A DNA stretch of 53,703 bases. Origin: a virus. Below the pieces are notes generated by a model. It worked only from the letters and a program-made list of their open reading frames with translations. It had not been told where the DNA came from and did no database searches. Made by a program: the position numbers and the translations under genes. The stretch spans positions 1 through 53,703 of IMG/VR virus record IMGVR_UViG_3300036719_001675; one strand, given 5' to 3'. This document shows, piece after piece, positions 1 to 53,703 of the stretch (the first letter of the stretch is position 1; every line of letters starts with the position of its first letter).

Positions 1-2
1 CT

Positions 3-944
3 CAACGATTAAGGCTTGATGAAGTTGACGAAATGGACTTGGAATTATTTGAAGCGGCACAAGGTCAACCAATGGACTCACGGGGACTCTTGGCACAGAC
101 AGTTGTTTCAAGTACGCACCAATACCCTGACGGAACTATGACCGAACTATTGCGTAGAGGCAATGATAAAGGTTGGGGTCTTTTTGAATGGTGCTGGCGT
201 GAGTCAGTAGGAACAGCAGAAAACCCTGGTTGGCTCACAATGGAAAATGTTGAGCGTAAAAAAATGGAAGTATCCCACCGAATGTGGGAAGTGGAATACG
301 ACCTACAAGAACCCTCCTTTGATGGTCGTGCAATTGAAACTGAATTTGTTGAAGCAATGTTTGATCCTGAACTAGGAGTATTCGTTGGCGATCTTAATGA
401 ATACATTGAAATTGAAGAACCTCAAGAAGGTGCTACTTATATCACTGGCGTTGACTGGGCGAAAGAAAAGGACTACACGATTATTCGCACATTCCGAACA
501 GACCTCGCACCTTGGGTTGAAGTTTCGTTCTTGCGTACTGGCAGAAAGCCTTGGCAAGAAATGGTTGGAGACTTGAATGACCGTTTGGCTAGGTATGGCG
601 GTCTATGTGTACATGACGCTACGGGCATTGGTAATGTCGTTGATGACCTCATTGCATATGACAAGAAAAAGGTCAAGCCCGTTGTTCTTCGTGGTCGTGA
701 ACGAGAGTCAGTTTTTATGGAATACATTTCAGGAATTGAACAGTACGGGATCAGATCACCACGAATTCAATTCCCATATGGTGAGCACAAGTATGTGACA
801 CAGAAAGACCTATTCGGTACTGGTCACCCTCCCGATACATTCATTGCTGGCGCTTTGGCTTGGTCAATGCGTAAGCGTACACATAAGTTGAACATCAGAC
901 CAGTTAGTGTTACTCGCACAGATAGTCCTTGGAAGGGTATTTAA
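3..944 (+). CDS. terL: Terminase large subunit, C-terminal part (partial at window start)
   Basis: This is the C-terminal part of the DNA-packaging motor; its N-terminal part is at 52999-53703 because the circular contig was cut inside the gene. The frame is open from base 3 and begins with the Walker B region (RLRLDEVDEMD). The RNase H-like nuclease follows: first acidic motif GVDWAKEKDYTI, second acidic motif VHDATGIG, third region PDTFIAGALAW. Joining 52999-53703 to 267-944 gives about 460 residues, normal for TerL. It cuts concatemeric DNA and drives it into the prohead with ATP. The stop overlaps the next start as TAATG. Family identification is firm. Confidence 0.93.
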   Translation, partial: QRLRLDEVDEMDLELFEAAQGQPMDSRGLLAQTVVSSTHQYPDGTMTELLRRGNDKGWGLFEWCWRESVGTAENPGWLTMENVERKKMEVSHRMWEVEYDLQEPSFDGRAIETEFVEAMFDPELGVFVGDLNEYIEIEEPQEGATYITGVDWAKEKDYTIIRTFRTDLAPWVEVSFLRTGRKPWQEMVGDLNDRLARYGGLCVHDATGIGNVVDDLIAYDKKKVKPVVLRGRERESVFMEYISGIEQYGIRSPRIQFPYGEHKYVTQKDLFGTGHPPDTFIAGALAWSMRKRTHKLNIRPVSVTRTDSPWKGI

Positions 945-1897
945 TGACACCGCTATGGAATCCAATTAGGCAAGGCGTACCGATCAGCATAAGAGCGTCA
1001 CGAAGTAAGCCAGTTGTATCAGATTGGCAAACTGCCGTTGTACTCCCCGATATGCAGATTGGATATTTCCGAAATAAGCATGGGCAACTAGAACCTATCC
1101 ATGATGAAACGGCAATGAGGATTGCGCTTCAAATAATCATTGACGCTAGACCGAAACAGATCGTTCTTCTTGGAGACAATTTAGACCTACCTGACTTTTC
1201 AACTAAGTACAGAAAAACGCCTGCATTTCAGCAGACGACACAAGAGGCAATTGACCGAGCCACTACATATTGTGCCGAACTACGGGCAAATGCCCCTCAC
1301 GCACACATCATATGGATTGGCGGTAATCACGAAGAGCGATTACAAAACTACATCGTAGATAATGCAATGTCTGCTTTTGGAATCAAGCGTGGCAACTCAG
1401 CGGTTGATGACTTCCCCGTAATGTCTGTGCCGTTCTTGTGCCGACTTGATGAATCAAATGTGGATTACTTAGCAGGGTATCCCAGTGGAGTGCATTGGAT
1501 TACGCCACGACTTCATGCCATTCACGGACACTTTGCGGTAAGCGGTGGTTCAACCTCACACAAGTATTTGAACACTGAAAAAACAAGCACTATCTACGGT
1601 CATGTTCATCGTAGAGAATGGGCAGAACGATCAAGGGAAGATTACGATGGAATCAAAACAATTCTGTCTGCTTCTCCTGGTTGCCTAGCCCGTGTTGATG
1701 GTGTAGTGCCAAGTACGAAACAAGGAATTGACTTAGATGGTCGCCCACTCCGACGAATTGAAGATTGGCAACAGGGCATAGCCGTTATTCCATACAGTGA
1801 ATCAACTGGTGAGTTCGTCTATGAACAAGTGGCTATCCACAGTGGTCGTGCCATGTGGCGTGGCAAGTGGTACTCAGGCAACCTGACTTCCTTCTGA
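944..1897 (+). CDS. Calcineurin-like metallophosphoesterase
   Basis: Predicted metal-dependent phosphoesterase of about 317 residues. The metal-ligand motifs occur in the usual order: PDMQIG (D), GDNLD (GD), GGNHEE (GNHE), IHGH and YGHVH. ATG 944 is preferred over the in-frame TTG at 929 because GGAAGGG precedes it and it overlaps the terminase stop (TAATG). Related phosphoesterases occur in phages next to packaging or replication genes, with nucleic-acid or nucleotide phosphates as likely substrates; the substrate here is unknown. A strong terminator follows directly. Confidence 0.85.
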   Translation: MTPLWNPIRQGVPISIRASRSKPVVSDWQTAVVLPDMQIGYFRNKHGQLEPIHDETAMRIALQIIIDARPKQIVLLGDNLDLPDFSTKYRKTPAFQQTTQEAIDRATTYCAELRANAPHAHIIWIGGNHEERLQNYIVDNAMSAFGIKRGNSAVDDFPVMSVPFLCRLDESNVDYLAGYPSGVHWITPRLHAIHGHFAVSGGSTSHKYLNTEKTSTIYGHVHRREWAERSREDYDGIKTILSASPGCLARVDGVVPSTKQGIDLDGRPLRRIEDWQQGIAVIPYSESTGEFVYEQVAIHSGRAMWRGKWYSGNLTSF

Positions 1898-1904
1898 CAA
1901 CAAA

Positions 1905-1948
1905 AAAACCCACTAGCGAGCGAGGGGATTACGCTGCTAGTGGGTTTT
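1905..1948. terminator. Bidirectional intrinsic terminator between convergent genes
   Basis: The stem CCCACTAGC (1909-1917) pairs perfectly with GCTAGTGGG (1936-1944), flanked by an A run on the left and TTTT on the right, so it can end transcription from both sides. It sits between the phosphoesterase (stop 1897, plus) and the primase (stop 2031, minus). Bases 1949-2030 contain a second small inverted repeat (ACGGT/ACCGT) and no credible gene. Confidence 0.8.
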
Positions 1949-2030
1949 CTGTTTTCCACCAACCCAATTGGGGAAACACGGTCAGGGAGGAAACCGTACC
2001 CTTATGGTATCAGGTAGAAACCTAGTTTTG

Positions 2031-2951
2031 TCAACGGGCTTCGTGGAATATTTCAATTCTTTTTTGAGTGGTCAATTCAGCAGGGTCTTTACCGTCTGTC
2101 CTATCCCATTGACCTCTTTTGATGACGATACCGCTACCCTTCAATGCAGTTCTAATGCTTAAGTCTGCCTGAGCGCCAGCGGTATCTTGATCTGTCATCA
2201 CCACAATAATTCGTGGGTCTAATGCTTTTATGATCTTAGATTGTGCAGTAGACATACGAGCGCCAAAAAGTGCTACAGCAGGTATGCCAACTTCCCACAT
2301 AGACAAAGCGTCAATACTCCCTTCAACAACTGCCAATTTCTTAACCCTGTCGGTCATTCCTAGACACCTAGCCTGCCAACTACCAAAGAGTCTTTGCGAT
2401 ATGGGGAAGCCTGCTGGATATTTGTACTTAGGATTATCAGGGGCAACAGGATTAAGCGTTCTCTGGATATACCCTTCGTATTCGCCATCATTGCCCCATA
2501 TTGGAATCGCTAAGTAGTTATCTAGCGGTGAGTAACCAATCTTGAAAGCATTGAACACTTCAGGATTAGTAATGCCACGCTTTGCCCACTCTTCTTTATG
2601 CCGTACATCGCCTAGTGTGAATCTGACTAGCGTTTGTTGCGATGGTTTCATATCAAGAAGATGTTCGTATTCCCGATCACCAAAGAGTTTCTTGATTCTG
2701 TCTTTGACTTCTTCTGCTTTGACTTCTACTTGCGAATTAATGCCACCAGCAACTTTGAGGTGTAAAGCCAAGTCCTGCGTTCTACCCTTTGCATTGCACG
2801 AATAACACAGGAACACTCCCTTGCGAATATTGAAACTGAACGATGGGGAAGTGTCGTTATGGTATGGGCAAATTGACAACCACTCTTGCCCTGACTTGCT
2901 TCGCACATCTAGATACTTTTCTGCAAACTGCGAATGTGTCATGTGAGCCAT
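2031..2951 (-). CDS. DNA primase (CHC2 zinc finger plus TOPRIM)
   Basis: DnaG-type primase of 306 residues that makes RNA primers at the fork. The N-terminal zinc finger shows CPYH, then CYSC about 20 residues later (about 28-53). The TOPRIM fold is visible as VVEGSIDA (catalytic Glu) and MTDQDTAG (Asp pair) near 210-260. It is shorter than bacterial DnaG and lacks an obvious helicase-binding C-terminal domain. Its start overlaps the stop of the upstream helicase gene, so the two are probably co-translated as a minus-strand replication operon. Confidence 0.9.
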   Translation of the reverse strand: MAHMTHSQFAEKYLDVRSKSGQEWLSICPYHNDTSPSFSFNIRKGVFLCYSCNAKGRTQDLALHLKVAGGINSQVEVKAEEVKDRIKKLFGDREYEHLLDMKPSQQTLVRFTLGDVRHKEEWAKRGITNPEVFNAFKIGYSPLDNYLAIPIWGNDGEYEGYIQRTLNPVAPDNPKYKYPAGFPISQRLFGSWQARCLGMTDRVKKLAVVEGSIDALSMWEVGIPAVALFGARMSTAQSKIIKALDPRIIVVMTDQDTAGAQADLSIRTALKGSGIVIKRGQWDRTDGKDPAELTTQKRIEIFHEAR

Positions 2952-4222
2952 TAGACACCCCTTTCCAATTTGTCTTCATCAATAAGGTCAGCGGCTAGAT
3001 CACCACTAATTTCAGAGAACTTGCCACTGTTGGGCGAAAATTCATTGAACCAAACCTGACCATCTCTTCCGTGTCTGTACTTAGCCAATTTCATCTTGAT
3101 AACACGGGGAGACACTTGCTTCATGGTTACAACACAGTCAGCGTCTTGCCCAATAGCGTCAGCGCCTGATAAGTGTTCTGCACCTGGGAGGTCTTCGCCA
3201 ATTGCAGTTCGGTTAATTTGTGCGGCGGCAACGATAGGTACTTGATACCTCATAGCGATACCTTTCATTTCTGCCGACAATGCACCAAGCGCCTGCCAAT
3301 CACCACTATGACTATTCATAAGAGTCAGGTAGTCAATGAAAACAATGTCAGGCTTATTTCGTTCAATCTGTGCGGCAATAGTTGCAGGAGTAACACGCCC
3401 ACGACTTGTATCGTTCACGATTAGTTTGCCCGTTAAGTTACTTTTCAGTTCTTCAAGAAACTCTTTGTATTTCTTCAAGTCAAAGCCCTTACCGTTAATA
3501 AGGTCTTGAGACTGAAAGGACTTCATGGCATGGTCACTAGACAAGAACGAATGTGCTCTCATTGTGATCTGCGCCCTTGATTGTTCTAGTGCGTCGTATT
3601 GTACCGTGAACCCACGATAGACAGCCGTACAAGCCATTCTAAGCAGAGTCCAAGTCTTTCCCTGACCAAGACGGGCAGCCACAATCCAATAATCTCCTGG
3701 TTGTGGACCGTTGGTAGCCCCATCAAGAGTAGCGAAGCCAGTAGGGATTCCTGATTGACCATGAATTTCTGCCCGTTCATATCGGCGTGATACTTCATCG
3801 TAAACCATATCCCAATCACTCACGACATTTGATTCGTTAGAAACGCCATCGGTATCAGCCTGCAAATGAAGAAAGCGAGACTGAAGGTCAGACATAATTT
3901 CTAGTGGCGGTACATCGTCAGTTACTTTTGTAATTGCAGAGTCAACCAATTGAACGATCTGTCGGCGTAAGTGTTCTTCCCTAAGTTCGTCAAGGCAATA
4001 CTCCACATCATCAGATACAAGGATAGTGAATGTGGGGAACTTACTTTTGAACAAAGCCTTTGAGGGTGTCTTTGCGTGTCGGTTGATGTACTTGCCTATC
4101 CATTCCCATTCATCGGAATGGGCAGTAAACCATGAGGACTTGACCCCTGCAAAAACTGGGGACTTGCTATCCTCTTGCCTTAAAACTGCCGAAATGAATA
4201 ATGCTTCTGTTTTAACTGTCAT
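2951..4222 (-). CDS. Replicative DNA helicase, DnaB-like
   Basis: RecA-fold hexameric helicase of 423 residues. Walker A is ARLGQGKTW, Walker B is IVFIDYLTLM, and the later segment VPIVAAAQINR matches the sensor/H3 region of DnaB-family proteins. IPTGFATLDGATNG is the typical entry to the DnaB ATPase core. The N-terminal about 150 residues are divergent. It overlaps the primase start and the upstream small gene (4219), forming a three-gene minus-strand operon transcribed away from the repeat-rich region at 4.6-4.9 kb. Confidence 0.9.
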   Translation of the reverse strand: MTVKTEALFISAVLRQEDSKSPVFAGVKSSWFTAHSDEWEWIGKYINRHAKTPSKALFKSKFPTFTILVSDDVEYCLDELREEHLRRQIVQLVDSAITKVTDDVPPLEIMSDLQSRFLHLQADTDGVSNESNVVSDWDMVYDEVSRRYERAEIHGQSGIPTGFATLDGATNGPQPGDYWIVAARLGQGKTWTLLRMACTAVYRGFTVQYDALEQSRAQITMRAHSFLSSDHAMKSFQSQDLINGKGFDLKKYKEFLEELKSNLTGKLIVNDTSRGRVTPATIAAQIERNKPDIVFIDYLTLMNSHSGDWQALGALSAEMKGIAMRYQVPIVAAAQINRTAIGEDLPGAEHLSGADAIGQDADCVVTMKQVSPRVIKMKLAKYRHGRDGQVWFNEFSPNSGKFSEISGDLAADLIDEDKLERGV

Positions 4223-4521
4223 TGATTTTCTCCCTTTGATATTTTGATCTTCTTTTTTGTGATGAATTTAACCCTGTCTTCTTCTAGAGATATCCAGCCT
4301 GGTTTTGGTATGAAAAAGTAAAAAACTGTCTTCCCTGAAGGAGACTTTTTAATATCTTTGATAACTGACTTAACCCAAGTGGCACTAGAAAAATGCTTAA
4401 TGAGAACTTCAGTACCTTTTTCTATAGGTTTACCCTTAAGTAGATATTCTTGAATATTCGTATCAGCACTAATACCAGTACCAGTAATAGAGGACTTCTT
4501 GATTACTATTTTTCTTGCCAT
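4219..4521 (-). CDS. Small basic hypothetical protein, first gene of helicase-primase operon
   Basis: A 100-residue Lys-rich protein (N-terminus MARKIVIKKSS, C-terminus ITKKKIKISKGENQ) that I do not recognise. The start has a strong ribosome-binding site (GGGAGG on the minus strand) and the stop overlaps the helicase start by four bases. The middle (KGTEVLIKHF, GKTVFYFFIPKPGW) looks like a small beta barrel. Position ahead of helicase and primase suggests a replication role, perhaps origin or ssDNA binding; that is inference only. Confidence 0.72.
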   Translation of the reverse strand: MARKIVIKKSSITGTGISADTNIQEYLLKGKPIEKGTEVLIKHFSSATWVKSVIKDIKKSPSGKTVFYFFIPKPGWISLEEDRVKFITKKKIKISKGENQ

Positions 4522-4539
4522 CTTCTAGCCTCCCAAGGC

Positions 4540-4545
4540 AGTATA
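4540..4545 (-). promoter_or_regulatory. Possible -10 element of helicase-primase operon
   Basis: On the minus strand TATACT lies about 20 bp upstream of ATG 4521. No convincing -35 was found, so any promoter would rely on an activator or on the repeat cluster behind it. The same hexamer occurs in the candidate promoter at 47163. Confidence 0.3.
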
Positions 4546-4635
4546 AGGAAAACATACGATAGCCGATCATTGGTGGACTCCCGTGTATTGGGCTAATCAA
4601 TGAACCAAAAAAAGCCCCAAAATACAGGGACTCTG

Positions 4636-4926
4636 AAAAAGGGCTTCTGACCTGCGGTTTTGTGGCATTTACAAAAGCCCTGCATATGGGCTATTTTTAC
4701 CAAAACAGGGCTGTCTCCCAAAAAGGGCTTCTGACCAGCACTTTTGTCAATGTTACAGTTTTGTTACAATTTGCACTTTACAAAAGCCCTGCTAGATGGC
4801 ACTTTTTGCCTATTTCGTAACAATTCCGTAATAGTCACAAAAGCCCTGCTAGATGGCACTTTTTGGGAGTTTTCAGCACCAATTCGCACCAATAAACGAC
4901 AAAAGCCCTGCATAGGGGCTATCTCT
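4636..4926. repeat. Cluster of six 28-bp imperfect-palindrome repeats (candidate origin/operator region)
   Basis: Copies align without gaps at 4636-4663 and 4720-4747 in one orientation and at 4671-4698, 4780-4807, 4837-4864 and 4899-4926 in the other. In the second orientation each starts ACAAAA, has GC pairs near positions 8 and 20, and five of the six end in a T run; most contain AAAAGCCC paired imperfectly with GGC-x-x-TTTTT. Centres are about 35-62 bp apart. The copies fill the only gap where transcription diverges, between the helicase operon and the plus-strand early genes. The 4560-4635 flank has a further degenerate AAAAAAAGCCCC element. No gene is credible at 4522-4942. Confidence 0.7.
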
Positions 4927-4930
4927 GTGG

Positions 4931-4945
4931 TAGATTGTACTTATG
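4931..4945 (+). promoter_or_regulatory. Possible leaderless start: -10-like TAGATT six bases before ATG 4943
   Basis: TAGATT (4931-4936) is followed by six bases and ATG 4943, the spacing expected if transcription starts at the initiation codon, as is common in actinobacteria. The resulting short N-terminal extension (MKSTNPNRKG) is encoded by the translation leader that serves the second start at 4982. Confidence 0.3.
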
Positions 4946-4981
4946 AAGTCAACCAACCCAAACAGAAAAGGAAGTGCTCAA

Positions 4982-5263
4982 ATGAAACACATCGGCGTAG
5001 TACCGCGAGGCAAAGGAAGGGCAATCGCAATGTACGACTTTGAAAAGAAAAAGCCTCTTGTAGGTCAGATCATCAAAATGTACTTACCAGCGACTCATAA
5101 GCAAGCAGAACAAGGCTATAAGTTCACAGCCCAAACTGTGCTCGTTGTTGAAAACGACTTAGGCGAATTGTTGTACCGCAAGCGACTCAGTGGTACATCA
5201 CAAGGCTGGGTCAAAAAAGCAGTTCGCTTTCGCTCCATCTGCCGATGGTCTTCAGTTAAATAA
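4982..5263 (+). CDS. Small basic hypothetical early protein
   Basis: A basic protein of 93 residues, first gene of the rightward early cluster, not recognised. I chose ATG 4982 because it follows the recurring leader CCAACCCAAACAGAAAAGG seen before other genes here. An in-frame ATG at 4943 would add 13 residues and could be a leaderless start. The sequence alternates hydrophobic and charged residues (GQIIKMYLP, TAQTVLVVEND), suggesting a small beta-rich fold, and ends in a basic stretch. A perfect hairpin follows at 5272-5301. Its position beside the repeat cluster makes it a candidate repeat-binding regulator, but no DNA-binding motif is evident. Confidence 0.68.
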   Translation: MKHIGVVPRGKGRAIAMYDFEKKKPLVGQIIKMYLPATHKQAEQGYKFTAQTVLVVENDLGELLYRKRLSGTSQGWVKKAVRFRSICRWSSVK

Positions 5264-5271
5264 TCAACTTA

Positions 5272-5301
5272 GGTTCGGGCAGGTTGACTCCTGCCCGAAC
5301 C
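5272..5301 (+). terminator. Perfect 12-bp hairpin without U tract
   Basis: GGTTCGGGCAGG pairs with CCTGCCCGAACC around the loop TTGACT. No T run follows; instead comes the sequence AACTTACCAACCAACCCAAA leading to the next start codon. It may be an RNA-processing or stability element, or a leaky terminator that lowers downstream expression. Near-identical elements precede the genes at 6419 and 9429. Confidence 0.6.
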
Positions 5302-5339
5302 AACTTACCAACCAACCCAAACAGAAAAGGAAACACAAA

Positions 5340-6341
5340 ATGAATGCTCAAGTAAAGCCCCAACCCAAGTCACGAAAGCAGGAAACCAAAATGCCGACTC
5401 CAAAGTCAACTAAGTCCAAACCAACCCAAGTAGAAAAGGAAACCGAAATGGCGACTCAAGCCAAAACCAACTTAGAACCAAAAGAAGAAAAATTTGAAGT
5501 CCACCCATCACTCAAGAAGTTTGTTCAAGACCCCGAAATCTTCTTGGCAAGTTATGTTGGGCGCTCAATTGCAGGCGTTGAAGATATGCAAATTCTGGCA
5601 GTTGCCCATGAACTCAAGCACAATGTAATCCTTAGCGGTCCAACTGGTTCTGCTAAGACGACTTTGGTTTACGCTTATGGCGCTAAGGTCGGACTCCCCG
5701 TTATCAACATCAACTGTAACGGCGCTATTGATCCCCGTGCTCTGTTCGGTGGCTGGGTCCCTGATTCCAATGGTGGCTATAAGTTCGTTGCTGGTGACCT
5801 CGCTATGGCAGTAATGCACGGTGGCATTATCTTGATTAACGAATGTAACTTTGCACCTGCCAAAATCCTCGCAGCGCTTTACGGCTTGCTTGATCGTCGT
5901 CGTGACTTGACTCTTTCGGAAGCGGCAGGTTCGGACTTCCCAACCACAGTTCACGCTCACCCTAAGACGATGATTATTGCCGACTACAACCCTGACTACA
6001 TCGGGACTCGCCCACTTAGCGAAGCGTTCTTGAACCGATTCGCAGTTAAGTTACATTGGGATTACTCTCGTACCGTTGAAGATGAACTTATCGCTTGCCC
6101 AACACTTCAAGACATTGCAGATCGTATTCGTGAAATGCACAAGTCGGGCGACCTCAGCGGTAATGTTCCCACAAATGCCATGCTTGAATTCTTAGACTTT
6201 GCAGAATCACCAGTGCTCGGTGTTGACTTTGCAATTGCTAACTTTGTGGCTTCATTCGGCGCTGATGAACAAAAAGCAGTTCAAGAAGTGTTTGCGCTCA
6301 ACTACGACAACTTGTTAAAAGACTTAGGCGTATCGGTCTGA
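5340..6341 (+). CDS. MoxR/CobS-like AAA+ ATPase
   Basis: AAA+ ATPase of the MoxR/CobS/dynein-related (AAA_5) type. It shows Walker A GPTGSAKTT, a Walker B-like segment GGIILINECNFAP, and the sensor/arginine-finger region IIADYNPDYIGTRPLSEAFLNRF. MoxR ATPases act with VWA-domain partners as chaperone-like machines; the next gene encodes such a partner. The N-terminal about 60 residues are low-complexity Lys/Gln/Thr. That segment contains three in-frame ATGs (5340, 5391, 5448), each preceded by its own AGGAAA-type ribosome-binding site and a CAACCCAA leader, so more than one start may be used. Confidence 0.85.
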   Translation: MNAQVKPQPKSRKQETKMPTPKSTKSKPTQVEKETEMATQAKTNLEPKEEKFEVHPSLKKFVQDPEIFLASYVGRSIAGVEDMQILAVAHELKHNVILSGPTGSAKTTLVYAYGAKVGLPVININCNGAIDPRALFGGWVPDSNGGYKFVAGDLAMAVMHGGIILINECNFAPAKILAALYGLLDRRRDLTLSEAAGSDFPTTVHAHPKTMIIADYNPDYIGTRPLSEAFLNRFAVKLHWDYSRTVEDELIACPTLQDIADRIREMHKSGDLSGNVPTNAMLEFLDFAESPVLGVDFAIANFVASFGADEQKAVQEVFALNYDNLLKDLGVSV

Positions 6342-6352
6342 AATATCCAAAC

Positions 6353-6378
6353 GGTTGGGCAGGGACTCCTGCCCAACC
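6353..6378 (+). terminator. Perfect 11-bp hairpin without U tract
   Basis: GGTTGGGCAGG pairs with CCTGCCCAACC around a GACT loop. It is nearly identical to the hairpin at 5272 and is again followed by ACTTACAAACCAACCCAAA and the next start codon (6419). It is probably the same kind of processing or attenuation element in front of the VWA gene. Confidence 0.6.
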
Positions 6379-6418
6379 AAACAACTTACAAACCAACCCA
6401 AAGAAAAGGAACACTCAA

Positions 6419-8764
6419 ATGAATATGCGATTAGGTAACCAAAGAAAAATGAAAGAACCAAGAACACCCAACAGACTTAAAGAGTTGAATGGAAAACAAC
6501 TTGTAGAAAACATGGAAGCAGAAAACTGGCGAATAGCGTTCTCTTCTTTCATTCATAAAGTTGTCAGCATTGTTGGCAATAAGCACATTCCCGTTCACTG
6601 GGTTAACTCTTCCAACATTGCCGCTACTGACGGTGAAAAAATTATGCTAGGCACTCAGTTCTATAATGAAAACATTGTGCCTTACATCAAAGCCAAGAAT
6701 TTCTCTGATGCTGGTACAGCAGTGGGAACACTTAAAGGATTGGCGCTACACGAACTAGCCCATATCTTTTGGACTCCCCGTACTAATGAACTTAGCGGTG
6801 CTTACAAAGTAGTGAATGAACTCGCAGACGAAACAAGAACCTTAGAAGTTCAAGCACAATTGAACCAATTGCCTAAGCCATTTTCAGTATTTCGTGCGTT
6901 CAACATTTTGGAAGACTCCAGAATTGAATTGCGATTCATTACTAAGTATGCACCTGCAAAGCCTTACTTCATTGCGGCTTGCTCATCAGTTTTCTTTGGC
7001 GCTGGTGGTTTTGTGAAGACTACCGATGTTAATTCTGATGAATATGAACTTAGCGATGTTGCTCCTGATCGCATGACTTGGCTAATGCTTTATGGTCGTA
7101 AGTACATTCCTAAGTCAATTGTTGACACTCTTGAAACTGCATACGAACAGATGATTCAAGAAGCCATTGCAAACGGCAAGACACCTCTTGCTACTGCAAA
7201 TGTCAAGAAGATAATTGACCGATTCATTACTCTTGACTTAAAAAATGAAAGTCAAGCACGACACGCTGTGGCGCTCGCCGTTAGATTGGCACAGCACTTA
7301 ACATCGCTTCAAGATGTACCCGACATTACTCAACCCCCTGAAGATGGTGATGGTGGTCAAGGTGGAGGTCAAGGTGGTGGTCAACCTGATAGTCAAGTTC
7401 CCGAAGATAACTCACACGAAAATACCACTGAAAAGGGTAAGTCAAATAAAAAGGGTGATATATCGGAAGAAGAACTCCAAGAAACACTTGATGAACTTAG
7501 CGAAGATTCAGACGGTTCAGAAGATTCAGAAGATTCAGATGGCTCAAGCGGTTCAGGCGAATCAGGCGAATCAGAAAACCTAGAAGACGCTGATGGTTCT
7601 GATGGCGGTTCTGGTGATGACTCTGATGGTTCTGATGGTTCTGATGATTCTGATAGTGGTAAGTCAGATTCAGATTCAGACTCAGGTTCAGAATCAGAAT
7701 CAGAATCAGGCGGTAACGGTTCAGGCACTTCTAACGAAGACTCAAAAGATGAACCATTTGACATGGGCGCTTTTGAAGACGCTATTGAACAGATGGTTGA
7801 AAAATTAGTTCATGCTCTTGCTGAAGACTTCCAAAGCGACATTAAGTCAATCGCAAGTATCAAAGATCATGGCACTCGCCCGTCACTTATTCCTGATATC
7901 AAGCACAGCGATGTTAGGGTAGTTGACCAAAAAATGAAGATGGGTGCTAGCGCACTCACTAAGGCTATTCAGAAAATTTGGTCAGAAACAGAACCTGAAT
8001 GGGAAGACGGTTACACTCATGGTCGTCTAAACATGAACAACGCAATGAACTCAGCCGCTAATGGCGGAACGAACTTAGCGGTTTTTGATAGTTGGGTTGA
8101 CAATGGTGAAGCGAATGACTTTGAAATTGTTGTGCTCGTTGACCAATCAAGTTCTATGCAGGACCCTTCCACAAGAAATTATTGCCCAACCACTCGTAGG
8201 GAAGTTAGTCGTGGCGCTTCTTTAATGCAGGTTACATCACAGGCGCTATGGCAAATTCGCTCTATGTGTGAAACACTGTCAATTCCACTTACAGTGTTCG
8301 GATACGACGACCAACCACGACTCCTGTTCAATCACGGTAGCAAACTTAGTAAGTCAAATTACATTTCACTCAATAGCAGTGGTGGTACTAATCCTGCTGG
8401 TGCAATCATGTGGGCTTACCAAACAATGAAAGCGTCAAGCGCCTCACACAAGTTGCTATTTACTTTGACCGATGGTTCATGGAATTCTGGTGGAAGACTC
8501 AAGGGTGATAACGCCGCTAACTTAGCAGGTACGCAACTGTCTGGTTTTGAACTCTACAAAGCGCCAATGATTGCAATGAAAGAACAATTCAATGTTCACA
8601 CATTCCTCTGCACCATTGGTAGTTTTGCGAACCTTAACTATAAAGAAGCGTATGACCGACTTAGCGAATTTTACGGTCACACTCACTACATTCCCGTGAA
8701 AGAATTGAACGACTTCCCTAGCGATGTTGCCAAAGTAATTTCTAAATTAAGTCTCAACAAATAA
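6419..8764 (+). CDS. Large VWA-domain protein with HExxH motif (CobT-like partner of the AAA ATPase)
   Basis: A 781-residue protein in three parts. Residues about 30-330 carry HELAH (111-115) followed by NELADE about 20 residues on, the layout of a zinc metallopeptidase (gluzincin-like). Residues about 335-455 are a very acidic Ser/Asp/Gly linker of repeated DS, ES and GS units. The C-terminal VWA domain has the MIDAS motif VLVDQSSSM (about 573-581), then SGGTNPAG and TLTDGSW. CobT and other MoxR partners share the acidic-linker-plus-VWA layout. With the preceding ATPase it forms a MoxR-VWA pair. Whether the HExxH part is active is not known. Confidence 0.83.
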   Translation: MNMRLGNQRKMKEPRTPNRLKELNGKQLVENMEAENWRIAFSSFIHKVVSIVGNKHIPVHWVNSSNIAATDGEKIMLGTQFYNENIVPYIKAKNFSDAGTAVGTLKGLALHELAHIFWTPRTNELSGAYKVVNELADETRTLEVQAQLNQLPKPFSVFRAFNILEDSRIELRFITKYAPAKPYFIAACSSVFFGAGGFVKTTDVNSDEYELSDVAPDRMTWLMLYGRKYIPKSIVDTLETAYEQMIQEAIANGKTPLATANVKKIIDRFITLDLKNESQARHAVALAVRLAQHLTSLQDVPDITQPPEDGDGGQGGGQGGGQPDSQVPEDNSHENTTEKGKSNKKGDISEEELQETLDELSEDSDGSEDSEDSDGSSGSGESGESENLEDADGSDGGSGDDSDGSDGSDDSDSGKSDSDSDSGSESESESGGNGSGTSNEDSKDEPFDMGAFEDAIEQMVEKLVHALAEDFQSDIKSIASIKDHGTRPSLIPDIKHSDVRVVDQKMKMGASALTKAIQKIWSETEPEWEDGYTHGRLNMNNAMNSAANGGTNLAVFDSWVDNGEANDFEIVVLVDQSSSMQDPSTRNYCPTTRREVSRGASLMQVTSQALWQIRSMCETLSIPLTVFGYDDQPRLLFNHGSKLSKSNYISLNSSGGTNPAGAIMWAYQTMKASSASHKLLFTLTDGSWNSGGRLKGDNAANLAGTQLSGFELYKAPMIAMKEQFNVHTFLCTIGSFANLNYKEAYDRLSEFYGHTHYIPVKELNDFPSDVAKVISKLSLNK

Positions 8765-8787
8765 CCCAAGAGAAAAGGAAACAGAAA

Positions 8788-9342
8788 ATGAATAAGCCAA
8801 CCGAAAAAAAGATCAACCCAAAACAGAAAGAGAGTAAGCCCATGACACCCGAAGAAATTGAAGCCCGTGAAGACGCTGAATATGAAGCACTCACTGAAGA
8901 ACAGCGTGTGCTTTATTGCGATGCAAATGAAGAAGGTAAGGATCACGAAGAATGTATGTTTTATGCACTCAACACGCCAATTGACTTTGAAGTAGTTGAC
9001 AGTGATGAACTTACAAAACTTGCCGAAGAAGCACTCGTTGCCGAAGGCTTGGTCAAATTGGCTAAGGCAGTTATTGCTAAAGAACCAGTTGCTCCTAAAG
9101 TCGCTGTTCCTAAGACTGCAAAACTTTTGCCAAGTGAACATGAACAAGGTGCTCTTGTTGTAGTTGACATGACTGATCCGAATACGATCAACGAAGATAT
9201 CGCAGAACTCAATGAAAGCGAAGATGTCAAGAAGGTGGCAGAAAAAGTTTCACGGGTTCGCAAAACTCTTCCGAAGACCAGTGGCAATGCACCTAAGCAG
9301 GTTGCCAAAGTATCAACGGCACGACGAAAGCCAACACGATAG
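8788..9342 (+). CDS. Charged hypothetical protein following the ATPase-VWA pair
   Basis: A 184-residue protein, acidic in its first half (many Glu/Asp) and Lys/Arg-rich at the C-terminus (STARRKPTR); not recognised. The start at 8788 has AAAAGGAAACAGAAA upstream. A second in-frame ATG at 8842 is preceded by a degenerate copy of the leader (CAACCCAAAACAGAAAGAG), repeating the dual-start pattern of the two preceding genes. The AKAVIAKEPVAPKVAVPK segment is a low-complexity Ala/Lys/Pro linker. It probably belongs to the same transcript as the ATPase-VWA genes. Confidence 0.65.
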   Translation: MNKPTEKKINPKQKESKPMTPEEIEAREDAEYEALTEEQRVLYCDANEEGKDHEECMFYALNTPIDFEVVDSDELTKLAEEALVAEGLVKLAKAVIAKEPVAPKVAVPKTAKLLPSEHEQGALVVVDMTDPNTINEDIAELNESEDVKKVAEKVSRVRKTLPKTSGNAPKQVAKVSTARRKPTR

Positions 9343-9356
9343 ATAATTAACCACTC

Positions 9357-9390
9357 TGTGCGGTGGGTTGGGAAACTAGCCCACCGCACA
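9357..9390 (+). terminator. Perfect 11-bp hairpin without U tract
   Basis: TGTGCGGTGGG pairs with CCCACCGCACA around a 12-nt loop. The sequence after it (CTTACCAAACAACCAACCCA) matches that after the hairpins at 5272 and 6353. Third copy of the hairpin-plus-leader arrangement, here before the gene at 9429. Confidence 0.55.
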
Positions 9391-9428
9391 CTTACCAAAC
9401 AACCAACCCAAAACAAAGGACACTCATC

Positions 9429-9932
9429 ATGGAAAACAACTTAGACAATTCAAAACTTAGACCAACCAAATACCGTGTAACTGCAAGCGCCTCATTTGAT
9501 GTTCATGCAGACAGTTACGCTGAAGCACTACGGGAAATTGACAAACTTGAAAATCTTGAATCACACCTCTCATGGGCAGGGCAGTCGCTTTGGGACTTCC
9601 AAACCGAAGATGAAGAATTCGGTTGGTCTCCAATCAACGAACCGAAGCCCGAACCAATTTTGTGTGATGTTGTCACTGTCACGATTGAAGTTCAAGTGCC
9701 TCGGGGCGTGTACTTCCCCGAACCATTCCAGTTAGAAGAATCCGAAAAGAGTTCAGTAGTAGAACAACTTGGCGAACTTGACGCACACAATGCCGAAATT
9801 GAATGGCAAGTTTTATCTCTTGCAAAGCAATCGCTTGAAAACATCGGGCTAAGTGTTGACCGTGCTCACGCTTCATCACTTGGCACAAAATTTACCAACC
9901 CAAACAACACAACAAAAGGAGAAGCAAAATGA
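9429..9932 (+). CDS. Hypothetical early protein
   Basis: A protein of 167 residues, start at ATG 9429 after AACCAACCCAAAACAAAGGA. Not recognised. YRVTASASFDVHADSYAEALREIDKLE resembles small beta-alpha domains found repeatedly in phage early proteins, and the VTVTIEVQVP stretch is another beta strand. The C-terminal FTNPNNTTKGEAK is itself encoded by the CAACCCAAAC leader of the next gene, whose start (9929) overlaps this stop. Confidence 0.6.
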   Translation: MENNLDNSKLRPTKYRVTASASFDVHADSYAEALREIDKLENLESHLSWAGQSLWDFQTEDEEFGWSPINEPKPEPILCDVVTVTIEVQVPRGVYFPEPFQLEESEKSSVVEQLGELDAHNAEIEWQVLSLAKQSLENIGLSVDRAHASSLGTKFTNPNNTTKGEAK

Positions 9933-10354
9933 AAAGGTACGAAAGAATCCTAAGTTCATTAGCCATAGGAATAGGAGTTGCTGGCTTGTTCTATTACGGG
10001 AACGGCAACTTACTTAATCCCGATTACTGTGAAGCAGAACGATGTGACGATAAAAGTCTCTGGCTTATTTTGGTCATCTTTGTCGCTACAACTTTAGTCG
10101 TATTGCGAATCACCAAAAAAATTACTGACCGTATGAACAACTCAATGACTTACGATCAGGTTTGCAATTGCACCACCTATAACGAAGAGGTTGGCGAATG
10201 GGAACAAGCGCCCGAATGTTATGGCGATTGCGATGACGACTTTGACCAATACGCCGACCTCATGCAGTGCGAAGGTTGTGGCACAGACAAGTTTAGAACA
10301 TTCACACTAAACGGACTCTGCAACGATTGCTACATGGAATTAGAAGATGAATAG
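9929..10354 (+). CDS. Two-TM membrane protein with zinc-ribbon-like C-terminus
   Basis: A 141-residue protein with two hydrophobic segments (about 9-25, SLAIGIGVAGLFYYG; about 45-60, LWLILVIFVATTLVVLR) and a Cys-rich tail (CNC, CYGDC, CEGCG, CNDC) that could hold zinc. Both termini are predicted cytoplasmic. The start overlaps the preceding stop (AAAATGA) with AAAGGAG upstream. Function unknown; possibly a host-envelope-acting early protein. Confidence 0.62.
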   Translation: MKRYERILSSLAIGIGVAGLFYYGNGNLLNPDYCEAERCDDKSLWLILVIFVATTLVVLRITKKITDRMNNSMTYDQVCNCTTYNEEVGEWEQAPECYGDCDDDFDQYADLMQCEGCGTDKFRTFTLNGLCNDCYMELEDE

Positions 10355-10544
10355 TAATTGGAAATTCAACAAGCCAATAGGACTTACACAGATTCAGCAA
10401 GAGACTGTGGGAATGGACTTAGTGCAATTATTCAAATGGCTAGAAATGGGTGACAGTGAAGAGACAATCGCTGTCGCCCATTGGTGGCTTAATGTTTTAT
10501 TGTCAGGAAATGTAAACCTCATAAACGCAATTGCTTGCGGATAA
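10347..10544 (+). CDS. Small hypothetical protein
   Basis: A 65-residue protein overlapping the previous gene by eight bases. Unrecognised. It has an amphipathic middle (LVQLFKWLEMGDSEETIAVAHWWLN) and contains no cysteine pairs except one near the C-terminus. It belongs to a run of small, closely packed early genes (9.9-11.4 kb) of the sort phages use for host takeover. Confidence 0.55.
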   Translation: MNSNWKFNKPIGLTQIQQETVGMDLVQLFKWLEMGDSEETIAVAHWWLNVLLSGNVNLINAIACG

Positions 10545-10560
10545 CGAAAGGGAATATCTA

Positions 10561-10707
10561 ATGGGTCGCTCAGACTTTGCTAACACTTTGTATGTACAAT
10601 GTTTAAGTTATGTAGTTTTAATTGCATACCCTGCATGGCTCTTATCTAAAGCGTTCAAATTTTTCAAAAAATATAAGTCAATCAAAACCAACCCAAAGGA
10701 GAAATAA
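10561..10707 (+). CDS. Small single-TM protein (48 aa)
   Basis: ATG 10561 follows CGAAAGGGAATATCTA. The 48-residue product has one hydrophobic segment (YVVLIAYPAWLLS) followed by a strongly basic tail (KAFKFFKKYKSIK), so it is probably an inner-membrane protein with the tail in the cytoplasm. The last codons (TNPKEK) are the AACCAACCCAAAGGAG leader of the next gene, which starts two bases after this stop. The gene is seen directly in the sequence; function unknown. Confidence 0.5.
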   Translation: MGRSDFANTLYVQCLSYVVLIAYPAWLLSKAFKFFKKYKSIKTNPKEK

Positions 10708-10709
10708 AA

Positions 10710-11219
10710 ATGAAAACTATCAAAGGTAAATATTGGAAGTATCAAGGTGAAGAGTATGAACTTAAATTAGTTTTTAATCTTAACGACGCACTAATTACTA
10801 GCACCCCCACTTTTCTTCCTCACGAAAATAAATTTGATTATAACAATCCAAGTGCTCTAATTTATATTGAACAACATGACGCTATAGCAAAATTTCATGG
10901 TGCTCAAGCAGACCTTCCGCATAATCATTCACATGGTTGGGTGTTCTCTACACCTGAACAGTATCAAGGTTCTGTAGTACACCCTAACAAGAAGCCAATT
11001 TACTTACGCCTCTCTGTTGAATATAAGGACTTATGCATAAGGTATGAAGAAATTAACTCCTGCCAAGTCTGTAACAAGTCAGTAGGGTCAGAATTGATGT
11101 TTCAACATTCAAATAAGTGGCATTGCTTTGACTGCTCAATGGGCTTTAACGAAAGTTACATTGAAGCGGTTGATTCAGGTTATGTTGAAAATTACATACC
11201 AGACGAAGAGCCGTACTGA
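10710..11219 (+). CDS. Hypothetical protein with CxxC zinc-binding pairs
   Basis: A 169-residue protein with start after AACCAACCCAAAGGAGAAATAAAA. The C-terminal third has CQVCNKS and CFDCSM about 20 residues apart, a treble-clef or zinc-ribbon pattern. The N-terminal part (GKYWKYQGEEYELKLVF) looks beta-rich, and HNHSHGW lies mid-protein. The stop overlaps the next start (TGATG). No family recognised. Confidence 0.6.
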   Translation: MKTIKGKYWKYQGEEYELKLVFNLNDALITSTPTFLPHENKFDYNNPSALIYIEQHDAIAKFHGAQADLPHNHSHGWVFSTPEQYQGSVVHPNKKPIYLRLSVEYKDLCIRYEEINSCQVCNKSVGSELMFQHSNKWHCFDCSMGFNESYIEAVDSGYVENYIPDEEPY

Positions 11220-11398
11220 TGAACAGGGCAACATTAAGGTTCGTCTTAGCACTCTGTGACATTCCACTTGACCGAATGGACTTAAGCGATGACAATAATC
11301 TGCGATGGGTTCAGAGAAATATCCGATTCAACAACGACGGGGAAAAGGTTGACATTGCCCTGTCTCTAATTGAAAAGATTCTTGCTGGCGAAGAATAG
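11219..11398 (+). CDS. Small hypothetical protein (59 aa)
   Basis: ATG 11219 overlaps the preceding stop as TGATG, indicating coupled translation. The product is MNRATLRFVLALCDIP through a predicted helical C-terminus (VDIALSLIEKILAGEE). It resembles short helical adaptor-like phage proteins, but no family is recognised. A rho-independent terminator follows 24 bp after the stop, closing this transcript. Confidence 0.55.
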   Translation: MNRATLRFVLALCDIPLDRMDLSDDNNLRWVQRNIRFNNDGEKVDIALSLIEKILAGEE

Positions 11399-11421
11399 AA
11401 CTTAGCAAGAAACCAAAAGAG

Positions 11422-11450
11422 CCTCGCACCGCAAAGTGCGGGGTTTTTTT
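11422..11450 (+). terminator. Rho-independent terminator
   Basis: CCTCGCAC (11422-11429) pairs with GTGCGGGG (11436-11443) with one T-G wobble, and TTTTTTT follows at 11444-11450. This is the clearest intrinsic terminator on the plus strand and separates the 5-11.4 kb early transcript from the ssDNA-binding-like gene. Confidence 0.85.
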
Positions 11451-11497
11451 GAGACCAAAAATAAATTGTATCCAATACACGGCAATGAATAAATTGC

Positions 11498-11506
11498 TGA
11501 TATAGT
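11498..11506 (+). promoter_or_regulatory. Candidate extended -10 promoter
   Basis: TGATATAGT (TGN plus TATAGT) lies just after the terminator and 41 bp before the GTG start of the next gene. No good -35 is seen, as expected for extended -10 promoters. Confidence 0.4.
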
Positions 11507-11547
11507 CATTAATGCAAACCAACCCCACTACGCCATAGGAGGCAACA

Positions 11548-12546
11548 GTGAAACTTAATGCAAAGAAGATGGGAACAATGAAAGCGCTAAAGGACTCGCT
11601 CAAAAAGGGCGGTTCAGGCGGTTCTATGAACTACATCAAAAATGTCCCTGCCGATGGAATTACAGTACGATTCCTTACTGAACCTGAAGAGTGGTTCGGT
11701 TACATGGAATACTGGGATTCAGACGCTAAGACATTCGTGCCAATGACAGAAGGAGAAATCCTGCCCGATGGTGCAAAGCCGTCATTCCGATACTTGGCAA
11801 ATGCAGTTGATGTTGAGACAGATCGGGTCATTCCGCTTAAGTTGTCTAAGACAGCAGCCAACAGTCTCATTTTGAAGTACGACAAGTACGACACGATTGT
11901 TGATCGCCCGTATGAGTTGCAGAAGCATGGCGAAGGTCTTGATACGACTTACGATGTCACGCCTGACGCACCCTCAAAGATGAACATGGCTAAGTACGAA
12001 CCGCTTGACCTAGAACTAATCCTGATTGCGGCAAGAGCACAAGCAACTGGCGAAACTATTGATTCAACAGTGAACGAAAAGCCTGCAAAGTCTAAAGAAA
12101 AATCAGCACCAGTTGCGGAAGATGAAAGTCTCAGCACACCTGATTGGGATTATGGCGACTTCACATACGAAGAGTTGTTCCCTGACGATCAGATTCGCAT
12201 TGATTATGTCAAGCAGGAACTAGAAGTCATGTCTCCTGACGACCAATCTGTCATTGCAGAATTTTGGGAAAAAGAATTAGGCGAACTTCTAGAAGATGGT
12301 TTCTCTTCAGCGATCCTTGAACTACAGCGTGAAAATGCACAAGTTTCAGACGAAGACGAAGACGAAGAAGAAGAAGAGTCTGATGACGACGATGATGACG
12401 ACGAAGAAACAGAAATTAGCGAAGAAGAATTAAACGCTATGCCAATCTCTGCCATTCGTTCAATTGCGAAAAGCCTTGATGTTGAAACAAAAGGACTTTC
12501 AAAAGAAGACCTCATTGAAGCAATCATTGACGCTTCCGAAGCATAA
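11548..12546 (+). CDS. Probable single-stranded DNA-binding protein with acidic tail and SAP-like end
   Basis: GTG 11548 has ATAGGAGG upstream. The N-terminal about 160 residues (GITVRFLTEPEEWFGYMEYW and following) match in style the OB-like proteins that serve as ssDNA-binding proteins in actinophages. Next comes a variable linker, an extremely acidic stretch (about 268-292, mostly E and D), and a C-terminal SAP/Rho-N-like helical unit (about 298-330, ISAIRSIAKSLDVETKGLSK). Acidic tails of this type recruit partners to ssDNA-binding proteins. Family assignment is by recollection of related phage proteins; the domain order is seen directly. Confidence 0.65.
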   Translation: MKLNAKKMGTMKALKDSLKKGGSGGSMNYIKNVPADGITVRFLTEPEEWFGYMEYWDSDAKTFVPMTEGEILPDGAKPSFRYLANAVDVETDRVIPLKLSKTAANSLILKYDKYDTIVDRPYELQKHGEGLDTTYDVTPDAPSKMNMAKYEPLDLELILIAARAQATGETIDSTVNEKPAKSKEKSAPVAEDESLSTPDWDYGDFTYEELFPDDQIRIDYVKQELEVMSPDDQSVIAEFWEKELGELLEDGFSSAILELQRENAQVSDEDEDEEEEESDDDDDDDEETEISEEELNAMPISAIRSIAKSLDVETKGLSKEDLIEAIIDASEA

Positions 12547-12564
12547 CAAATGAATACCGTAAAT

Positions 12565-12604
12565 GCAGTGGCACTGTGGGAGTTATCACCATCAGTGCCA
12601 CTGC
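12565..12604 (+). terminator. Perfect 12-bp hairpin in the leader of the next gene
   Basis: GCAGTGGCACTG pairs with CAGTGCCACTGC around a 16-nt loop. The sequence CACTTTACTTTTTATCCAACCC follows, with an interrupted T-rich stretch and then a short leader. It is either a weak terminator or another processing hairpin. Confidence 0.6.
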
Positions 12605-12645
12605 CACTTTACTTTTTATCCAACCCACAACAGGAAGAGAAAACA

Positions 12646-13071
12646 ATGCCTACCGAATCATTCTTAGAAAAAGAAAATCTTGTAAAACGAATTTCAGCCC
12701 TCAAAGTAGAAGTTTCTGAAAGGGAAGAATTGCGAAAGCAACTTGAAGAAAAACTAATCAAGTTGCTAGAAGCAGACCTATACCCACTTAGCGAATCGTT
12801 TATGTTGCAGGAGAAATACGATGAAGAAGTTTTCATTACTAAAGTAACTGTAGTTCGCCCTACTTCAATTGACATTGATGAAGAGGGATTGAAGAACGAA
12901 CTTAAGCCAAGTCAATGGAAGGCGATCACCACACTATCACTAGACAAAAAGAAACTAGAAGACAATGTGGCAAGAGGCAAGATTGACATTGATATCGTGG
13001 CTAAGAATTCAACAGAAAAACCAAAGAAGCCATACCTGAAAATTACCCACTCAAAGAAAGCACTAGATTGA
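12646..13071 (+). CDS. Hypothetical coiled-coil protein
   Basis: A 141-residue protein starting at ATG 12646 with CAGGAAGAG upstream; the longer open frame from 12550 would run through the hairpin and is rejected. Residues about 5-40 form a coiled coil (ENLVKRISALKVEVSEREEL). The C-terminal half resembles small phage proteins often found beside ssDNA-binding proteins (DEEGLKNELKPSQWKAIT). Function unknown. Confidence 0.62.
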   Translation: MPTESFLEKENLVKRISALKVEVSEREELRKQLEEKLIKLLEADLYPLSESFMLQEKYDEEVFITKVTVVRPTSIDIDEEGLKNELKPSQWKAITTLSLDKKKLEDNVARGKIDIDIVAKNSTEKPKKPYLKITHSKKALD

Positions 13072-13093
13072 CACCCAGTGCTTACCGTACAAT
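13068..13093 (+). promoter_or_regulatory. Possible promoter giving a leaderless transcript
   Basis: TTGACA (13068-13073) and TACAAT (13088-13093) are each near consensus, but the 14-bp spacing is short. ATG 13100 lies six bases after the -10, so the transcript could begin at the start codon. No ribosome-binding site precedes that ATG, which favours this reading. Confidence 0.35.
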
Positions 13094-13099
13094 GGGGTT

Positions 13100-13213
13100 A
13101 TGAGTAGATCGTATTGCGAAATTTGCAGACAAGTTGATGACACAGGGCTAGGAATTTGCTCTGATTGTGCCGACGAATCTGAACTGGCAAATGAAGATCA
13201 TTTAAGCGATTAA
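13100..13213 (+). CDS. Mini zinc-finger protein (37 aa)
   Basis: ATG 13100 opens a 37-residue frame with two CxxC pairs 11 residues apart (CEIC and CSDC) and an acidic tail, a complete small zinc ribbon. No Shine-Dalgarno sequence is present; a -10-like hexamer sits six bases upstream, suggesting leaderless translation. The gene was found by direct translation. Such mini-ribbons in phages can be transcription or host-takeover factors; role unknown. Confidence 0.5.
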   Translation: MSRSYCEICRQVDDTGLGICSDCADESELANEDHLSD

Positions 13214-13288
13214 TCCATGTAAGTAAGCATTGGTGCTGTTACTCTATTTATTAATCCCCACCAATGGGGCAATCAACTAGGAGTAAAT

Positions 13289-13627
13289 ATGAAAAAGCAC
13301 AAGATTAAAAACCCATTCCACCCGTCGCGTGAACCCAAGCGTTTTGATATTGCAGAACTCTTGTTGTCTGGCGAAACAGTTTCATGGAATGACATTATTG
13401 AAAAGGTAGGAAACTTTAGCCCTCGTTCAATGGGATATGTTCTGCGTGGTCTTGAAGATCAAGAAGCAACTATCCTACGATTAAGGGATAATGAACACGG
13501 AACACTCTACCGCTTTGACCCTGAATGTGAATACGACGAAAGATACCGTCTAAGTAAGTCTGACGGTTCTGACTCTAAGAGACAGCGTGGTATTAAAGAT
13601 GACAAGGAAAACAAGGAAGAGGGCTAA
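13289..13627 (+). CDS. Small winged-helix-like protein
   Basis: A 112-residue protein after AACTAGGAGTAAAT. Residues about 20-70 read as a winged helix-turn-helix: IAELLLSGETVSWNDIIEKV, then FSPRSMGYVLRGLEDQ and a wing LRLRDNEHGTLYRF. The C-terminus is a charged low-complexity tail. It may be a phage transcription regulator. It overlaps the next gene by 29 bases. Confidence 0.58.
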   Translation: MKKHKIKNPFHPSREPKRFDIAELLLSGETVSWNDIIEKVGNFSPRSMGYVLRGLEDQEATILRLRDNEHGTLYRFDPECEYDERYRLSKSDGSDSKRQRGIKDDKENKEEG

Positions 13628-13889
13628 AGAAAGACCTATCTTTTGTGGTAAGTGTGGAAGAATCACCTACCCCTCTTCAAACGATTACGAATGGTGGCTA
13701 GTGGGCATTGGTAGTGGCAGTCATGTCACCCGATGCCCACAACACATTACGGAATGGACTCTAAGAACTTCAGGGAAGGGAAGAACAATGAAAACCTACA
13801 AATGGTCACGATTAGCCAAAGAGAATGACACTTACGATCCACGAACAATTTTCTTTGAACCTTTTTTCTCTGCCGACGACTTTCAATAA
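13599..13889 (+). CDS. Small zinc-binding hypothetical protein
   Basis: A 96-residue protein starting at ATG 13599 (a GTG at 13587 is an alternative). The N-terminus is very basic (MTRKTRKRAKER) and is followed by CGKCG and a later RCPQH, which could form a C-C-C-H zinc site. It overlaps the upstream frame and ends just before the promoter of the polymerase gene. Unrecognised. Confidence 0.5.
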   Translation: MTRKTRKRAKERPIFCGKCGRITYPSSNDYEWWLVGIGSGSHVTRCPQHITEWTLRTSGKGRTMKTYKWSRLAKENDTYDPRTIFFEPFFSADDFQ

Positions 13890-13894
13890 AACTG

Positions 13895-13903
13895 TGATAT
13901 GAT
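13895..13903 (+). promoter_or_regulatory. Candidate extended -10 promoter for the polymerase gene
   Basis: TGATATGAT (TGN plus TATGAT) is located 40 bp before ATG 13943. The same TGN-TATRRT form occurs at 11498 and 17572, each at the head of a gene block. Confidence 0.42.
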
Positions 13904-13942
13904 TATCAATAACAACCAATAGCAAGACCCAAGGGAGGGTTT

Positions 13943-16603
13943 ATGTTTTTCCATACCCATGTTCATTCAGAATTTTCCTGCCTAGACGGAATGGCAGATG
14001 TGCCTACTCTTGTCGCAAAAGCGTCAAGTATGGGGCAGGGCGGTATCGCACTAACAGATCACGGCAATATGAGTGGTGTGTTTCAATTGTACAAGTCGGC
14101 AATTCAGCACGACATAAAACCATTCACTGGACTAGAGGCTTACATCGTTGAAGATATCTTTGACAAAAAAGCCAAGCGCAACCATCTGACTCTTATCGCA
14201 TATACAACTGACGGATATCAGAATCTAATCAGGCTTTCATCACTGTCTCATCAGCGTGACCATTACTATTACAAGCCATTAATAGACTTTTCTGACTTAG
14301 CCAACTTACATTCGCAAGGTCTGCTTAAAGGTATCGCTTGCCTCACTGGTTGTTACTTCGGCATGGTATGTCAAGCCATAGTCAATTCAGCAGATGAAGA
14401 AAAGGGTATGCAGAAGGCGCAGAGAATTGTCAAGACACTGCAAACGATGTTTGACTTAGTGTATGTAGAAATTCAGCACCACAAGACACAGCATGAGATT
14501 TGGAATGACGACAGATTAGTTACCGCATTGCACAAGTTGTCAATTGATACCTCATGCCCACCTATCATCACAAACGATTGCCACTACTGCGATAAGAACG
14601 ACAAAGAACTACACGACATGATGAAGATGATCGCTTACTCCAGCGAATCTTCCGAAGTGTCATTCCCAGGCGACTCTTACCATTTGGCTTCTACGCAATG
14701 GGTCAAGAATCATTACCGAAACCACCCACAAGTTTGGCAAGACGCACAGGCTTCATATCAAGAACTCTTAGACAAAAACACTTTACGAATTCCACCGCTA
14801 GACAAATACAAGTATTTCGTGCCGAAGATTGTGAGTAGCCCAAACAAGGTTCTTGAAGAACACTGTAAAAACGCAATGATAGAAAAAGGATTAGGGCAGG
14901 AGTATCAAGACAGACTTTCCTACGAACTTAAAGTAGTGAAAGACCTAGGAATGTCAGATTATTTTCTACTCGTATTTGATTATGTGGGTTGGTGCAATAA
15001 AAACGACATTTTGGTTATCGCTAGGGGTTCTGCCGCTGGCTCACTCATATGTTGGCTTCTAGGTTTCACGCAAGTTGACCCATTGAAGTGGAATCTCACA
15101 TTTGACAGATTCTTAACGCCTGATCGTATTCGCCCACCTGATATTGACTTAGACATTGAAGACACAAGGCGTGGTGATGTTATTGAGTATCTTCAAGGTA
15201 GGTACGAAATTAATCAGATCGGAACATACAACCGATTATCGTATGATGAAGAGACAGGTCGTGGTGGTCTGTTCGTTCAGTACATCAGCGCCAAGCGAAA
15301 GATACTAGGCGATAGATTCCCGAAAGAATTGGGAAGAGTAAAGACACTGCATGACTTAGACTTAGTTAATCCTGACGACGCTAACAGGCTACGGTTGCTA
15401 GGAGATGTTCCGTTACGGCGTTCTGCTGGCGCACACGCGGCAGGGTTCGTTGTCTCTGCACCACCTGAACATTCTATTAGCGATTGGTTGCCTACTATGC
15501 TGATTCCGTCTTCAGATACAACGGTTACGCAAATGCTCATGGACGATGTAGAAGACGCTGGCTATATCAAGATTGACTTACTAGGTCTACGGTCTCTTAC
15601 AACACTTCATAGGTGCTTAGACATGATCGGCAAGGATAAAAGTTTCTTGAACGAAATACCCCTAGACGACTTAGCGACATTTGAATTCTTGCGTAAAGGT
15701 CTGAAAGAAACAGGCGTGTTTCAACTAGAGGGTTACACAGCGGCAAAAGGTTGTCGGGAAGTCAAAGTCAAATCTGTCAACGATCTCATTCTTGTCAATG
15801 CACTTTACAGACCTGCCACTATCAATAGCGGTTACACGACACAGTTCCTCACTAACAGAAAAGCGCCCACAAAGATTCACTATCCACACCCAATAATCAA
15901 GAAGCATTTGCATGAGACTTTCGGTGTACCTGCTTATCAAGAACAAGTGTTGGCGATTCTTCGTGACTTAGGTATGCCAGTGGCAGAAATGAATGACTTC
16001 CTCAAAGCAGTCAAGGGTAAACACGCAAAGGCTGGATACTCTGACGCTTCTACAGCGGTATTTGACGACAACTATGACCGATTCACTGCCCTATGTTCTA
16101 AAGTAGGAATGAATCAGCAGGCGATAGATGAGTCATGGCAACTTGTAGAAGGTTTCGCCGCTTATGGATTCAATCGTGCTCATGCAACTGCATATTCGCT
16201 TCTTGGGTATCAACTTGCGTATCTGAAGATCAACCACCCATTAGAGTTTCATTCTGCATTGCTAGAAACTACGGGCGGTACGAAAGAAGAACAGTACATA
16301 GTAGAAACAAGAAGAATGGGAGTGCGTATTCTTCCTGCTTGTGTCAATTCATCATCGGTTTCATGGGGCATAGATAGAAAACGAAATGCCATTAGGCGTG
16401 GTCTCACATCTATCAAGGGTGTAGGGTTAAAAGCCGCGCAAGTAATTGCAGAAAATGCACCGTATGATTCAATAGAACATCTCATAGCGACTTGCCCTGC
16501 ACAACCAGTTACTGGCGGTAAGCAATGGGCAAAAGAACGAACGCTTACAGGCGTACTCCATGCACTGCACAATGCTGGGGCGCTTAGGGAACTAGGAATC
16601 TAA
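13943..16603 (+). CDS. dnaE: DNA polymerase III alpha subunit-like (C-family) polymerase
   Basis: Replicative polymerase of 886 residues with ribosome-binding site GGGAGGG. The N-terminal PHP domain shows HTHVHSEFS (about 4-12), TDHGNMSG and later TNDCHY. The palm has GRGSAAGSLICWLLG and PDIDLDIED (about 397-405), carrying two catalytic aspartates, with a third in IKIDLLGLRSL (about 543). The finger and tandem helix-hairpin-helix parts follow (GVPAYQEQV, FNRAHATAYSLL, IKGVGLKAA). At 886 residues it is shorter than bacterial DnaE (about 1,160); the sequence stops soon after the helix-hairpin-helix, so the OB and tau-binding tail seem absent. This suggests host-clamp-independent or modified use. 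Confidence 0.95.
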   Translation: MFFHTHVHSEFSCLDGMADVPTLVAKASSMGQGGIALTDHGNMSGVFQLYKSAIQHDIKPFTGLEAYIVEDIFDKKAKRNHLTLIAYTTDGYQNLIRLSSLSHQRDHYYYKPLIDFSDLANLHSQGLLKGIACLTGCYFGMVCQAIVNSADEEKGMQKAQRIVKTLQTMFDLVYVEIQHHKTQHEIWNDDRLVTALHKLSIDTSCPPIITNDCHYCDKNDKELHDMMKMIAYSSESSEVSFPGDSYHLASTQWVKNHYRNHPQVWQDAQASYQELLDKNTLRIPPLDKYKYFVPKIVSSPNKVLEEHCKNAMIEKGLGQEYQDRLSYELKVVKDLGMSDYFLLVFDYVGWCNKNDILVIARGSAAGSLICWLLGFTQVDPLKWNLTFDRFLTPDRIRPPDIDLDIEDTRRGDVIEYLQGRYEINQIGTYNRLSYDEETGRGGLFVQYISAKRKILGDRFPKELGRVKTLHDLDLVNPDDANRLRLLGDVPLRRSAGAHAAGFVVSAPPEHSISDWLPTMLIPSSDTTVTQMLMDDVEDAGYIKIDLLGLRSLTTLHRCLDMIGKDKSFLNEIPLDDLATFEFLRKGLKETGVFQLEGYTAAKGCREVKVKSVNDLILVNALYRPATINSGYTTQFLTNRKAPTKIHYPHPIIKKHLHETFGVPAYQEQVLAILRDLGMPVAEMNDFLKAVKGKHAKAGYSDASTAVFDDNYDRFTALCSKVGMNQQAIDESWQLVEGFAAYGFNRAHATAYSLLGYQLAYLKINHPLEFHSALLETTGGTKEEQYIVETRRMGVRILPACVNSSSVSWGIDRKRNAIRRGLTSIKGVGLKAAQVIAENAPYDSIEHLIATCPAQPVTGGKQWAKERTLTGVLHALHNAGALRELGI

Positions 16604-16636
16604 GTAAAATCACCACAAAACACAAGGAGAAAAACA

Positions 16637-16885
16637 ATGTCAGAACAATTGCAATTATTCCCAATAGAAGAAATAGAAAATGAAGTAAGAGAATTGGCAA
16701 TAGACACTATTAAATATGCCACTGCCACACTTGCCGATGTAGCACAAGTAATAAGAGAAATAAAAGCAGAAAATGAAAAATTAGCCAGTTACATTACTTT
16801 TCTCTTAAAAACATACGACTTGGCTAGTGATGAATCAATTTATTGCTTCCCTGACGGAACGATGTGGTCTCTCGGATATGAGTGA
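16637..16885 (+). CDS. Small hypothetical protein after the polymerase
   Basis: An 82-residue protein after CAAGGAGAAAAACA. Helical throughout: VRELAIDTIKYATATLADVA and following look like a coiled coil. The N-terminal sequence EQLQLFPI resembles a clamp-binding (QxxLF) peptide, which would fit a gene next to the polymerase; that link is my inference from a short motif. It overlaps the next small gene by eight bases. Confidence 0.58.
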   Translation: MSEQLQLFPIEEIENEVRELAIDTIKYATATLADVAQVIREIKAENEKLASYITFLLKTYDLASDESIYCFPDGTMWSLGYE

Positions 16886-16979
16886 CCTGACTTTTCTTTT
16901 GGCATGGTGTACAATGTCTTATCTTATTGTAAAGACTGTGGTCTCTTTGATTGACCGCAAGAAAGGGCATAAAAAATAG
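16878..16979 (+). CDS. Small single-TM protein (33 aa)
   Basis: ATG 16878 overlaps the preceding stop (ATGAGTGA). The product is one hydrophobic helix (LTFLLAWCTMSYLIVKTVV) followed by a basic tail (DRKKGHKK), typical of a small inner-membrane protein. It is seen only by direct translation. Similar tiny membrane genes are at 10561 and 51774. Confidence 0.42.
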   Translation: MSDLTFLLAWCTMSYLIVKTVVSLIDRKKGHKK

Positions 16980-17024
16980 GGAAACCTTAACCATTATCCG
17001 ACAACTACCAAGGAGAAAAACGCT

Positions 17025-17567
17025 ATGCGTATTACTACTACTTTGACAGTTGCCTTTGCTTCAATGCTTATGGCAGTTGGTTGTGGAACTCAAGCAGAAC
17101 AAGGAACTGCTACACCCACAACAATTACCACTACAACAATCAACACGGTGGAAGTAACATCACCACCCTCAACTACAACAACTACAACGCCAGTTACTAC
17201 AACTGCCGTGACACTCCCTGAAGGATTCTATATGCCTTCACTTGACCCTGATGTGCCGTGTCAAGAATGGACTCAAACTGCGCTAGACGCTGGTTGGCAT
17301 TGGGAATTATTGCCTGAACTTCTTCGTGAAGTATGGAGTGAATCTAGATGCCAAAATGTAATCCCTGGTCACCCTCAATGGAATGGTCACGATCACGGAC
17401 CGCTTCAAATTAATCAAGTTTGGTCTAATGAAGTGGAAGACTTCTTCGGAGACTGGTCAATGATTAATACGCCTAGTGTGAATTTTGCATGGGCGTGGGA
17501 AATGTTTAAGTGGCATGAGCATCATCAAGGTTGCGGTTTTAAGCCTTGGTCACGCAAATGCAAATAA
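17025..17567 (+). CDS. Putative lipoprotein with lytic transglycosylase-like domain
   Basis: A 180-residue secreted protein with AAGGAG upstream. The signal peptide ends in a lipobox-like MAVGC, so Cys-20 could be lipidated. Next is a Thr-rich linker (about 28-65). The globular domain has LLREVWSESRC (catalytic-Glu position of lysozyme-like folds), HDHGPLQIN (the GPMQIN-type motif) and a C-terminal WAWEMFKWHEHHQGCGFKPW. The pattern matches SLT/lysozyme-like domains that cut peptidoglycan. It lies with replication genes, far from the lysis cassette, so entry exclusion or early wall remodelling is possible. Confidence 0.68.
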   Translation: MRITTTLTVAFASMLMAVGCGTQAEQGTATPTTITTTTINTVEVTSPPSTTTTTTPVTTTAVTLPEGFYMPSLDPDVPCQEWTQTALDAGWHWELLPELLREVWSESRCQNVIPGHPQWNGHDHGPLQINQVWSNEVEDFFGDWSMINTPSVNFAWAWEMFKWHEHHQGCGFKPWSRKCK

Positions 17568-17571
17568 GCCT

Positions 17572-17580
17572 GCTATAGTT
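17572..17580 (+). promoter_or_regulatory. Candidate extended -10 promoter for whiB-like gene
   Basis: TGCTATAGT lies immediately after the lipoprotein stop and 33 bp before ATG 17613, which has its own GGGAGGA site. This would start the recombination cluster transcript. Confidence 0.43.
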
Positions 17581-17612
17581 AACTAAATCACCACTATCCC
17601 TTGGGAGGAACA

Positions 17613-18080
17613 ATGGGAAGCGAAGTAGATTATTCAATAGAAGAAATTGACGAAGGGAAATGGAGAGAAAGCGCTAACTGCAAAGATAGAAGCGTTGATC
17701 TTTTTTTCACAGATGGGGCAGGCGATAGCAGTAGGTATTTGTCTGCAAAAACACTCTGCTTCAATTGCCCCGTTCAAAAGCAATGCTTAGATTATGCCGT
17801 TACAAACAGTATCGTCTATGGCTTGTGGGGAGGTATGCCTTATCGTGAACGATTGCAATACCGTGCTGGTAAGCGATCACATAAGTTAGAACTGAAAGAT
17901 GTTCTAAGAGGCTATAGTAACGCCAACGATAAGACGCTTACTAAGTTGTCAGAAACGCTAGGGATCAGCAAAGACAACATTAAGTACGCTCTTGGCATTG
18001 ATAAGAAATCAATGGCTAGGCGTGTACGACGACAAAGAGATCAACTACGATTGAAAGCAGGGAATTCAAATGACCAGTAA
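17613..18080 (+). CDS. WhiB-like iron-sulfur transcription factor
   Basis: Actinobacteria-specific regulator holding a 4Fe-4S cluster. The four cysteines are in SANCKD, LCFNC and KQC, followed by the G-x-W-G-G turn (YGLWGGM) and the RERL segment. The C-terminal extension (about 90-155) reads as an added helix-turn-helix (TKLSETLGISKDNIKYALG), unusual for a WhiB. Start ATG 17613 has GGGAGGA upstream; the TTG at 17601 would place that site inside the gene. It overlaps recA by 11 bases. Phage WhiB proteins can redirect the host sigma factor. Strong host indicator. Confidence 0.9.
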   Translation: MGSEVDYSIEEIDEGKWRESANCKDRSVDLFFTDGAGDSSRYLSAKTLCFNCPVQKQCLDYAVTNSIVYGLWGGMPYRERLQYRAGKRSHKLELKDVLRGYSNANDKTLTKLSETLGISKDNIKYALGIDKKSMARRVRRQRDQLRLKAGNSNDQ

Positions 18081-19125
18081 AGCAGAACAACTAGCATTAG
18101 AGATTAACAAAATGCTTGGTTCTAACACCGTAAAAATGGCTAATGACGCATCACTCATTGTTAGACATTTACCTACGGGCGTTCTACCTATTGACATTCT
18201 TCTAGATGGTGGAATACCTACGGGAAGGTTTACAGAGTTGTTTGGTGCATACAGCACACTTAAGTCATACATTGCACTTTCGTGTATTGCACAGACACAG
18301 AAGGCAGGAGGTGTGTGCGCCATTATTGACACAGAACATTCATATGACCCTGAATGGGCTAGGTCTCTTGGTGTAGACACTGACAATCTGATCTACCATT
18401 CACCTGAAACTGGCGAAGAAGCAGTAGATGTGTCAGAGGTTCTTATACGAAACGACATTGACTTAATCGTTTGGGATTCTGTAGCGGCAACATTGCCACA
18501 AGCAGAAAGTATTAAGAGAATGTCAAAAGAATCTGTACAACCTGCACGATTAGCGGCACTTATGTCGTTAGGTATGAGGAAGTTAACAGCGGCGAACAAA
18601 AAGACCGCCATTTTATTTATCAATCAGACACGGCTAAGTGTTGGAGTTGTTTTTGGTGATCCTGAAACTGTGCCTGGTGGTAAGGCGCTTCCATTTTATG
18701 CCTCATACCGTGTAGCACTTCGTAAAGCAGGGAAGATTAAAGAATCTGCCGACACATATGACAGTGAGGGCAAGAAGGTGTCAGTGAATAACATCACTGG
18801 TCACAAAATTCGTGCTACGCTTGAAAAGTCTAAGTTATCTGCACCTAACAAAGATGTGCTCTTCACTTTTGACTTGAATAGCGGTGGCATTGATGAACTA
18901 GGTTACCTAATCAGCATAGGTCTAGAAAAAGACCTCATTAAACATGAAGGTAGGTCATGGTGGATAACGGGACAGGAAGAAATGAAGACGGTAGGCGTAG
19001 AGAAGTTTCGTGGGTGGTTAGAACAGAACCCGACGATAGTAGCGAACATAAAGACAAGCCTCGTAAAGCAAGATGGAAACCCCGAAGTCGCCAAGAAGAA
19101 GGTCGTAAAACTGAAAAAGCAATAG
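18070..19125 (+). CDS. RecA-like recombinase
   Basis: A 351-residue RecA/UvsX-family recombinase for strand exchange. Matching segments are LPIDILLDGGIPTGRFTELFG, IDTEHSYDPEWARSLGVD, LIVWDSVAATLP, ILFINQTR and VPGGKALPFYASYRVAL. The P-loop is GAYSTLKS: the Gly before the Lys in the usual GxxxxGK(S/T) is replaced by Leu. The remaining Walker B and the L2-like region are present, so it is probably functional. It is the centre of a recombination cluster with two PD-(D/E)XK nucleases and a RuvC-like resolvase. Confidence 0.9.
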   Translation: MTSKAEQLALEINKMLGSNTVKMANDASLIVRHLPTGVLPIDILLDGGIPTGRFTELFGAYSTLKSYIALSCIAQTQKAGGVCAIIDTEHSYDPEWARSLGVDTDNLIYHSPETGEEAVDVSEVLIRNDIDLIVWDSVAATLPQAESIKRMSKESVQPARLAALMSLGMRKLTAANKKTAILFINQTRLSVGVVFGDPETVPGGKALPFYASYRVALRKAGKIKESADTYDSEGKKVSVNNITGHKIRATLEKSKLSAPNKDVLFTFDLNSGGIDELGYLISIGLEKDLIKHEGRSWWITGQEEMKTVGVEKFRGWLEQNPTIVANIKTSLVKQDGNPEVAKKKVVKLKKQ

Positions 19126-19373
19126 CGAAGAATCTGGGCGCACGACTCCACCCAAATTCAGGTGCTTTACGCATTAAACATGACGCTTCAGACGAAGAGA
19201 CATTGTATGAAATTAAAGACGCTAATAAAACTTACACGCTAAGTGCAGATGAACTGTTCACTCTTTGGACTAGGGCAGTTCGTGAAAGCAAAGAACCCGT
19301 TTTCATTGTTCATTACATTCACCACAATATAACCGCCACAATTACTCTTAGTAAAGGAACTAGCAATGCCTGA
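18957..19373 (+). CDS. PD-(D/E)XK resolvase-like nuclease overlapping recA
   Basis: The 138-residue frame overlaps the recA 3' end by 169 bases. The conserved part starts about residue 45: GRKTEKAIAKNLGARLHPNS, then HDASDEETLYEIKDA with the D...E-x-K triad of PD-(D/E)XK nucleases, as in archaeal-type Holliday junction resolvases. ATG 18957 has a reasonable site (GAAGG); the true start may be later (GTG 19014). The N-terminal 40 residues are highly charged. It probably cuts branched DNA in recombination or packaging. Confidence 0.65.
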   Translation: MVDNGTGRNEDGRRREVSWVVRTEPDDSSEHKDKPRKARWKPRSRQEEGRKTEKAIAKNLGARLHPNSGALRIKHDASDEETLYEIKDANKTYTLSADELFTLWTRAVRESKEPVFIVHYIHHNITATITLSKGTSNA

Positions 19374-20007
19374 ATTAAATGCAAACATTCCCGTTATTGA
19401 GTGTTATGTTCGGGGTAACTATTTGCGTGACCAGCGTGATAGTCACGACCTTAAATTTCCGTGCATGATCTTTGGAGTGTCTTCAATACAGGGAAGAAGC
19501 CCACTGTTTCATTTTCTTATGGAAGATGGTGGAGTTTGGTGGCGTATGCCGATATCTGCATTTTGTTCTAAAGAAGAATCACCAGAAGTTGACATTCACG
19601 AACTTGTTCTTTGGAACTCTTTTTCGCAACACATTTCGGTAACTGAATTTCAGGCTATGCGGAATATGCGTATGACTTATGTTGCTCGTTCAGGAGAGTT
19701 TGTGAATGGTAAGTATTTATTCACGCTTGATTGGCACTCTCCAGATGACAATGTGCTTAACGGTGGTTTTTCTTTGAACCCTGGTCAGCATAAGTGTGGT
19801 CATGTCATTGAGAGAGATGACGGAAACTTCGCAATACAACCAAACAACAGAGTTCGTTTATTTGACCCATCATTTACTACTAAAACGGGTACACTTATTG
19901 AACGCCTAGTGAATACAAGAAAATGGGATACGGAAGATGCTCACAAATGGGTAACTTCAGATGATGACCGATACGAATACGGAATTAACCAAAGGGAGAC
20001 ACAATAA
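19366..20007 (+). CDS. Hypothetical protein of the recombination cluster
   Basis: A 213-residue protein that I do not recognise. It is beta-rich, with many aromatic residues (GVWWRMPISAFC, YLFTLDW) and a conserved-looking GQHKCGHVIERDDGNFAIQP segment. The ends overlap the neighbouring genes on both sides by a few bases, so it is in one operon with RecA and the Cas4-like nuclease. The compact size and context suggest a DNA-binding or accessory factor. Confidence 0.65.
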   Translation: MPELNANIPVIECYVRGNYLRDQRDSHDLKFPCMIFGVSSIQGRSPLFHFLMEDGGVWWRMPISAFCSKEESPEVDIHELVLWNSFSQHISVTEFQAMRNMRMTYVARSGEFVNGKYLFTLDWHSPDDNVLNGGFSLNPGQHKCGHVIERDDGNFAIQPNNRVRLFDPSFTTKTGTLIERLVNTRKWDTEDAHKWVTSDDDRYEYGINQRETQ

Positions 20008-20822
20008 TGTCATTAGCAAGCCACATCAAAATAGCAAAACGAAACACAAAAATTACACCCCGTGTTCACTCGTTCCTAAACCATACAGACGGAATCAAAG
20101 TAACGAACGATGAACTAGCGAAGCGTGTGCTTGAAATTCTTTCACCTGCCGAACATGATAGGTCAGGTCACTTTCACCCGTCACAATTATACCAATGCAA
20201 GAAGAGTCAAGTCTTTGACTTCTACGGTTCAAATACTGGGCAGAAACAATATAACCCTACTCTTCAAAACCTTTTCAACGATGGGCATTTCCGTCACTTA
20301 CGCTGGCAAATAATGCTAATGAACGCAGGCGTATTAACAGACATTGAAGTAGCAGTGTCTCTTCCTGAAAAACGACTTGGCGGTTCAATTGACGGAATCA
20401 ATTCAAAAGAAGGCTGGATATTTGAGTTAAAAGGTACTAGCCAGTATGCACAAGTCGTAAAGCGTGGCGCAATGCCTGCTCACATCAAGCAAGTCCATGC
20501 CTATATGCTGGCTAGTGGTTACAAATCAGCACTAATTGTCTATGAGTGCAAATCATCGCAACAATGGGTTGAAATTGAAGTAAGTCGTGATGAAACCATC
20601 ATTGAAGAACTAGAGTCAATCCTTACAGACCTGAACAAAGCCATTGATACAGGAGAAATGCCAGAGGTATTAGATGAATGTCAGAATAAAGAAGGTCAAT
20701 ACAAGTATTGCCCACACGCTTCAATCTGTCTCGGGGTCAAGCGTGTCGCAGACTTCCATCAGGTCGTTCCGCCTGAACGACGGGTTGCCAACCTTAAGAG
20801 AACTACAACAAGAACTAGATGA
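20007..20822 (+). CDS. Cas4/RecB-like PD-(D/E)XK exonuclease with cysteine cluster
   Basis: A 271-residue nuclease. Active-site motifs are GGSIDGI (Asp) and WIFELKG (E-x-K), then HIKQVHAYMLASG (QxxxY). A Cys in YQCKKS and three Cys near the C-terminus (DECQNK, KYCPHASIC) match the 4Fe-4S layout of Cas4 and AddB. No cas genes or CRISPR array are present, so its role is DNA end processing for RecA-mediated recombination. Start ATG 20007 follows GGGAGACACAATA. Confidence 0.85.
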   Translation: MSLASHIKIAKRNTKITPRVHSFLNHTDGIKVTNDELAKRVLEILSPAEHDRSGHFHPSQLYQCKKSQVFDFYGSNTGQKQYNPTLQNLFNDGHFRHLRWQIMLMNAGVLTDIEVAVSLPEKRLGGSIDGINSKEGWIFELKGTSQYAQVVKRGAMPAHIKQVHAYMLASGYKSALIVYECKSSQQWVEIEVSRDETIIEELESILTDLNKAIDTGEMPEVLDECQNKEGQYKYCPHASICLGVKRVADFHQVVPPERRVANLKRTTTRTR

Positions 20823-21099
20823 ATATGTGGCAGTGATAATGGGGCGTGAAGCGCCACCTATCAACAACGGGGAAATGACACTCCTTGAATACGCCAATGC
20901 TGTCTATAGTCGTGGCATGGAATTGACCATGCTGATTCAGCGTTCAGAAGCCTCTGGCACTGTTCTGAAGGGTTCTAAGTATTACAAGTTCCGTACTGGC
21001 GAACTACGCTCTTTCGTAGAACTAGCATTGAAGGCTATTGAATTGGGTAGTAGGCGTATCACGGTGGCTAAAATGGAGTATGATATGACGCGTGGATAG
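20785..21099 (+). CDS. Hypothetical helical protein
   Basis: Protein-like sequence begins about LPTLRELQQELDEYV; the start is uncertain. TTG 20785 is my choice; ATG 20674 would overlap the nuclease gene by 149 bases, while GTG 20827 and ATG 20839 are also possible. The product is mostly helical, with EYANAVYSRGMELTMLIQRS and a basic patch KGSKYYKFRTGELR. The stop overlaps the RuvC-like start (GTG 21092). Unrecognised, probably a recombination accessory factor. Confidence 0.55.
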   Translation: MPTLRELQQELDEYVAVIMGREAPPINNGEMTLLEYANAVYSRGMELTMLIQRSEASGTVLKGSKYYKFRTGELRSFVELALKAIELGSRRITVAKMEYDMTRG

Positions 21100-21592
21100 A
21101 TTCGTAGTCATTGGCATAGACCCAGCCTCTACCAAGTTGGCAATGGTTGCGTTATCTTCCGATGGAAGATATATGACCTATTACAACGGCAAATTAGGAA
21201 AGAGTGGTGGGCAATCGTGCGCCAACGCTATACGAAGTGTCAACTCGTTTGTTTCAAGCGTTCAAAAGAAACTGGGCAAAGTTCAGTATGCTTTCATAGA
21301 ATCGCCAGTAGTCGGAAGAGGCGGTGTACGGTCAACGATGGTTCAGTGTTTCACATCGGGCGCTATTCAAGGTGCGCTTTATGAATCAGGGATCACCACA
21401 CAAGTCGCCAATGTCTCGTCGTGGAAAAAAACAGTCGTCGGAAAAGGAAACGCAACCAAAGAAGAGGTCGCAGAATTTATACGATTACGATGGCATGATA
21501 TCTTCGCCACAGCAAGTGGAAATCAAGACCTCATTGACGCTTCCTGCATTGCCCTCTATGGACAACTCTCTGTCGGTAGGGGAATGGTTTAA
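21092..21592 (+). CDS. RuvC-like Holliday junction resolvase
   Basis: A 166-residue RNase H-fold endonuclease starting at GTG 21092. Acidic residues are at the expected places: IGIDPAST (first Asp), YAFIESPV (Glu) and NQDLIDASCIA (Asp near the C-terminus). RuvC-type enzymes cut four-way junctions; in phages they clear branches before packaging. The gene overlaps the upstream frame by eight bases and the following WhiB gene by 35. Confidence 0.83.
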   Translation: MDRFVVIGIDPASTKLAMVALSSDGRYMTYYNGKLGKSGGQSCANAIRSVNSFVSSVQKKLGKVQYAFIESPVVGRGGVRSTMVQCFTSGAIQGALYESGITTQVANVSSWKKTVVGKGNATKEEVAEFIRLRWHDIFATASGNQDLIDASCIALYGQLSVGRGMV

Positions 21593-21866
21593 CTTAGCGT
21601 CATGCAAAGGTCAGACAGTTAAGTTTTTTAGGCATACTTGTTCACTCAGATGCAACACACACCCACAAGGTTGTGATAGAGTCGCTACAGTTAGACACTG
21701 TAGAAATACCTGTCTGACTTGCCCCGTTCTAGAACATTGCAGAATATGGGCGATCAGCACAAATTTAATTTATGGGTTCGCAGGCGGTATGTCTGAGAGC
21801 GAAAGAGAAACATTCAAGACTATGTTGGAGGAAGAAAATGGAAGAATTCCTGTTCAGTCAGACTGA
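21558..21866 (+). CDS. Second WhiB-like protein
   Basis: About 102 residues from ATG 21558. Motifs: WFNLASCKG, CLTCPVLEHC and the turn GFAGGMSESERE, with four WhiB-type cysteines. Extra cysteines (HTCSLRCNTHPQGC) sit in the insertion before the CxxC pair and could alter the cluster. It overlaps the RuvC frame at its start and the ParB gene at its end, so translation is coupled. It differs clearly from the WhiB at 17613 (no C-terminal HTH), so the two likely have separate roles. Confidence 0.8.
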   Translation: MDNSLSVGEWFNLASCKGQTVKFFRHTCSLRCNTHPQGCDRVATVRHCRNTCLTCPVLEHCRIWAISTNLIYGFAGGMSESERETFKTMLEEENGRIPVQSD

Positions 21867-23187
21867 GTTTGTGCCAGTTAAGAAATTGAAGGCATACGGT
21901 AAGAACCCACGAAAGGGTAATGTTCGTGCTATTGCAGAGTCACTTGCTACGAACAAGCAATACCGACCTATTGTCGTTCAAAAAAGCACTAATCAAATTC
22001 TTGCTGGAAACCATACATGGCAAGCGGCTAAGTCTCTTGGTTGGGATAAGATCGCTGTCGTTTATGTTGATGTAGATGATGAACACGCAAAGAAAATCGT
22101 TCTCGCAGACAACCGAACCAACGACTTAGCAGAATATGATGATCGTATTCTTTCAGAATTGCTAACAAGCCTTGAGACAATCAGTGGCACTGGCTATACC
22201 GAATCTGACATGGATTCAATCATGCAATCAATCAGCACAAGCATGATGGACATTGAAGACGCTGGAGCACAACTAGACGAACGGGCAAGATTAGCGGCAG
22301 ACCCATTTGCTGGCGGTATTCCTCTTGACGATGATGATGAAGATGATGACTTAGAAGCAGTATCTACTGAAGAAGTAGAAGACACGCTTGAAAACAAAAC
22401 CAGCGAACTTGCTGGAGTTGTTGAACTGGCAGAAGCAAAAACTTTTCCAGGTTGTGGCGCATGGGATTTTCCTCCAATGATTCCTGAAATGATGATTGAT
22501 GAATTGCCGTATAATCTGCGTACATGGGCAGGAAGCGCCACTAGAGATATTGACCATGATGGGCATTGGCTGTACAACTGGGGAGTAGATAGCACTTCAG
22601 GTATGCAAGACCTAAGTAAAGTAATGCTTTCGTTTTACACTCACGATGAATACTTTGACCGATGGTGGGAAAACACTTCTACTTATACTGCAAAACTTTT
22701 GAACTCTAGGGTCAAGTACGCAATCATGCCTAACTACACTTCTGGCGGTATGCCCAAAGCAATCTCTATTCTTCAAAACTACAAATCATGGTATGTTGCT
22801 AGGTATTTGCAAGAGGCTGGTATCAAAGTAATGCCAGATATGGAATGTCGCCCTGAACCAGAGTTTGTTCAAGCGTGGAAGAAATGTATGCCTAAGTCAA
22901 TCCCGTTTATGGCAGTTCAATTACAAAACCTTTTCACAAGTTCACGAACTGGCACTAGAGCAACAGAAGAAGATTGGCGAAATGCAGTTACTGAGACTTG
23001 TGATGGGCAAATTAAAGGAATGGATATTGGCAATATCCTTGTTTATGCACCAACCACTAAGTGGGATATGATTCAAGACTCATGGTCTAGAAAAGACATT
23101 AAATTGCACTTCTTCCCAACACGAATTGAACTCTTAGCAGCACGATCAAAAGTTCGGGGTGCAGAAAAAGAAGCGAGAGGCTTTTGA
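21838..23187 (+). CDS. ParB-N-domain protein fused to a DUF4417-like domain
   Basis: ATG 21838 is preceded by TTGGAGGAAGAAA; the longer frame from 21772 is rejected. Residues about 10-105 form a ParB/sulfiredoxin-like domain: VPVKKLKAYGKNPRKG, ILAGNHTWQAAKSLGW (GxxR-like position is GNHT) and VLADNRTND. An acidic linker follows, then a C-terminal domain with WWENTSTYTAKLLNSR, AIMPNYTSGGMPKAISIL and VARYLQEAGIKVMPDMECR, resembling DUF4417 from memory. The ParB fold can cut or phosphorylate; the substrate is unknown. The stop overlaps the ureohydrolase start. Confidence 0.7.
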   Translation: MEEFLFSQTEFVPVKKLKAYGKNPRKGNVRAIAESLATNKQYRPIVVQKSTNQILAGNHTWQAAKSLGWDKIAVVYVDVDDEHAKKIVLADNRTNDLAEYDDRILSELLTSLETISGTGYTESDMDSIMQSISTSMMDIEDAGAQLDERARLAADPFAGGIPLDDDDEDDDLEAVSTEEVEDTLENKTSELAGVVELAEAKTFPGCGAWDFPPMIPEMMIDELPYNLRTWAGSATRDIDHDGHWLYNWGVDSTSGMQDLSKVMLSFYTHDEYFDRWWENTSTYTAKLLNSRVKYAIMPNYTSGGMPKAISILQNYKSWYVARYLQEAGIKVMPDMECRPEPEFVQAWKKCMPKSIPFMAVQLQNLFTSSRTGTRATEEDWRNAVTETCDGQIKGMDIGNILVYAPTTKWDMIQDSWSRKDIKLHFFPTRIELLAARSKVRGAEKEARGF

Positions 23188-23882
23188 GTACAATATTTCT
23201 AGCACCTTATGGCGATCATGGGTCAGGCGTAAAATCAGCACCACATTCACTTTTGGGGTATCGCAATTCAATCGGCAAGACTCACTTACAATCGGCAGAA
23301 ATACCGTGCGCTACTACTGAAGAAATGTTAAACAACATTCCTCTTATTCTTTCTAACTATAAAGAATATGTAGTTATTGGTGGAAATCATGCGATTACTC
23401 TTGCAATTCTTCAATCACTTCAGGGTAAAAAAAATAGACCTTTTTTAGTGATGTATGACGCACACACTGACACTTATCAGCACAAGAGTGAACTTGATTG
23501 TGGCAACTGGTTACGGTTTGCAGAAGATGAAACTCTTATTTCAGGTGTTCACTGGAAGGGTATTCGTGATAAGTCTGCATACAACCTAAGTAATACTATG
23601 GACATTCCAAAGAGTGGTCATGTTCATGTAACTGTTGATCTAGATGTGCTTGAACCAAAAGAATACGGTTGGGCTTCAAATTTTAATGAGCCAGATGGAA
23701 TGTCATTAGACAAACTAATAAGCAGTATCTATTCAATACGAAAAAAAACCAAAGCAACTATCACAGCAGATATTGTTGAGTATGACGCTTTCAAAGATTC
23801 ATCAGGTGCAGGTCGCTATGCCTGTTCGCAAATTCTTGATGCTCTATTAGATATCATTAATCCATTAAAGAGTATTGAATAA
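23184..23882 (+). CDS. Ureohydrolase-family enzyme (arginase/agmatinase type)
   Basis: A 232-residue protein starting at TTG 23184, overlapping the ParB gene by four bases. All binuclear manganese ligands are in place: GGNHAIT (His), YDAHTD (Asp, His, Asp) and VTVDLDVLEP (two Asp), plus Glu in ADIVEYD. This family hydrolyses guanidino compounds such as arginine, agmatine or guanidinobutyrate to urea and an amine. It is shorter than bacterial enzymes (about 300), with trimmed loops. As a phage gene it is unusual; it could supply putrescine for DNA charge or modification, but the substrate cannot be read from sequence. Confidence 0.8.
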   Translation: MSTIFLAPYGDHGSGVKSAPHSLLGYRNSIGKTHLQSAEIPCATTEEMLNNIPLILSNYKEYVVIGGNHAITLAILQSLQGKKNRPFLVMYDAHTDTYQHKSELDCGNWLRFAEDETLISGVHWKGIRDKSAYNLSNTMDIPKSGHVHVTVDLDVLEPKEYGWASNFNEPDGMSLDKLISSIYSIRKKTKATITADIVEYDAFKDSSGAGRYACSQILDALLDIINPLKSIE

Positions 23883-23936
23883 ACAATAGCCCACTAGACA
23901 TAATGTATCTGTAACTACAACAGTTTGGAGAACATT

Positions 23937-24239
23937 ATGTTCGGACTTATTGACATGGAAATTGAAGGAATCATCAGCGGTTCAATGCCGACTCGTACTG
24001 GTCCTATCACTAACGCTAGGGGTAAGCCGTTAAAGCAGGGTTCGCCTGCTTACAACAAGCGCCTTGCCGAGCGTAAGGCAGAGATTCTTTCTGCCAAGAA
24101 GAAGCGAGAACGAGCAGCCGCTAAAAAGCCAGCAACAAAGAAGGCAGCCGCTAAGAAGCAGGCTCCTGCTAAGAAGACTGCCGCTAAGAAGGTTGCCGCT
24201 AAGAAGAAAGCACCAACCACACGACCTACTCGTCGGTAA
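23937..24239 (+). CDS. Histone H1-like Lys/Ala-rich basic protein
   Basis: About 100 residues from ATG 23937, with TTGGAGAAC upstream. The first 45 residues are a neutral head (MEIEGIISGSMPTRTGPI). The remainder is repeats of AAKK, PAKK and VAAKK, ending TTRPTRR, like the tail of histone H1 or of mycobacterial HupB. Such tails bind and condense DNA without sequence specificity. A strong terminator follows, closing the middle region before the head genes. Confidence 0.68.
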   Translation: MFGLIDMEIEGIISGSMPTRTGPITNARGKPLKQGSPAYNKRLAERKAEILSAKKKRERAAAKKPATKKAAAKKQAPAKKTAAKKVAAKKKAPTTRPTRR

Positions 24240-24251
24240 TTAAGTTAAATG

Positions 24252-24290
24252 CAGGGGTCAGTGGTTAAGAAATATCACTGACCCCTGTTT
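24252..24290 (+). terminator. Intrinsic terminator before the head module
   Basis: CAGGGGTCAGTG pairs perfectly over 12 bp with CACTGACCCCTG around a 12-nt loop, and TTT follows. It separates replication/recombination genes from the structural genes. The following TTGCTCTAGCA also appears at about 27788, before the protease gene. Confidence 0.75.
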
Positions 24291-24359
24291 GCTCTAGCAG
24301 TTTCACGCTGGAAGTAGTATGATTTCAGCATCTTCTTATGATGTAACTGGAGTAATACT

Positions 24360-25790
24360 GTGGCAAGCGATGACAAGGGCAAAGCAAAAGGCGTATTCAC
24401 AGAGGCTGGTGTAACTGGTCTTAGGCGTAGTGGTGGATATGTTCACGAAGAATTCTTGCCTCAACTGGCAGGGTATCGTGCAATTCAGGTGTACCGTGAA
24501 ATGCAGGATAATGACCCTGTAATTGGTGCAATTTTATACGCAATTGACAAACTCGTTCGTCAAGTGGCATGGCGTGTTCAGCCAGCCTCAACAAAACTTG
24601 AAGATCAAAAAGACGCTAAGTTTCTTGAATCGTGTCTAGGTGACTTGAATGTTGCTTGGGAAGACACAATCAGTGAGATCATGTCCATGCTTGCCTATGG
24701 TTGGTCGTTTCACGAAATTGTCTATAAGAAGCGCAATGGTTATACGAGTGACACAACGAAGACTTCTAAGTACAACGATGGAATGATCGGTTGGCAGAAG
24801 TTCCCAATTCGCTCACAAGAAACCCGTGACCGCTGGGTGTTCGCAGACAATGGCGACATTCTTGGTATGTGGCAGTCAGCCTCTCCAACATACTTCCCAA
24901 CATATATTCCAATTGAAAAGGCTTTACTGTTCCGAACGACAGTTTCAAAGAATAACCCAGAGGGTCGTTCAGTATTGCGTAACGCCTATCGCCCTTGGTA
25001 TTTCAAGCGCCGAATTGAAGAAATTGAAGCAATCGGTGTAGAGCGTGACCTTGCTGGATTCCCGATTATGTATGTTGACCCAGACATCATGCGTGAAGAT
25101 GCCTCTGGTATGAAAAGCACTGTATTTCAGGACTATAAAGATGTAATCATTAACATTCGTCGGGATCAGCAAGAGGGAATGATTCTTCCTGCTATGTACG
25201 ACGAAAATAACAACCTCATGTACAGACTTGAATTGCTATCTGCTGGCGGTGGTCGTCAATTTGATACAGACCGAATCATTACTCGCTATGACCAACGAAT
25301 TGCTACGACAGTGTTGGCAGACTTCATTCTGTTAGGTCAAGACATTGGCGGTTCATATGCACTGTCATCAGATAAGACGAGCCTGTTCGCTTTGTCTATC
25401 CGAACTTGGCTTGAAACGATTAAGACCGTTATGAATCAGCAGGCTATCCCACGCTTGTTTAGAGTCAATGGTATTGATACAGAAAAGTTGCCTGAACTTG
25501 TATATGGCGACATTGAAACGCCACCTCTTACCGAAATTGGCACATTCATTCAACAATTGGCAGGTGCTGGCGCACCATTGTTCCCTGATGACGCTCTTGA
25601 AAACCACCTTCGCAAAATGGCACACTTGCCCGAACGCCGTGAAGAATCAGCAGGCGTTGTTCAAGACGCTCAAGAAAAACTTTCTGGTCAAGATCAAGTT
25701 GACGCTTCCAAAGAAGCCAAGAATAATAAGAACGCAAAGAAACAAGAGACAGATCAAGAAGTCGCCCAAAGCATGACCACTAAGGAATAG
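24360..25790 (+). CDS. Portal protein
   Basis: A 476-residue portal starting at GTG 24360 after CTGGAGTAATACT. Typical signatures are VYREMQDNDPVIGAILYAID (N-terminal helical start), QVAWRVQPAS, LAYGWSFHEIVYKKR and LADFILLGQ. It is of the DUF935/Mu gp29-like type. Twelve copies form the ring at one capsid vertex for DNA packaging and tail attachment. The C-terminal Gln/Lys-rich tail is flexible. Followed directly by MuF. Confidence 0.88.
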   Translation: MASDDKGKAKGVFTEAGVTGLRRSGGYVHEEFLPQLAGYRAIQVYREMQDNDPVIGAILYAIDKLVRQVAWRVQPASTKLEDQKDAKFLESCLGDLNVAWEDTISEIMSMLAYGWSFHEIVYKKRNGYTSDTTKTSKYNDGMIGWQKFPIRSQETRDRWVFADNGDILGMWQSASPTYFPTYIPIEKALLFRTTVSKNNPEGRSVLRNAYRPWYFKRRIEEIEAIGVERDLAGFPIMYVDPDIMREDASGMKSTVFQDYKDVIINIRRDQQEGMILPAMYDENNNLMYRLELLSAGGGRQFDTDRIITRYDQRIATTVLADFILLGQDIGGSYALSSDKTSLFALSIRTWLETIKTVMNQQAIPRLFRVNGIDTEKLPELVYGDIETPPLTEIGTFIQQLAGAGAPLFPDDALENHLRKMAHLPERREESAGVVQDAQEKLSGQDQVDASKEAKNNKNAKKQETDQEVAQSMTTKE

Positions 25791-25792
25791 TC

Positions 25793-27244
25793 ATGCCTGC
25801 TACCTCAAACTTTCGTGGCAAGAAACTTCTTCAAGCCATTACTAATCTGATGGATAGCCTTGAAAGCAGATACCGTTCTGTTTTCTTGGAGACTATTGAG
25901 AACATTACAAATAGCCCTGATATAGCCGAAATTATTAGGGATATTCGCTTAGGAAATATCACCACAATTGACAACGCTACCCTCGCAAGAATTCAGGGCG
26001 TTCAACTGAACACATATGACCTAACGGTTGCCTCAAGGCAGGCTATGGCTTCAGGTGGCAAGATAACGGCTAAGACGGTAGGGCTTGAAGGTAAGTTCAA
26101 CCTACAGAACCCAAGAGCAATTGCTGCAGCCAGAACTCTTAGTGATGAACTCGTTGCCAATTTAAGTAAAACTGTTACAAAGAATCTGACCGACATTATT
26201 ACTGACGGTGTGTCAGGAACTGATTCTCTTTCGGAAACTATTCGCCGTATTAAAGATGAAATTGGATTAACGACACAACATTCAGCGGCAGTAAAAAATT
26301 ATCGCAAGAACCTCATTCAAACTGGAATGGATAAGGCGAAAGCATTAGCCCAATCAGAAAAATATGCGAAGAGATTGCTTAAATATCGTGCCGAAACAAT
26401 TGCACGAAGTGAAATAGCAATGGCGGTTAATAAAGGTCAGGCAGAGTTCTGGAAACAGATGAAAGATGACGGTTCTATCCCACCTACTGCAATGAGAATT
26501 TGGATTGCAGAAATGGATAGTAAAACTTGCGACATATGTGCGCCTTTGAATGGAGAACTAGCACCAATTGATGGTGCTTGGTCTACTGGTCTAGGGTTCT
26601 TTGACATACCGTATGCTCACCCTCGCTGTCGTTGTACTTCAGGGCTTGTATTCCCCAACAAAATCACCAAAAACGACCCAATTGGTTATGAGCAATGGGT
26701 TATTTCAAAAGGCGATTATGTAGGTCACCCATTCAGAGGTAATCAATGGACTAAAGTTGGTGGTGCAGGTGCTGGCGCTAAGAATGAAGCAAATGCCTCT
26801 CAAATTGATTGGAATGTTCTTTACGACAACGATGTTCCTGGGGAATTAGAGTCATATCTCGGAGATAATGCCGTAAAGTCCCTTGAAAATTGGATATTTA
26901 ACGCTAAATACCCAACTCAATGGCTTAAAGAAGTAGCAGGAAAAGACTATGAATATGAAGAGCATTATCAGACTCTTCAAGGTTGGTTAAAAGAAGCCAA
27001 TTTCCCCGATACGGTAACTGTTATTAGGCAGGGTACGCCAGACCCTAGGGGAGACATACGAAGTGGTTCTGCTATGGAAGGCTGGACAGGTGGCGCTATT
27101 GACGCTCAACATCATTATGGTTCTGACCGAAAAGTTTATGTAAGCAAAGTGCCAAGAAAAAATATCATTGGTATTGGTCAGATAGAAGAAGGAGAACTCT
27201 TCTATAAAACCGAAGGCGTAACAGTGACGGAACTGAAAAGGTAG
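25793..27244 (+). CDS. MuF head morphogenesis protein fused to tag and ADP-ribosyltransferase-like domain
   Basis: A 483-residue fusion. The MuF core (about 200-295) has TIARSEIAMAVNKGQ, DSKTCDICAPLNG and YAHPRCRCTSG, as in SPP1 gp7/Mu gp30. Residues 306-320 contain the tag GDYVGHPFRGNQW. The C-terminal about 150 residues read as an ADP-ribosyltransferase-like fold: VTVIRQG (Arg), MEGWTGGAIDA (Ser/Trp-Thr position), VYVSKVPRKNIIGIG and EEGELFYKTEG (E-x-E). MuF proteins enter the capsid and may be injected, so a C-terminal ART could act on the host. The ART assignment is by motif layout and is moderate. Confidence 0.78.
   Translation: MPATSNFRGKKLLQAITNLMDSLESRYRSVFLETIENITNSPDIAEIIRDIRLGNITTIDNATLARIQGVQLNTYDLTVASRQAMASGGKITAKTVGLEGKFNLQNPRAIAAARTLSDELVANLSKTVTKNLTDIITDGVSGTDSLSETIRRIKDEIGLTTQHSAAVKNYRKNLIQTGMDKAKALAQSEKYAKRLLKYRAETIARSEIAMAVNKGQAEFWKQMKDDGSIPPTAMRIWIAEMDSKTCDICAPLNGELAPIDGAWSTGLGFFDIPYAHPRCRCTSGLVFPNKITKNDPIGYEQWVISKGDYVGHPFRGNQWTKVGGAGAGAKNEANASQIDWNVLYDNDVPGELESYLGDNAVKSLENWIFNAKYPTQWLKEVAGKDYEYEEHYQTLQGWLKEANFPDTVTVIRQGTPDPRGDIRSGSAMEGWTGGAIDAQHHYGSDRKVYVSKVPRKNIIGIGQIEEGELFYKTEGVTVTELKR
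26708..26752 (+). repeat. GHPFRGNQ tag, copy 1 (MuF)
   Basis: Encodes KGDYVGHPFRGNQWT between the MuF core and the ART-like domain. Codons are GGT CAC CCA TTC AGA, then GGT AAT CAA TGG, different synonyms from the other copies. Confidence 0.85.
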
Positions 27245-27256
27245 TAGGGTAGGGGT

Positions 27257-27538
27257 ATGAGCAAACCAGACTATTCATTCGTTGATGTGACCGACATTGT
27301 TCCGCCTGCCGCATCGGACTTATGGTCAACAATGGTCCCTCATCATGGGATTGTCATTATTTCAGGCTTACGACCCGAAGGGGGAGAGGCTATCCATGTC
27401 ATTCATAACACTGACGCTCCAGCGTGGACTCTGATAGGAATGTTAGAAGCAGTTAAATCTGACCTTTTATATATGTTTCAGCAGGTTGAATACAGGAGAA
27501 ACGAAGATGGCAACGAAGAAGAATACTACGAAGATTGA
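27257..27538 (+). CDS. Small hypothetical head-region protein
   Basis: A 93-residue acidic protein after GTAGGGGTATGAG-type spacing. Not recognised. VPHHGIVIISGLRPEGGEAIHV suggests a compact beta sheet, and the C-terminus is highly acidic (NEDGNEEEYYED). Its end overlaps the next gene in another frame (27507). It sits between MuF and the protease, so an assembly or cargo-immunity role is possible. Confidence 0.55.
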   Translation: MSKPDYSFVDVTDIVPPAASDLWSTMVPHHGIVIISGLRPEGGEAIHVIHNTDAPAWTLIGMLEAVKSDLLYMFQQVEYRRNEDGNEEEYYED

Positions 27539-27788
27539 TAACAAAATTGTCTTAGTCGTTTGGCATGATGCTCATGCAGATTCTTCAGGAACATGGGTTG
27601 AAAAAGAAAATATCGGCAATAACCCATACATTGTAGAGACTTGTGGGTTCTTGATTGAAGATGTAAAACCTAACCATGTAACCATTGCACAGACGATCTC
27701 ACATGACGGAATGTATGACCACATTATTCACATTCCCGACGCTATGGTCGTATCAAAGAAAACGATCAGCACTAAAGGCGATCATTGA
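27507..27788 (+). CDS. Small hypothetical head-region protein
   Basis: A 93-residue protein from ATG 27507 (site CAGGAGAAACG; the longer frame begins at TTG 27486). Sequence KIVLVVWHDAHADSSGTWVE and VETCGFLIEDVKPNHVTIAQ forms an alpha-beta pattern seen in small phage proteins of about this size near head genes. It overlaps the preceding gene by 32 bases. Function unknown. Confidence 0.6.
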   Translation: MATKKNTTKIDNKIVLVVWHDAHADSSGTWVEKENIGNNPYIVETCGFLIEDVKPNHVTIAQTISHDGMYDHIIHIPDAMVVSKKTISTKGDH

Positions 27789-27846
27789 TTGCTCTAGCAA
27801 CGCCAATACATTTAATGTAATCTGAACCTAAGTAACAGGAGATGCA

Positions 27847-28371
27847 ATGGAAGCACAGATTACAAAAATAGATGATGATAAGCGCCTCGTATTTGGTTGG
27901 GCTTCAATTATCAAAGATGTAGAAGGAAAAGTCCTACTTGATCGCCAAAACGACTACATTGACTCTGAAGAAGAATTAGAAAAAGCCGCCTATTCGTATG
28001 TTCTAAATTCCCGTGATGGTGGAGAAATGCACATTCGTAAGGGTGTTTCAACAATGGTTGAATCGGTTGTTTTCAGCAAAGAAAAGCAAGAGGCAATGGG
28101 TATCCCTTCTGGCTCAATGCCCGTTGGTTGGTGGATTGGTTTCCGAGTCAATGATGAACGGGTATGGGAAGAAGTCAAAAAGGGTCAGTATTCAGGATTC
28201 TCTGTACACGGGACTGGTCAACGAAACCAAAACATTCTAAAAGACGGTGAATATACCGAAATTGAAAAGAATGATGAAGTGCAGGAAGAGAAATTTGACG
28301 GTGTTCGTGTTTCTAAAAAACTTTTGATGACATTGACCAAGGCACAAAAGAACAAGAGCAAAGACAAGTGA
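27847..28371 (+). CDS. Prohead serine protease, XkdF-like
   Basis: A 174-residue protein with AGGAGATGCA upstream. Matching segments are RLVFGWASIIKD, GGEMHIRKGVSTMVESVVFS, MPVGWWIGFRV and VKKGQYSGFSVHG, the XkdF-type capsid maturation protease domain with candidate catalytic His and Ser there. The EISLV...PAN end normally seen in XkdF proteins is not present; it is found instead at the N-terminus of the scaffold protein at 32406. It cleaves scaffold and perhaps tagged cargo. Confidence 0.75.
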   Translation: MEAQITKIDDDKRLVFGWASIIKDVEGKVLLDRQNDYIDSEEELEKAAYSYVLNSRDGGEMHIRKGVSTMVESVVFSKEKQEAMGIPSGSMPVGWWIGFRVNDERVWEEVKKGQYSGFSVHGTGQRNQNILKDGEYTEIEKNDEVQEEKFDGVRVSKKLLMTLTKAQKNKSKDK

Positions 28372-28376
28372 TCTAA

Positions 28377-31091
28377 GTGGGAATTTCAAAAGACAACCCG
28401 ACTTCTTCTGATGTTCATGTAGACGCAATTATGGGAGCAGTTAAGAATTCTGCCATGACAAGTAAAAAGCGACGCTTGAAGAAAAAGCGTATGGCTATGG
28501 ATATGTCTCTTAAGAAGGGTGACTTTGTAGGACACCCATTCCGAGGTAACCAGTGGACTAGGGGAATGGGCGTAAGTCGTATGGCAGGGCGATCAGCACC
28601 AAAAGACCCAACCGCAGGTGCTCAAGGTGGTGGAAGTGGCGTAGTTAACCCAACAGTTAAAATTACCAATGATAGACCTCTTGGTTTTCGTGAAGCAGGA
28701 TTGCCAGCACACGGAAGAAAAACAGGAACGGCTGTTGACGATCTCTTAACTATGGGCGCTAAAGATAGTACACAAGCGTCAGAAGGTCGTTCTTTATACA
28801 GAGACACTCAAAGTATGCTTGACACTGTTCACCGAAATTTAACGCAAGTACAAAGTAATGTTCTTTCTCTTAAGCGTAGACCAGACCAACCAGATAGCGA
28901 ACTCTTAGGAATTCGTAACAGAAGTCTATTGGCTGAAGTAAATTCAATTCAGGCTAAGTTACGGGCGCAAGAAGCAGAGTCTTTGGCTACAGCAGCGCGT
29001 GGTTCAAGAAAAATTCAAGCACAAGACTATGGCGCAAGTTCAGAACTTCAAGCACAACAAGCAGGAGCAGTTAATAGTGCTGCAAAAAAGGCACTATATC
29101 TTGGCGATGTAAACAAGCGGTTAGACTCATTCTTAAAAGAATTTAAAGGTAGCCCTGACGCTTTATTTTCTAAAGAATCAGCAGAAGTAACTACTAAGAG
29201 AACAAAAGGGGCTTCCCCCACTAATGAAGTAACACGCAAGTTACCTTCTGCTACTGTTACTCACCCAGACCTTGAAAATCCTTCTTCGCCAATGTGGAAG
29301 CAAAAAGTTCTAGGAGAAATGAAGTCTGTTTCTGCTACTGTTCAATCAGGTGGCGAAACTTATAGGGTTGACGGTATTCACCCAATCATTGCAGGAGTAT
29401 CACCAAAAGTTAAGTTTACCCCTGCGCTTATTAAAGAATTACAAGGTTTGTCTTTTGCTCAACAATCAATGATTACATCTGGTCATACAAGCACTGCCTC
29501 AATGATGGCAGAAATTAAAGCAATTAAAGCGAAAAAAGTTAAAGCAGGTTCTAATGCAGACAATGGAGAAGGTTTCAGCCTGACTACTGACCTTATGCTT
29601 AAACATAAAACAAAAGCACGAAAAGACGAAGAGTGGGATTCTTTAACTGAACCAGAAAAAAGAAGGTATGTAGACGCACCTGAGCATATGTCTCACGATG
29701 TTGCTATGCAATTAGCAATAGGTGTAAGGGGCGCTTTTGACCAACATTGGACACCGTTATCTGCTGGAGAAGTTGTCGTTAGTAGAACTGTTAGTAAGCC
29801 ATATGAAGCAAGTGCTCAAGAACTGCTTGGTAAGGGCGACTTCATTGGTCACCCATTTCGTGGTAACCAATGGGTTAGAGGTCGTGGTGGAATGGGTATT
29901 GGGGGAATGGTTGGTCGTGCCGCACCTAAAGACCCAACGAGTGGTTTTCAAGGTGGTGGCAGTGGAAAAGTAGCAAAGCCAAAGAAAACAAAAGAGGAAA
30001 AAGATGCGGAATGGGAATCACTAAACAATAAAGGTAAGATCATATATAGCGAGGCTCCTCAAGATTACAGCCACGATCAAGCGATGATGTTGGCTCGTAT
30101 GCCTCGCCGTGTTGTTAATAGGGGTCTTAGTGAAGCACAAACAAGGGAATACTGTAGCCTTTCACCAAGAGAAGGTGCTCACTATGAATACGCCAGTGCA
30201 AGCCGTTCTCATGCCAGCATTATGGCGGATATTAAAGCAGGGAAACCAGTTCGTGAACCTGCCGCTGGAATGAAGAGAGCAACCCCAGCAGACATTGCCC
30301 GTATCAGAAAAGAAGGTGTAGTTGTTGCTCCTGCATGGTCTGAAGTTCATGTGGCTAAGTCAAAATCTAGCAGGCTACAAGTGACAGGAATTGATGAGAA
30401 GGGGCGTGTTCAATCTGGCTATTCCAAAGCACACAAAGAACAGACTTCTAAAGCAAAGTTTGCTCAAGTAGCAGATGTTGAAAAAACACTGACTAAGTTA
30501 GATTCAGCACTAAAGCGTGATGTAGCGGCTGGAAAAGACGAGGCAGTTGCTTGTTTATTGATTCGCAAGATGGGCTTGAGACCAGGAGGTACTGGCGATA
30601 CTGGTGGTGCAGAAACAGCGTTTGGTGCTACTACTCTTCAACGCCGTCATGTTACCGTTCGTGGCAATACGACTACATTTGAATTCACAGGTAAAAAAGG
30701 CGTGAAGATTAAACTCGTTTCTAGAGACCCTGAAATTGCTAAGGCAATGACTGCACAGTTGGCAAAAGGTAAGCGTGGCGGTGACTCCCCACTATTTGAA
30801 TCTTCGGCAACTAAAGTGAATCAGTATTTGAAGCAGAACACTAGCCAAGACTTTAGCCTCAAAGACTTACGAACTGCATTGGCAACACGACAGGCTTTTG
30901 CATTGCTAAGATCAGCACCAGCACCGACTACGATGAAAGAAGCAAGAGCATTGCGTATGTCTATCGGTAAAGAAGTGGCACAGTTACTAGGAAATACGCC
31001 GAACATGGCACTTACCTCTTACATCAACCCCACGATCTTTGCTGGATTAGTCAAGCAATTCGGACCGCTTACAGGAAAGGCTAAATCGTGA
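28377..31091 (+). CDS. Virion-type protein with two GHPFRGNQ tags and a type IB topoisomerase domain
   Basis: A 904-residue protein starting at GTG 28377 (no strong site). N-terminus NPTSSDVHVDAIM resembles the start of the major capsid protein. Tags are at about 47-61 and 486-500, each followed by GR(S/A)APKDPT(A/S)G and a GGGSG stretch. Two D/EW..L...AP..SHD units follow (about 420-450, 535-565). Residues about 640-904 are topoisomerase IB: IRKEGVVVAPAW, LQVTGIDEKGRVQSGY, MGLRPGG (Arg), TGKKGVK (Lys), LKDLRTALATR (Arg), GNTPN and SYINP (nucleophilic Tyr). The enzyme would relax DNA by a 3'-phosphotyrosine link. Confidence 0.85.
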   Translation: MGISKDNPTSSDVHVDAIMGAVKNSAMTSKKRRLKKKRMAMDMSLKKGDFVGHPFRGNQWTRGMGVSRMAGRSAPKDPTAGAQGGGSGVVNPTVKITNDRPLGFREAGLPAHGRKTGTAVDDLLTMGAKDSTQASEGRSLYRDTQSMLDTVHRNLTQVQSNVLSLKRRPDQPDSELLGIRNRSLLAEVNSIQAKLRAQEAESLATAARGSRKIQAQDYGASSELQAQQAGAVNSAAKKALYLGDVNKRLDSFLKEFKGSPDALFSKESAEVTTKRTKGASPTNEVTRKLPSATVTHPDLENPSSPMWKQKVLGEMKSVSATVQSGGETYRVDGIHPIIAGVSPKVKFTPALIKELQGLSFAQQSMITSGHTSTASMMAEIKAIKAKKVKAGSNADNGEGFSLTTDLMLKHKTKARKDEEWDSLTEPEKRRYVDAPEHMSHDVAMQLAIGVRGAFDQHWTPLSAGEVVVSRTVSKPYEASAQELLGKGDFIGHPFRGNQWVRGRGGMGIGGMVGRAAPKDPTSGFQGGGSGKVAKPKKTKEEKDAEWESLNNKGKIIYSEAPQDYSHDQAMMLARMPRRVVNRGLSEAQTREYCSLSPREGAHYEYASASRSHASIMADIKAGKPVREPAAGMKRATPADIARIRKEGVVVAPAWSEVHVAKSKSSRLQVTGIDEKGRVQSGYSKAHKEQTSKAKFAQVADVEKTLTKLDSALKRDVAAGKDEAVACLLIRKMGLRPGGTGDTGGAETAFGATTLQRRHVTVRGNTTTFEFTGKKGVKIKLVSRDPEIAKAMTAQLAKGKRGGDSPLFESSATKVNQYLKQNTSQDFSLKDLRTALATRQAFALLRSAPAPTTMKEARALRMSIGKEVAQLLGNTPNMALTSYINPTIFAGLVKQFGPLTGKAKS
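28515..28559 (+). repeat. GHPFRGNQ tag, copy 2
   Basis: Encodes KGDFVGHPFRGNQWT with codons GGA CAC CCA TTC CGA then GGT AAC CAG TGG. Near the N-terminus of the topoisomerase protein. Confidence 0.85.
29832..29876 (+). repeat. GHPFRGNQ tag, copy 3
   Basis: Encodes KGDFIGHPFRGNQWV with codons GGT CAC CCA TTT CGT then GGT AAC CAA TGG. In the middle of the topoisomerase protein, separating its two halves. Confidence 0.85.
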
Positions 31092-32332
31092 TTGAATTTA
31101 CTCCACGCACAGAAGAAGAAGAAGCACAACTTACCGCAGACATGAAGGCTTTCTTTGAGACTATTCAGGATAGTGACATTGAAGTTGATGAATGGTTAGG
31201 CGATGAATACAGTGAAGAAGACGATGGAGAGAATGGCGAAGAACTAGGCGACATTGGCGAAATGGTTGGTATCACCAAAGCCCAACCATTGAAAGACCCT
31301 AAAGGTGGTCTCACTGCCGCTGGTCGTGCTAAGTACAATCGTGAAACTGGTTCTAACTTGAAGCCTGGAGTTACTGGTGCGGCAGATACGCCTGAAAAAA
31401 TGCGCCGTAAAGGTTCTTTCCTTACTCGCTTCTTCACAAACCCAAGCGGTCCAATGGTTAATGATAAAGGCGAACCAACACGCCTAGCATTATCAGCAAA
31501 CGCATGGGGAGAACCAGTTCCGAAGAATCGTAGCGATGCCGCCAAACTTGCCGCAAAGGGAAGAAGCCTCTTGGCTAGATACGAAAATGTAAAAAAAGGC
31601 GATTATGTAGGACACCCTTTTAGGGGAAATCAGCACACTCGTGTTGCTATTGCCGCAAGAACAAAAGAAATAATGGGGCTTTTAACTAAAAAAGCAGGGG
31701 AGCAAGTTGCAAATGGTCTAAAGCCTTTAGTGGAAGCAGCAGTAGAAGAATTTCAGATAAATGGTGCTTCAAATGAACCTCTTCTAGTCAATGGCAAAAA
31801 AGTTTCTATGGGCGGTCAAGTAGTTACTACCGCTGGTTTTTTAGACCTGCTTGTTAATGAGGTAGGAATGAAAGCAGTGTTTGGTCGTGATTTTTCAGCA
31901 GGTGATTTCAAAGAAGGCGAGAAGTTCCTTAAAAAAGGTGGCGGTCTTACCCAATGGTTTGACGAGAAGTGGGTTGACATTTCACGACCAAAAGAAGGCG
32001 GTGGCTACGAACCTTGTGGTCGCCCTGATGCTCATAAAGGTCATTATCCTAAATGTGTACCTGCCGCCCGTGCAGAAAGAATGACTCCTGAACAAATTAA
32101 GTCTGCCATTAGTCGTAAGCGTCGTGCAGAATCAAAAACGGTACGCCAAGACAAAAAGCCAATTATGGTTGAGACCATTAAAAAGGAAAATATTCCTGTA
32201 AATACTGAACTTTACAACAAAGTAAAGGCAGAGGCTAAAGCAAAATTTGATGTTTACCCATCTGCTTACGCCAATGGTTGGTTGGTTCAAGAGTACAAGC
32301 GTCGTGGTGGCAAATATAAAACTTCCGAATAA
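31088..32332 (+). CDS. Tagged head-region protein with DUF6321-like and DUF5872-like domains
   Basis: A 414-residue protein starting at GTG 31088 (overlaps previous stop, GTGA). Acidic N-terminus; then LKDPKGGLTAAGRAKYNR, GSFLTRFFTNPSG and LSANAWGEPVP (about 65-155), recalled as DUF6321. The tag KGDYVGHPFRGNQH is at 170-184. Then GGGLTQWFDEKWVDI and YEPCGRPDA, PKCVP (possible zinc site), RKRRAE, and the end FDVYPSAYANGWLVQEYKR, recalled as DUF5872. These domains occur in aquatic phages, function unknown. Virion cargo status is inferred from the tag. Confidence 0.72.
   Translation: MIEFTPRTEEEEAQLTADMKAFFETIQDSDIEVDEWLGDEYSEEDDGENGEELGDIGEMVGITKAQPLKDPKGGLTAAGRAKYNRETGSNLKPGVTGAADTPEKMRRKGSFLTRFFTNPSGPMVNDKGEPTRLALSANAWGEPVPKNRSDAAKLAAKGRSLLARYENVKKGDYVGHPFRGNQHTRVAIAARTKEIMGLLTKKAGEQVANGLKPLVEAAVEEFQINGASNEPLLVNGKKVSMGGQVVTTAGFLDLLVNEVGMKAVFGRDFSAGDFKEGEKFLKKGGGLTQWFDEKWVDISRPKEGGGYEPCGRPDAHKGHYPKCVPAARAERMTPEQIKSAISRKRRAESKTVRQDKKPIMVETIKKENIPVNTELYNKVKAEAKAKFDVYPSAYANGWLVQEYKRRGGKYKTSE
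31595..31639 (+). repeat. GHPFRGNQ tag, copy 4
   Basis: Encodes KGDYVGHPFRGNQHT, the only copy with His in place of Trp. Codons GGA CAC CCT TTT AGG then GGA AAT CAG CAC. Confidence 0.82.
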
Positions 32333-32367
32333 TTTGGGAGAGTAATAAAAAAATATTTGTCAAATAC

Positions 32368-32396
32368 TTGTACTGACCTGTTCTAGTTGGTATCTT
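32368..32396 (+). promoter_or_regulatory. Possible promoter for scaffold and capsid genes
   Basis: TTGTAC (32368-32373), 17 bp, TATCTT (32391-32396). ATG 32406 follows nine bases later with no ribosome-binding site, so the transcript may be leaderless or nearly so. It gives the capsid genes their own start after the cargo genes. Confidence 0.35.
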
Positions 32397-32405
32397 TGCT
32401 CTGTA

Positions 32406-33293
32406 ATGAATCGGTTGACTGATATGGAATTTGACGAGATTAGTCTTGTTACTCGCCCTGCCAATCAATTGAGTAAAGTGGTACTTTTCAAAAGCGACGA
32501 ACAACAGGAGCAATCAGTGACTACTGAAGTTGACAAAGGTTACGGAAAAATGGGCATGAAGAAGAAAATGAAGCCCATGACCGACGAAGAAATTATGGCT
32601 ATGTCCGAAGAGGAAATTGCTGCTATGGAAGACGAAGAGCCTATGAAAAAGGGTTCGGGTATGAAGCGTCGTGGTCGCCCAGTTCGTAAAGACGACGACC
32701 TTGATGAAGAAACCTCAGAAGATGTTATTGATCTTCCGAACGAAGTTTTTGAATACATTTCAGCACTTGAATCTGCAAATGCAGAACTCCTTGACCAAGT
32801 TGAAAAACTGGCTAAAAGCGTTGAAGTTGTTGCCGAAGAAGAAGACATTATGAAGTCGGCAGACCCTCAGATCGTGGCACTCGTCAAGTCTTTTGAAGAA
32901 CGAGCAAAAGCCGCAGAAACCATTGCTAAGTCGGAACGAGATTTCCGTCTTGAGCGTGAATTTGTTAGCAAGGCTTCTACCCTTAACGCATTGCCAATTG
33001 AATCTGATTCATTCGGTAAGGTTCTCAAGGGTGTTGCCGAATCAGTTTCTAGTGAACAGTTCAAGGTGCTTTGGGAAGTTCTCAGTGCCGCTAACTCGGC
33101 GCTTGCCGAAAGCAACCTTTTCACTGAAGTGGGCAAGTCGGGTGACTTTGACAATGATGGAGCAACTAGCCCCATCAACAAAGCCGCAGAACGAATTCTT
33201 GCTACCACACCAAATCTGACTCGCGAGCAGGCAATTGCCAAGGCTTTAGAATCAGACCCCAACCTTTACACAGCCTACTTACGAGGTAACTAA
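32406..33293 (+). CDS. Scaffolding protein with XkdF C-terminal-like start
   Basis: A 295-residue protein. The first 30 residues (MEFDEISLVTRPANQLSKVV) are the EISLV-x-x-PAN segment that normally ends XkdF proteases. A Met/Lys/Glu-rich region follows, then long coiled-coil helices (about 110-195), as expected of a scaffold, and a short C-terminal helical domain (LTREQAIAKALESDPNLY) of the type that contacts capsid protein. It precedes the decoration and major capsid genes. Probably cleaved and expelled during maturation. Confidence 0.75.
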   Translation: MNRLTDMEFDEISLVTRPANQLSKVVLFKSDEQQEQSVTTEVDKGYGKMGMKKKMKPMTDEEIMAMSEEEIAAMEDEEPMKKGSGMKRRGRPVRKDDDLDEETSEDVIDLPNEVFEYISALESANAELLDQVEKLAKSVEVVAEEEDIMKSADPQIVALVKSFEERAKAAETIAKSERDFRLEREFVSKASTLNALPIESDSFGKVLKGVAESVSSEQFKVLWEVLSAANSALAESNLFTEVGKSGDFDNDGATSPINKAAERILATTPNLTREQAIAKALESDPNLYTAYLRGN

Positions 33294-33295
33294 TC

Positions 33296-33688
33296 ATGGC
33301 AATTCAAGCGTCACAACCACTTAAAATTTCACTTGTTGCTGGAGCAGACCTTTCTGCCAAGCAGTTTTACTTCGTGAAGTTGAACTCTTCAGGTCAGGCA
33401 GTCGTTTGTGCGGCTGTTACTGACATTCCTGTAGGAATTCTTCAGAACACGCCTGCCTCTGGTTCAGTTGCAGAAGTCACTGTTGTCGGTGTTAGTAAGG
33501 TTTCCTCAGATGCAGGATTGACCGCTGGCAACCAAATTGGTACGAGTGCAGATGGTCAAGCGGCTGCTTATACCGCTGGCACTGACACCACGAAGTACAT
33601 CGTTGGGCAAATGCTCACGACTACTGGAGCAGCCGCTGTAATCGGTACTGCTGTTATTAACTGCGTCGCTCCTAGCCGAGCCGCCTGA
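33296..33688 (+). CDS. Capsid decoration protein, DUF2190-like
   Basis: A 130-residue Ala/Thr/Val-rich beta protein: ISLVAGADLSAKQFYFVKL, VVCAAVTDIPVGILQNTP, QIGTSADGQAAAYT and KYIVGQMLTT. This is the DUF2190 (lambda gpD-like) decoration or stabilisation protein pattern. It starts two bases after the scaffold stop and lies before the major capsid gene, the typical order. Confidence 0.72.
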   Translation: MAIQASQPLKISLVAGADLSAKQFYFVKLNSSGQAVVCAAVTDIPVGILQNTPASGSVAEVTVVGVSKVSSDAGLTAGNQIGTSADGQAAAYTAGTDTTKYIVGQMLTTTGAAAVIGTAVINCVAPSRAA

Positions 33689-33702
33689 TTAGGAGTTAAA
33701 CC

Positions 33703-34662
33703 ATGCCTCAGCCCACATCAACACAGGTTCATGTTGACGCAATCTTGACTAACATCTCGGTTGCTTTCATTCAAGACCAAGGCAATTTCATCGCTAACCA
33801 AGTTTTCCCGACTGTGCCAGTTGAGAAGCAGAGCGACAAGTATTTCAAGTATGCAAAGGGTGACTGGTTCCGTGATGAAGCAGCGCTTCGTGCTCCTGCA
33901 ACCGAATCAGCAGGTTCTGGCTATGGCTTGACCACTGACACCTATAGCACTCTCGTCTATGCTTTCCACAAGGACATTGACGATCAGGTTCGTGCTAACA
34001 GTGACTCGCCGTTGAACCCTGATCGTGACGCTACGCAATTCGTTACCCAGCGTATGCTTCTTCGTCAGGAAATTGACTGGAGTGCCAAGTATTTCACCAC
34101 TGGCATTTGGGCAACCGACAAGGTAGGTTCAACTGACTTCACGCAGTGGAGCAACTACACTTCGTCTGACCCGATTGAAGACATTGAAGCAGGTAAGAGT
34201 ACAATGTTGACAAGCACTGGCTTCATGCCGAACACTCTTGTTCTTGGCTACGATGTGTTCCGTCAATTGCGCCACCACCCTGATGTAGTTGACCGTATCA
34301 AGTACACCTCGTCTGAAGTGCCTGCCGAAGGTATCCTAAGCCGTTTGTTCGGTGTTGATCGTGTTCTCGTTACCCGTGCAATCAAGAACAGTGGCGCTGA
34401 AGGTGCTTCGGATTCGTTTGCTCAGGTTCATGGCAAGAACGCCGCCTTGTACTATGTTGCACCATCACCTGGCTTGCTTACTCCTTCGGCTGGTTACCAG
34501 TTCGCATGGCGTGGCGTAAGCGATGGAATGGGTCAGAACATCGGAATTACTCGCTTCCGTCGCCCAGAACTTCGTGCAGACCGCATTGAGGCTCAAATGG
34601 CTTGGGATTACAAGGTCGTTTCGTCTGATCTTGGGTACTTCTTCAGCAGTTGCGTAGCCTGA
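33703..34662 (+). CDS. Major capsid protein
   Basis: A 319-residue protein with TTAGGAGTTAAACC upstream. N-terminus PQPTSTQVHVDAILTNIS, then NQVFPTVPVEKQSDKYFKYA, YAFHKDIDDQVRANSD, TLVLGYDVFRQLRHHPDVVD and a C-terminal region FRRPELRADRIEAQMAWDYK. Segments match major capsid proteins of the large family with an HK97-type fold (VPVEKQSDKYF...YAKGDWF). No N-terminal delta domain is present, in keeping with a separate scaffold protein. The first dozen residues resemble the start of the topoisomerase protein at 28377. Confidence 0.88.
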   Translation: MPQPTSTQVHVDAILTNISVAFIQDQGNFIANQVFPTVPVEKQSDKYFKYAKGDWFRDEAALRAPATESAGSGYGLTTDTYSTLVYAFHKDIDDQVRANSDSPLNPDRDATQFVTQRMLLRQEIDWSAKYFTTGIWATDKVGSTDFTQWSNYTSSDPIEDIEAGKSTMLTSTGFMPNTLVLGYDVFRQLRHHPDVVDRIKYTSSEVPAEGILSRLFGVDRVLVTRAIKNSGAEGASDSFAQVHGKNAALYYVAPSPGLLTPSAGYQFAWRGVSDGMGQNIGITRFRRPELRADRIEAQMAWDYKVVSSDLGYFFSSCVA

Positions 34663-34677
34663 CCTTAGGAGGTCGTA

Positions 34678-35097
34678 ATGAATCGTTTTACTAAAGGTCT
34701 AGGACTTTTCGGTGGGATTGTCTCATCTGGTCCTAGTCGTAACTTAGGTATTCATTCAGTGAAGCGTACTTCGGCAACTGTTGCTGATGGTGCTTCAATG
34801 GTTGCTACTGCTGCTCACATTGTCACGAACACAGTTGTCAGTGCTACGCCTACTACTGGTCGTAACTTGACAACTGCTACTGGTGCTCAAATCATTGCTT
34901 TGTTGCCTGACGCTAATGTTGGCGATTGTACGGAATTCACAGTCGTTAACCTTGCCGCCGCTACTCATGCAATTACTTTGATTGCTGGTGCTTCGGGAGT
35001 AACTATTGTCGGTTCGGCAGTTGTTTCTGCCGCTTCGTCTGGTACTTTCTTGGTTCGTTACGACTCAGCCACAGCGGTTACTTTCATTCGTAAGTAA
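34678..35097 (+). CDS. Head fibre or second decoration-like protein
   Basis: A 139-residue protein with a strong site (TTAGGAGGTCGTA). After a Gly/Ser/Arg N-terminus it is Ala/Thr/Val-rich beta sequence (TATGAQIIALLPDANVGDCT, HAITLIAGASGVTIVGSAVV) ending in SGTFLVRYDSATAVTFIRK. This is the beta-prism pattern seen in phage surface or fibre head domains. Located just after the major capsid gene, so a capsid-surface role is likely. Not a firm family match. Confidence 0.6.
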   Translation: MNRFTKGLGLFGGIVSSGPSRNLGIHSVKRTSATVADGASMVATAAHIVTNTVVSATPTTGRNLTTATGAQIIALLPDANVGDCTEFTVVNLAAATHAITLIAGASGVTIVGSAVVSAASSGTFLVRYDSATAVTFIRK

Positions 35098-35102
35098 TCA
35101 CC

Positions 35103-35996
35103 ATGAAAGACCTAGAAGGCTTACGCTTACAGGCGCTTTTATCAATTGCCAAAGGAGACTATGACGGTCACCCTTTTCGTGGCAATCAGTGGACTCGTAG
35201 GGCTAGTCGTGGTCGTGCTGCCCCCAAAGACCCTACTGCTGGCTCTCAAGGTGGCGGTTCTGGTAAAGCCAAACGGCAAGTAGATGAAATAAAAACCGAC
35301 ATTCAACGGTTTGGTGGTGGTGGAGGTATGGCTGCAACGATGTCTCGCCTTGATGCTCTTGATGCTCAGGCTAAAGCATTGTTATCAAAGCCTGCTGTCA
35401 AGATTGACAGTTCTCTTCCAAAAGAATCGCAAGAAGTATTAACAGCCCTAAATAATAGGTTTACTGAGAGAGTTAAGCGTTTTCACCCTAAAGATATACC
35501 TGATATTCAACAAAAAGTTCTTGAAGGTATAGAAGAGGGTAAAAAATGGGTTTCTACAGTTGGCGGTAACGAAGGTTATGTTAAAACTGGTAAAAAAAGA
35601 GCCGACACAGAAATGGATAGCGCTCTTAGCCATCAAGTTGATCGTTTTGCTAAATTCTTAGGAATTCGTGCTGGAATAGAAATTGCATCAGCAAAAAGTG
35701 GTAGCAAATCTTCAACTCGCAAACCTTCAACTCAAAACCCTACAACTCCTAAGCCTGGTTCAGCAGGGTCAACCAAAGAAATTCTAAGGCGAGAAGCCCG
35801 AAGAATATTAGCCGAAGCGCCAACTGCTCCTAAACCTGCTAAAGCGCCAACTGCACCTAAGCCAACTAAGAAGAAGACTAAAAAAGAAAAAGACGCTGAG
35901 TGGGAAGTTCTTACCGCTAAACAAAAGAAAATTTACGAAAAAGCGCCAGCAGATATGTCTCACGACGACGCTATGGCTCTTGCTTTGGGCTTGTAA
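35103..35996 (+). CDS. Tagged head-region protein with SHD unit
   Basis: A 297-residue protein beginning four bases after the preceding stop. The tag KGDYDGHPFRGNQWT is at residues 17-31, followed by GRAAPKDPTAGSQGGGSG as in the topoisomerase protein. The central part is helical and Lys-rich; the linker 200-260 is Pro/Thr/Lys repeats. The C-terminal unit DAEWEVLTAKQKKIYEKAP then DMSHDDAMALA matches two units in the 28377 protein. No enzyme domain is evident, so it may be the minimal tag carrier or an adaptor. Confidence 0.72.
   Translation: MKDLEGLRLQALLSIAKGDYDGHPFRGNQWTRRASRGRAAPKDPTAGSQGGGSGKAKRQVDEIKTDIQRFGGGGGMAATMSRLDALDAQAKALLSKPAVKIDSSLPKESQEVLTALNNRFTERVKRFHPKDIPDIQQKVLEGIEEGKKWVSTVGGNEGYVKTGKKRADTEMDSALSHQVDRFAKFLGIRAGIEIASAKSGSKSSTRKPSTQNPTTPKPGSAGSTKEILRREARRILAEAPTAPKPAKAPTAPKPTKKKTKKEKDAEWEVLTAKQKKIYEKAPADMSHDDAMALALGL
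35151..35195 (+). repeat. GHPFRGNQ tag, copy 5
   Basis: Encodes KGDYDGHPFRGNQWT with codons GGT CAC CCT TTT CGT then GGC AAT CAG TGG. Near the N-terminus of the protein, downstream of the capsid gene. Confidence 0.85.
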
Positions 35997-36018
35997 TGCA
36001 CGGTTTCTTCAATGATTG

Positions 36019-36027
36019 TGCTACACT
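36019..36027 (+). promoter_or_regulatory. Candidate extended -10 giving a leaderless transcript
   Basis: TGCTACACT is followed by seven bases and ATG 36035. No Shine-Dalgarno sequence is visible (CTGAATC precedes ATG), so the transcript probably starts at the initiation codon. Confidence 0.38.
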
Positions 36028-36034
36028 CTGAATC

Positions 36035-36322
36035 ATGCCTACTAAAGACCCTTTGATTGAAGCAATTTCACCTAAGACATTTTGGTTCGTTGTACTCCGC
36101 CCATTTAGCGGTGACAATTGCCGTTTTGTTCGTGGCGAAGTAGTTGACACTACCGAATGGCGCTCCCGTTCAACATTGCTTGAACACCGCTATATTGCCC
36201 CTCTGCCACACGGCGCTACCCTTCCGTCACCTGATGAAGATGGTCGCCGTATCATTGATCTAGACGAAGATCAGCAGGCAATCGTGCCAGAGAAAAAGCG
36301 CCCTATCCCCACAAGAAAGTAA
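36035..36322 (+). CDS. Small hypothetical neck-region protein
   Basis: A 95-residue protein with possible leaderless start. FWFVVLRPFSGDNCRFVRGE and VVDTTEWRS form a beta-rich domain; the end is acidic then basic (EKKRPIPTRK). Position at the beginning of the neck gene set suggests a head-completion role. The 36323-36384 gap contains TAAAAT as a weak -10 before the next gene (36385). Confidence 0.6.
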   Translation: MPTKDPLIEAISPKTFWFVVLRPFSGDNCRFVRGEVVDTTEWRSRSTLLEHRYIAPLPHGATLPSPDEDGRRIIDLDEDQQAIVPEKKRPIPTRK

Positions 36323-36384
36323 TAACACTTTCACATTTGGGTTTCATGCTCTAAAATAGGTGCAAGAATCTATTTGGAGTAGTT

Positions 36385-36834
36385 ATGACTTGGACATATT
36401 CTGGTAACCCATCGGCATCGGCTCTTGATGAAGTTCGTTTTCTTATTGGCGATACCGATACAACCGACCAATTACTTAGCAATGAAGAAATTAACTATCA
36501 AATTGCAGAGCAAATCACATTGCTTCGTATCTGTTCAGAATCTTGTTTTGCCATTGCCGCCAAGTTTGCTCGGTTGATGAACCGTAATATTGGTGGGCTT
36601 TCAGCAGACTTTTCGGCTAAGTACAACCAATACTACGAGATGGCTAATGCTTTCTTAGCCCGTGACATTCTTACTCCTGTTCGCCCATTCATTTCTGGAT
36701 ACAAAATTGCCCAGAAAGAAGCCGTTGAACTTGACACTGATCGTGAGACCACATTCAGCCGTAAGGGTATTATGGATAACCGCCGTACCTACCCAACCGA
36801 CGACTACACACAGCCTCAATATAGGAATACTTGA
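36385..36834 (+). CDS. Head-tail connector protein (adaptor)
   Basis: A 149-residue helical protein: ALDEVRFLIGDTDTTDQLLS, EEINYQIAE and SESCFAIAAKFARLMNRN. These match head-tail adaptor proteins of the gp6/SPP1 gp15 class that sit under the portal. Preceded by TTTGGAGTAGTT. The stop overlaps the next start (TGATG). Confidence 0.75.
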   Translation: MTWTYSGNPSASALDEVRFLIGDTDTTDQLLSNEEINYQIAEQITLLRICSESCFAIAAKFARLMNRNIGGLSADFSAKYNQYYEMANAFLARDILTPVRPFISGYKIAQKEAVELDTDRETTFSRKGIMDNRRTYPTDDYTQPQYRNT

Positions 36835-37151
36835 TGGCTATTGACAAGCAGTTACTAAGTTTCTTCCCTCACACCGTAACTATTGCCCCATTTGTAGCAA
36901 AGAATAACTATGGGGAAGATTCTTACGGGACTCCTCGTACTGTTGCGGCGTATGTTGAACCAAACCGAACGCTTTCACAAACTGTAACTGTTAATGAAGA
37001 AACTTTTTCTAGAGTTGCTTATATTAACGACTTGACACTGACAGTTAGAGACAAAATCACCTTGTCAGATAGCACTGTTCCCGAAATTGCCAGTATAGAA
37101 ACCCATACATCAGTAGTTGGGCTAGAGCATAGTGTGGTTCGTTTCACATGA
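36834..37151 (+). CDS. Head closure-like protein
   Basis: About 105 residues from ATG 36834 (an in-frame TTG at 36831 adds one residue). Beta-rich: FPHTVTIAPFVAKNNYGEDS, TVAAYVEPNRTL and LTLTVRDKITLSD. Size, beta content and order (adaptor, this gene, gp10-like) match head-closure/stopper proteins. The end overlaps the next gene by four bases. Confidence 0.68.
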   Translation: MAIDKQLLSFFPHTVTIAPFVAKNNYGEDSYGTPRTVAAYVEPNRTLSQTVTVNEETFSRVAYINDLTLTVRDKITLSDSTVPEIASIETHTSVVGLEHSVVRFT

Positions 37152-37516
37152 AAGTAAATGCCAGCGTCAAAGTAACAAATAACTTTACTCAAGTTCGTAA
37201 TGCCACTACTAACGACTTGGCTAATGCTTTGTATATGTTCGCAGAAGAGGTAATGACCAACGCTAAAATTGCTTATGTGCCAGTTCAATCTGGTGCTCTG
37301 CGTCGTTCAGGGTTCGTTAATAAGCCCGTTAAAACGCCGACTAGAATAACTGTTGAAATAGGCTTCAATACGCCATACGCACTCAAGGTTCACGAATACC
37401 CTAAGTCGTATGGTCAAGGCAAAAACAAGTATCTGTCACAGCCTCTCAATAGAATGTCTACTAACATGAACATAAGACTTCGCCAATTAATGCGTAAGAG
37501 CATAGGAACACCGTAA
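37148..37516 (+). CDS. HK97 gp10-like neck/tail-completion protein
   Basis: A 122-residue protein with NAKIAYVPVQSGALRRSGFV, IGFNTPYALKVHEYP and a basic C-terminus, the HK97 gp10 family signature (VDTGALRxS ... YAxxVHE). It is thought to act in head-tail joining. Neighbours are head-closure and tail-terminator genes with one- to four-base overlaps, one translational unit. Confidence 0.8.
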   Translation: MKVNASVKVTNNFTQVRNATTNDLANALYMFAEEVMTNAKIAYVPVQSGALRRSGFVNKPVKTPTRITVEIGFNTPYALKVHEYPKSYGQGKNKYLSQPLNRMSTNMNIRLRQLMRKSIGTP

Positions 37517-37914
37517 TGGGAATGTTAGACGATCTAGGCGCTTACCTAGACACGAATTCAGCACTTACTCTTGGCACTGACTTGTTCTTGGGTATTCTTC
37601 CCGAAACCCCATCAAATTGTGTTGCTCTATTTGAAAATAGTGGGGTATCCCCCGACTTCACACTAGGTGCGAATAATTTGCCAATTCTTGAGCGACCTGA
37701 ATTGCAAGTAATTGTGCGAAATGCTTCATATTCTACGGGTAATACCCTTGCCGATACTATTTACAGGGTATTCACTCAGATAACAAACCAATCCATCAAT
37801 TCAGTAAACTACCTGCGTATTCAGGCTATTGCTAATCCTTCCGTGATGGATAGAGACTCTAATCGCCGTGTGCTTTTCACCACTAATTTTCGTGTAATTA
37901 GGGTTACGCCATGA
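37516..37914 (+). CDS. Tail terminator-like protein
   Basis: A 132-residue protein: LDDLGAYLDTNSALTLGTDLF, VALFENSGVSPDF and LPILERPELQVIVRNAS, then DTIYRVFTQI. It resembles minor-capsid/tail-terminator proteins that cap the tail tube. The stop (TGA 37912-37914) overlaps the next start in ATGA. Confidence 0.7.
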   Translation: MGMLDDLGAYLDTNSALTLGTDLFLGILPETPSNCVALFENSGVSPDFTLGANNLPILERPELQVIVRNASYSTGNTLADTIYRVFTQITNQSINSVNYLRIQAIANPSVMDRDSNRRVLFTTNFRVIRVTP

Positions 37915-38054
37915 CCGACCCATACGCTGAGTCTGCTGGTCGTGATGAATCCCCACGATGTTGGCGCTGTAATCGCTTACTGGCAGAACTCTTAACTAGA
38001 CCTTGGGTTATTGTCTGCACAAGATGTAAAGCAAAGAATCAGCAAACCACTTGA
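37911..38054 (+). CDS. Com-like mini zinc-finger protein (47 aa)
   Basis: ATG 37911 overlaps the previous stop. The product has CWRCNRLLAELL then VIVCTRCKAKN, i.e. two CxxC pairs about 18 residues apart with the C-N-(R/K)-L-L and C-x-R-C-K-x-x-N pattern of Mu Com, a translational activator that binds mRNA to expose mom. No mom gene is seen nearby. The frame is directly visible; the Com relation is my inference from the motif. Confidence 0.6.
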   Translation: MTDPYAESAGRDESPRCWRCNRLLAELLTRPWVIVCTRCKAKNQQTT

Positions 38055-38079
38055 ATCGTTCACTAAGTTACTGTATGCT
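38051..38079 (+). promoter_or_regulatory. Candidate sigma-70-type promoter for tail genes
   Basis: TTGAAT (38051-38056), exactly 17 bp, then TATGCT (38074-38079). The 5' untranslated region to ATG 38186 would be about 100 nt. It contains an inverted repeat TGCCC...GGGCA close to the AGGAGA site, so the leader may be structured. Confidence 0.45.
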
Positions 38080-38185
38080 TTGAGGACAACCGAATCCATG
38101 CCCTAAGTGGCTTTGTAAGGCTCTTGCCGTGTCCTAGTGACCTTGCCCTATACAGTGCTTACTTGGGCATTGTCTAGGAGACAAG

Positions 38186-38377
38186 ATGGCTACTTACAAA
38201 GTATTAAATGGAATTGATTATCCGCCCAACAAGAGGGCTGAAATTGGCGATGTTGTTTCTGATATTCCTTCAAGTTCTATCAAGTGGTTGCTTGAGCAGG
38301 GGATCATTGAAGTAGTTGAATCAGGTAGCAAGAAGAAATCAGCACCTGTTGAAGAAGAAGCAGGAGAAGAAGTCTAA
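38186..38377 (+). CDS. Small tail-region protein
   Basis: A 63-residue protein after TCTAGGAGACAAG. MATYKVLNGIDYPPNKRAEI and SSIKWLLEQGIIEVVE form a compact alpha-beta unit, ending in an acidic tail (PVEEEAGEEV). Short proteins of this type are common before the major tail protein. It overlaps the next start by one base. Confidence 0.68.
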   Translation: MATYKVLNGIDYPPNKRAEIGDVVSDIPSSSIKWLLEQGIIEVVESGSKKKSAPVEEEAGEEV

Positions 38378-39108
38378 TGGCTTTTATTCATGGTAAAGGC
38401 ACAGTGTTCTTGATGAACGCTTACAACCTCTCTTCATACCTAAACAATGCTTCGGTTTCGGCAAGCGTTGAAACTGCCGATGTAACTGCATTTGGTGCTT
38501 CCTCAAAGTCATACATTGTAGGTCTTCAAGACGCTACTGTATCTGCCTCTGGTATGTATGACGGTGCTACTGGTGCTATTGATGACGCTTTAACCGCAGG
38601 TATGGCTGGCTCTAACATTTTGTCAGTGTTTCCTGATGGTACTGCTGTCGGTAAATTTTGCCGTTTGGCAAGTGCTCACTTGACTTCATTTGATATCACT
38701 GCACCCGTTGGCGATGTAGTTGCCACAAGCGCCGAATATCAGGTTACTGGTGGCGTTGAACGAGGCGTTAGTCTTCAACTAATCACCACTGCAATTTCTG
38801 CTACTGGCAACGGAACAAGCGTTGACAATACCACTTCTTCAACTTCAACTGCTGGTGCTCTTGCTGTTGGTCATGTTCATGTTACGGCTAACACCCGTTC
38901 TGCTACTTTTGTTGTCAAGATTCAACACTCAACCGACAACACAACTTTTGCCGACTTGATTACTTTCACCACTGTCGGCATCGCTTCTACCACTTCACAG
39001 CGCAGTGAGGTGGCAGCGGGTACGACTATCAACCGATATATTCGTTCCCAATACACATTAAGCGCAGGAACTGGCTCGGCAACAATTGGTGTTGCTTTTG
39101 CCCGATAA
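38377..39108 (+). CDS. Major tail protein paralog with extra C-terminal domain
   Basis: A 243-residue protein. Residues 1-130 parallel the next gene almost segment by segment: MAF(I/V)HGK, SSYL(N/D)N, SSKSYIVGL(Q/K)D, FDITAPVGDVV. The extra 110 residues (VGHVHVTANTRSATFVVKIQ and following) form a beta-sandwich, the kind of domain displayed on tail tubes or sheath-like surfaces. One of the two genes is the main tube protein; this one may be the decorated variant. Confidence 0.75.
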   Translation: MAFIHGKGTVFLMNAYNLSSYLNNASVSASVETADVTAFGASSKSYIVGLQDATVSASGMYDGATGAIDDALTAGMAGSNILSVFPDGTAVGKFCRLASAHLTSFDITAPVGDVVATSAEYQVTGGVERGVSLQLITTAISATGNGTSVDNTTSSTSTAGALAVGHVHVTANTRSATFVVKIQHSTDNTTFADLITFTTVGIASTTSQRSEVAAGTTINRYIRSQYTLSAGTGSATIGVAFAR

Positions 39109-39121
39109 ATAGGAGACCATT

Positions 39122-39532
39122 ATGGCTTTTGTACATGGAAAATCAGCAGACTTCCGCCTAGATAACGCAGGTGGTACTCTCACGGACATTTCGTCTTATC
39201 TAGACAATGTGTCATTCCCACAACCGATTGAAACGGCAGAGACAACCACTTTTGGTTCGTCAAGTAAGTCGTACATTGTGGGTCTTAAGGATTCAAGCAT
39301 CTCGTTGTCAGGTAAGTGGGATTCCACTGTTGACGCACATATTGCGGCAGTCCTTGGTCAAGCAGCAAGCCTCTCATTTCAGTACGGTCCTGCTGGCACA
39401 ACTGTCAGCAACATCAAATACACTGGCGAGTGCTATGCGACCTCTTACGATGTCAGCGCACCAGTCGGTGATGTGGTAACCTTCAGTCTTGAGTTACAAG
39501 TCACGGGTGCAGTTACCCGCGGCACATACTGA
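39122..39532 (+). CDS. Major tail protein
   Basis: A 136-residue tube protein preceded by TAGGAGACCATT. TDISSYLDNVSFPQPIETAE, GLKDSSISLSGKWD and YDVSAPVGDVVTFSLELQVTG are the tail-tube fold pattern. It is a tandem paralog of the preceding gene without the added C-terminal domain. Its distance from the tape measure gene (two genes) matches standard siphovirus order. Confidence 0.8.
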   Translation: MAFVHGKSADFRLDNAGGTLTDISSYLDNVSFPQPIETAETTTFGSSSKSYIVGLKDSSISLSGKWDSTVDAHIAAVLGQAASLSFQYGPAGTTVSNIKYTGECYATSYDVSAPVGDVVTFSLELQVTGAVTRGTY

Positions 39533-39564
39533 TTAAAACAACCAAATAGAAAAGAGAGTGTCCC

Positions 39565-39915
39565 ATGTCCCTTCGTGACCGAATCTTTGCCGCTGATGAT
39601 ATTGGCAAAGAAATCATTTCAGTTCCTCAGTGGAATCTTGATGTTGAAGTACGCACAATGTCTGCCGTTAAGCGCAGTCAAATGCTCGCTAAAGCAACAC
39701 TTCCCGATGGTGGTATTGATCTAGACAAACTGTACCCAATGCTGATTATTGCTACTGTTTTTGACCCTGAGACTGGCGCTTCCGTATTTGACATGGAAGA
39801 CATGGCAATGCTTCAGGAAAAATCAGCAGCAGCAATTGAGTTTCTTGCACAGAAGGCAATGAAAATGTCTGGCATGGTTACTAACGCTGTTGACGACGAG
39901 GGAAAAGGCAACTAG
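39565..39915 (+). CDS. Tail assembly chaperone, short product
   Basis: A 116-residue G-type chaperone starting at ATG 39565. VRTMSAVKRSQMLAKATLPD and the acidic mid-part match tail assembly chaperones that lie before the tape measure gene. The stop at 39913-39915 ends the zero-frame product; a -1 shift at 39900-39906 yields the longer form (separate entry). Confidence 0.85.
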   Translation: MSLRDRIFAADDIGKEIISVPQWNLDVEVRTMSAVKRSQMLAKATLPDGGIDLDKLYPMLIIATVFDPETGASVFDMEDMAMLQEKSAAAIEFLAQKAMKMSGMVTNAVDDEGKGN

Positions 39916-40091
39916 AAGACCCACAGTACCGATACTACTTTCACCTTGCTGAAAGGCTCGGCAGAACCGTTGAAGAATTGCTTTTCGGTTCTGCCAGTCA
40001 CAAACCTTTAAGTTCAGATGAGTTTATAGGTTGGCTTTCACATGACAAGTTAACGGCTTGGGAACACGAGCAGGCAAGAAGAAGGAAGTAG
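39565..40091 (+). CDS. Tail assembly chaperone, long product by -1 ribosomal frameshift
   Basis: Bases 39900-39906 are GGGAAAA in the frame G-GGA-AAA, a classic slippery heptamer. After the shift the frame from 39906 runs 61 codons to TAG 40089: RQLEDPQYRYYFHLAERLGR, then TVEELLFGSASHKPLSS and EHEQARRRK. DPQYRYYFHLAERL is typical of the GT-type second domain. The fusion is about 175 residues. The second frame has no good start of its own, supporting frameshifting. Gene position just before the tape measure gene is exactly as expected. Confidence 0.83.
39900..39906 (+). promoter_or_regulatory. Slippery heptamer GGGAAAA for programmed -1 frameshift
   Basis: It fits X-XXY-YYZ in the zero frame of the chaperone gene, nine bases before the zero-frame stop codon starts at 39913 minus the intervening GGCAAC. 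A strong downstream structure is not obvious. Confidence 0.75.
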
Positions 40092-40098
40092 GAAGAAA

Positions 40099-43000
40099 AT
40101 GGCATCATTAGAAGTTGGCTCAATTTCAGCAACACTTGGTGCGAATGTTTCCCAATTCCTTTCGGGTATGCGTCAAGCGCAAACCTCATTCAACGGCGTT
40201 GTAGGTAGTGTTCAAAATGGTTCTAAAGCCATTGCTACCAGTAGTCAGCAGGCTACTGCCTCACTAGACACTATTGCAGTTGGCGTTAAGAAACTTCAAT
40301 CAACTGTCGCTAGAAGCATGGCTGCTATTGGCGCTACGATGATTCTCCCATCTATTTTCAATGCCGCTAGAACTGCAATCGTTGACTTTAACCAACAGTT
40401 AGATCAATCACGCATTGCTTTTACTCACTTTGCAGGTAGTGCAGAAAACGCAGAAAAACTTCTAGGAAAATTGCAGGACTTTGCCGCTCGTACTCCATTC
40501 AACTTCAAGGACTTGCTAGGAACTACCCAGCAAATGATGGCAATGGGTGTTGAGGCAAAAGATTTGCTACCACGCTTGACCGCTATCGGTGACGCTGCCG
40601 CAGGTCTTGGTGGATCACCAGAGATATTGCAAAGAATTCAACGGGCATTGGGTCAAATTCAGGCTAAAGGTCGTGTTCAGTCTGAAGAGTTAATGCAGTT
40701 GGCAGAAGTAGGCGTTCCTGCTTACCAATACATGGCAGATGTTATTGGAGGAACGATTCCGCAGGCTTTGAACATGATGAAGAAGGGTGAGATTGACGCT
40801 GCTACTGCCGTTACAGGAATATTAGATGGTCTTGCTAAAGACTTCGGCGGAATGATGGATGCTCAAAGTAAGACAATGATGGGGGCATTGTCAACGGTTC
40901 AAGACTTCGTTCAAATGACAGTTGCCGAAATTGGTAGACCTATTTTTGATGCTCTTCGTGAAACAATGTTAAAAGTTGCAGACTTCTTGTCTTCTAAAGA
41001 GATGCAGGAAGGTGCAGCCAATCTTGCTAAGAACATTTCAAATGGAATGAAACAAGCAGGTGAGGTAATTGGCAAGTTCCTTAAGGTTGTCGGACCAACA
41101 CTTGAAAGCCTTGTTGGGAATATGTACGACCTCGCCCGTGCTATTGGCAACGGAATAGGTGCTTCAAAGCCTTTCCTCCTTGCAGTTGCTGGTGCATTTA
41201 TGGCTGTAGTCGGCGCTGTCAAAATAGTTAGCATAGCGTTGTCTCCGATATTGAAACTGTTTGCAGAAAATAAAACGCTTGCTCAGGCTCTTGTGGTTGT
41301 CTTAGGCGTTCTAGCAATTAAACAAAAATTCTTTGGCACTACCACAGAAGGCGTAGCAAAAGCAGGCACTGCTCTTATGACTAGCCTAAGAGGTGTTGTT
41401 TCAGGTATCAGAGACACTATCGCTTATCAGCAAAAATTAGCCAATGGATACGGTGCTAATTTGACTGCTATGCAGGCTCTCCGTATGGGTACTGTTGCTG
41501 GCTTCAAGGCTATGGGTGCTGCTGTCAAATCTTTCGCAGCGTCATTACTACCATTACTCGCATTAATAGTTGCTATTGAATTAGTTATGAAGGCGTTTGA
41601 GGCATATGGTGCTAAACAGCGTGTTACTGATGAACGCACTAAAGAACTAACACAATCAATCAAAGACCAAACAATTGCTCTACTTGAAAACAAAGAAGCA
41701 TTAACAGCAGGCGCTGACGGTTCTGACATTCTTTCTGAAGCATTGTTTAAGTCTGGTGAAGAGTCAGATAAACTTGTTCGTGCATTTGGTGCGCTAGGTA
41801 AAACAGCGTCAATGGAAGAAATTAAGTCTGCGGCACAAAACTTTGAAGAGTACGCTAAGAAAACGCTTATTGCTAAGGGTGCTACTGAAGCACAAGCCAT
41901 AGCAATGGCAAATTACATTAACTCAACAGACGACAATAACTTTAAGAATCTTGAAAATTCTGTTTTCAATTGGAATGGCTCTTTAAGAACTGTTGCTGAA
42001 TCGCTTGAAATTGTTCAAGATAACCTTGAAAATATTGACTTTGCAAAGATGGCGGAAGAGCAAGGGCAAGCGCTGGTTGGTTCAGGCAAGTTGACTGCGG
42101 CTCAACTTCTTCAAGCGCAGGCTATGACTGAAGCCATGCCCGGTTACAAAGAAATGAGTGATGATATTAAGGGCATTGCTTTGAACCAAAACATTTTGAA
42201 AGTAGCAACAGACGCTGCTCGCGGTGCTATAGAAGCAGAAGCACTTGCTGGTGCTCAATTGGAATATGTTCAGTCTCGTATTGCCGCTGAAACTGAAGGT
42301 GCAAATGTTCCGTTAACTGACGCTGTATCAATTCTTCATTCTATGTACGACACTACAAAGGGAGCCGCCGCTTCACTTGAAGACTTTACGGCAGCAATGA
42401 ATGGTGCTTCCAATGGTCTCATTCAATGGAATAGGTTCTTAAGTGGTTTCAATAAAAAAATGGAAGATATGTTTGATACCATTGTTTTTGGCGAAAAGTC
42501 ATTTCAAAATCTCCAACTTGCTTCTTATGACTTAAGCGATGGCATTGCAGAAATGATATATAACGCTGATGCTCTTGGAATGTCACAATCAGATGTTACT
42601 TCAAGAACTATGCAAATGGTTAGTGAATTTAAGGGAGCAGCGGCTCAGGCTGGCTACACAACAGAACAAATTAACGGTCTTGTTGCGAGTTTAGGTATTC
42701 TTGACAATCTTGCGCCTGAAATTCAAATTGCTTTGAAATTGAACATAGAGCAAATACAAGCACAAATTAAAGTTATTAAAGATGCTATTGCCTCTTATAC
42801 GGGTGGCAATGTTCAGTATGTTAAAAAAATGCTAGATGAAATGCGCCCGCTACAAAAAATGTTAGATGCTCTAAACGCTGTCAAGCCAAGAACTGAAAAA
42901 AGTAGTGGTGGTGGCTCTAAATCTGACGATCCTTTTGCTTGGGTTAAAGATTGGATTGAAAGTATCAAAGAGTTTGCTTCGGCATACACTTCGCAAGATT

Positions 43001-43845
43001 GGGCAGAATCACTGTTTGTTTCTTCACCACAAGAAATTGCAGACGCTATCGCAACACTTCTTGATGAAGCACAACAACTTGCTCTTACACAAGTTGCCGA
43101 TTCTGCCCCATTTTTCAATGCAATTAAGGCGTTAGGCGAACAGATTATTGGAGTAGCAGAAGATCGTGATAGAGTTTCAGCACGACTAGATGAAGCAAAC
43201 GAAAACCTAGCCAATTCTATCTCTGCTAGAGATTCATTAAAGCAGGGTGTTGCTGACAATATTCGTAGCATGGCTCAACTCAACATTAACGACTTCACTA
43301 CGCCAGATGTTATTAAGTCAAAACTTGCTAATGCTATTGATGCGGCTAAAAAGTTCAAGGGTGTGCTTGAGCGATTGCAAAATGCTGGATTCCCACCGTT
43401 CTTAATTCAGCAAGTGATCGCTGGCGGTCCTATTGATGGTACTAATTTTGGCGAGATGCTTTTGAAATCTAGCCCTGATGATATTGCTACTTACAAAAAC
43501 TTGGGTTCACAACTTGAAGAGTCAGCACAAAGCGCTGGTTCTATCGCTGGCGACATTATGTTTGGTGGAGACATTAAATTCTTCCAAGATCAGGTAAACA
43601 TTCTTGTTCCTGCATTGAACGACTTGAACACAACTCTTGCCAATTTGATCTACCAACTTCAGCAAAATGTTGCTGGTGGTGCTGGTGCTGTTGGCGTAAC
43701 TGCTACTGCTCCTGTTCAAATTACTATTAATGCTGGTGTTGGTGCAAACGGTCCAGAATTGGGTCAGTTGGTTGTCACTGCATTGCAGGATTATCAGCGT
43801 AGAGTTGGTGCAATCCCTATTCGTACAACGGCAACGGTGCGATAA
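40099..43845 (+). CDS. Tail tape measure protein
   Basis: A 1,248-residue protein, the longest in the genome, setting tail length. The tape-measure domain is visible at about 85-215: DFNQQLDQSRIAFTHFAGSA, LQDFAARTPFNFKDLLGTT, GRVQSEELMQLAEVGVPAYQ. Hydrophobic segments at about 350-380 and 470-500 may serve membrane passage of DNA. The rest is helical. Starts eight bases after the chaperone long frame. Confidence 0.92.
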   Translation: MASLEVGSISATLGANVSQFLSGMRQAQTSFNGVVGSVQNGSKAIATSSQQATASLDTIAVGVKKLQSTVARSMAAIGATMILPSIFNAARTAIVDFNQQLDQSRIAFTHFAGSAENAEKLLGKLQDFAARTPFNFKDLLGTTQQMMAMGVEAKDLLPRLTAIGDAAAGLGGSPEILQRIQRALGQIQAKGRVQSEELMQLAEVGVPAYQYMADVIGGTIPQALNMMKKGEIDAATAVTGILDGLAKDFGGMMDAQSKTMMGALSTVQDFVQMTVAEIGRPIFDALRETMLKVADFLSSKEMQEGAANLAKNISNGMKQAGEVIGKFLKVVGPTLESLVGNMYDLARAIGNGIGASKPFLLAVAGAFMAVVGAVKIVSIALSPILKLFAENKTLAQALVVVLGVLAIKQKFFGTTTEGVAKAGTALMTSLRGVVSGIRDTIAYQQKLANGYGANLTAMQALRMGTVAGFKAMGAAVKSFAASLLPLLALIVAIELVMKAFEAYGAKQRVTDERTKELTQSIKDQTIALLENKEALTAGADGSDILSEALFKSGEESDKLVRAFGALGKTASMEEIKSAAQNFEEYAKKTLIAKGATEAQAIAMANYINSTDDNNFKNLENSVFNWNGSLRTVAESLEIVQDNLENIDFAKMAEEQGQALVGSGKLTAAQLLQAQAMTEAMPGYKEMSDDIKGIALNQNILKVATDAARGAIEAEALAGAQLEYVQSRIAAETEGANVPLTDAVSILHSMYDTTKGAAASLEDFTAAMNGASNGLIQWNRFLSGFNKKMEDMFDTIVFGEKSFQNLQLASYDLSDGIAEMIYNADALGMSQSDVTSRTMQMVSEFKGAAAQAGYTTEQINGLVASLGILDNLAPEIQIALKLNIEQIQAQIKVIKDAIASYTGGNVQYVKKMLDEMRPLQKMLDALNAVKPRTEKSSGGGSKSDDPFAWVKDWIESIKEFASAYTSQDWAESLFVSSPQEIADAIATLLDEAQQLALTQVADSAPFFNAIKALGEQIIGVAEDRDRVSARLDEANENLANSISARDSLKQGVADNIRSMAQLNINDFTTPDVIKSKLANAIDAAKKFKGVLERLQNAGFPPFLIQQVIAGGPIDGTNFGEMLLKSSPDDIATYKNLGSQLEESAQSAGSIAGDIMFGGDIKFFQDQVNILVPALNDLNTTLANLIYQLQQNVAGGAGAVGVTATAPVQITINAGVGANGPELGQLVVTALQDYQRRVGAIPIRTTATVR

Positions 43846-45257
43846 TGCCTCTTACAACCACTTGGTCTTTTAAGTTCGGAAATGTAAGTTCAACTACAGA
43901 CTTAACTTCCCGTGTCTTAAAAATTGACATAAACCAGCGAGCACCAGTTGGTCAATTCGGTGTAGGTTCAGCAACTATTACACTTCAGAATAACGACGGT
44001 GCTTTTACACCTAGAGGTGGTGGCACTTATTCAACAACTGACTGGTTCACCAAAGCAGTTTTTATTGACGCTACTATCCCCACAAACTTTGCTACCTCAG
44101 GAGTATTTGCAACAGGAACAGCAGGTGTTTTTCACGGATTCATAACTAACTTCACCTTAGAAGACAACGGTTTGACCTCTACTGTTACATTTACTTGTCA
44201 AGACGCTATGTCGTGTTTTGCAAAAAACTTTGTCTCTTCTTTTACCACAGCGTCTTCAACTACTGAGTTCATAGTTAACACTGCATTGAATTTGATTAAT
44301 GGTTCGGCTAACGCATGGAACGCAGCAACTCCTACTCCTAAAGTGGTATTTCCCGATCTTGGTTTAGGTGACACACCTAATCACTGTTTTTTGAATGACA
44401 TGAGTTACGCCAATACATCAGGAAATTATGCAGGGCAACAAAGAAGCACATATTCAAATGGCATTACATTCTCTTCGTGTTCTTCAATGGATATTTTGAA
44501 CACAGCGATTATGCCAATGAATATGTTTACCATGTGGGGAGGCACAATGAGATTAGACCCTACTTTTGGATATGCTGGGTATCAAGTTAACTATCTCCCA
44601 GGTCTTAAAAGAACTTATTCTGTCTTCACTGGTCCAGGAGGTTCAGTGGTAGGAAATACGGCAGTATTCAAATTCAATGATATAAAATCTATTAACTCTT
44701 CAAGTTTCCCATTTAACGATTTAAGTATTGAATACAATGTTCCTGATACTATTAATCAATCAACAATTGGAAGAGCAACAAGCGCAACAACACCGCAAAC
44801 TTTTACAAATACAACTCAACAAATTGCATATGGAAATCGTTCTATATCTAATTCTAATGTTGCCACAATTTCCGATGCAACTGCATTGACTCTAGCAACA
44901 GAATACGCAACTAGATATGCAGTTGCTAGATTTTCTCCTAACCAAATAACATTTTCATCAAAACAAATTTTGAATTATGCGACAGACAATGCCGCCAATC
45001 AGCAACTATTGTTTAGTTTATATACAATTACTCACGGTTTATGGCAAAGAACAGAAATAACATGGACAGGTAAAGGTGTTCCTGCTCAAACTTATGCCAC
45101 TAAAATTCGTGGAAGGCAAATTAGTATTACTCCTACTGATGCTGTCTTTACTTTAGAATTAGTTCCCGCAGTTGATAATTCTACATTTATTGTTGGTAGT
45201 GATACTATTGTTAACTCTTCAAATGAAGACAAACTAGGGGTTAGGACAATACAATAA
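43845..45257 (+). CDS. Minor tail protein (distal tail type)
   Basis: A 470-residue protein overlapping the tape measure stop by one base. N-terminus TWSFKFGNVSSTTDLTSRV and KIDINQRAPVGQFGVGSATI fits distal-tail/tail-hub proteins in actinophages, followed by long beta-rich, Thr/Asn-rich sequence. Direct position after the tape measure gene supports a baseplate role. The assignment to a defined family is tentative. Confidence 0.68.
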   Translation: MPLTTTWSFKFGNVSSTTDLTSRVLKIDINQRAPVGQFGVGSATITLQNNDGAFTPRGGGTYSTTDWFTKAVFIDATIPTNFATSGVFATGTAGVFHGFITNFTLEDNGLTSTVTFTCQDAMSCFAKNFVSSFTTASSTTEFIVNTALNLINGSANAWNAATPTPKVVFPDLGLGDTPNHCFLNDMSYANTSGNYAGQQRSTYSNGITFSSCSSMDILNTAIMPMNMFTMWGGTMRLDPTFGYAGYQVNYLPGLKRTYSVFTGPGGSVVGNTAVFKFNDIKSINSSSFPFNDLSIEYNVPDTINQSTIGRATSATTPQTFTNTTQQIAYGNRSISNSNVATISDATALTLATEYATRYAVARFSPNQITFSSKQILNYATDNAANQQLLFSLYTITHGLWQRTEITWTGKGVPAQTYATKIRGRQISITPTDAVFTLELVPAVDNSTFIVGSDTIVNSSNEDKLGVRTIQ

Positions 45258-45841
45258 TGCCGATTAAAACATTTTTTTTACATGATCCTCTGTCATCGTC
45301 AGACATTAATACTTACTGCTACAACAATGGCTTGAAGTATGTAACTCATTATATTCCACCAGATTCAAATGGATTTAGAGTGTTTGGCTGTTTCACCAGT
45401 GAATTTGACGCATATCGTATTGTTTTCAACAGAATTTTTTCTTACGACCCGTCTGTTACTCCCACTTGCAGTATGAACTTAGTGACAGGAACAAACACTG
45501 TATACAGTGGTGCGGCTTATTACAGTGCAGGAGTCGCTACTACTCCTGCTAGTGTGGCTGTCACTAAATTTGCTAATGCTACGACTTCTTGGGATATGAC
45601 AAGAACATCTATAAACGGTTCAAGAAATTCGGGTGGAGTAATAGATATTCTTGTTAGGTCTACTTCTAGTCAACCTTCATATAGTGCAATGATGGTTGAC
45701 GCTAGTAGCACTTCCAACATTAGAGCATGGTCGCAAAGTGGTTTCATTCAAAATAACGCTGTATATACAGGCTTCACACTTACTCACCCTACTATAGCGC
45801 TTTTTGGTGAAGTGTATGTTTATGGATACAGGAAAGCATAG
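45257..45841 (+). CDS. Tail fibre-like protein, paralog 1
   Basis: A 194-residue protein beginning MPIKTFFLHDPLSSSDINTY and ending VYGYRKA. The three tandem genes at 45257, 45844 and 46404 share the start (M-x-(I/L)-KTF), a D-x-N-T-Y/F motif, a central Y-x-(I/L)-x-(F/V)-N and the C-terminal Y-G-Y/V-R/Q-K. They are likely receptor-binding or tail-tip proteins made by duplication. Confidence 0.65.
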   Translation: MPIKTFFLHDPLSSSDINTYCYNNGLKYVTHYIPPDSNGFRVFGCFTSEFDAYRIVFNRIFSYDPSVTPTCSMNLVTGTNTVYSGAAYYSAGVATTPASVAVTKFANATTSWDMTRTSINGSRNSGGVIDILVRSTSSQPSYSAMMVDASSTSNIRAWSQSGFIQNNAVYTGFTLTHPTIALFGEVYVYGYRKA

Positions 45842-45843
45842 CA

Positions 45844-46404
45844 ATGGCTCTTAAAACATTTACTGAAGCAACACTTACATCAACTGACATAAACACTTTC
45901 TCTTCTAAAGGCGATACCTATATTGCACAAGCAAATGTTTCTGCTGGCAGTATTATCAACTGTTTCAGCAGTGTGTACCAGAACTATAAAATTGTAGTAA
46001 ATAACCTCAACGGTTCAGTAGACGCTTATTGGTGGTTTCAACTCGGATACGCTGGCGGTACTAACTGGCTTGGTGGTTTGTACTATCAAGGTGGCGCTTA
46101 TCAGGCGTATACAACAGGAGCGCTTACTGTTTGGACTAACAACAATACAGTACCGTATTTTCAAACTTGCGCTGTGAGTGTTCCATTCACAAATACAGCA
46201 GTCATTAACTTAGGTAGACCGTTTACTTCAAGCCCTACAGAATACTCGTGTCACACAACACTACATCATTCAGTTGGTGTTTATTCATGGCATCACGGTG
46301 GAAAACAAAACTCAACACAATCTTGCGATAGTATTCGTTGGGCAGTAACATCAGGAACAATGACTTCAGGAACTGTCACCGTATATGGAGTACAACAACC
46401 ATAA
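45844..46404 (+). CDS. Tail fibre-like protein, paralog 2
   Basis: A 186-residue protein, MALKTFTEATLTSTDINTFS at the start and VTVYGVQQP at the end. Middle part has FSSVYQNYKIVVNNLNGS and Gly-rich loops, more diverged than the other two. The stop overlaps the next start by one base. Possible receptor-binding module with a distinct specificity. Confidence 0.63.
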   Translation: MALKTFTEATLTSTDINTFSSKGDTYIAQANVSAGSIINCFSSVYQNYKIVVNNLNGSVDAYWWFQLGYAGGTNWLGGLYYQGGAYQAYTTGALTVWTNNNTVPYFQTCAVSVPFTNTAVINLGRPFTSSPTEYSCHTTLHHSVGVYSWHHGGKQNSTQSCDSIRWAVTSGTMTSGTVTVYGVQQP

Positions 46405-46949
46405 TGCCTATTAAAACATTTCCCTCAATGGGTGTACCAGTAGTAGAAGATTGGAATACTTACGCCGCTAACCCTGCTTTGCAATATATTTCTACTACTA
46501 CTCTTAACGCTAATGTTACGACCATATCAAGTGTATTTAGCAGTACATACGATGTTTACCGTCTTGAGTGGTCAAATATGTTTAGCACAGCAACTACATA
46601 TGCACTAATATCTTTAACTGGCGGTACTGGTGTAGCACATTATGATGGTATTAGAGTCACAGAGGCTTCGGGAACAGTAACACTTAATGGTCAAAATGGC
46701 ACTGGTTATTGGGTTGGCGTAATATGTGGCAGTAGTTCTGCTAACGGTACTCATTCTTCAATGGATATGTTTTATCCAGCGTTATCTGTTCACACTTTGT
46801 ATACGCAGAGAACAACTTTTCAACTCGGTGGTGGATTCGGTGGCGGAATGAATACAAATAATGTCGGGTATACAGGGTTCACCGTCACTGGTCTCTTTGG
46901 TTCAGTTATTCAGGGTACATTACGAATTTACGGATATAGGAAAGTATAA
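46404..46949 (+). CDS. Tail fibre-like protein, paralog 3
   Basis: A 181-residue protein from ATG 46404 (the longer frame from 46338 overlaps the preceding gene). It begins MPIKTFPSMGVPVVEDWNTY and ends LRIYGYRKV, close to paralog 1 at both ends. The centre is Gly/Thr/Ser-rich beta sequence. The stop overlaps the next small gene (TAATG). Confidence 0.63.
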   Translation: MPIKTFPSMGVPVVEDWNTYAANPALQYISTTTLNANVTTISSVFSSTYDVYRLEWSNMFSTATTYALISLTGGTGVAHYDGIRVTEASGTVTLNGQNGTGYWVGVICGSSSANGTHSSMDMFYPALSVHTLYTQRTTFQLGGGFGGGMNTNNVGYTGFTVTGLFGSVIQGTLRIYGYRKV

Positions 46950-47125
46950 TGAGCGATTACATAGCAACAGAACACGATTACACAATAGTAGAACACAATG
47001 TTGAAACAGGCGAAACAACATCAAGGGTAATGACTCAAGAAGAAGTTGACACAATGATGCAATCATTCGCAGGTTTTACTGAAGATGTAATTGTTGAAAC
47101 AGAAGTGACAGACGAACTACCGTAA
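46949..47125 (+). CDS. Small acidic protein (58 aa)
   Basis: ATG 46949 overlaps the fibre stop. The 58-residue product MSDYIATEHDYTIVEHNVET continues to an acidic C-terminus (EVTDELP); it resembles short phage proteins with a T-x-R-(V/x)-M-T-x-E-E motif that lie after fibre genes. Seen by direct translation. Possibly a fibre chaperone. Confidence 0.5.
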   Translation: MSDYIATEHDYTIVEHNVETGETTSRVMTQEEVDTMMQSFAGFTEDVIVETEVTDELP

Positions 47126-47139
47126 GTTATTGGTAACTC

Positions 47140-47168
47140 TTTTCACCACACCTAAAAACGCTTATACT
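47140..47168 (+). promoter_or_regulatory. Candidate promoter for lysis region
   Basis: TTTTCA (47140-47145), 17 bp, TATACT (47163-47168), 36 bp before ATG 47204, which has GTGAGGTGACC as binding site. It starts the secreted protein and holin/endolysin genes. Confidence 0.42.
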
Positions 47169-47203
47169 AGATAGGTATATGTCTGCATGATGTGAGGTGA
47201 CCA

Positions 47204-48370
47204 ATGTTTAAGAATCTGCGCTTGCTGATTCCGTTGTGTCCTATCATTGCTATGTTCATGCACTCACCTGTTCATGCAGAAGCAAACCCAATTATTACTG
47301 AACCGACTGACTTTTGGTTTTCCTACCAAGAGCCAACACAGTTTTTGGCACAGACATATCAATCGGGCGATCTTCCGTCAGACCCACAACTCTGGTTATA
47401 CAGTGAATCGGGGGAATTAATAGTCACTAATGACGACTACACTGGTCTCCAATCAAAGATTGACTTACTTATACCTGCTGGTTCATACCGATTAAGAGCA
47501 AGCACTTGTTGTCACGAACCTGATGTGTGGCGTGACGGTGTTGTATGGAATGTACAGTACGAGTTGTCATTCAATGGGATACAAAGTGACCCAACTACTA
47601 CGACAACGACAGAAACCCCAACAACTACTACGGAATCACCAACTACTACGACCTCAACTACTACTACCACTAGCACGACAACGACCACCACTACGACTAC
47701 AGTTCCTGAAACAACTACGACCATTGAGGTGACAACATCGCTACCACCCGAAGTGCCTACGACGACGACCCTTCCAGAATTGCCTACAACAGAGCCATCA
47801 ACTACTACAGTGACGACTACTGTGGCGACGACGATTGCCCCTGTGCTTCCCCCAACCACGCAAGTGGAGACAAATACTACATCATCTTTACCGTTGCCCA
47901 GTTCAACAACCACAAGCACGGTCTTTACAACAAGCACAATTACCACAGAGCCATTGGAAAACCCTGCGACAACTGTGCCTACTACCCCGACGACTACTTC
48001 ACCACCAGCGATTGAAGATATTGGTGGAGCAACTGTTGAAGAATTAATGCAGGAATTAAGCCCTGAATCATTGGTGGAATTAACCAATGAAGAAGTATCA
48101 GCACTAATAGACAGTATTGATGATACTGAATTGACAGATGAGCAAGCAGAAGCCATTGCTGTGGCACTATCTGACGCACCTGACGATGTAAAAGAAGAGT
48201 TTGAAGCACAAGTAGATGTGTTTAGTGGGCAATTTGATTCATATGTGCCATTGAATTCTGTCGTAAGTGTGGGTCAAAGAAGAGTTGTCATTGCCGCTAC
48301 TGCTACGGCGGTAGTAATGCCAGCGGCGGCGGCATCAAGTAGCAAAAGTTCAGAAAGAAAGCGTGACTAA
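47204..48370 (+). CDS. Secreted Thr-rich surface protein with C-terminal hydrophobic anchor
   Basis: A 388-residue protein. Signal peptide at 1-27 (LLIPLCPIIAMFMHSPVHA). Residues about 35-130 resemble a pre-peptidase C-terminal-type beta domain (PTQFLAQTYQSGDLPSDPQL, GSYRLRASTCC). About 130-270 is a mucin-like linker of TTTT, PTTTT and ETTTT repeats. An acidic helical segment follows (VEELMQELSPESLVELTNEE), then VVIAATATAVVMPAAAASS and a basic end, a membrane anchor. It is likely displayed on the host surface; role (lysis, exclusion or spanin-like) unknown. Confidence 0.7.
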   Translation: MFKNLRLLIPLCPIIAMFMHSPVHAEANPIITEPTDFWFSYQEPTQFLAQTYQSGDLPSDPQLWLYSESGELIVTNDDYTGLQSKIDLLIPAGSYRLRASTCCHEPDVWRDGVVWNVQYELSFNGIQSDPTTTTTTETPTTTTESPTTTTSTTTTTSTTTTTTTTTVPETTTTIEVTTSLPPEVPTTTTLPELPTTEPSTTTVTTTVATTIAPVLPPTTQVETNTTSSLPLPSSTTTSTVFTTSTITTEPLENPATTVPTTPTTTSPPAIEDIGGATVEELMQELSPESLVELTNEEVSALIDSIDDTELTDEQAEAIAVALSDAPDDVKEEFEAQVDVFSGQFDSYVPLNSVVSVGQRRVVIAATATAVVMPAAAASSSKSSERKRD

Positions 48371-48552
48371 TGAATAGATTTATGAGAGAATTGGTAGGTC
48401 TAGGCTGGAGTATTGTGGGTGCAGGATTCGTGTTGATGACCGTTACAGGTTCGGTTTTCAAGACTGGTCTATTGCTCACTATCTGTGGCGTAGCGGTGCA
48501 GTTATCGGGTCTTTTGATCCCAGAAGATAAAGAAGACAAAGATGAAGAGTAA
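48370..48552 (+). CDS. Small two-TM protein, holin candidate
   Basis: A 60-residue protein with two hydrophobic stretches (LVGLGWSIVGAGFVLMTVTG and GLLLTICGVAVQLSGLLI) and an acidic tail (PEDKEDKDEE). Its position after the secreted protein and before another membrane protein and the M15 peptidase fits a holin. It overlaps both neighbours by a few bases. Confidence 0.62.
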   Translation: MNRFMRELVGLGWSIVGAGFVLMTVTGSVFKTGLLLTICGVAVQLSGLLIPEDKEDKDEE

Positions 48553-48799
48553 ATTCACAGACATTGCAGGGCGAATTGTAGCCACATTCCTAACATCAGC
48601 ATTGAGCATTGTTGGTGGTTCGTCAGTTCTTAACGCTTTTACTGAACAAGATATTTCGGTGATTCAGTCGGCGTGTTTGGCTGGTTTAGCGGCGTGTGCT
48701 CAAGTTGTTGAACGGTTGGCACGGGCTTCATTAGATGGTAAGTTAACCAAGGAAGAGATTAACCAAGCGTTCCTACCAAGCAAAGGCGAAGAAAAATGA
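48542..48799 (+). CDS. Holin-like membrane protein
   Basis: An 85-residue protein: hydrophobic segments VATFLTSALSIVGGSSVL and VIQSACLAGLAACAQVVERL, then a charged C-terminus (TKEEINQAFLPSKGEEK). Layout is that of actinophage holins next to the endolysin gene. It overlaps the endolysin start by four bases, giving coupled translation. Confidence 0.7.
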   Translation: MKSKFTDIAGRIVATFLTSALSIVGGSSVLNAFTEQDISVIQSACLAGLAACAQVVERLARASLDGKLTKEEINQAFLPSKGEEK

Positions 48800-49371
48800 A
48801 AGAATATCCCGTACTCCCATTGATTATGCCTAGTGATCTTGCTGGTCAAAAGAACGGCGAAATTAACCCTGCATTGCTACGGAACATCAACGCTCCTAGT
48901 GGCAAATTGCACCATTTAGCGGCGACAGCATGGAATTGCTTACAACTGTCTGCATACTTTTCTGGTATTGAGTTGCGTCATGTTGGCGCTTATCGCCCAT
49001 TATCTGAACAAGTCAAGTTATTTAACGCCCGTTACGAATCAGCACCAACTGGTCGTACTCCACAAGTCACACGCACCTATCAGGGCAAGACATGGTATCT
49101 GAAGAAGGGTGTCGCCCCTGCTGGGACTCCTTCCACCAGTAATCACGGCTGGGGATTGGCGATTGATGTTGCCAATGCTTCAGGCAAGAGACTTGATTGG
49201 TTGCTAGGCGATGGTTTTATGACCAGTAACGCTCTCAAGTTCGGTTTCAGTTGGGAAGTCAAGTCGGGCGCTAACGCCGAAGCATGGCATATCCGCTATG
49301 TGGCAGGAGATAAGTTGCCGCAGGCGGTCACGGAAGCGTTAGCGGCGTTTCCTACAATGAACGCTAACTGA
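48796..49371 (+). CDS. Endolysin, M15-family peptidase
   Basis: A 191-residue zinc peptidase. The VanY/L-alanyl-D-glutamate peptidase motif is SNHGWGLAIDV (H-x6-D) and EAWHIRYV (second His), with GAYRPLSEQV (Arg) upstream. It cuts peptidoglycan stem peptides. No separate wall-binding domain is present. Context with two holin-like genes confirms a lysis cassette. Confidence 0.88.
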   Translation: MKEYPVLPLIMPSDLAGQKNGEINPALLRNINAPSGKLHHLAATAWNCLQLSAYFSGIELRHVGAYRPLSEQVKLFNARYESAPTGRTPQVTRTYQGKTWYLKKGVAPAGTPSTSNHGWGLAIDVANASGKRLDWLLGDGFMTSNALKFGFSWEVKSGANAEAWHIRYVAGDKLPQAVTEALAAFPTMNAN

Positions 49372-49378
49372 CACTCTC

Positions 49379-49570
49379 ATGTCTTCTTGGTTCGTGCCGA
49401 TTGTGGTGGCGCTGGTAGGTGGTCCGTTGATGTGGCTACTTAGTCGCTTTGATAAGCGAAACACAGAGCAACACGGGGCGAACATGAAGGTTCTAGAACG
49501 GATTGAAACTAAAGTAGAACGGGTAGACGAGAGACTATCTGACCATATTGACTGGCATTTAGATAAATAA
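49379..49570 (+). CDS. Small membrane protein, DUF2746/holin-like
   Basis: A 63-residue protein: one TM segment (VPIVVALVGGPLMWLLS), then a soluble helix with RFDKRNTEQHG, VLERIETKVERVDERL and HIDWHL. This matches actinophage DUF2746-type lysis proteins from memory, in which the helix forms a coiled coil. Its stop overlaps the 3' end of the convergent JAMM gene. Confidence 0.7.
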   Translation: MSSWFVPIVVALVGGPLMWLLSRFDKRNTEQHGANMKVLERIETKVERVDERLSDHIDWHLDK

Positions 49571-49945
49571 ATTGATGGGCGTTAGTTTCCCTTGTTGGTC
49601 ATACCAGATCACTTGACCCTCACACCATACTGCACCTAATAAAGTCTTATGGATACCGTCATAATCATCTTGCGATGGTTGAGGTTCAATCCAAGGGTGG
49701 CGATGGGCAATTCCCAATAGGCGACCATTATCCCAAGAGTGTTGTTCCGTATCCCGTAACTGTTCGGCGGATATTAAGAAATGTGCGGCGGGATCAGTGT
49801 GTTCATTTATCATTTCATACATAGAGGTAATAAAGATATATCCCTTGTACCTGTGTCCCGTAAAGGCAACAACAGTCTCTTCTAGGAACGGACCATCAAA
49901 TATCCAAAATGGTTCATTTAGAAGGTAAATAGGGCGTATAGGCAC
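49559..49945 (-). CDS. Stand-alone JAMM/MPN-domain metallopeptidase-like protein
   Basis: A 128-residue minus-strand gene starting at GTG 49945. The JAMM zinc motif is complete: H81-x-H83-x7-S91-x2-D94 (HRHPWIEPQPSQDD), with an upstream Glu at 22-23 (LEETVVAF). This fold removes ubiquitin-like tags or trims peptides; in phage tails it is joined to NlpC/P60, but here it is alone and opposite to the neighbours. Being antisense between lysis and packaging genes it may be an accessory (moron-like) gene. Function unknown. Confidence 0.7.
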   Translation of the reverse strand: MPIRPIYLLNEPFWIFDGPFLEETVVAFTGHRYKGYIFITSMYEMINEHTDPAAHFLISAEQLRDTEQHSWDNGRLLGIAHRHPWIEPQPSQDDYDGIHKTLLGAVWCEGQVIWYDQQGKLTPINLFI

Positions 49946-50008
49946 ACAAACATCATATGGTACTACCGAGCCTGTTAGAAACGATTTTACGCAGGTTTCC
50001 TGACCCTC

Positions 50009-50014
50009 TATAGT
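50009..50014 (+). promoter_or_regulatory. Possible -10 element for terS
   Basis: TATAGT is 35 bp before ATG 50049; no good -35. The same hexamer heads the genes at 11548 and 17613. Confidence 0.33.
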
Positions 50015-50048
50015 GGTGTACTATGACAATGATTTGGAGAGTAAAGAC

Positions 50049-50639
50049 ATGACCAATAGCACCAATAGCGAAGAACCAATAAAGGCAGAGATCGTATATG
50101 GTCGTATCATCAACGATGGCAGTGATGGTGGCGACATAGACATAGACAGACCAGTACCGTTACGCCATAAGATGAATGTGGGTGAGAAGACTAGGCGTGC
50201 TATGGCATTGAAGTTAGCAGGCGCTAGTTATGCCGCCATAGCAGAACAGTTAGGGTACAACGACGCTAGTGCTGCTCGTAAAGCAGTCATGCGCGGTATG
50301 AAGTCTTCCCTACAAGAAAACGCTAGCGAACTTAGAAACATTCACTATGCACGATTAGAACATATGCTTATGCTCCTATGGTCTGATGTAGTTCGTAAGG
50401 ACTTACCGTCTATGTCTGCCGCACTAGCGATCATGGATAGAATGGATAAATTATTTGGTCTCAGTGCTGCTCAATCAATAGACATCAATACATCAAAGAA
50501 CACTGTGTTCGTAGCAGAAGGCGACAAGGAGTCTTACATTAAAGCATTGCAGGAAGCAGGCGCACAGATAGCACGGCGTGTATCATCTAGTTCCCCCGAT
50601 AGTACAGAGGACATGACAGATGAAGACGAAACAGAATGA
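50049..50639 (+). CDS. terS: Terminase small subunit-like protein
   Basis: About 196 residues from ATG 50049 (TTGGAGAGTAAAG upstream; longer frame at 50013 rejected). An N-terminal helix-turn-helix is visible: EKTRRAMALKLAGASYAAIA, then EQLGYNDASAARKAVMRGM, followed by a helical oligomerisation region (HYARLEHMLMLLWSDVVRKD) and an acidic end. Pattern and size fit TerS proteins that recognise the packaging site. It lies about 3 kb upstream of terL. Confidence 0.72.
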   Translation: MTNSTNSEEPIKAEIVYGRIINDGSDGGDIDIDRPVPLRHKMNVGEKTRRAMALKLAGASYAAIAEQLGYNDASAARKAVMRGMKSSLQENASELRNIHYARLEHMLMLLWSDVVRKDLPSMSAALAIMDRMDKLFGLSAAQSIDINTSKNTVFVAEGDKESYIKALQEAGAQIARRVSSSSPDSTEDMTDEDETE

Positions 50640-50778
50640 CACTAGCGCCAATGGTTCACGGGACTCTGTACTGACTAGGGCATTACTGCACGACATAGCG
50701 CACCTACTACACCGAGTCGTACCACGAACTGATGATGAAGCACGGGCTATAGAGCAGTACATCAACGCACTACGATGA
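50620..50778 (+). CDS. Small hypothetical protein (52 aa)
   Basis: ATG 50620 lies inside the 3' end of terS in another frame. The product MKTKQNDTSANGSRDSVLTR continues as ALLHDIAHLLHRVVPRTDDE and ends EQYINALR. It is mostly helical with an overlapping start suggestive of coupled translation. Not recognised. Confidence 0.45.
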   Translation: MKTKQNDTSANGSRDSVLTRALLHDIAHLLHRVVPRTDDEARAIEQYINALR

Positions 50779-50838
50779 CTCCAGTACACTTGTTCGTACC
50801 CCCCCCGAGTGTTCTTCATGCAATGCACACCGAGTCGT
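50709..50838. repeat. Direct repeats near terS, candidate packaging-site elements
   Basis: ACACCGAGTCGT occurs at 50709-50720 and again at 50827-50838, and CCGAGT recurs at about 50804 after a run of C residues. Repeats close to terS are often bound by TerS. The 50779-50942 interval holds no gene; it is AT-rich (AAATTTTTTG twice) and contains the promoter at 50884. Confidence 0.35.
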
Positions 50839-50883
50839 TTACGGGTAGCCAAAGAAATATTTTAAATTTTTTGTGGATTGATG

Positions 50884-50912
50884 TTGTCTCTAAAATTTTT
50901 TGGTGGGATAAT
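50884..50912 (+). promoter_or_regulatory. Candidate sigma-70-type promoter
   Basis: TTGTCT (50884-50889), exactly 17 bp, GATAAT (50907-50912), 30 bp before ATG 50943 with its TAGGAGACAC site. The spacer contains an A/T tract (AAAATTTTTT) that could raise activity. Confidence 0.5.
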
Positions 50913-50942
50913 TGGCGGATACACGATTTCTAGGAGACACTA

Positions 50943-51254
50943 ATGCCAGTAAGTATTCAAAGAGCAGGTCGTTCAGCCGCTGATGTTATTGTCATTCCTG
51001 CTACCGATGGTCAAGTCGTAACTGGTGCTTGTGTTCTCTATGGCGGTACTTTGTGTGATTCTTCTGGTTCTGCTCAGCGTGTTCATATCCACAACGGAAC
51101 TTCTGCTTCTAGTCCTCATGTTCTTGGCTTGGGGTGCGCTGGCAATGGTCAAGCCAATGTCTACTACACAAATGGAATTGCTTGCCCTAATGGAATCTAT
51201 GTAGATGTTCTCGCTGGTACGATTACTGGTTCTATTTTCTACAGCATGGCGTAA
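50943..51254 (+). CDS. Small beta-rich protein, possible structural protein
   Basis: A 103-residue protein after CTAGGAGACACTA. VIVIPATDGQVVTGACVLYG, VHIHNGTSASSPHVLGLG and YTNGIACPNGIYVDVLAG form a Gly/Val/Ala-rich beta pattern like small capsid-decoration or fibre-knob proteins. It has its own promoter. No family recognised; a structural role is inferred from composition. Confidence 0.55.
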   Translation: MPVSIQRAGRSAADVIVIPATDGQVVTGACVLYGGTLCDSSGSAQRVHIHNGTSASSPHVLGLGCAGNGQANVYYTNGIACPNGIYVDVLAGTITGSIFYSMA

Positions 51255-51305
51255 TACACGCATTGATCTCTAAAAGTTGGTAGTATCCGTTCTTGGAGGT
51301 AAGTC

Positions 51306-51614
51306 ATGCCCGAACGAATCTGCGAAATATGCGATAACCCCAAGTCTCCTGTTACAGTTCATGCAGGAACATTTGGCAACCCTGAAGCCTACATTGAAAC
51401 TGGTCAGTGGGAATGTAATAGGTGCTCCATTGAAATACACATTAAAGCCCGTGACCATTGGGCGACTATTGCCAACGAACTACAACAAGCATTGACCAAG
51501 AAAATAGAAGAGTGTCAATACTGGAAGTCCGTTGCCGAAAATTTGTACCGATCAATCAATCCCGAATCAGCACAAACACAGAACTACGAAGAGGTCTTCA
51601 AAGGTGGATTTTGA
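51306..51614 (+). CDS. Zinc-ribbon protein with helical tail
   Basis: A 102-residue protein after TTGGAGGTAAGTC. CEICDN and CNRCS are about 30 residues apart, a zinc ribbon. The remainder (ARDHWATIANELQQALTKKI) is one long helix, probably a coiled coil. It overlaps the next gene by 11 bases. Role unknown, possibly regulation of late genes. Confidence 0.58.
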   Translation: MPERICEICDNPKSPVTVHAGTFGNPEAYIETGQWECNRCSIEIHIKARDHWATIANELQQALTKKIEECQYWKSVAENLYRSINPESAQTQNYEEVFKGGF

Positions 51615-51777
51615 CGCTATGAAAAAAGCCATGCACAATGCACTAAGTGTCTACAAGGCTCAAGTGGAAACTGAAGAAAAGGCGGGGATTCTTCCTTGTA
51701 GCGAAGCAACTCCGCAACCAGTTATCCATTCGTCGTGGGAAGACATAGTTTTATGGCTTAAGCAGGACTCAGAATGA
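51604..51777 (+). CDS. Small hypothetical protein (57 aa)
   Basis: GTG 51604 (site GAGG nine bases upstream) opens the frame; a start at ATG 51619 is also possible. The protein VDFDAMKKAMHNALSVYKAQ is helical and ends in a Trp-containing segment SSWEDIVLWLKQDSE. The stop overlaps the next small gene in ATGA. Confidence 0.48.
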   Translation: MDFDAMKKAMHNALSVYKAQVETEEKAGILPCSEATPQPVIHSSWEDIVLWLKQDSE

Positions 51778-51857
51778 TAGCCATTACAGGCGGTTTAACC
51801 GTCATTCTGATATTGTTTGTAGTAGTCCTCTTAATGTATTCCATTGACGACTATTAA
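51774..51857 (+). CDS. Tiny single-TM protein (27 aa)
   Basis: ATG 51774 overlaps the previous stop (ATGA). The 27-residue product is a single hydrophobic helix (LTVILILFVVVLLMY) with a short acidic end (SIDDY). Directly visible; role unknown. Third tiny membrane frame in this genome. Confidence 0.42.
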   Translation: MIAITGGLTVILILFVVVLLMYSIDDY

Positions 51858-51919
51858 TCTGCGGTACTCGGTACTGCCGTAAGGCTGTGCGCCCGACCCG
51901 CCAAACTTAAGGGAGAGCA

Positions 51920-53002
51920 ATGAAGAAGCCTATTTCAAGAACGCCTGCACGGATACTGGTCGGGAATGTTCTAGACAGAATCAAAGAGATCAAAGATGAA
52001 TCGGTTCAGTGTGTCGTAACATCACCACCGTATTGGGGACTCAGGGACTACGGAACTGCCACATGGGAAGGTGGCGACGAAGCCTGCGAACACTCAATTT
52101 CAATGGACACTAAGTGGAATGACCCAAAGCGTGGCACGAAAGTGTTACGCCCAGAGACAGGTCATCGTGGCGGTAGTTCTAGCAATTGCCACAAGTGTGG
52201 CGCTATTCGCATTGATGACCAAATTGGATTAGAAGAAACTCCTGAAGAATACATTGAAAAAATGGTTCTTTTGTTTCGTGAAGTTCATCGGATTCTTGCC
52301 AAAGACGGTGTGCTCTGGTTGAACCTTGGTGATTCCTATGCAGGAAATAATAGTCGTGGCAGTAACGGACAACGGGCAGGCTTCTCTGGCAACAAGCGTG
52401 AACTGGTTGTTAACCGAACTGGCAATGGGCTAAAGCCTAAAGACCTCGTAGGTATCCCTTGGCGTGTTGCTTTGGCATTGCAGGCAGACGGTTGGTACTT
52501 GAGACAAGACATTATCTGGCACAAACCGAACCCTATGCCCGAATCAGTCAAAGATCGCTGTACGAAATCCCATGAGTATGTATTCATGCTTACCAAGAAT
52601 CAGCGGTATTACTTTGACTCTAAAGCAATTGAAGAACCTGCCAAGTGGGATAGGTGGGGAAAACAGACAGTTGTTAAAGAGCAACAAGGAACTGCTAAGT
52701 GGATTGGCGAAAAAACCAAAGAAGAACTGCAAGAGAAGACCACAAAGAACAGGCGTTCGGTTTGGACAATAGCCACGAAACCTTTCAAGGGTGCTCACTT
52801 CGCAGTTATGCCTGAAACGCTAGCAGAACCCTGTGTGCTCGCCTCTAGCCGTGAAAATGACATTGTGTACGACCCATTCACTGGTTCAGGTACAGTGGCA
52901 GTTGTAGCACTCAGGCACAAACGAAGGTTTATTGGCACTGAATTAAATCCAGACTATGCTCTCATTGCACAGAATAGAATTGGAAGGGTTAAATTGCTAT
53001 GA
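51920..53002 (+). CDS. DNA methyltransferase, N4-cytosine/N6-adenine beta class
   Basis: A 360-residue enzyme with AAGGGAGAG upstream. Catalytic motif IV is SPPYWGLRDYG (about 30), the AdoMet-binding motif I (YDPFTGSGTV) is near the C-terminus, giving the beta order; IGTELNPDY follows. Between them CEH and CHKCGA form a zinc-ribbon-like insert at about 55-95, and KPNPMPESVKDR is the typical substrate loop. It transfers a methyl group to DNA, protecting phage DNA. No restriction enzyme is adjacent. The stop overlaps the large terminase start. Confidence 0.88.
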   Translation: MKKPISRTPARILVGNVLDRIKEIKDESVQCVVTSPPYWGLRDYGTATWEGGDEACEHSISMDTKWNDPKRGTKVLRPETGHRGGSSSNCHKCGAIRIDDQIGLEETPEEYIEKMVLLFREVHRILAKDGVLWLNLGDSYAGNNSRGSNGQRAGFSGNKRELVVNRTGNGLKPKDLVGIPWRVALALQADGWYLRQDIIWHKPNPMPESVKDRCTKSHEYVFMLTKNQRYYFDSKAIEEPAKWDRWGKQTVVKEQQGTAKWIGEKTKEELQEKTTKNRRSVWTIATKPFKGAHFAVMPETLAEPCVLASSRENDIVYDPFTGSGTVAVVALRHKRRFIGTELNPDYALIAQNRIGRVKLL

Positions 53003-53703
53003 GCCTTGTTATGGGAAGATTACCTCAAGACGATGATGAACTTTGGTGGTACATCAAAACGGTCTGGGGTATTGATATCCCTAGAGTAAGGGTCTGTAAA
53101 AACCATGTAGCCCCATTTGAGGCACTAGCAGACGCTTACTTTGCTAGACACCCTGTCAGTATTTGGAAAGCCTCGCGTGGTTTCGGTGGTAAGTCAACAC
53201 TTACTGGCGTTCTATGTGCAATTGAAGCGGCAACTCTTGGCGCTCAAGTAACCGTTCTAGGTGGTTCTGCTGCTCAGTCTCAGCGTGTACACCAAGTAAC
53301 CCATGAACTTTGGTATAGCCCTCTTGCACCAAAAGGTCTACTTGCTGGCGACCCGACTAAATTCAGCACAACATTAACTAATGGTGCATGGATCGTTGCT
53401 CTTATGGCTTCGCAAAAATCTGTTCGTGGTCCTCACCCTCAACGATTAAGGCTTGATGAAGTTGACGAAATGGACTTGGAATTATTTGAAGCGGCACAAG
53501 GTCAACCAATGGACTCACGGGGACTCTTGGCACAGACAGTTGTTTCAAGTACGCACCAATACCCAGACGGAACTATGACCGAACTATTGCGTAGAGGCAA
53601 TGATAAAGGTTGGGGGCTTTTTGAATGGTGCTGGCGTGAGTCAGTAGGAACAGCAGAACACCCTGGCTGGCTCACAATGGAAAATGTTGAGCGTAAAAAA
53701 ATG
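52999..53703 (+). CDS. terL: Terminase large subunit, N-terminal part (partial at window end)
   Basis: ATG 52999 opens a frame to the window end (235 codons). The product MSLVMGRLPQDDDELWWYIK continues with the Walker A-type KASRGFGGKST and the Walker B RLRLDEVDEMD. It continues directly into the frame at base 3, since 53438-53703 repeat bases 1-266. Four mismatches are present between the copies (see findings), one changing Asn to His. Confidence 0.9.
   Translation, partial: MSLVMGRLPQDDDELWWYIKTVWGIDIPRVRVCKNHVAPFEALADAYFARHPVSIWKASRGFGGKSTLTGVLCAIEAATLGAQVTVLGGSAAQSQRVHQVTHELWYSPLAPKGLLAGDPTKFSTTLTNGAWIVALMASQKSVRGPHPQRLRLDEVDEMDLELFEAAQGQPMDSRGLLAQTVVSSTHQYPDGTMTELLRRGNDKGWGLFEWCWRESVGTAEHPGWLTMENVERKKM
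53438..53703. repeat. Terminal overlap with window start (266 bp)
   Basis: Bases 53438-53703 repeat 1-266 at 262 positions. Differences at 128/53565 (T/A), 179/53616 (T/G), 222/53659 (A/C) and 230/53667 (T/C); three are silent and one is Asn to His. Because the overlap lies inside terL and preserves its frame, this is a circularisation overlap with strain variation, not a true terminal repeat. Confidence 0.85.

What the first reader, a model, noticed from the sequence alone, without database searches (positions are those of the whole stretch)
26708..35195. Five copies of a GHPFRGNQ tag across four unrelated head-module proteins: candidate virion-cargo loading system
Seen: the tag K-G-D-(F/Y)-x-G-H-P-F-R-G-N-Q-(W/H)-(T/V) is at 26708, 28515, 29832, 31595 and 35151. 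It is joined to a MuF core plus ART-like domain, a topoisomerase IB, DUF6321/DUF5872-like domains and a linker protein. Its codons differ between copies at many synonymous positions, so the peptide is conserved by selection and not by recent DNA copying. All four genes are in the head module, around protease, scaffold and capsid genes. Inference: the tag is a capsid-targeting, scaffold-binding or protease-recognition signal that loads different enzymes into the virion for delivery with DNA. I recall similar GHxFxGNQ peptides in other phage proteins but know no described function.
Basis: partly seen in the sequence, partly recalled or inferred. Interest (0 to 1): 0.92.

Follow-up and report, generated by a model that had tools for sequence, protein, structure and literature searches.

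The report
Shared tag on phage head-cargo proteins
A 13-16-residue peptide tag, present five times in this phage, marks hundreds of otherwise unrelated enzymes and head proteins in many phages, and is most likely the address label that gets them packed into the virus particle for delivery to the host cell; nobody appears to have described it.

Summary
It is not local. The consensus [VLI]xKGDxPGH[PE]F[RH]GNQ[YW]TxGxGGG occurs in 246 nonredundant ORFs of many viral contigs (zero in shuffles, zero with the reversed pattern). Attached proteins are those expected inside a procapsid or injected from it: portal, MuF, maturation protease, DarA, ADP-ribosyltransferases, topoisomerase IB, PBECR nucleases, Zeta toxin, GNAT. 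68 of 85 tags lie between portal and capsid genes (32 expected). The tag usually heads a module: short leader, tag, Gly-rich linker, cargo fold; AlphaFold leaves leader and tag start unstructured. Tag type is coherent within a phage and switches between close relatives. Best reading: an interchangeable virion-cargo address signal, like the T4 and P1 capsid-targeting sequences but shared among unrelated cargo and phages. A maturation-protease site is the main rival. Packaging itself is inferred; no proteomics was available. No held paper contains the motif.

The parts
26708..26746 (+). Tag copy 1 (KGDYVGHPFRGNQ, then WT), between the MuF domain and the C-terminal domain of ORF 25793-27244
   Evidence: homologous junction carries the HDQKTHG tag in relatives
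28515..28553 (+). Tag copy 2 (KGDFVGHPFRGNQ), N-terminal part of the TopIB ORF
29832..29870 (+). Tag copy 3 (KGDFIGHPFRGNQ), middle of the TopIB ORF, ahead of the catalytic region
31595..31633 (+). Tag copy 4 (KGDYVGHPFRGNQ, then HT), between DUF6321 and DUF5872 regions
   Evidence: orthologs carry HDQKTHG or HDERGRFTS here
35151..35189 (+). [quoted passage not shown]
25793..27244 (+). MuF minor head protein, tag, then C-terminal domain of unknown fold (483 aa)
   Evidence: PF04233 E 3.6e-10, phrog_3517; TIGR01641 phageSPP1_gp7 3.5e-12
28377..31091 (+). Topoisomerase IB cargo protein with two tags (904 aa)
   Evidence: PF01028 E 3.2e-21, residues 685-877
31088..32332 (+). Tagged DUF6321 + DUF5872 protein (414 aa)
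35103..35996 (+). Tagged protein of unknown fold (297 aa), just after the capsid gene
24360..25790 (+). Portal protein, upstream border of the tag cluster
   Evidence: PF06074 5.5e-31, phrog_113 5e-90
27847..28371 (+). XkdF-like maturation protease; untagged here, tagged in several relatives
   Evidence: PF14550 2.5e-22; tagged protease ORFs L005 and L227
32406..33293 (+). Scaffold-like protein without tag
   Evidence: phrog_13547 5e-19; weak phrog_617 and phrog_80 head matches; cluster untagged in 6 genomes
33296..33688 (+). Small head protein (phrog_673), untagged
33703..34662 (+). Major capsid protein, untagged
   Evidence: phrog_1005 4.6e-97
28395..28442 (+). Capsid N-arm look-alike (NPTSSDVHVDAIMGAV) ahead of tag 2 in the TopIB ORF
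   Evidence: best match in the window to the capsid N-terminus; found in only two other clearly related non-capsid ORFs, L104 and L137, both with the S78_2 protease setting

Best explanation
The tag is an address signal for virion cargo. It is a short peptide, predicted largely unstructured, placed ahead of a folded cargo module, usually after a short leader and before a Gly-rich linker. During head assembly a component of the procapsid (most likely the scaffold/protease core or the inner shell) binds it, so tagged proteins are enclosed and later ejected with the DNA to act in the new host. Shown here: the sequence, its conservation at peptide level, its attachment to portal, MuF, protease, DarA and effector domains, its clustering with head genes, its predicted disorder in one modelled cargo, its replacement by a second tag at the same junctions, and its coherence within a phage. 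Inferred: binding to a procapsid component, packaging and injection. Where the tag sits inside a portal, MuF or protease protein, the simplest account is that a 'tag plus effector' cassette was fused behind a head protein.
For: (1) Attached domains in 196 nonredundant tagged ORFs are head proteins and the known polyvalent or injected effector set: MuF, Portal_Mu, Phage_portal, S78_2/S78 proteases, ART-PolyVal, ADPrib_exo_Tox, TopIB, DarA_N/C, InPase, PBECR1, Zeta toxin, HipA_2, ParB_N, SprT, M48. (2) In a scan of 84,980 bacterial and archaeal species genomes, the in-frame phage-type tags found belong mostly to portal, portal-PBECR, DarA and PBECR1 proteins, and no convincing plasmid match was found. 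(3) 68 of 85 tags lie between portal and capsid genes against 32.5 expected by length. (4) 111 of 217 complete ORFs have the first tag within 60 residues of the N-terminus, and a median of 207 residues follow the last tag. (5) Information is confined to about -9..+15. (6) In the GNAT cargo model the fold is confident (blocks from residue 31 mostly above 83), while residues 1-25, which hold the leader and most of the tag, are below pLDDT 50 (GNAT by Foldseek). (7) A second tag, KHxxHDQ[KS]THG (401 copies, 0 shuffled), has the same repertoire and, with a rarer third form, replaces the first at homologous junctions (15 ORFs, 26 junction alignments against 4.5 expected; aligned). (8) Tag type is uniform within phages: loci with three or more tags are 79 first-type only, 54 second-type only, 5 mixed. 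Variants agree more between nonhomologous ORFs of one phage than between phages (0.485 vs 0.419; permutation maximum 0.450). (9) Xanthomonas phage Rb1 carries it in a DarA_N protein annotated 'internal head protein' beside Dar-like genes. (10) Precedent: 30 N-terminal residues of P1 DarB suffice to direct a reporter into the capsid (PMC9024508).
Against: No virion proteomics or binding data. About a fifth of tags (17 of 85) lie in clusters away from the portal-capsid interval. Some tags sit in proteins that would reach the head anyway (portal, MuF). Several copies in one polypeptide (up to 7) are not needed for targeting. Cultured relatives (Arthrobacter phages Salgado, Ottawa, Kovu) have the portal/MuF/capsid layout without any tag. 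No phage protein was identified as the receptor.
Confidence: 0.62

Rival explanations
1. The tag is a processing site for the prohead (maturation) protease. It separates effectors from the portal, MuF or other modules so that they are freed inside the head before ejection.
For: Tags sit at domain borders, up to seven per polypeptide, and in portal-tag-PBECR, MuF-tag-domain and protease-tag proteins. An XkdF-like protease is found in 26 of 40 tagged contigs. T4 and P1 head proteins are cleaved near their N-termini (PMC9024508, PMC12810830).
Against: Capsid, scaffold-like and phrog_113 portal clusters carry no tag. Some phages use two different tag sequences at once, and the same tag occurs with different portal and capsid families. 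PF14550 was not detected in 14 of the 40 contigs, though other protease families were not all searched. Half of the tagged ORFs have it near the N-terminus, where cleavage would free nothing but a leader.
Confidence: 0.2
2. The tag acts after ejection: a host factor, or the tail channel, recognises it for passage, refolding or release of the cargo in the new cell.
For: The tag occurs in phages of very different hosts (Xanthomonas, Betaproteobacteria, Verrucomicrobia) with different portals and capsids, so a common partner outside the phage is conceivable.
Against: Tag type and fine variants are coherent within a phage and follow its head-gene phylogeny (5 changes on the capsid tree against 14.8 in shuffles, 3 against 29.8 on the portal tree), which points to a phage-encoded partner. 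Proteases and portals, which are not known to be injected, also carry tags.
Confidence: 0.1
3. The tag has no binding partner; it is a modular linker that spread with shuffled cassettes by recombination.
For: It borders modules and is followed by a Gly-rich linker; cassettes clearly shuffle.
Against: Its near-invariant residues are far more than a linker needs. Identity is 0.78 in the tag against 0.37 elsewhere in 495 homologous pairs. Codons differ in half of the comparisons within a locus, so peptide-level selection, not DNA homology, keeps it.
Confidence: 0.06

Closest known systems
T4 capsid targeting sequence of internal proteins (Black and co-workers)
   Same: Short N-terminal signal that carries small injected proteins, and foreign reporters, into the prohead (PMC9024508 citing Mullaney and Black).
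   Different: The T4 genome has no match to either tag pattern. The T4 signal serves one phage group; this tag is shared by unrelated phages and also sits in the middle of long proteins.
[quoted passage not shown]
   Same: Injected multidomain proteins packaged in the head; DarA_N and DarA_C domains occur in tagged proteins.
   Different: P1 proteins carry neither tag. [quoted passage not shown]
Polyvalent proteins (Iyer et al. 2017, PMC5512222) and MuF polymorphic toxins (PMC5576092)
   Same: Same domains (ART-PolyVal, PBECR, InPase, DarA, MuF and portal fusions) and same genomic setting.
   Different: The term searches of these papers found no shared packaging or targeting signal. The tag supplies a common element for one subset.
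Encapsulin cargo-loading peptides
   Same: Dedicated cargo loading of specific enzymes into a shell of the viral HK97 fold (PMC8346489, abstract).
   Different: No sequence comparison was made here; the shell is a cellular nanocompartment, not a virion. That the peptides are mostly terminal is my own knowledge.

Membership tests
T4 capsid targeting sequence | Presence of this tag in T4, the type phage | tested here: not met
   0 matches of either tag pattern in the whole T4 genome
T4/P1-type capsid targeting signal (function) | N-terminal placement ahead of a cargo domain | tested here: met
   111 of 217 complete ORFs within 60 residues; last tag followed by a median of 207 residues
T4/P1-type capsid targeting signal (function) | Sufficient to bring a reporter into the head | not testable with these tools
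   needs the fusion experiment
P1 Dar system | Tag present in P1 Dar proteins | tested here: not met
   no tag in Ulx, DarB, DdrB, DdrA, DarA, Hdf, portal or protease; 0 in the genome
Polyvalent proteins | Several unrelated domains in one polypeptide, in phage head context | tested here: met
   InPase plus DarA_N, portal plus PBECR, multi-tag ORFs
Polyvalent proteins | Also on conjugative elements | tested here: inconclusive
   one unconvincing plasmid match, E = 7; the tag looks phage-restricted, but tblastn with a 22-residue query is insensitive
Maturation-protease cleavage site | Present in the protease's classical substrates (capsid, scaffold) | tested here: not met
   capsid and scaffold-like clusters: 0 tagged
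Maturation-protease cleavage site | Cleavage at or next to the motif | not testable with these tools
   needs N-terminal sequencing or mass spectrometry
MuF protein | MuF domain in ORF 25793-27244 | tested here: met
   PF04233 41 bits over cut-off 29.6
ADP-ribosyltransferase (C-terminal domain of the window MuF protein) | Sequence or fold match | tested here: inconclusive
   no Pfam match, no PDB sequence match, unusable model

The most novel reading that the evidence does not exclude
Tailed phages of many hosts share a small set of interchangeable, possibly homologous cargo tags (GDxxGHxF[RH]GNQ, KHxxHDQ[KS]THG, and perhaps HDExGRFTS-like ones) that form a general 'address code' for loading arbitrary effectors into virions. 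Each phage keeps mostly one dialect and can change it across its cargo.
Probability: 0.4. Interest if true: 0.92.

Novelty: new variant of a known kind. Interest (0 to 1): 0.8.

Why it matters
How the many injected 'polyvalent' and anti-defence proteins get into phage heads is open. For P1 a common signal was expected but not found (PMC9024508), and term searches of the polyvalent-protein survey found none. A searchable tag would let one list candidate virion effectors of uncultured phages straight from sequence: small tagged ORFs of unknown fold are prime candidates for new anti-defence proteins. It would also give a short fusion peptide for loading chosen proteins into phage particles.

Tried and rejected
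AlphaFold of the window MuF protein without an alignment gave pLDDT 33 and no usable model, so the 'ART-like' claim stays open. tblastn of 21-24-residue tags against cultured phages is too insensitive: one hit for the first tag, none for the second. Universal receptor search by clustering all proteins of 24 contigs: no untagged family occurs in all; the portal is the most widespread at 11. Tag type on trees of capsid, scaffold-like, protease, phrog_673, portal and MuF proteins (3-6 changes each) did not single out one partner. The idea that every tagged phage has a phrog_1005 capsid failed (16 of 40). The capsid N-arm look-alike as a general second signal failed: only three clear non-capsid cases. 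Local repeats APKDPTxGxQGGGSG occur only in this phage and its near-identical contigs. DNA copying as the reason for tag identity was rejected by codon differences. One alignment call failed on wrong coordinates and was not repeated.
Full report
WHAT IS THERE. The window is a 53.7-kb virus record. It has a head module in the order portal (24360), MuF (25793), XkdF-like protease (27847), TopIB (28377), DUF6321/DUF5872 protein (31088), scaffold-like protein (32406), phrog_673 (33296), major capsid protein (33703). Codons differ in 65 of 110 comparisons at shared residues.

IT IS A WIDESPREAD ELEMENT. In 50 chosen records the degenerate pattern hit all 50, with up to 25 copies per contig; the reversed-pattern control hit none. 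From 352 distinct instances the logo is [VLI]-x-K-G-D-x-[PE]-G-H-[PE]-F-[RH]-G-N-Q-[YWH]-T-x-G-x-G-G-G; columns outside about -9 to +15 carry almost no information. In alignments of the unrelated ORFs essentially only tag columns are conserved. In 495 homologous pairs the tag is 78% identical and the rest 37%. No held paper contains the strings of either tag; most subscription journals are not covered.

WHAT CARRIES IT. Pfam and PHROG scans of 196 nonredundant tagged ORFs return two classes. Head components: MuF, Portal_Mu, Phage_portal, S78_2/S78 proteases, DarA. Known or predicted injected effectors: ART-PolyVal, ADPrib_exo_Tox, Scabin-like, PBECR1/3, TopIB, Zeta toxin, HipA-like and PI3/4-kinase-like kinases, ParB_N, SprT, M48, InPase, PFIN. 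Most tagged ORFs match no family. Tags heading a family of small proteins include GNAT-fold enzymes: the AlphaFold model has mean pLDDT 82, the best PDB matches are GNATs including the AtaT toxin, and viral matches include internal virion protein A at weaker scores. In that model residues 1-25 are below pLDDT 50 although they hold most of the tag. In Verrucomicrobial prophages the order is portal - tag - PBECR nuclease.

WHERE IT LIES. In nine contigs with portal and phrog_1005 capsid, 68 of 85 tags lie between them (32.5 expected by length), and tags run with the portal's strand. The rest include second clusters of small tagged genes elsewhere, as in G036 and G027. In the scan of 84,980 cellular species genomes the in-frame phage-type tags were mostly in portal, DarA or PBECR proteins of apparent prophages.

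A SECOND, INTERCHANGEABLE TAG. Following the MuF junction into relatives uncovered KHxxHDQ[KS][TS]HG[NSR]WA: 401 copies, 0 in shuffles. Its 60 nonredundant proteins carry the same repertoire: 14 ADP-ribosyltransferases, DUF3626, MuF, Zeta toxin, portal, TopIB. In orthologs of MuF, of the DUF6321 protein and of the DUF5872 protein it replaces the first tag at the same junction; a third form (HDERGRFTS) appears there in L032. MAFFT puts GDYVGHPFR and HDQKTHGxR in the same columns, so they may be divergent forms of one element; this is suggestive only. Loci with three or more tags are 79 first-type, 54 second-type and 5 mixed. Fine variants also agree within a phage among nonhomologous proteins. 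On head-gene trees the type changes only 3-6 times, against shuffled means of 11-30 for the four trees so tested, and the window sits as first-type among second-type close relatives, so a phage lineage can change its tag across several cargo proteins.

MECHANISM. The best-supported account is a cargo address signal recognised during procapsid assembly: attachment to what must be inside the procapsid, N-terminal and linker placement, disorder, swapping, within-phage coherence. [quoted passage not shown] Neither genome holds this tag, so it works like them but is not the same signal. A protease site explains border placement and multiple copies but not its absence from capsid and scaffold-like proteins nor the coexistence of two tags in some phages. 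Binding partner, packaging and ejection remain inferred. The tag is not universal: cultured Arthrobacter relatives lack it.

LIMITS.

Noticed in passing
window 28395-28442 against 33703-33750; also L104 and L137 protease ORFs: The TopIB protein begins with a look-alike of the capsid protein's N-terminal arm (NPTSSDVHVDAIMGAV vs QPTSTQVHVDAILTNIS). The same motif lies in two S78_2 protease ORFs.
   Followed up: partly
window about 28596-28640, 29922-29966, 35220-35265: A second repeated segment, APKDPTxGxQGGGSGK, follows three of the five tags; found only in this phage and near-identical contigs.
   Followed up: partly
window ORFs 28377-31091 (twice), 35103-35996, perhaps 8788-9342: Repeated module DAEWExLxxKxxYxxAPxDMSHDxAMxLA in tagged proteins.
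   Followed up: partly
L243:10011-19334 (G036 90-99 kb), L235:2082-13576 (G027): Second clusters of small tagged genes with a shared leader (M-S/T-NPFSxExL...) far from the head module; some have GNAT folds, others are His-rich and probably helical. Candidate anti-defence cargo.
   Followed up: partly
L195, L197, L188, L182 (Akkermansia and other Verrucomicrobia genomes): Prophage portal proteins with the architecture portal - tag - PBECR nuclease (PBECR found in three of the four, weakly in L195).
   Followed up: partly
L057, L061, L066 and other loci: A further Gly-rich tag-like motif, [HR]DExG[RK][FW][TAS]xGG, repeated in phage head-module proteins; may be a third tag form.
   Followed up: partly
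L218:1258-2211 (G018): Motif RVPAGNPTGGQWTSS near the N-terminus, another possible tag.
   Followed up: no
window 17601-18080 and 21324-21866: Two ORFs with WhiB-like cysteine patterns by eye, suggesting an actinobacterial host.
   Followed up: no
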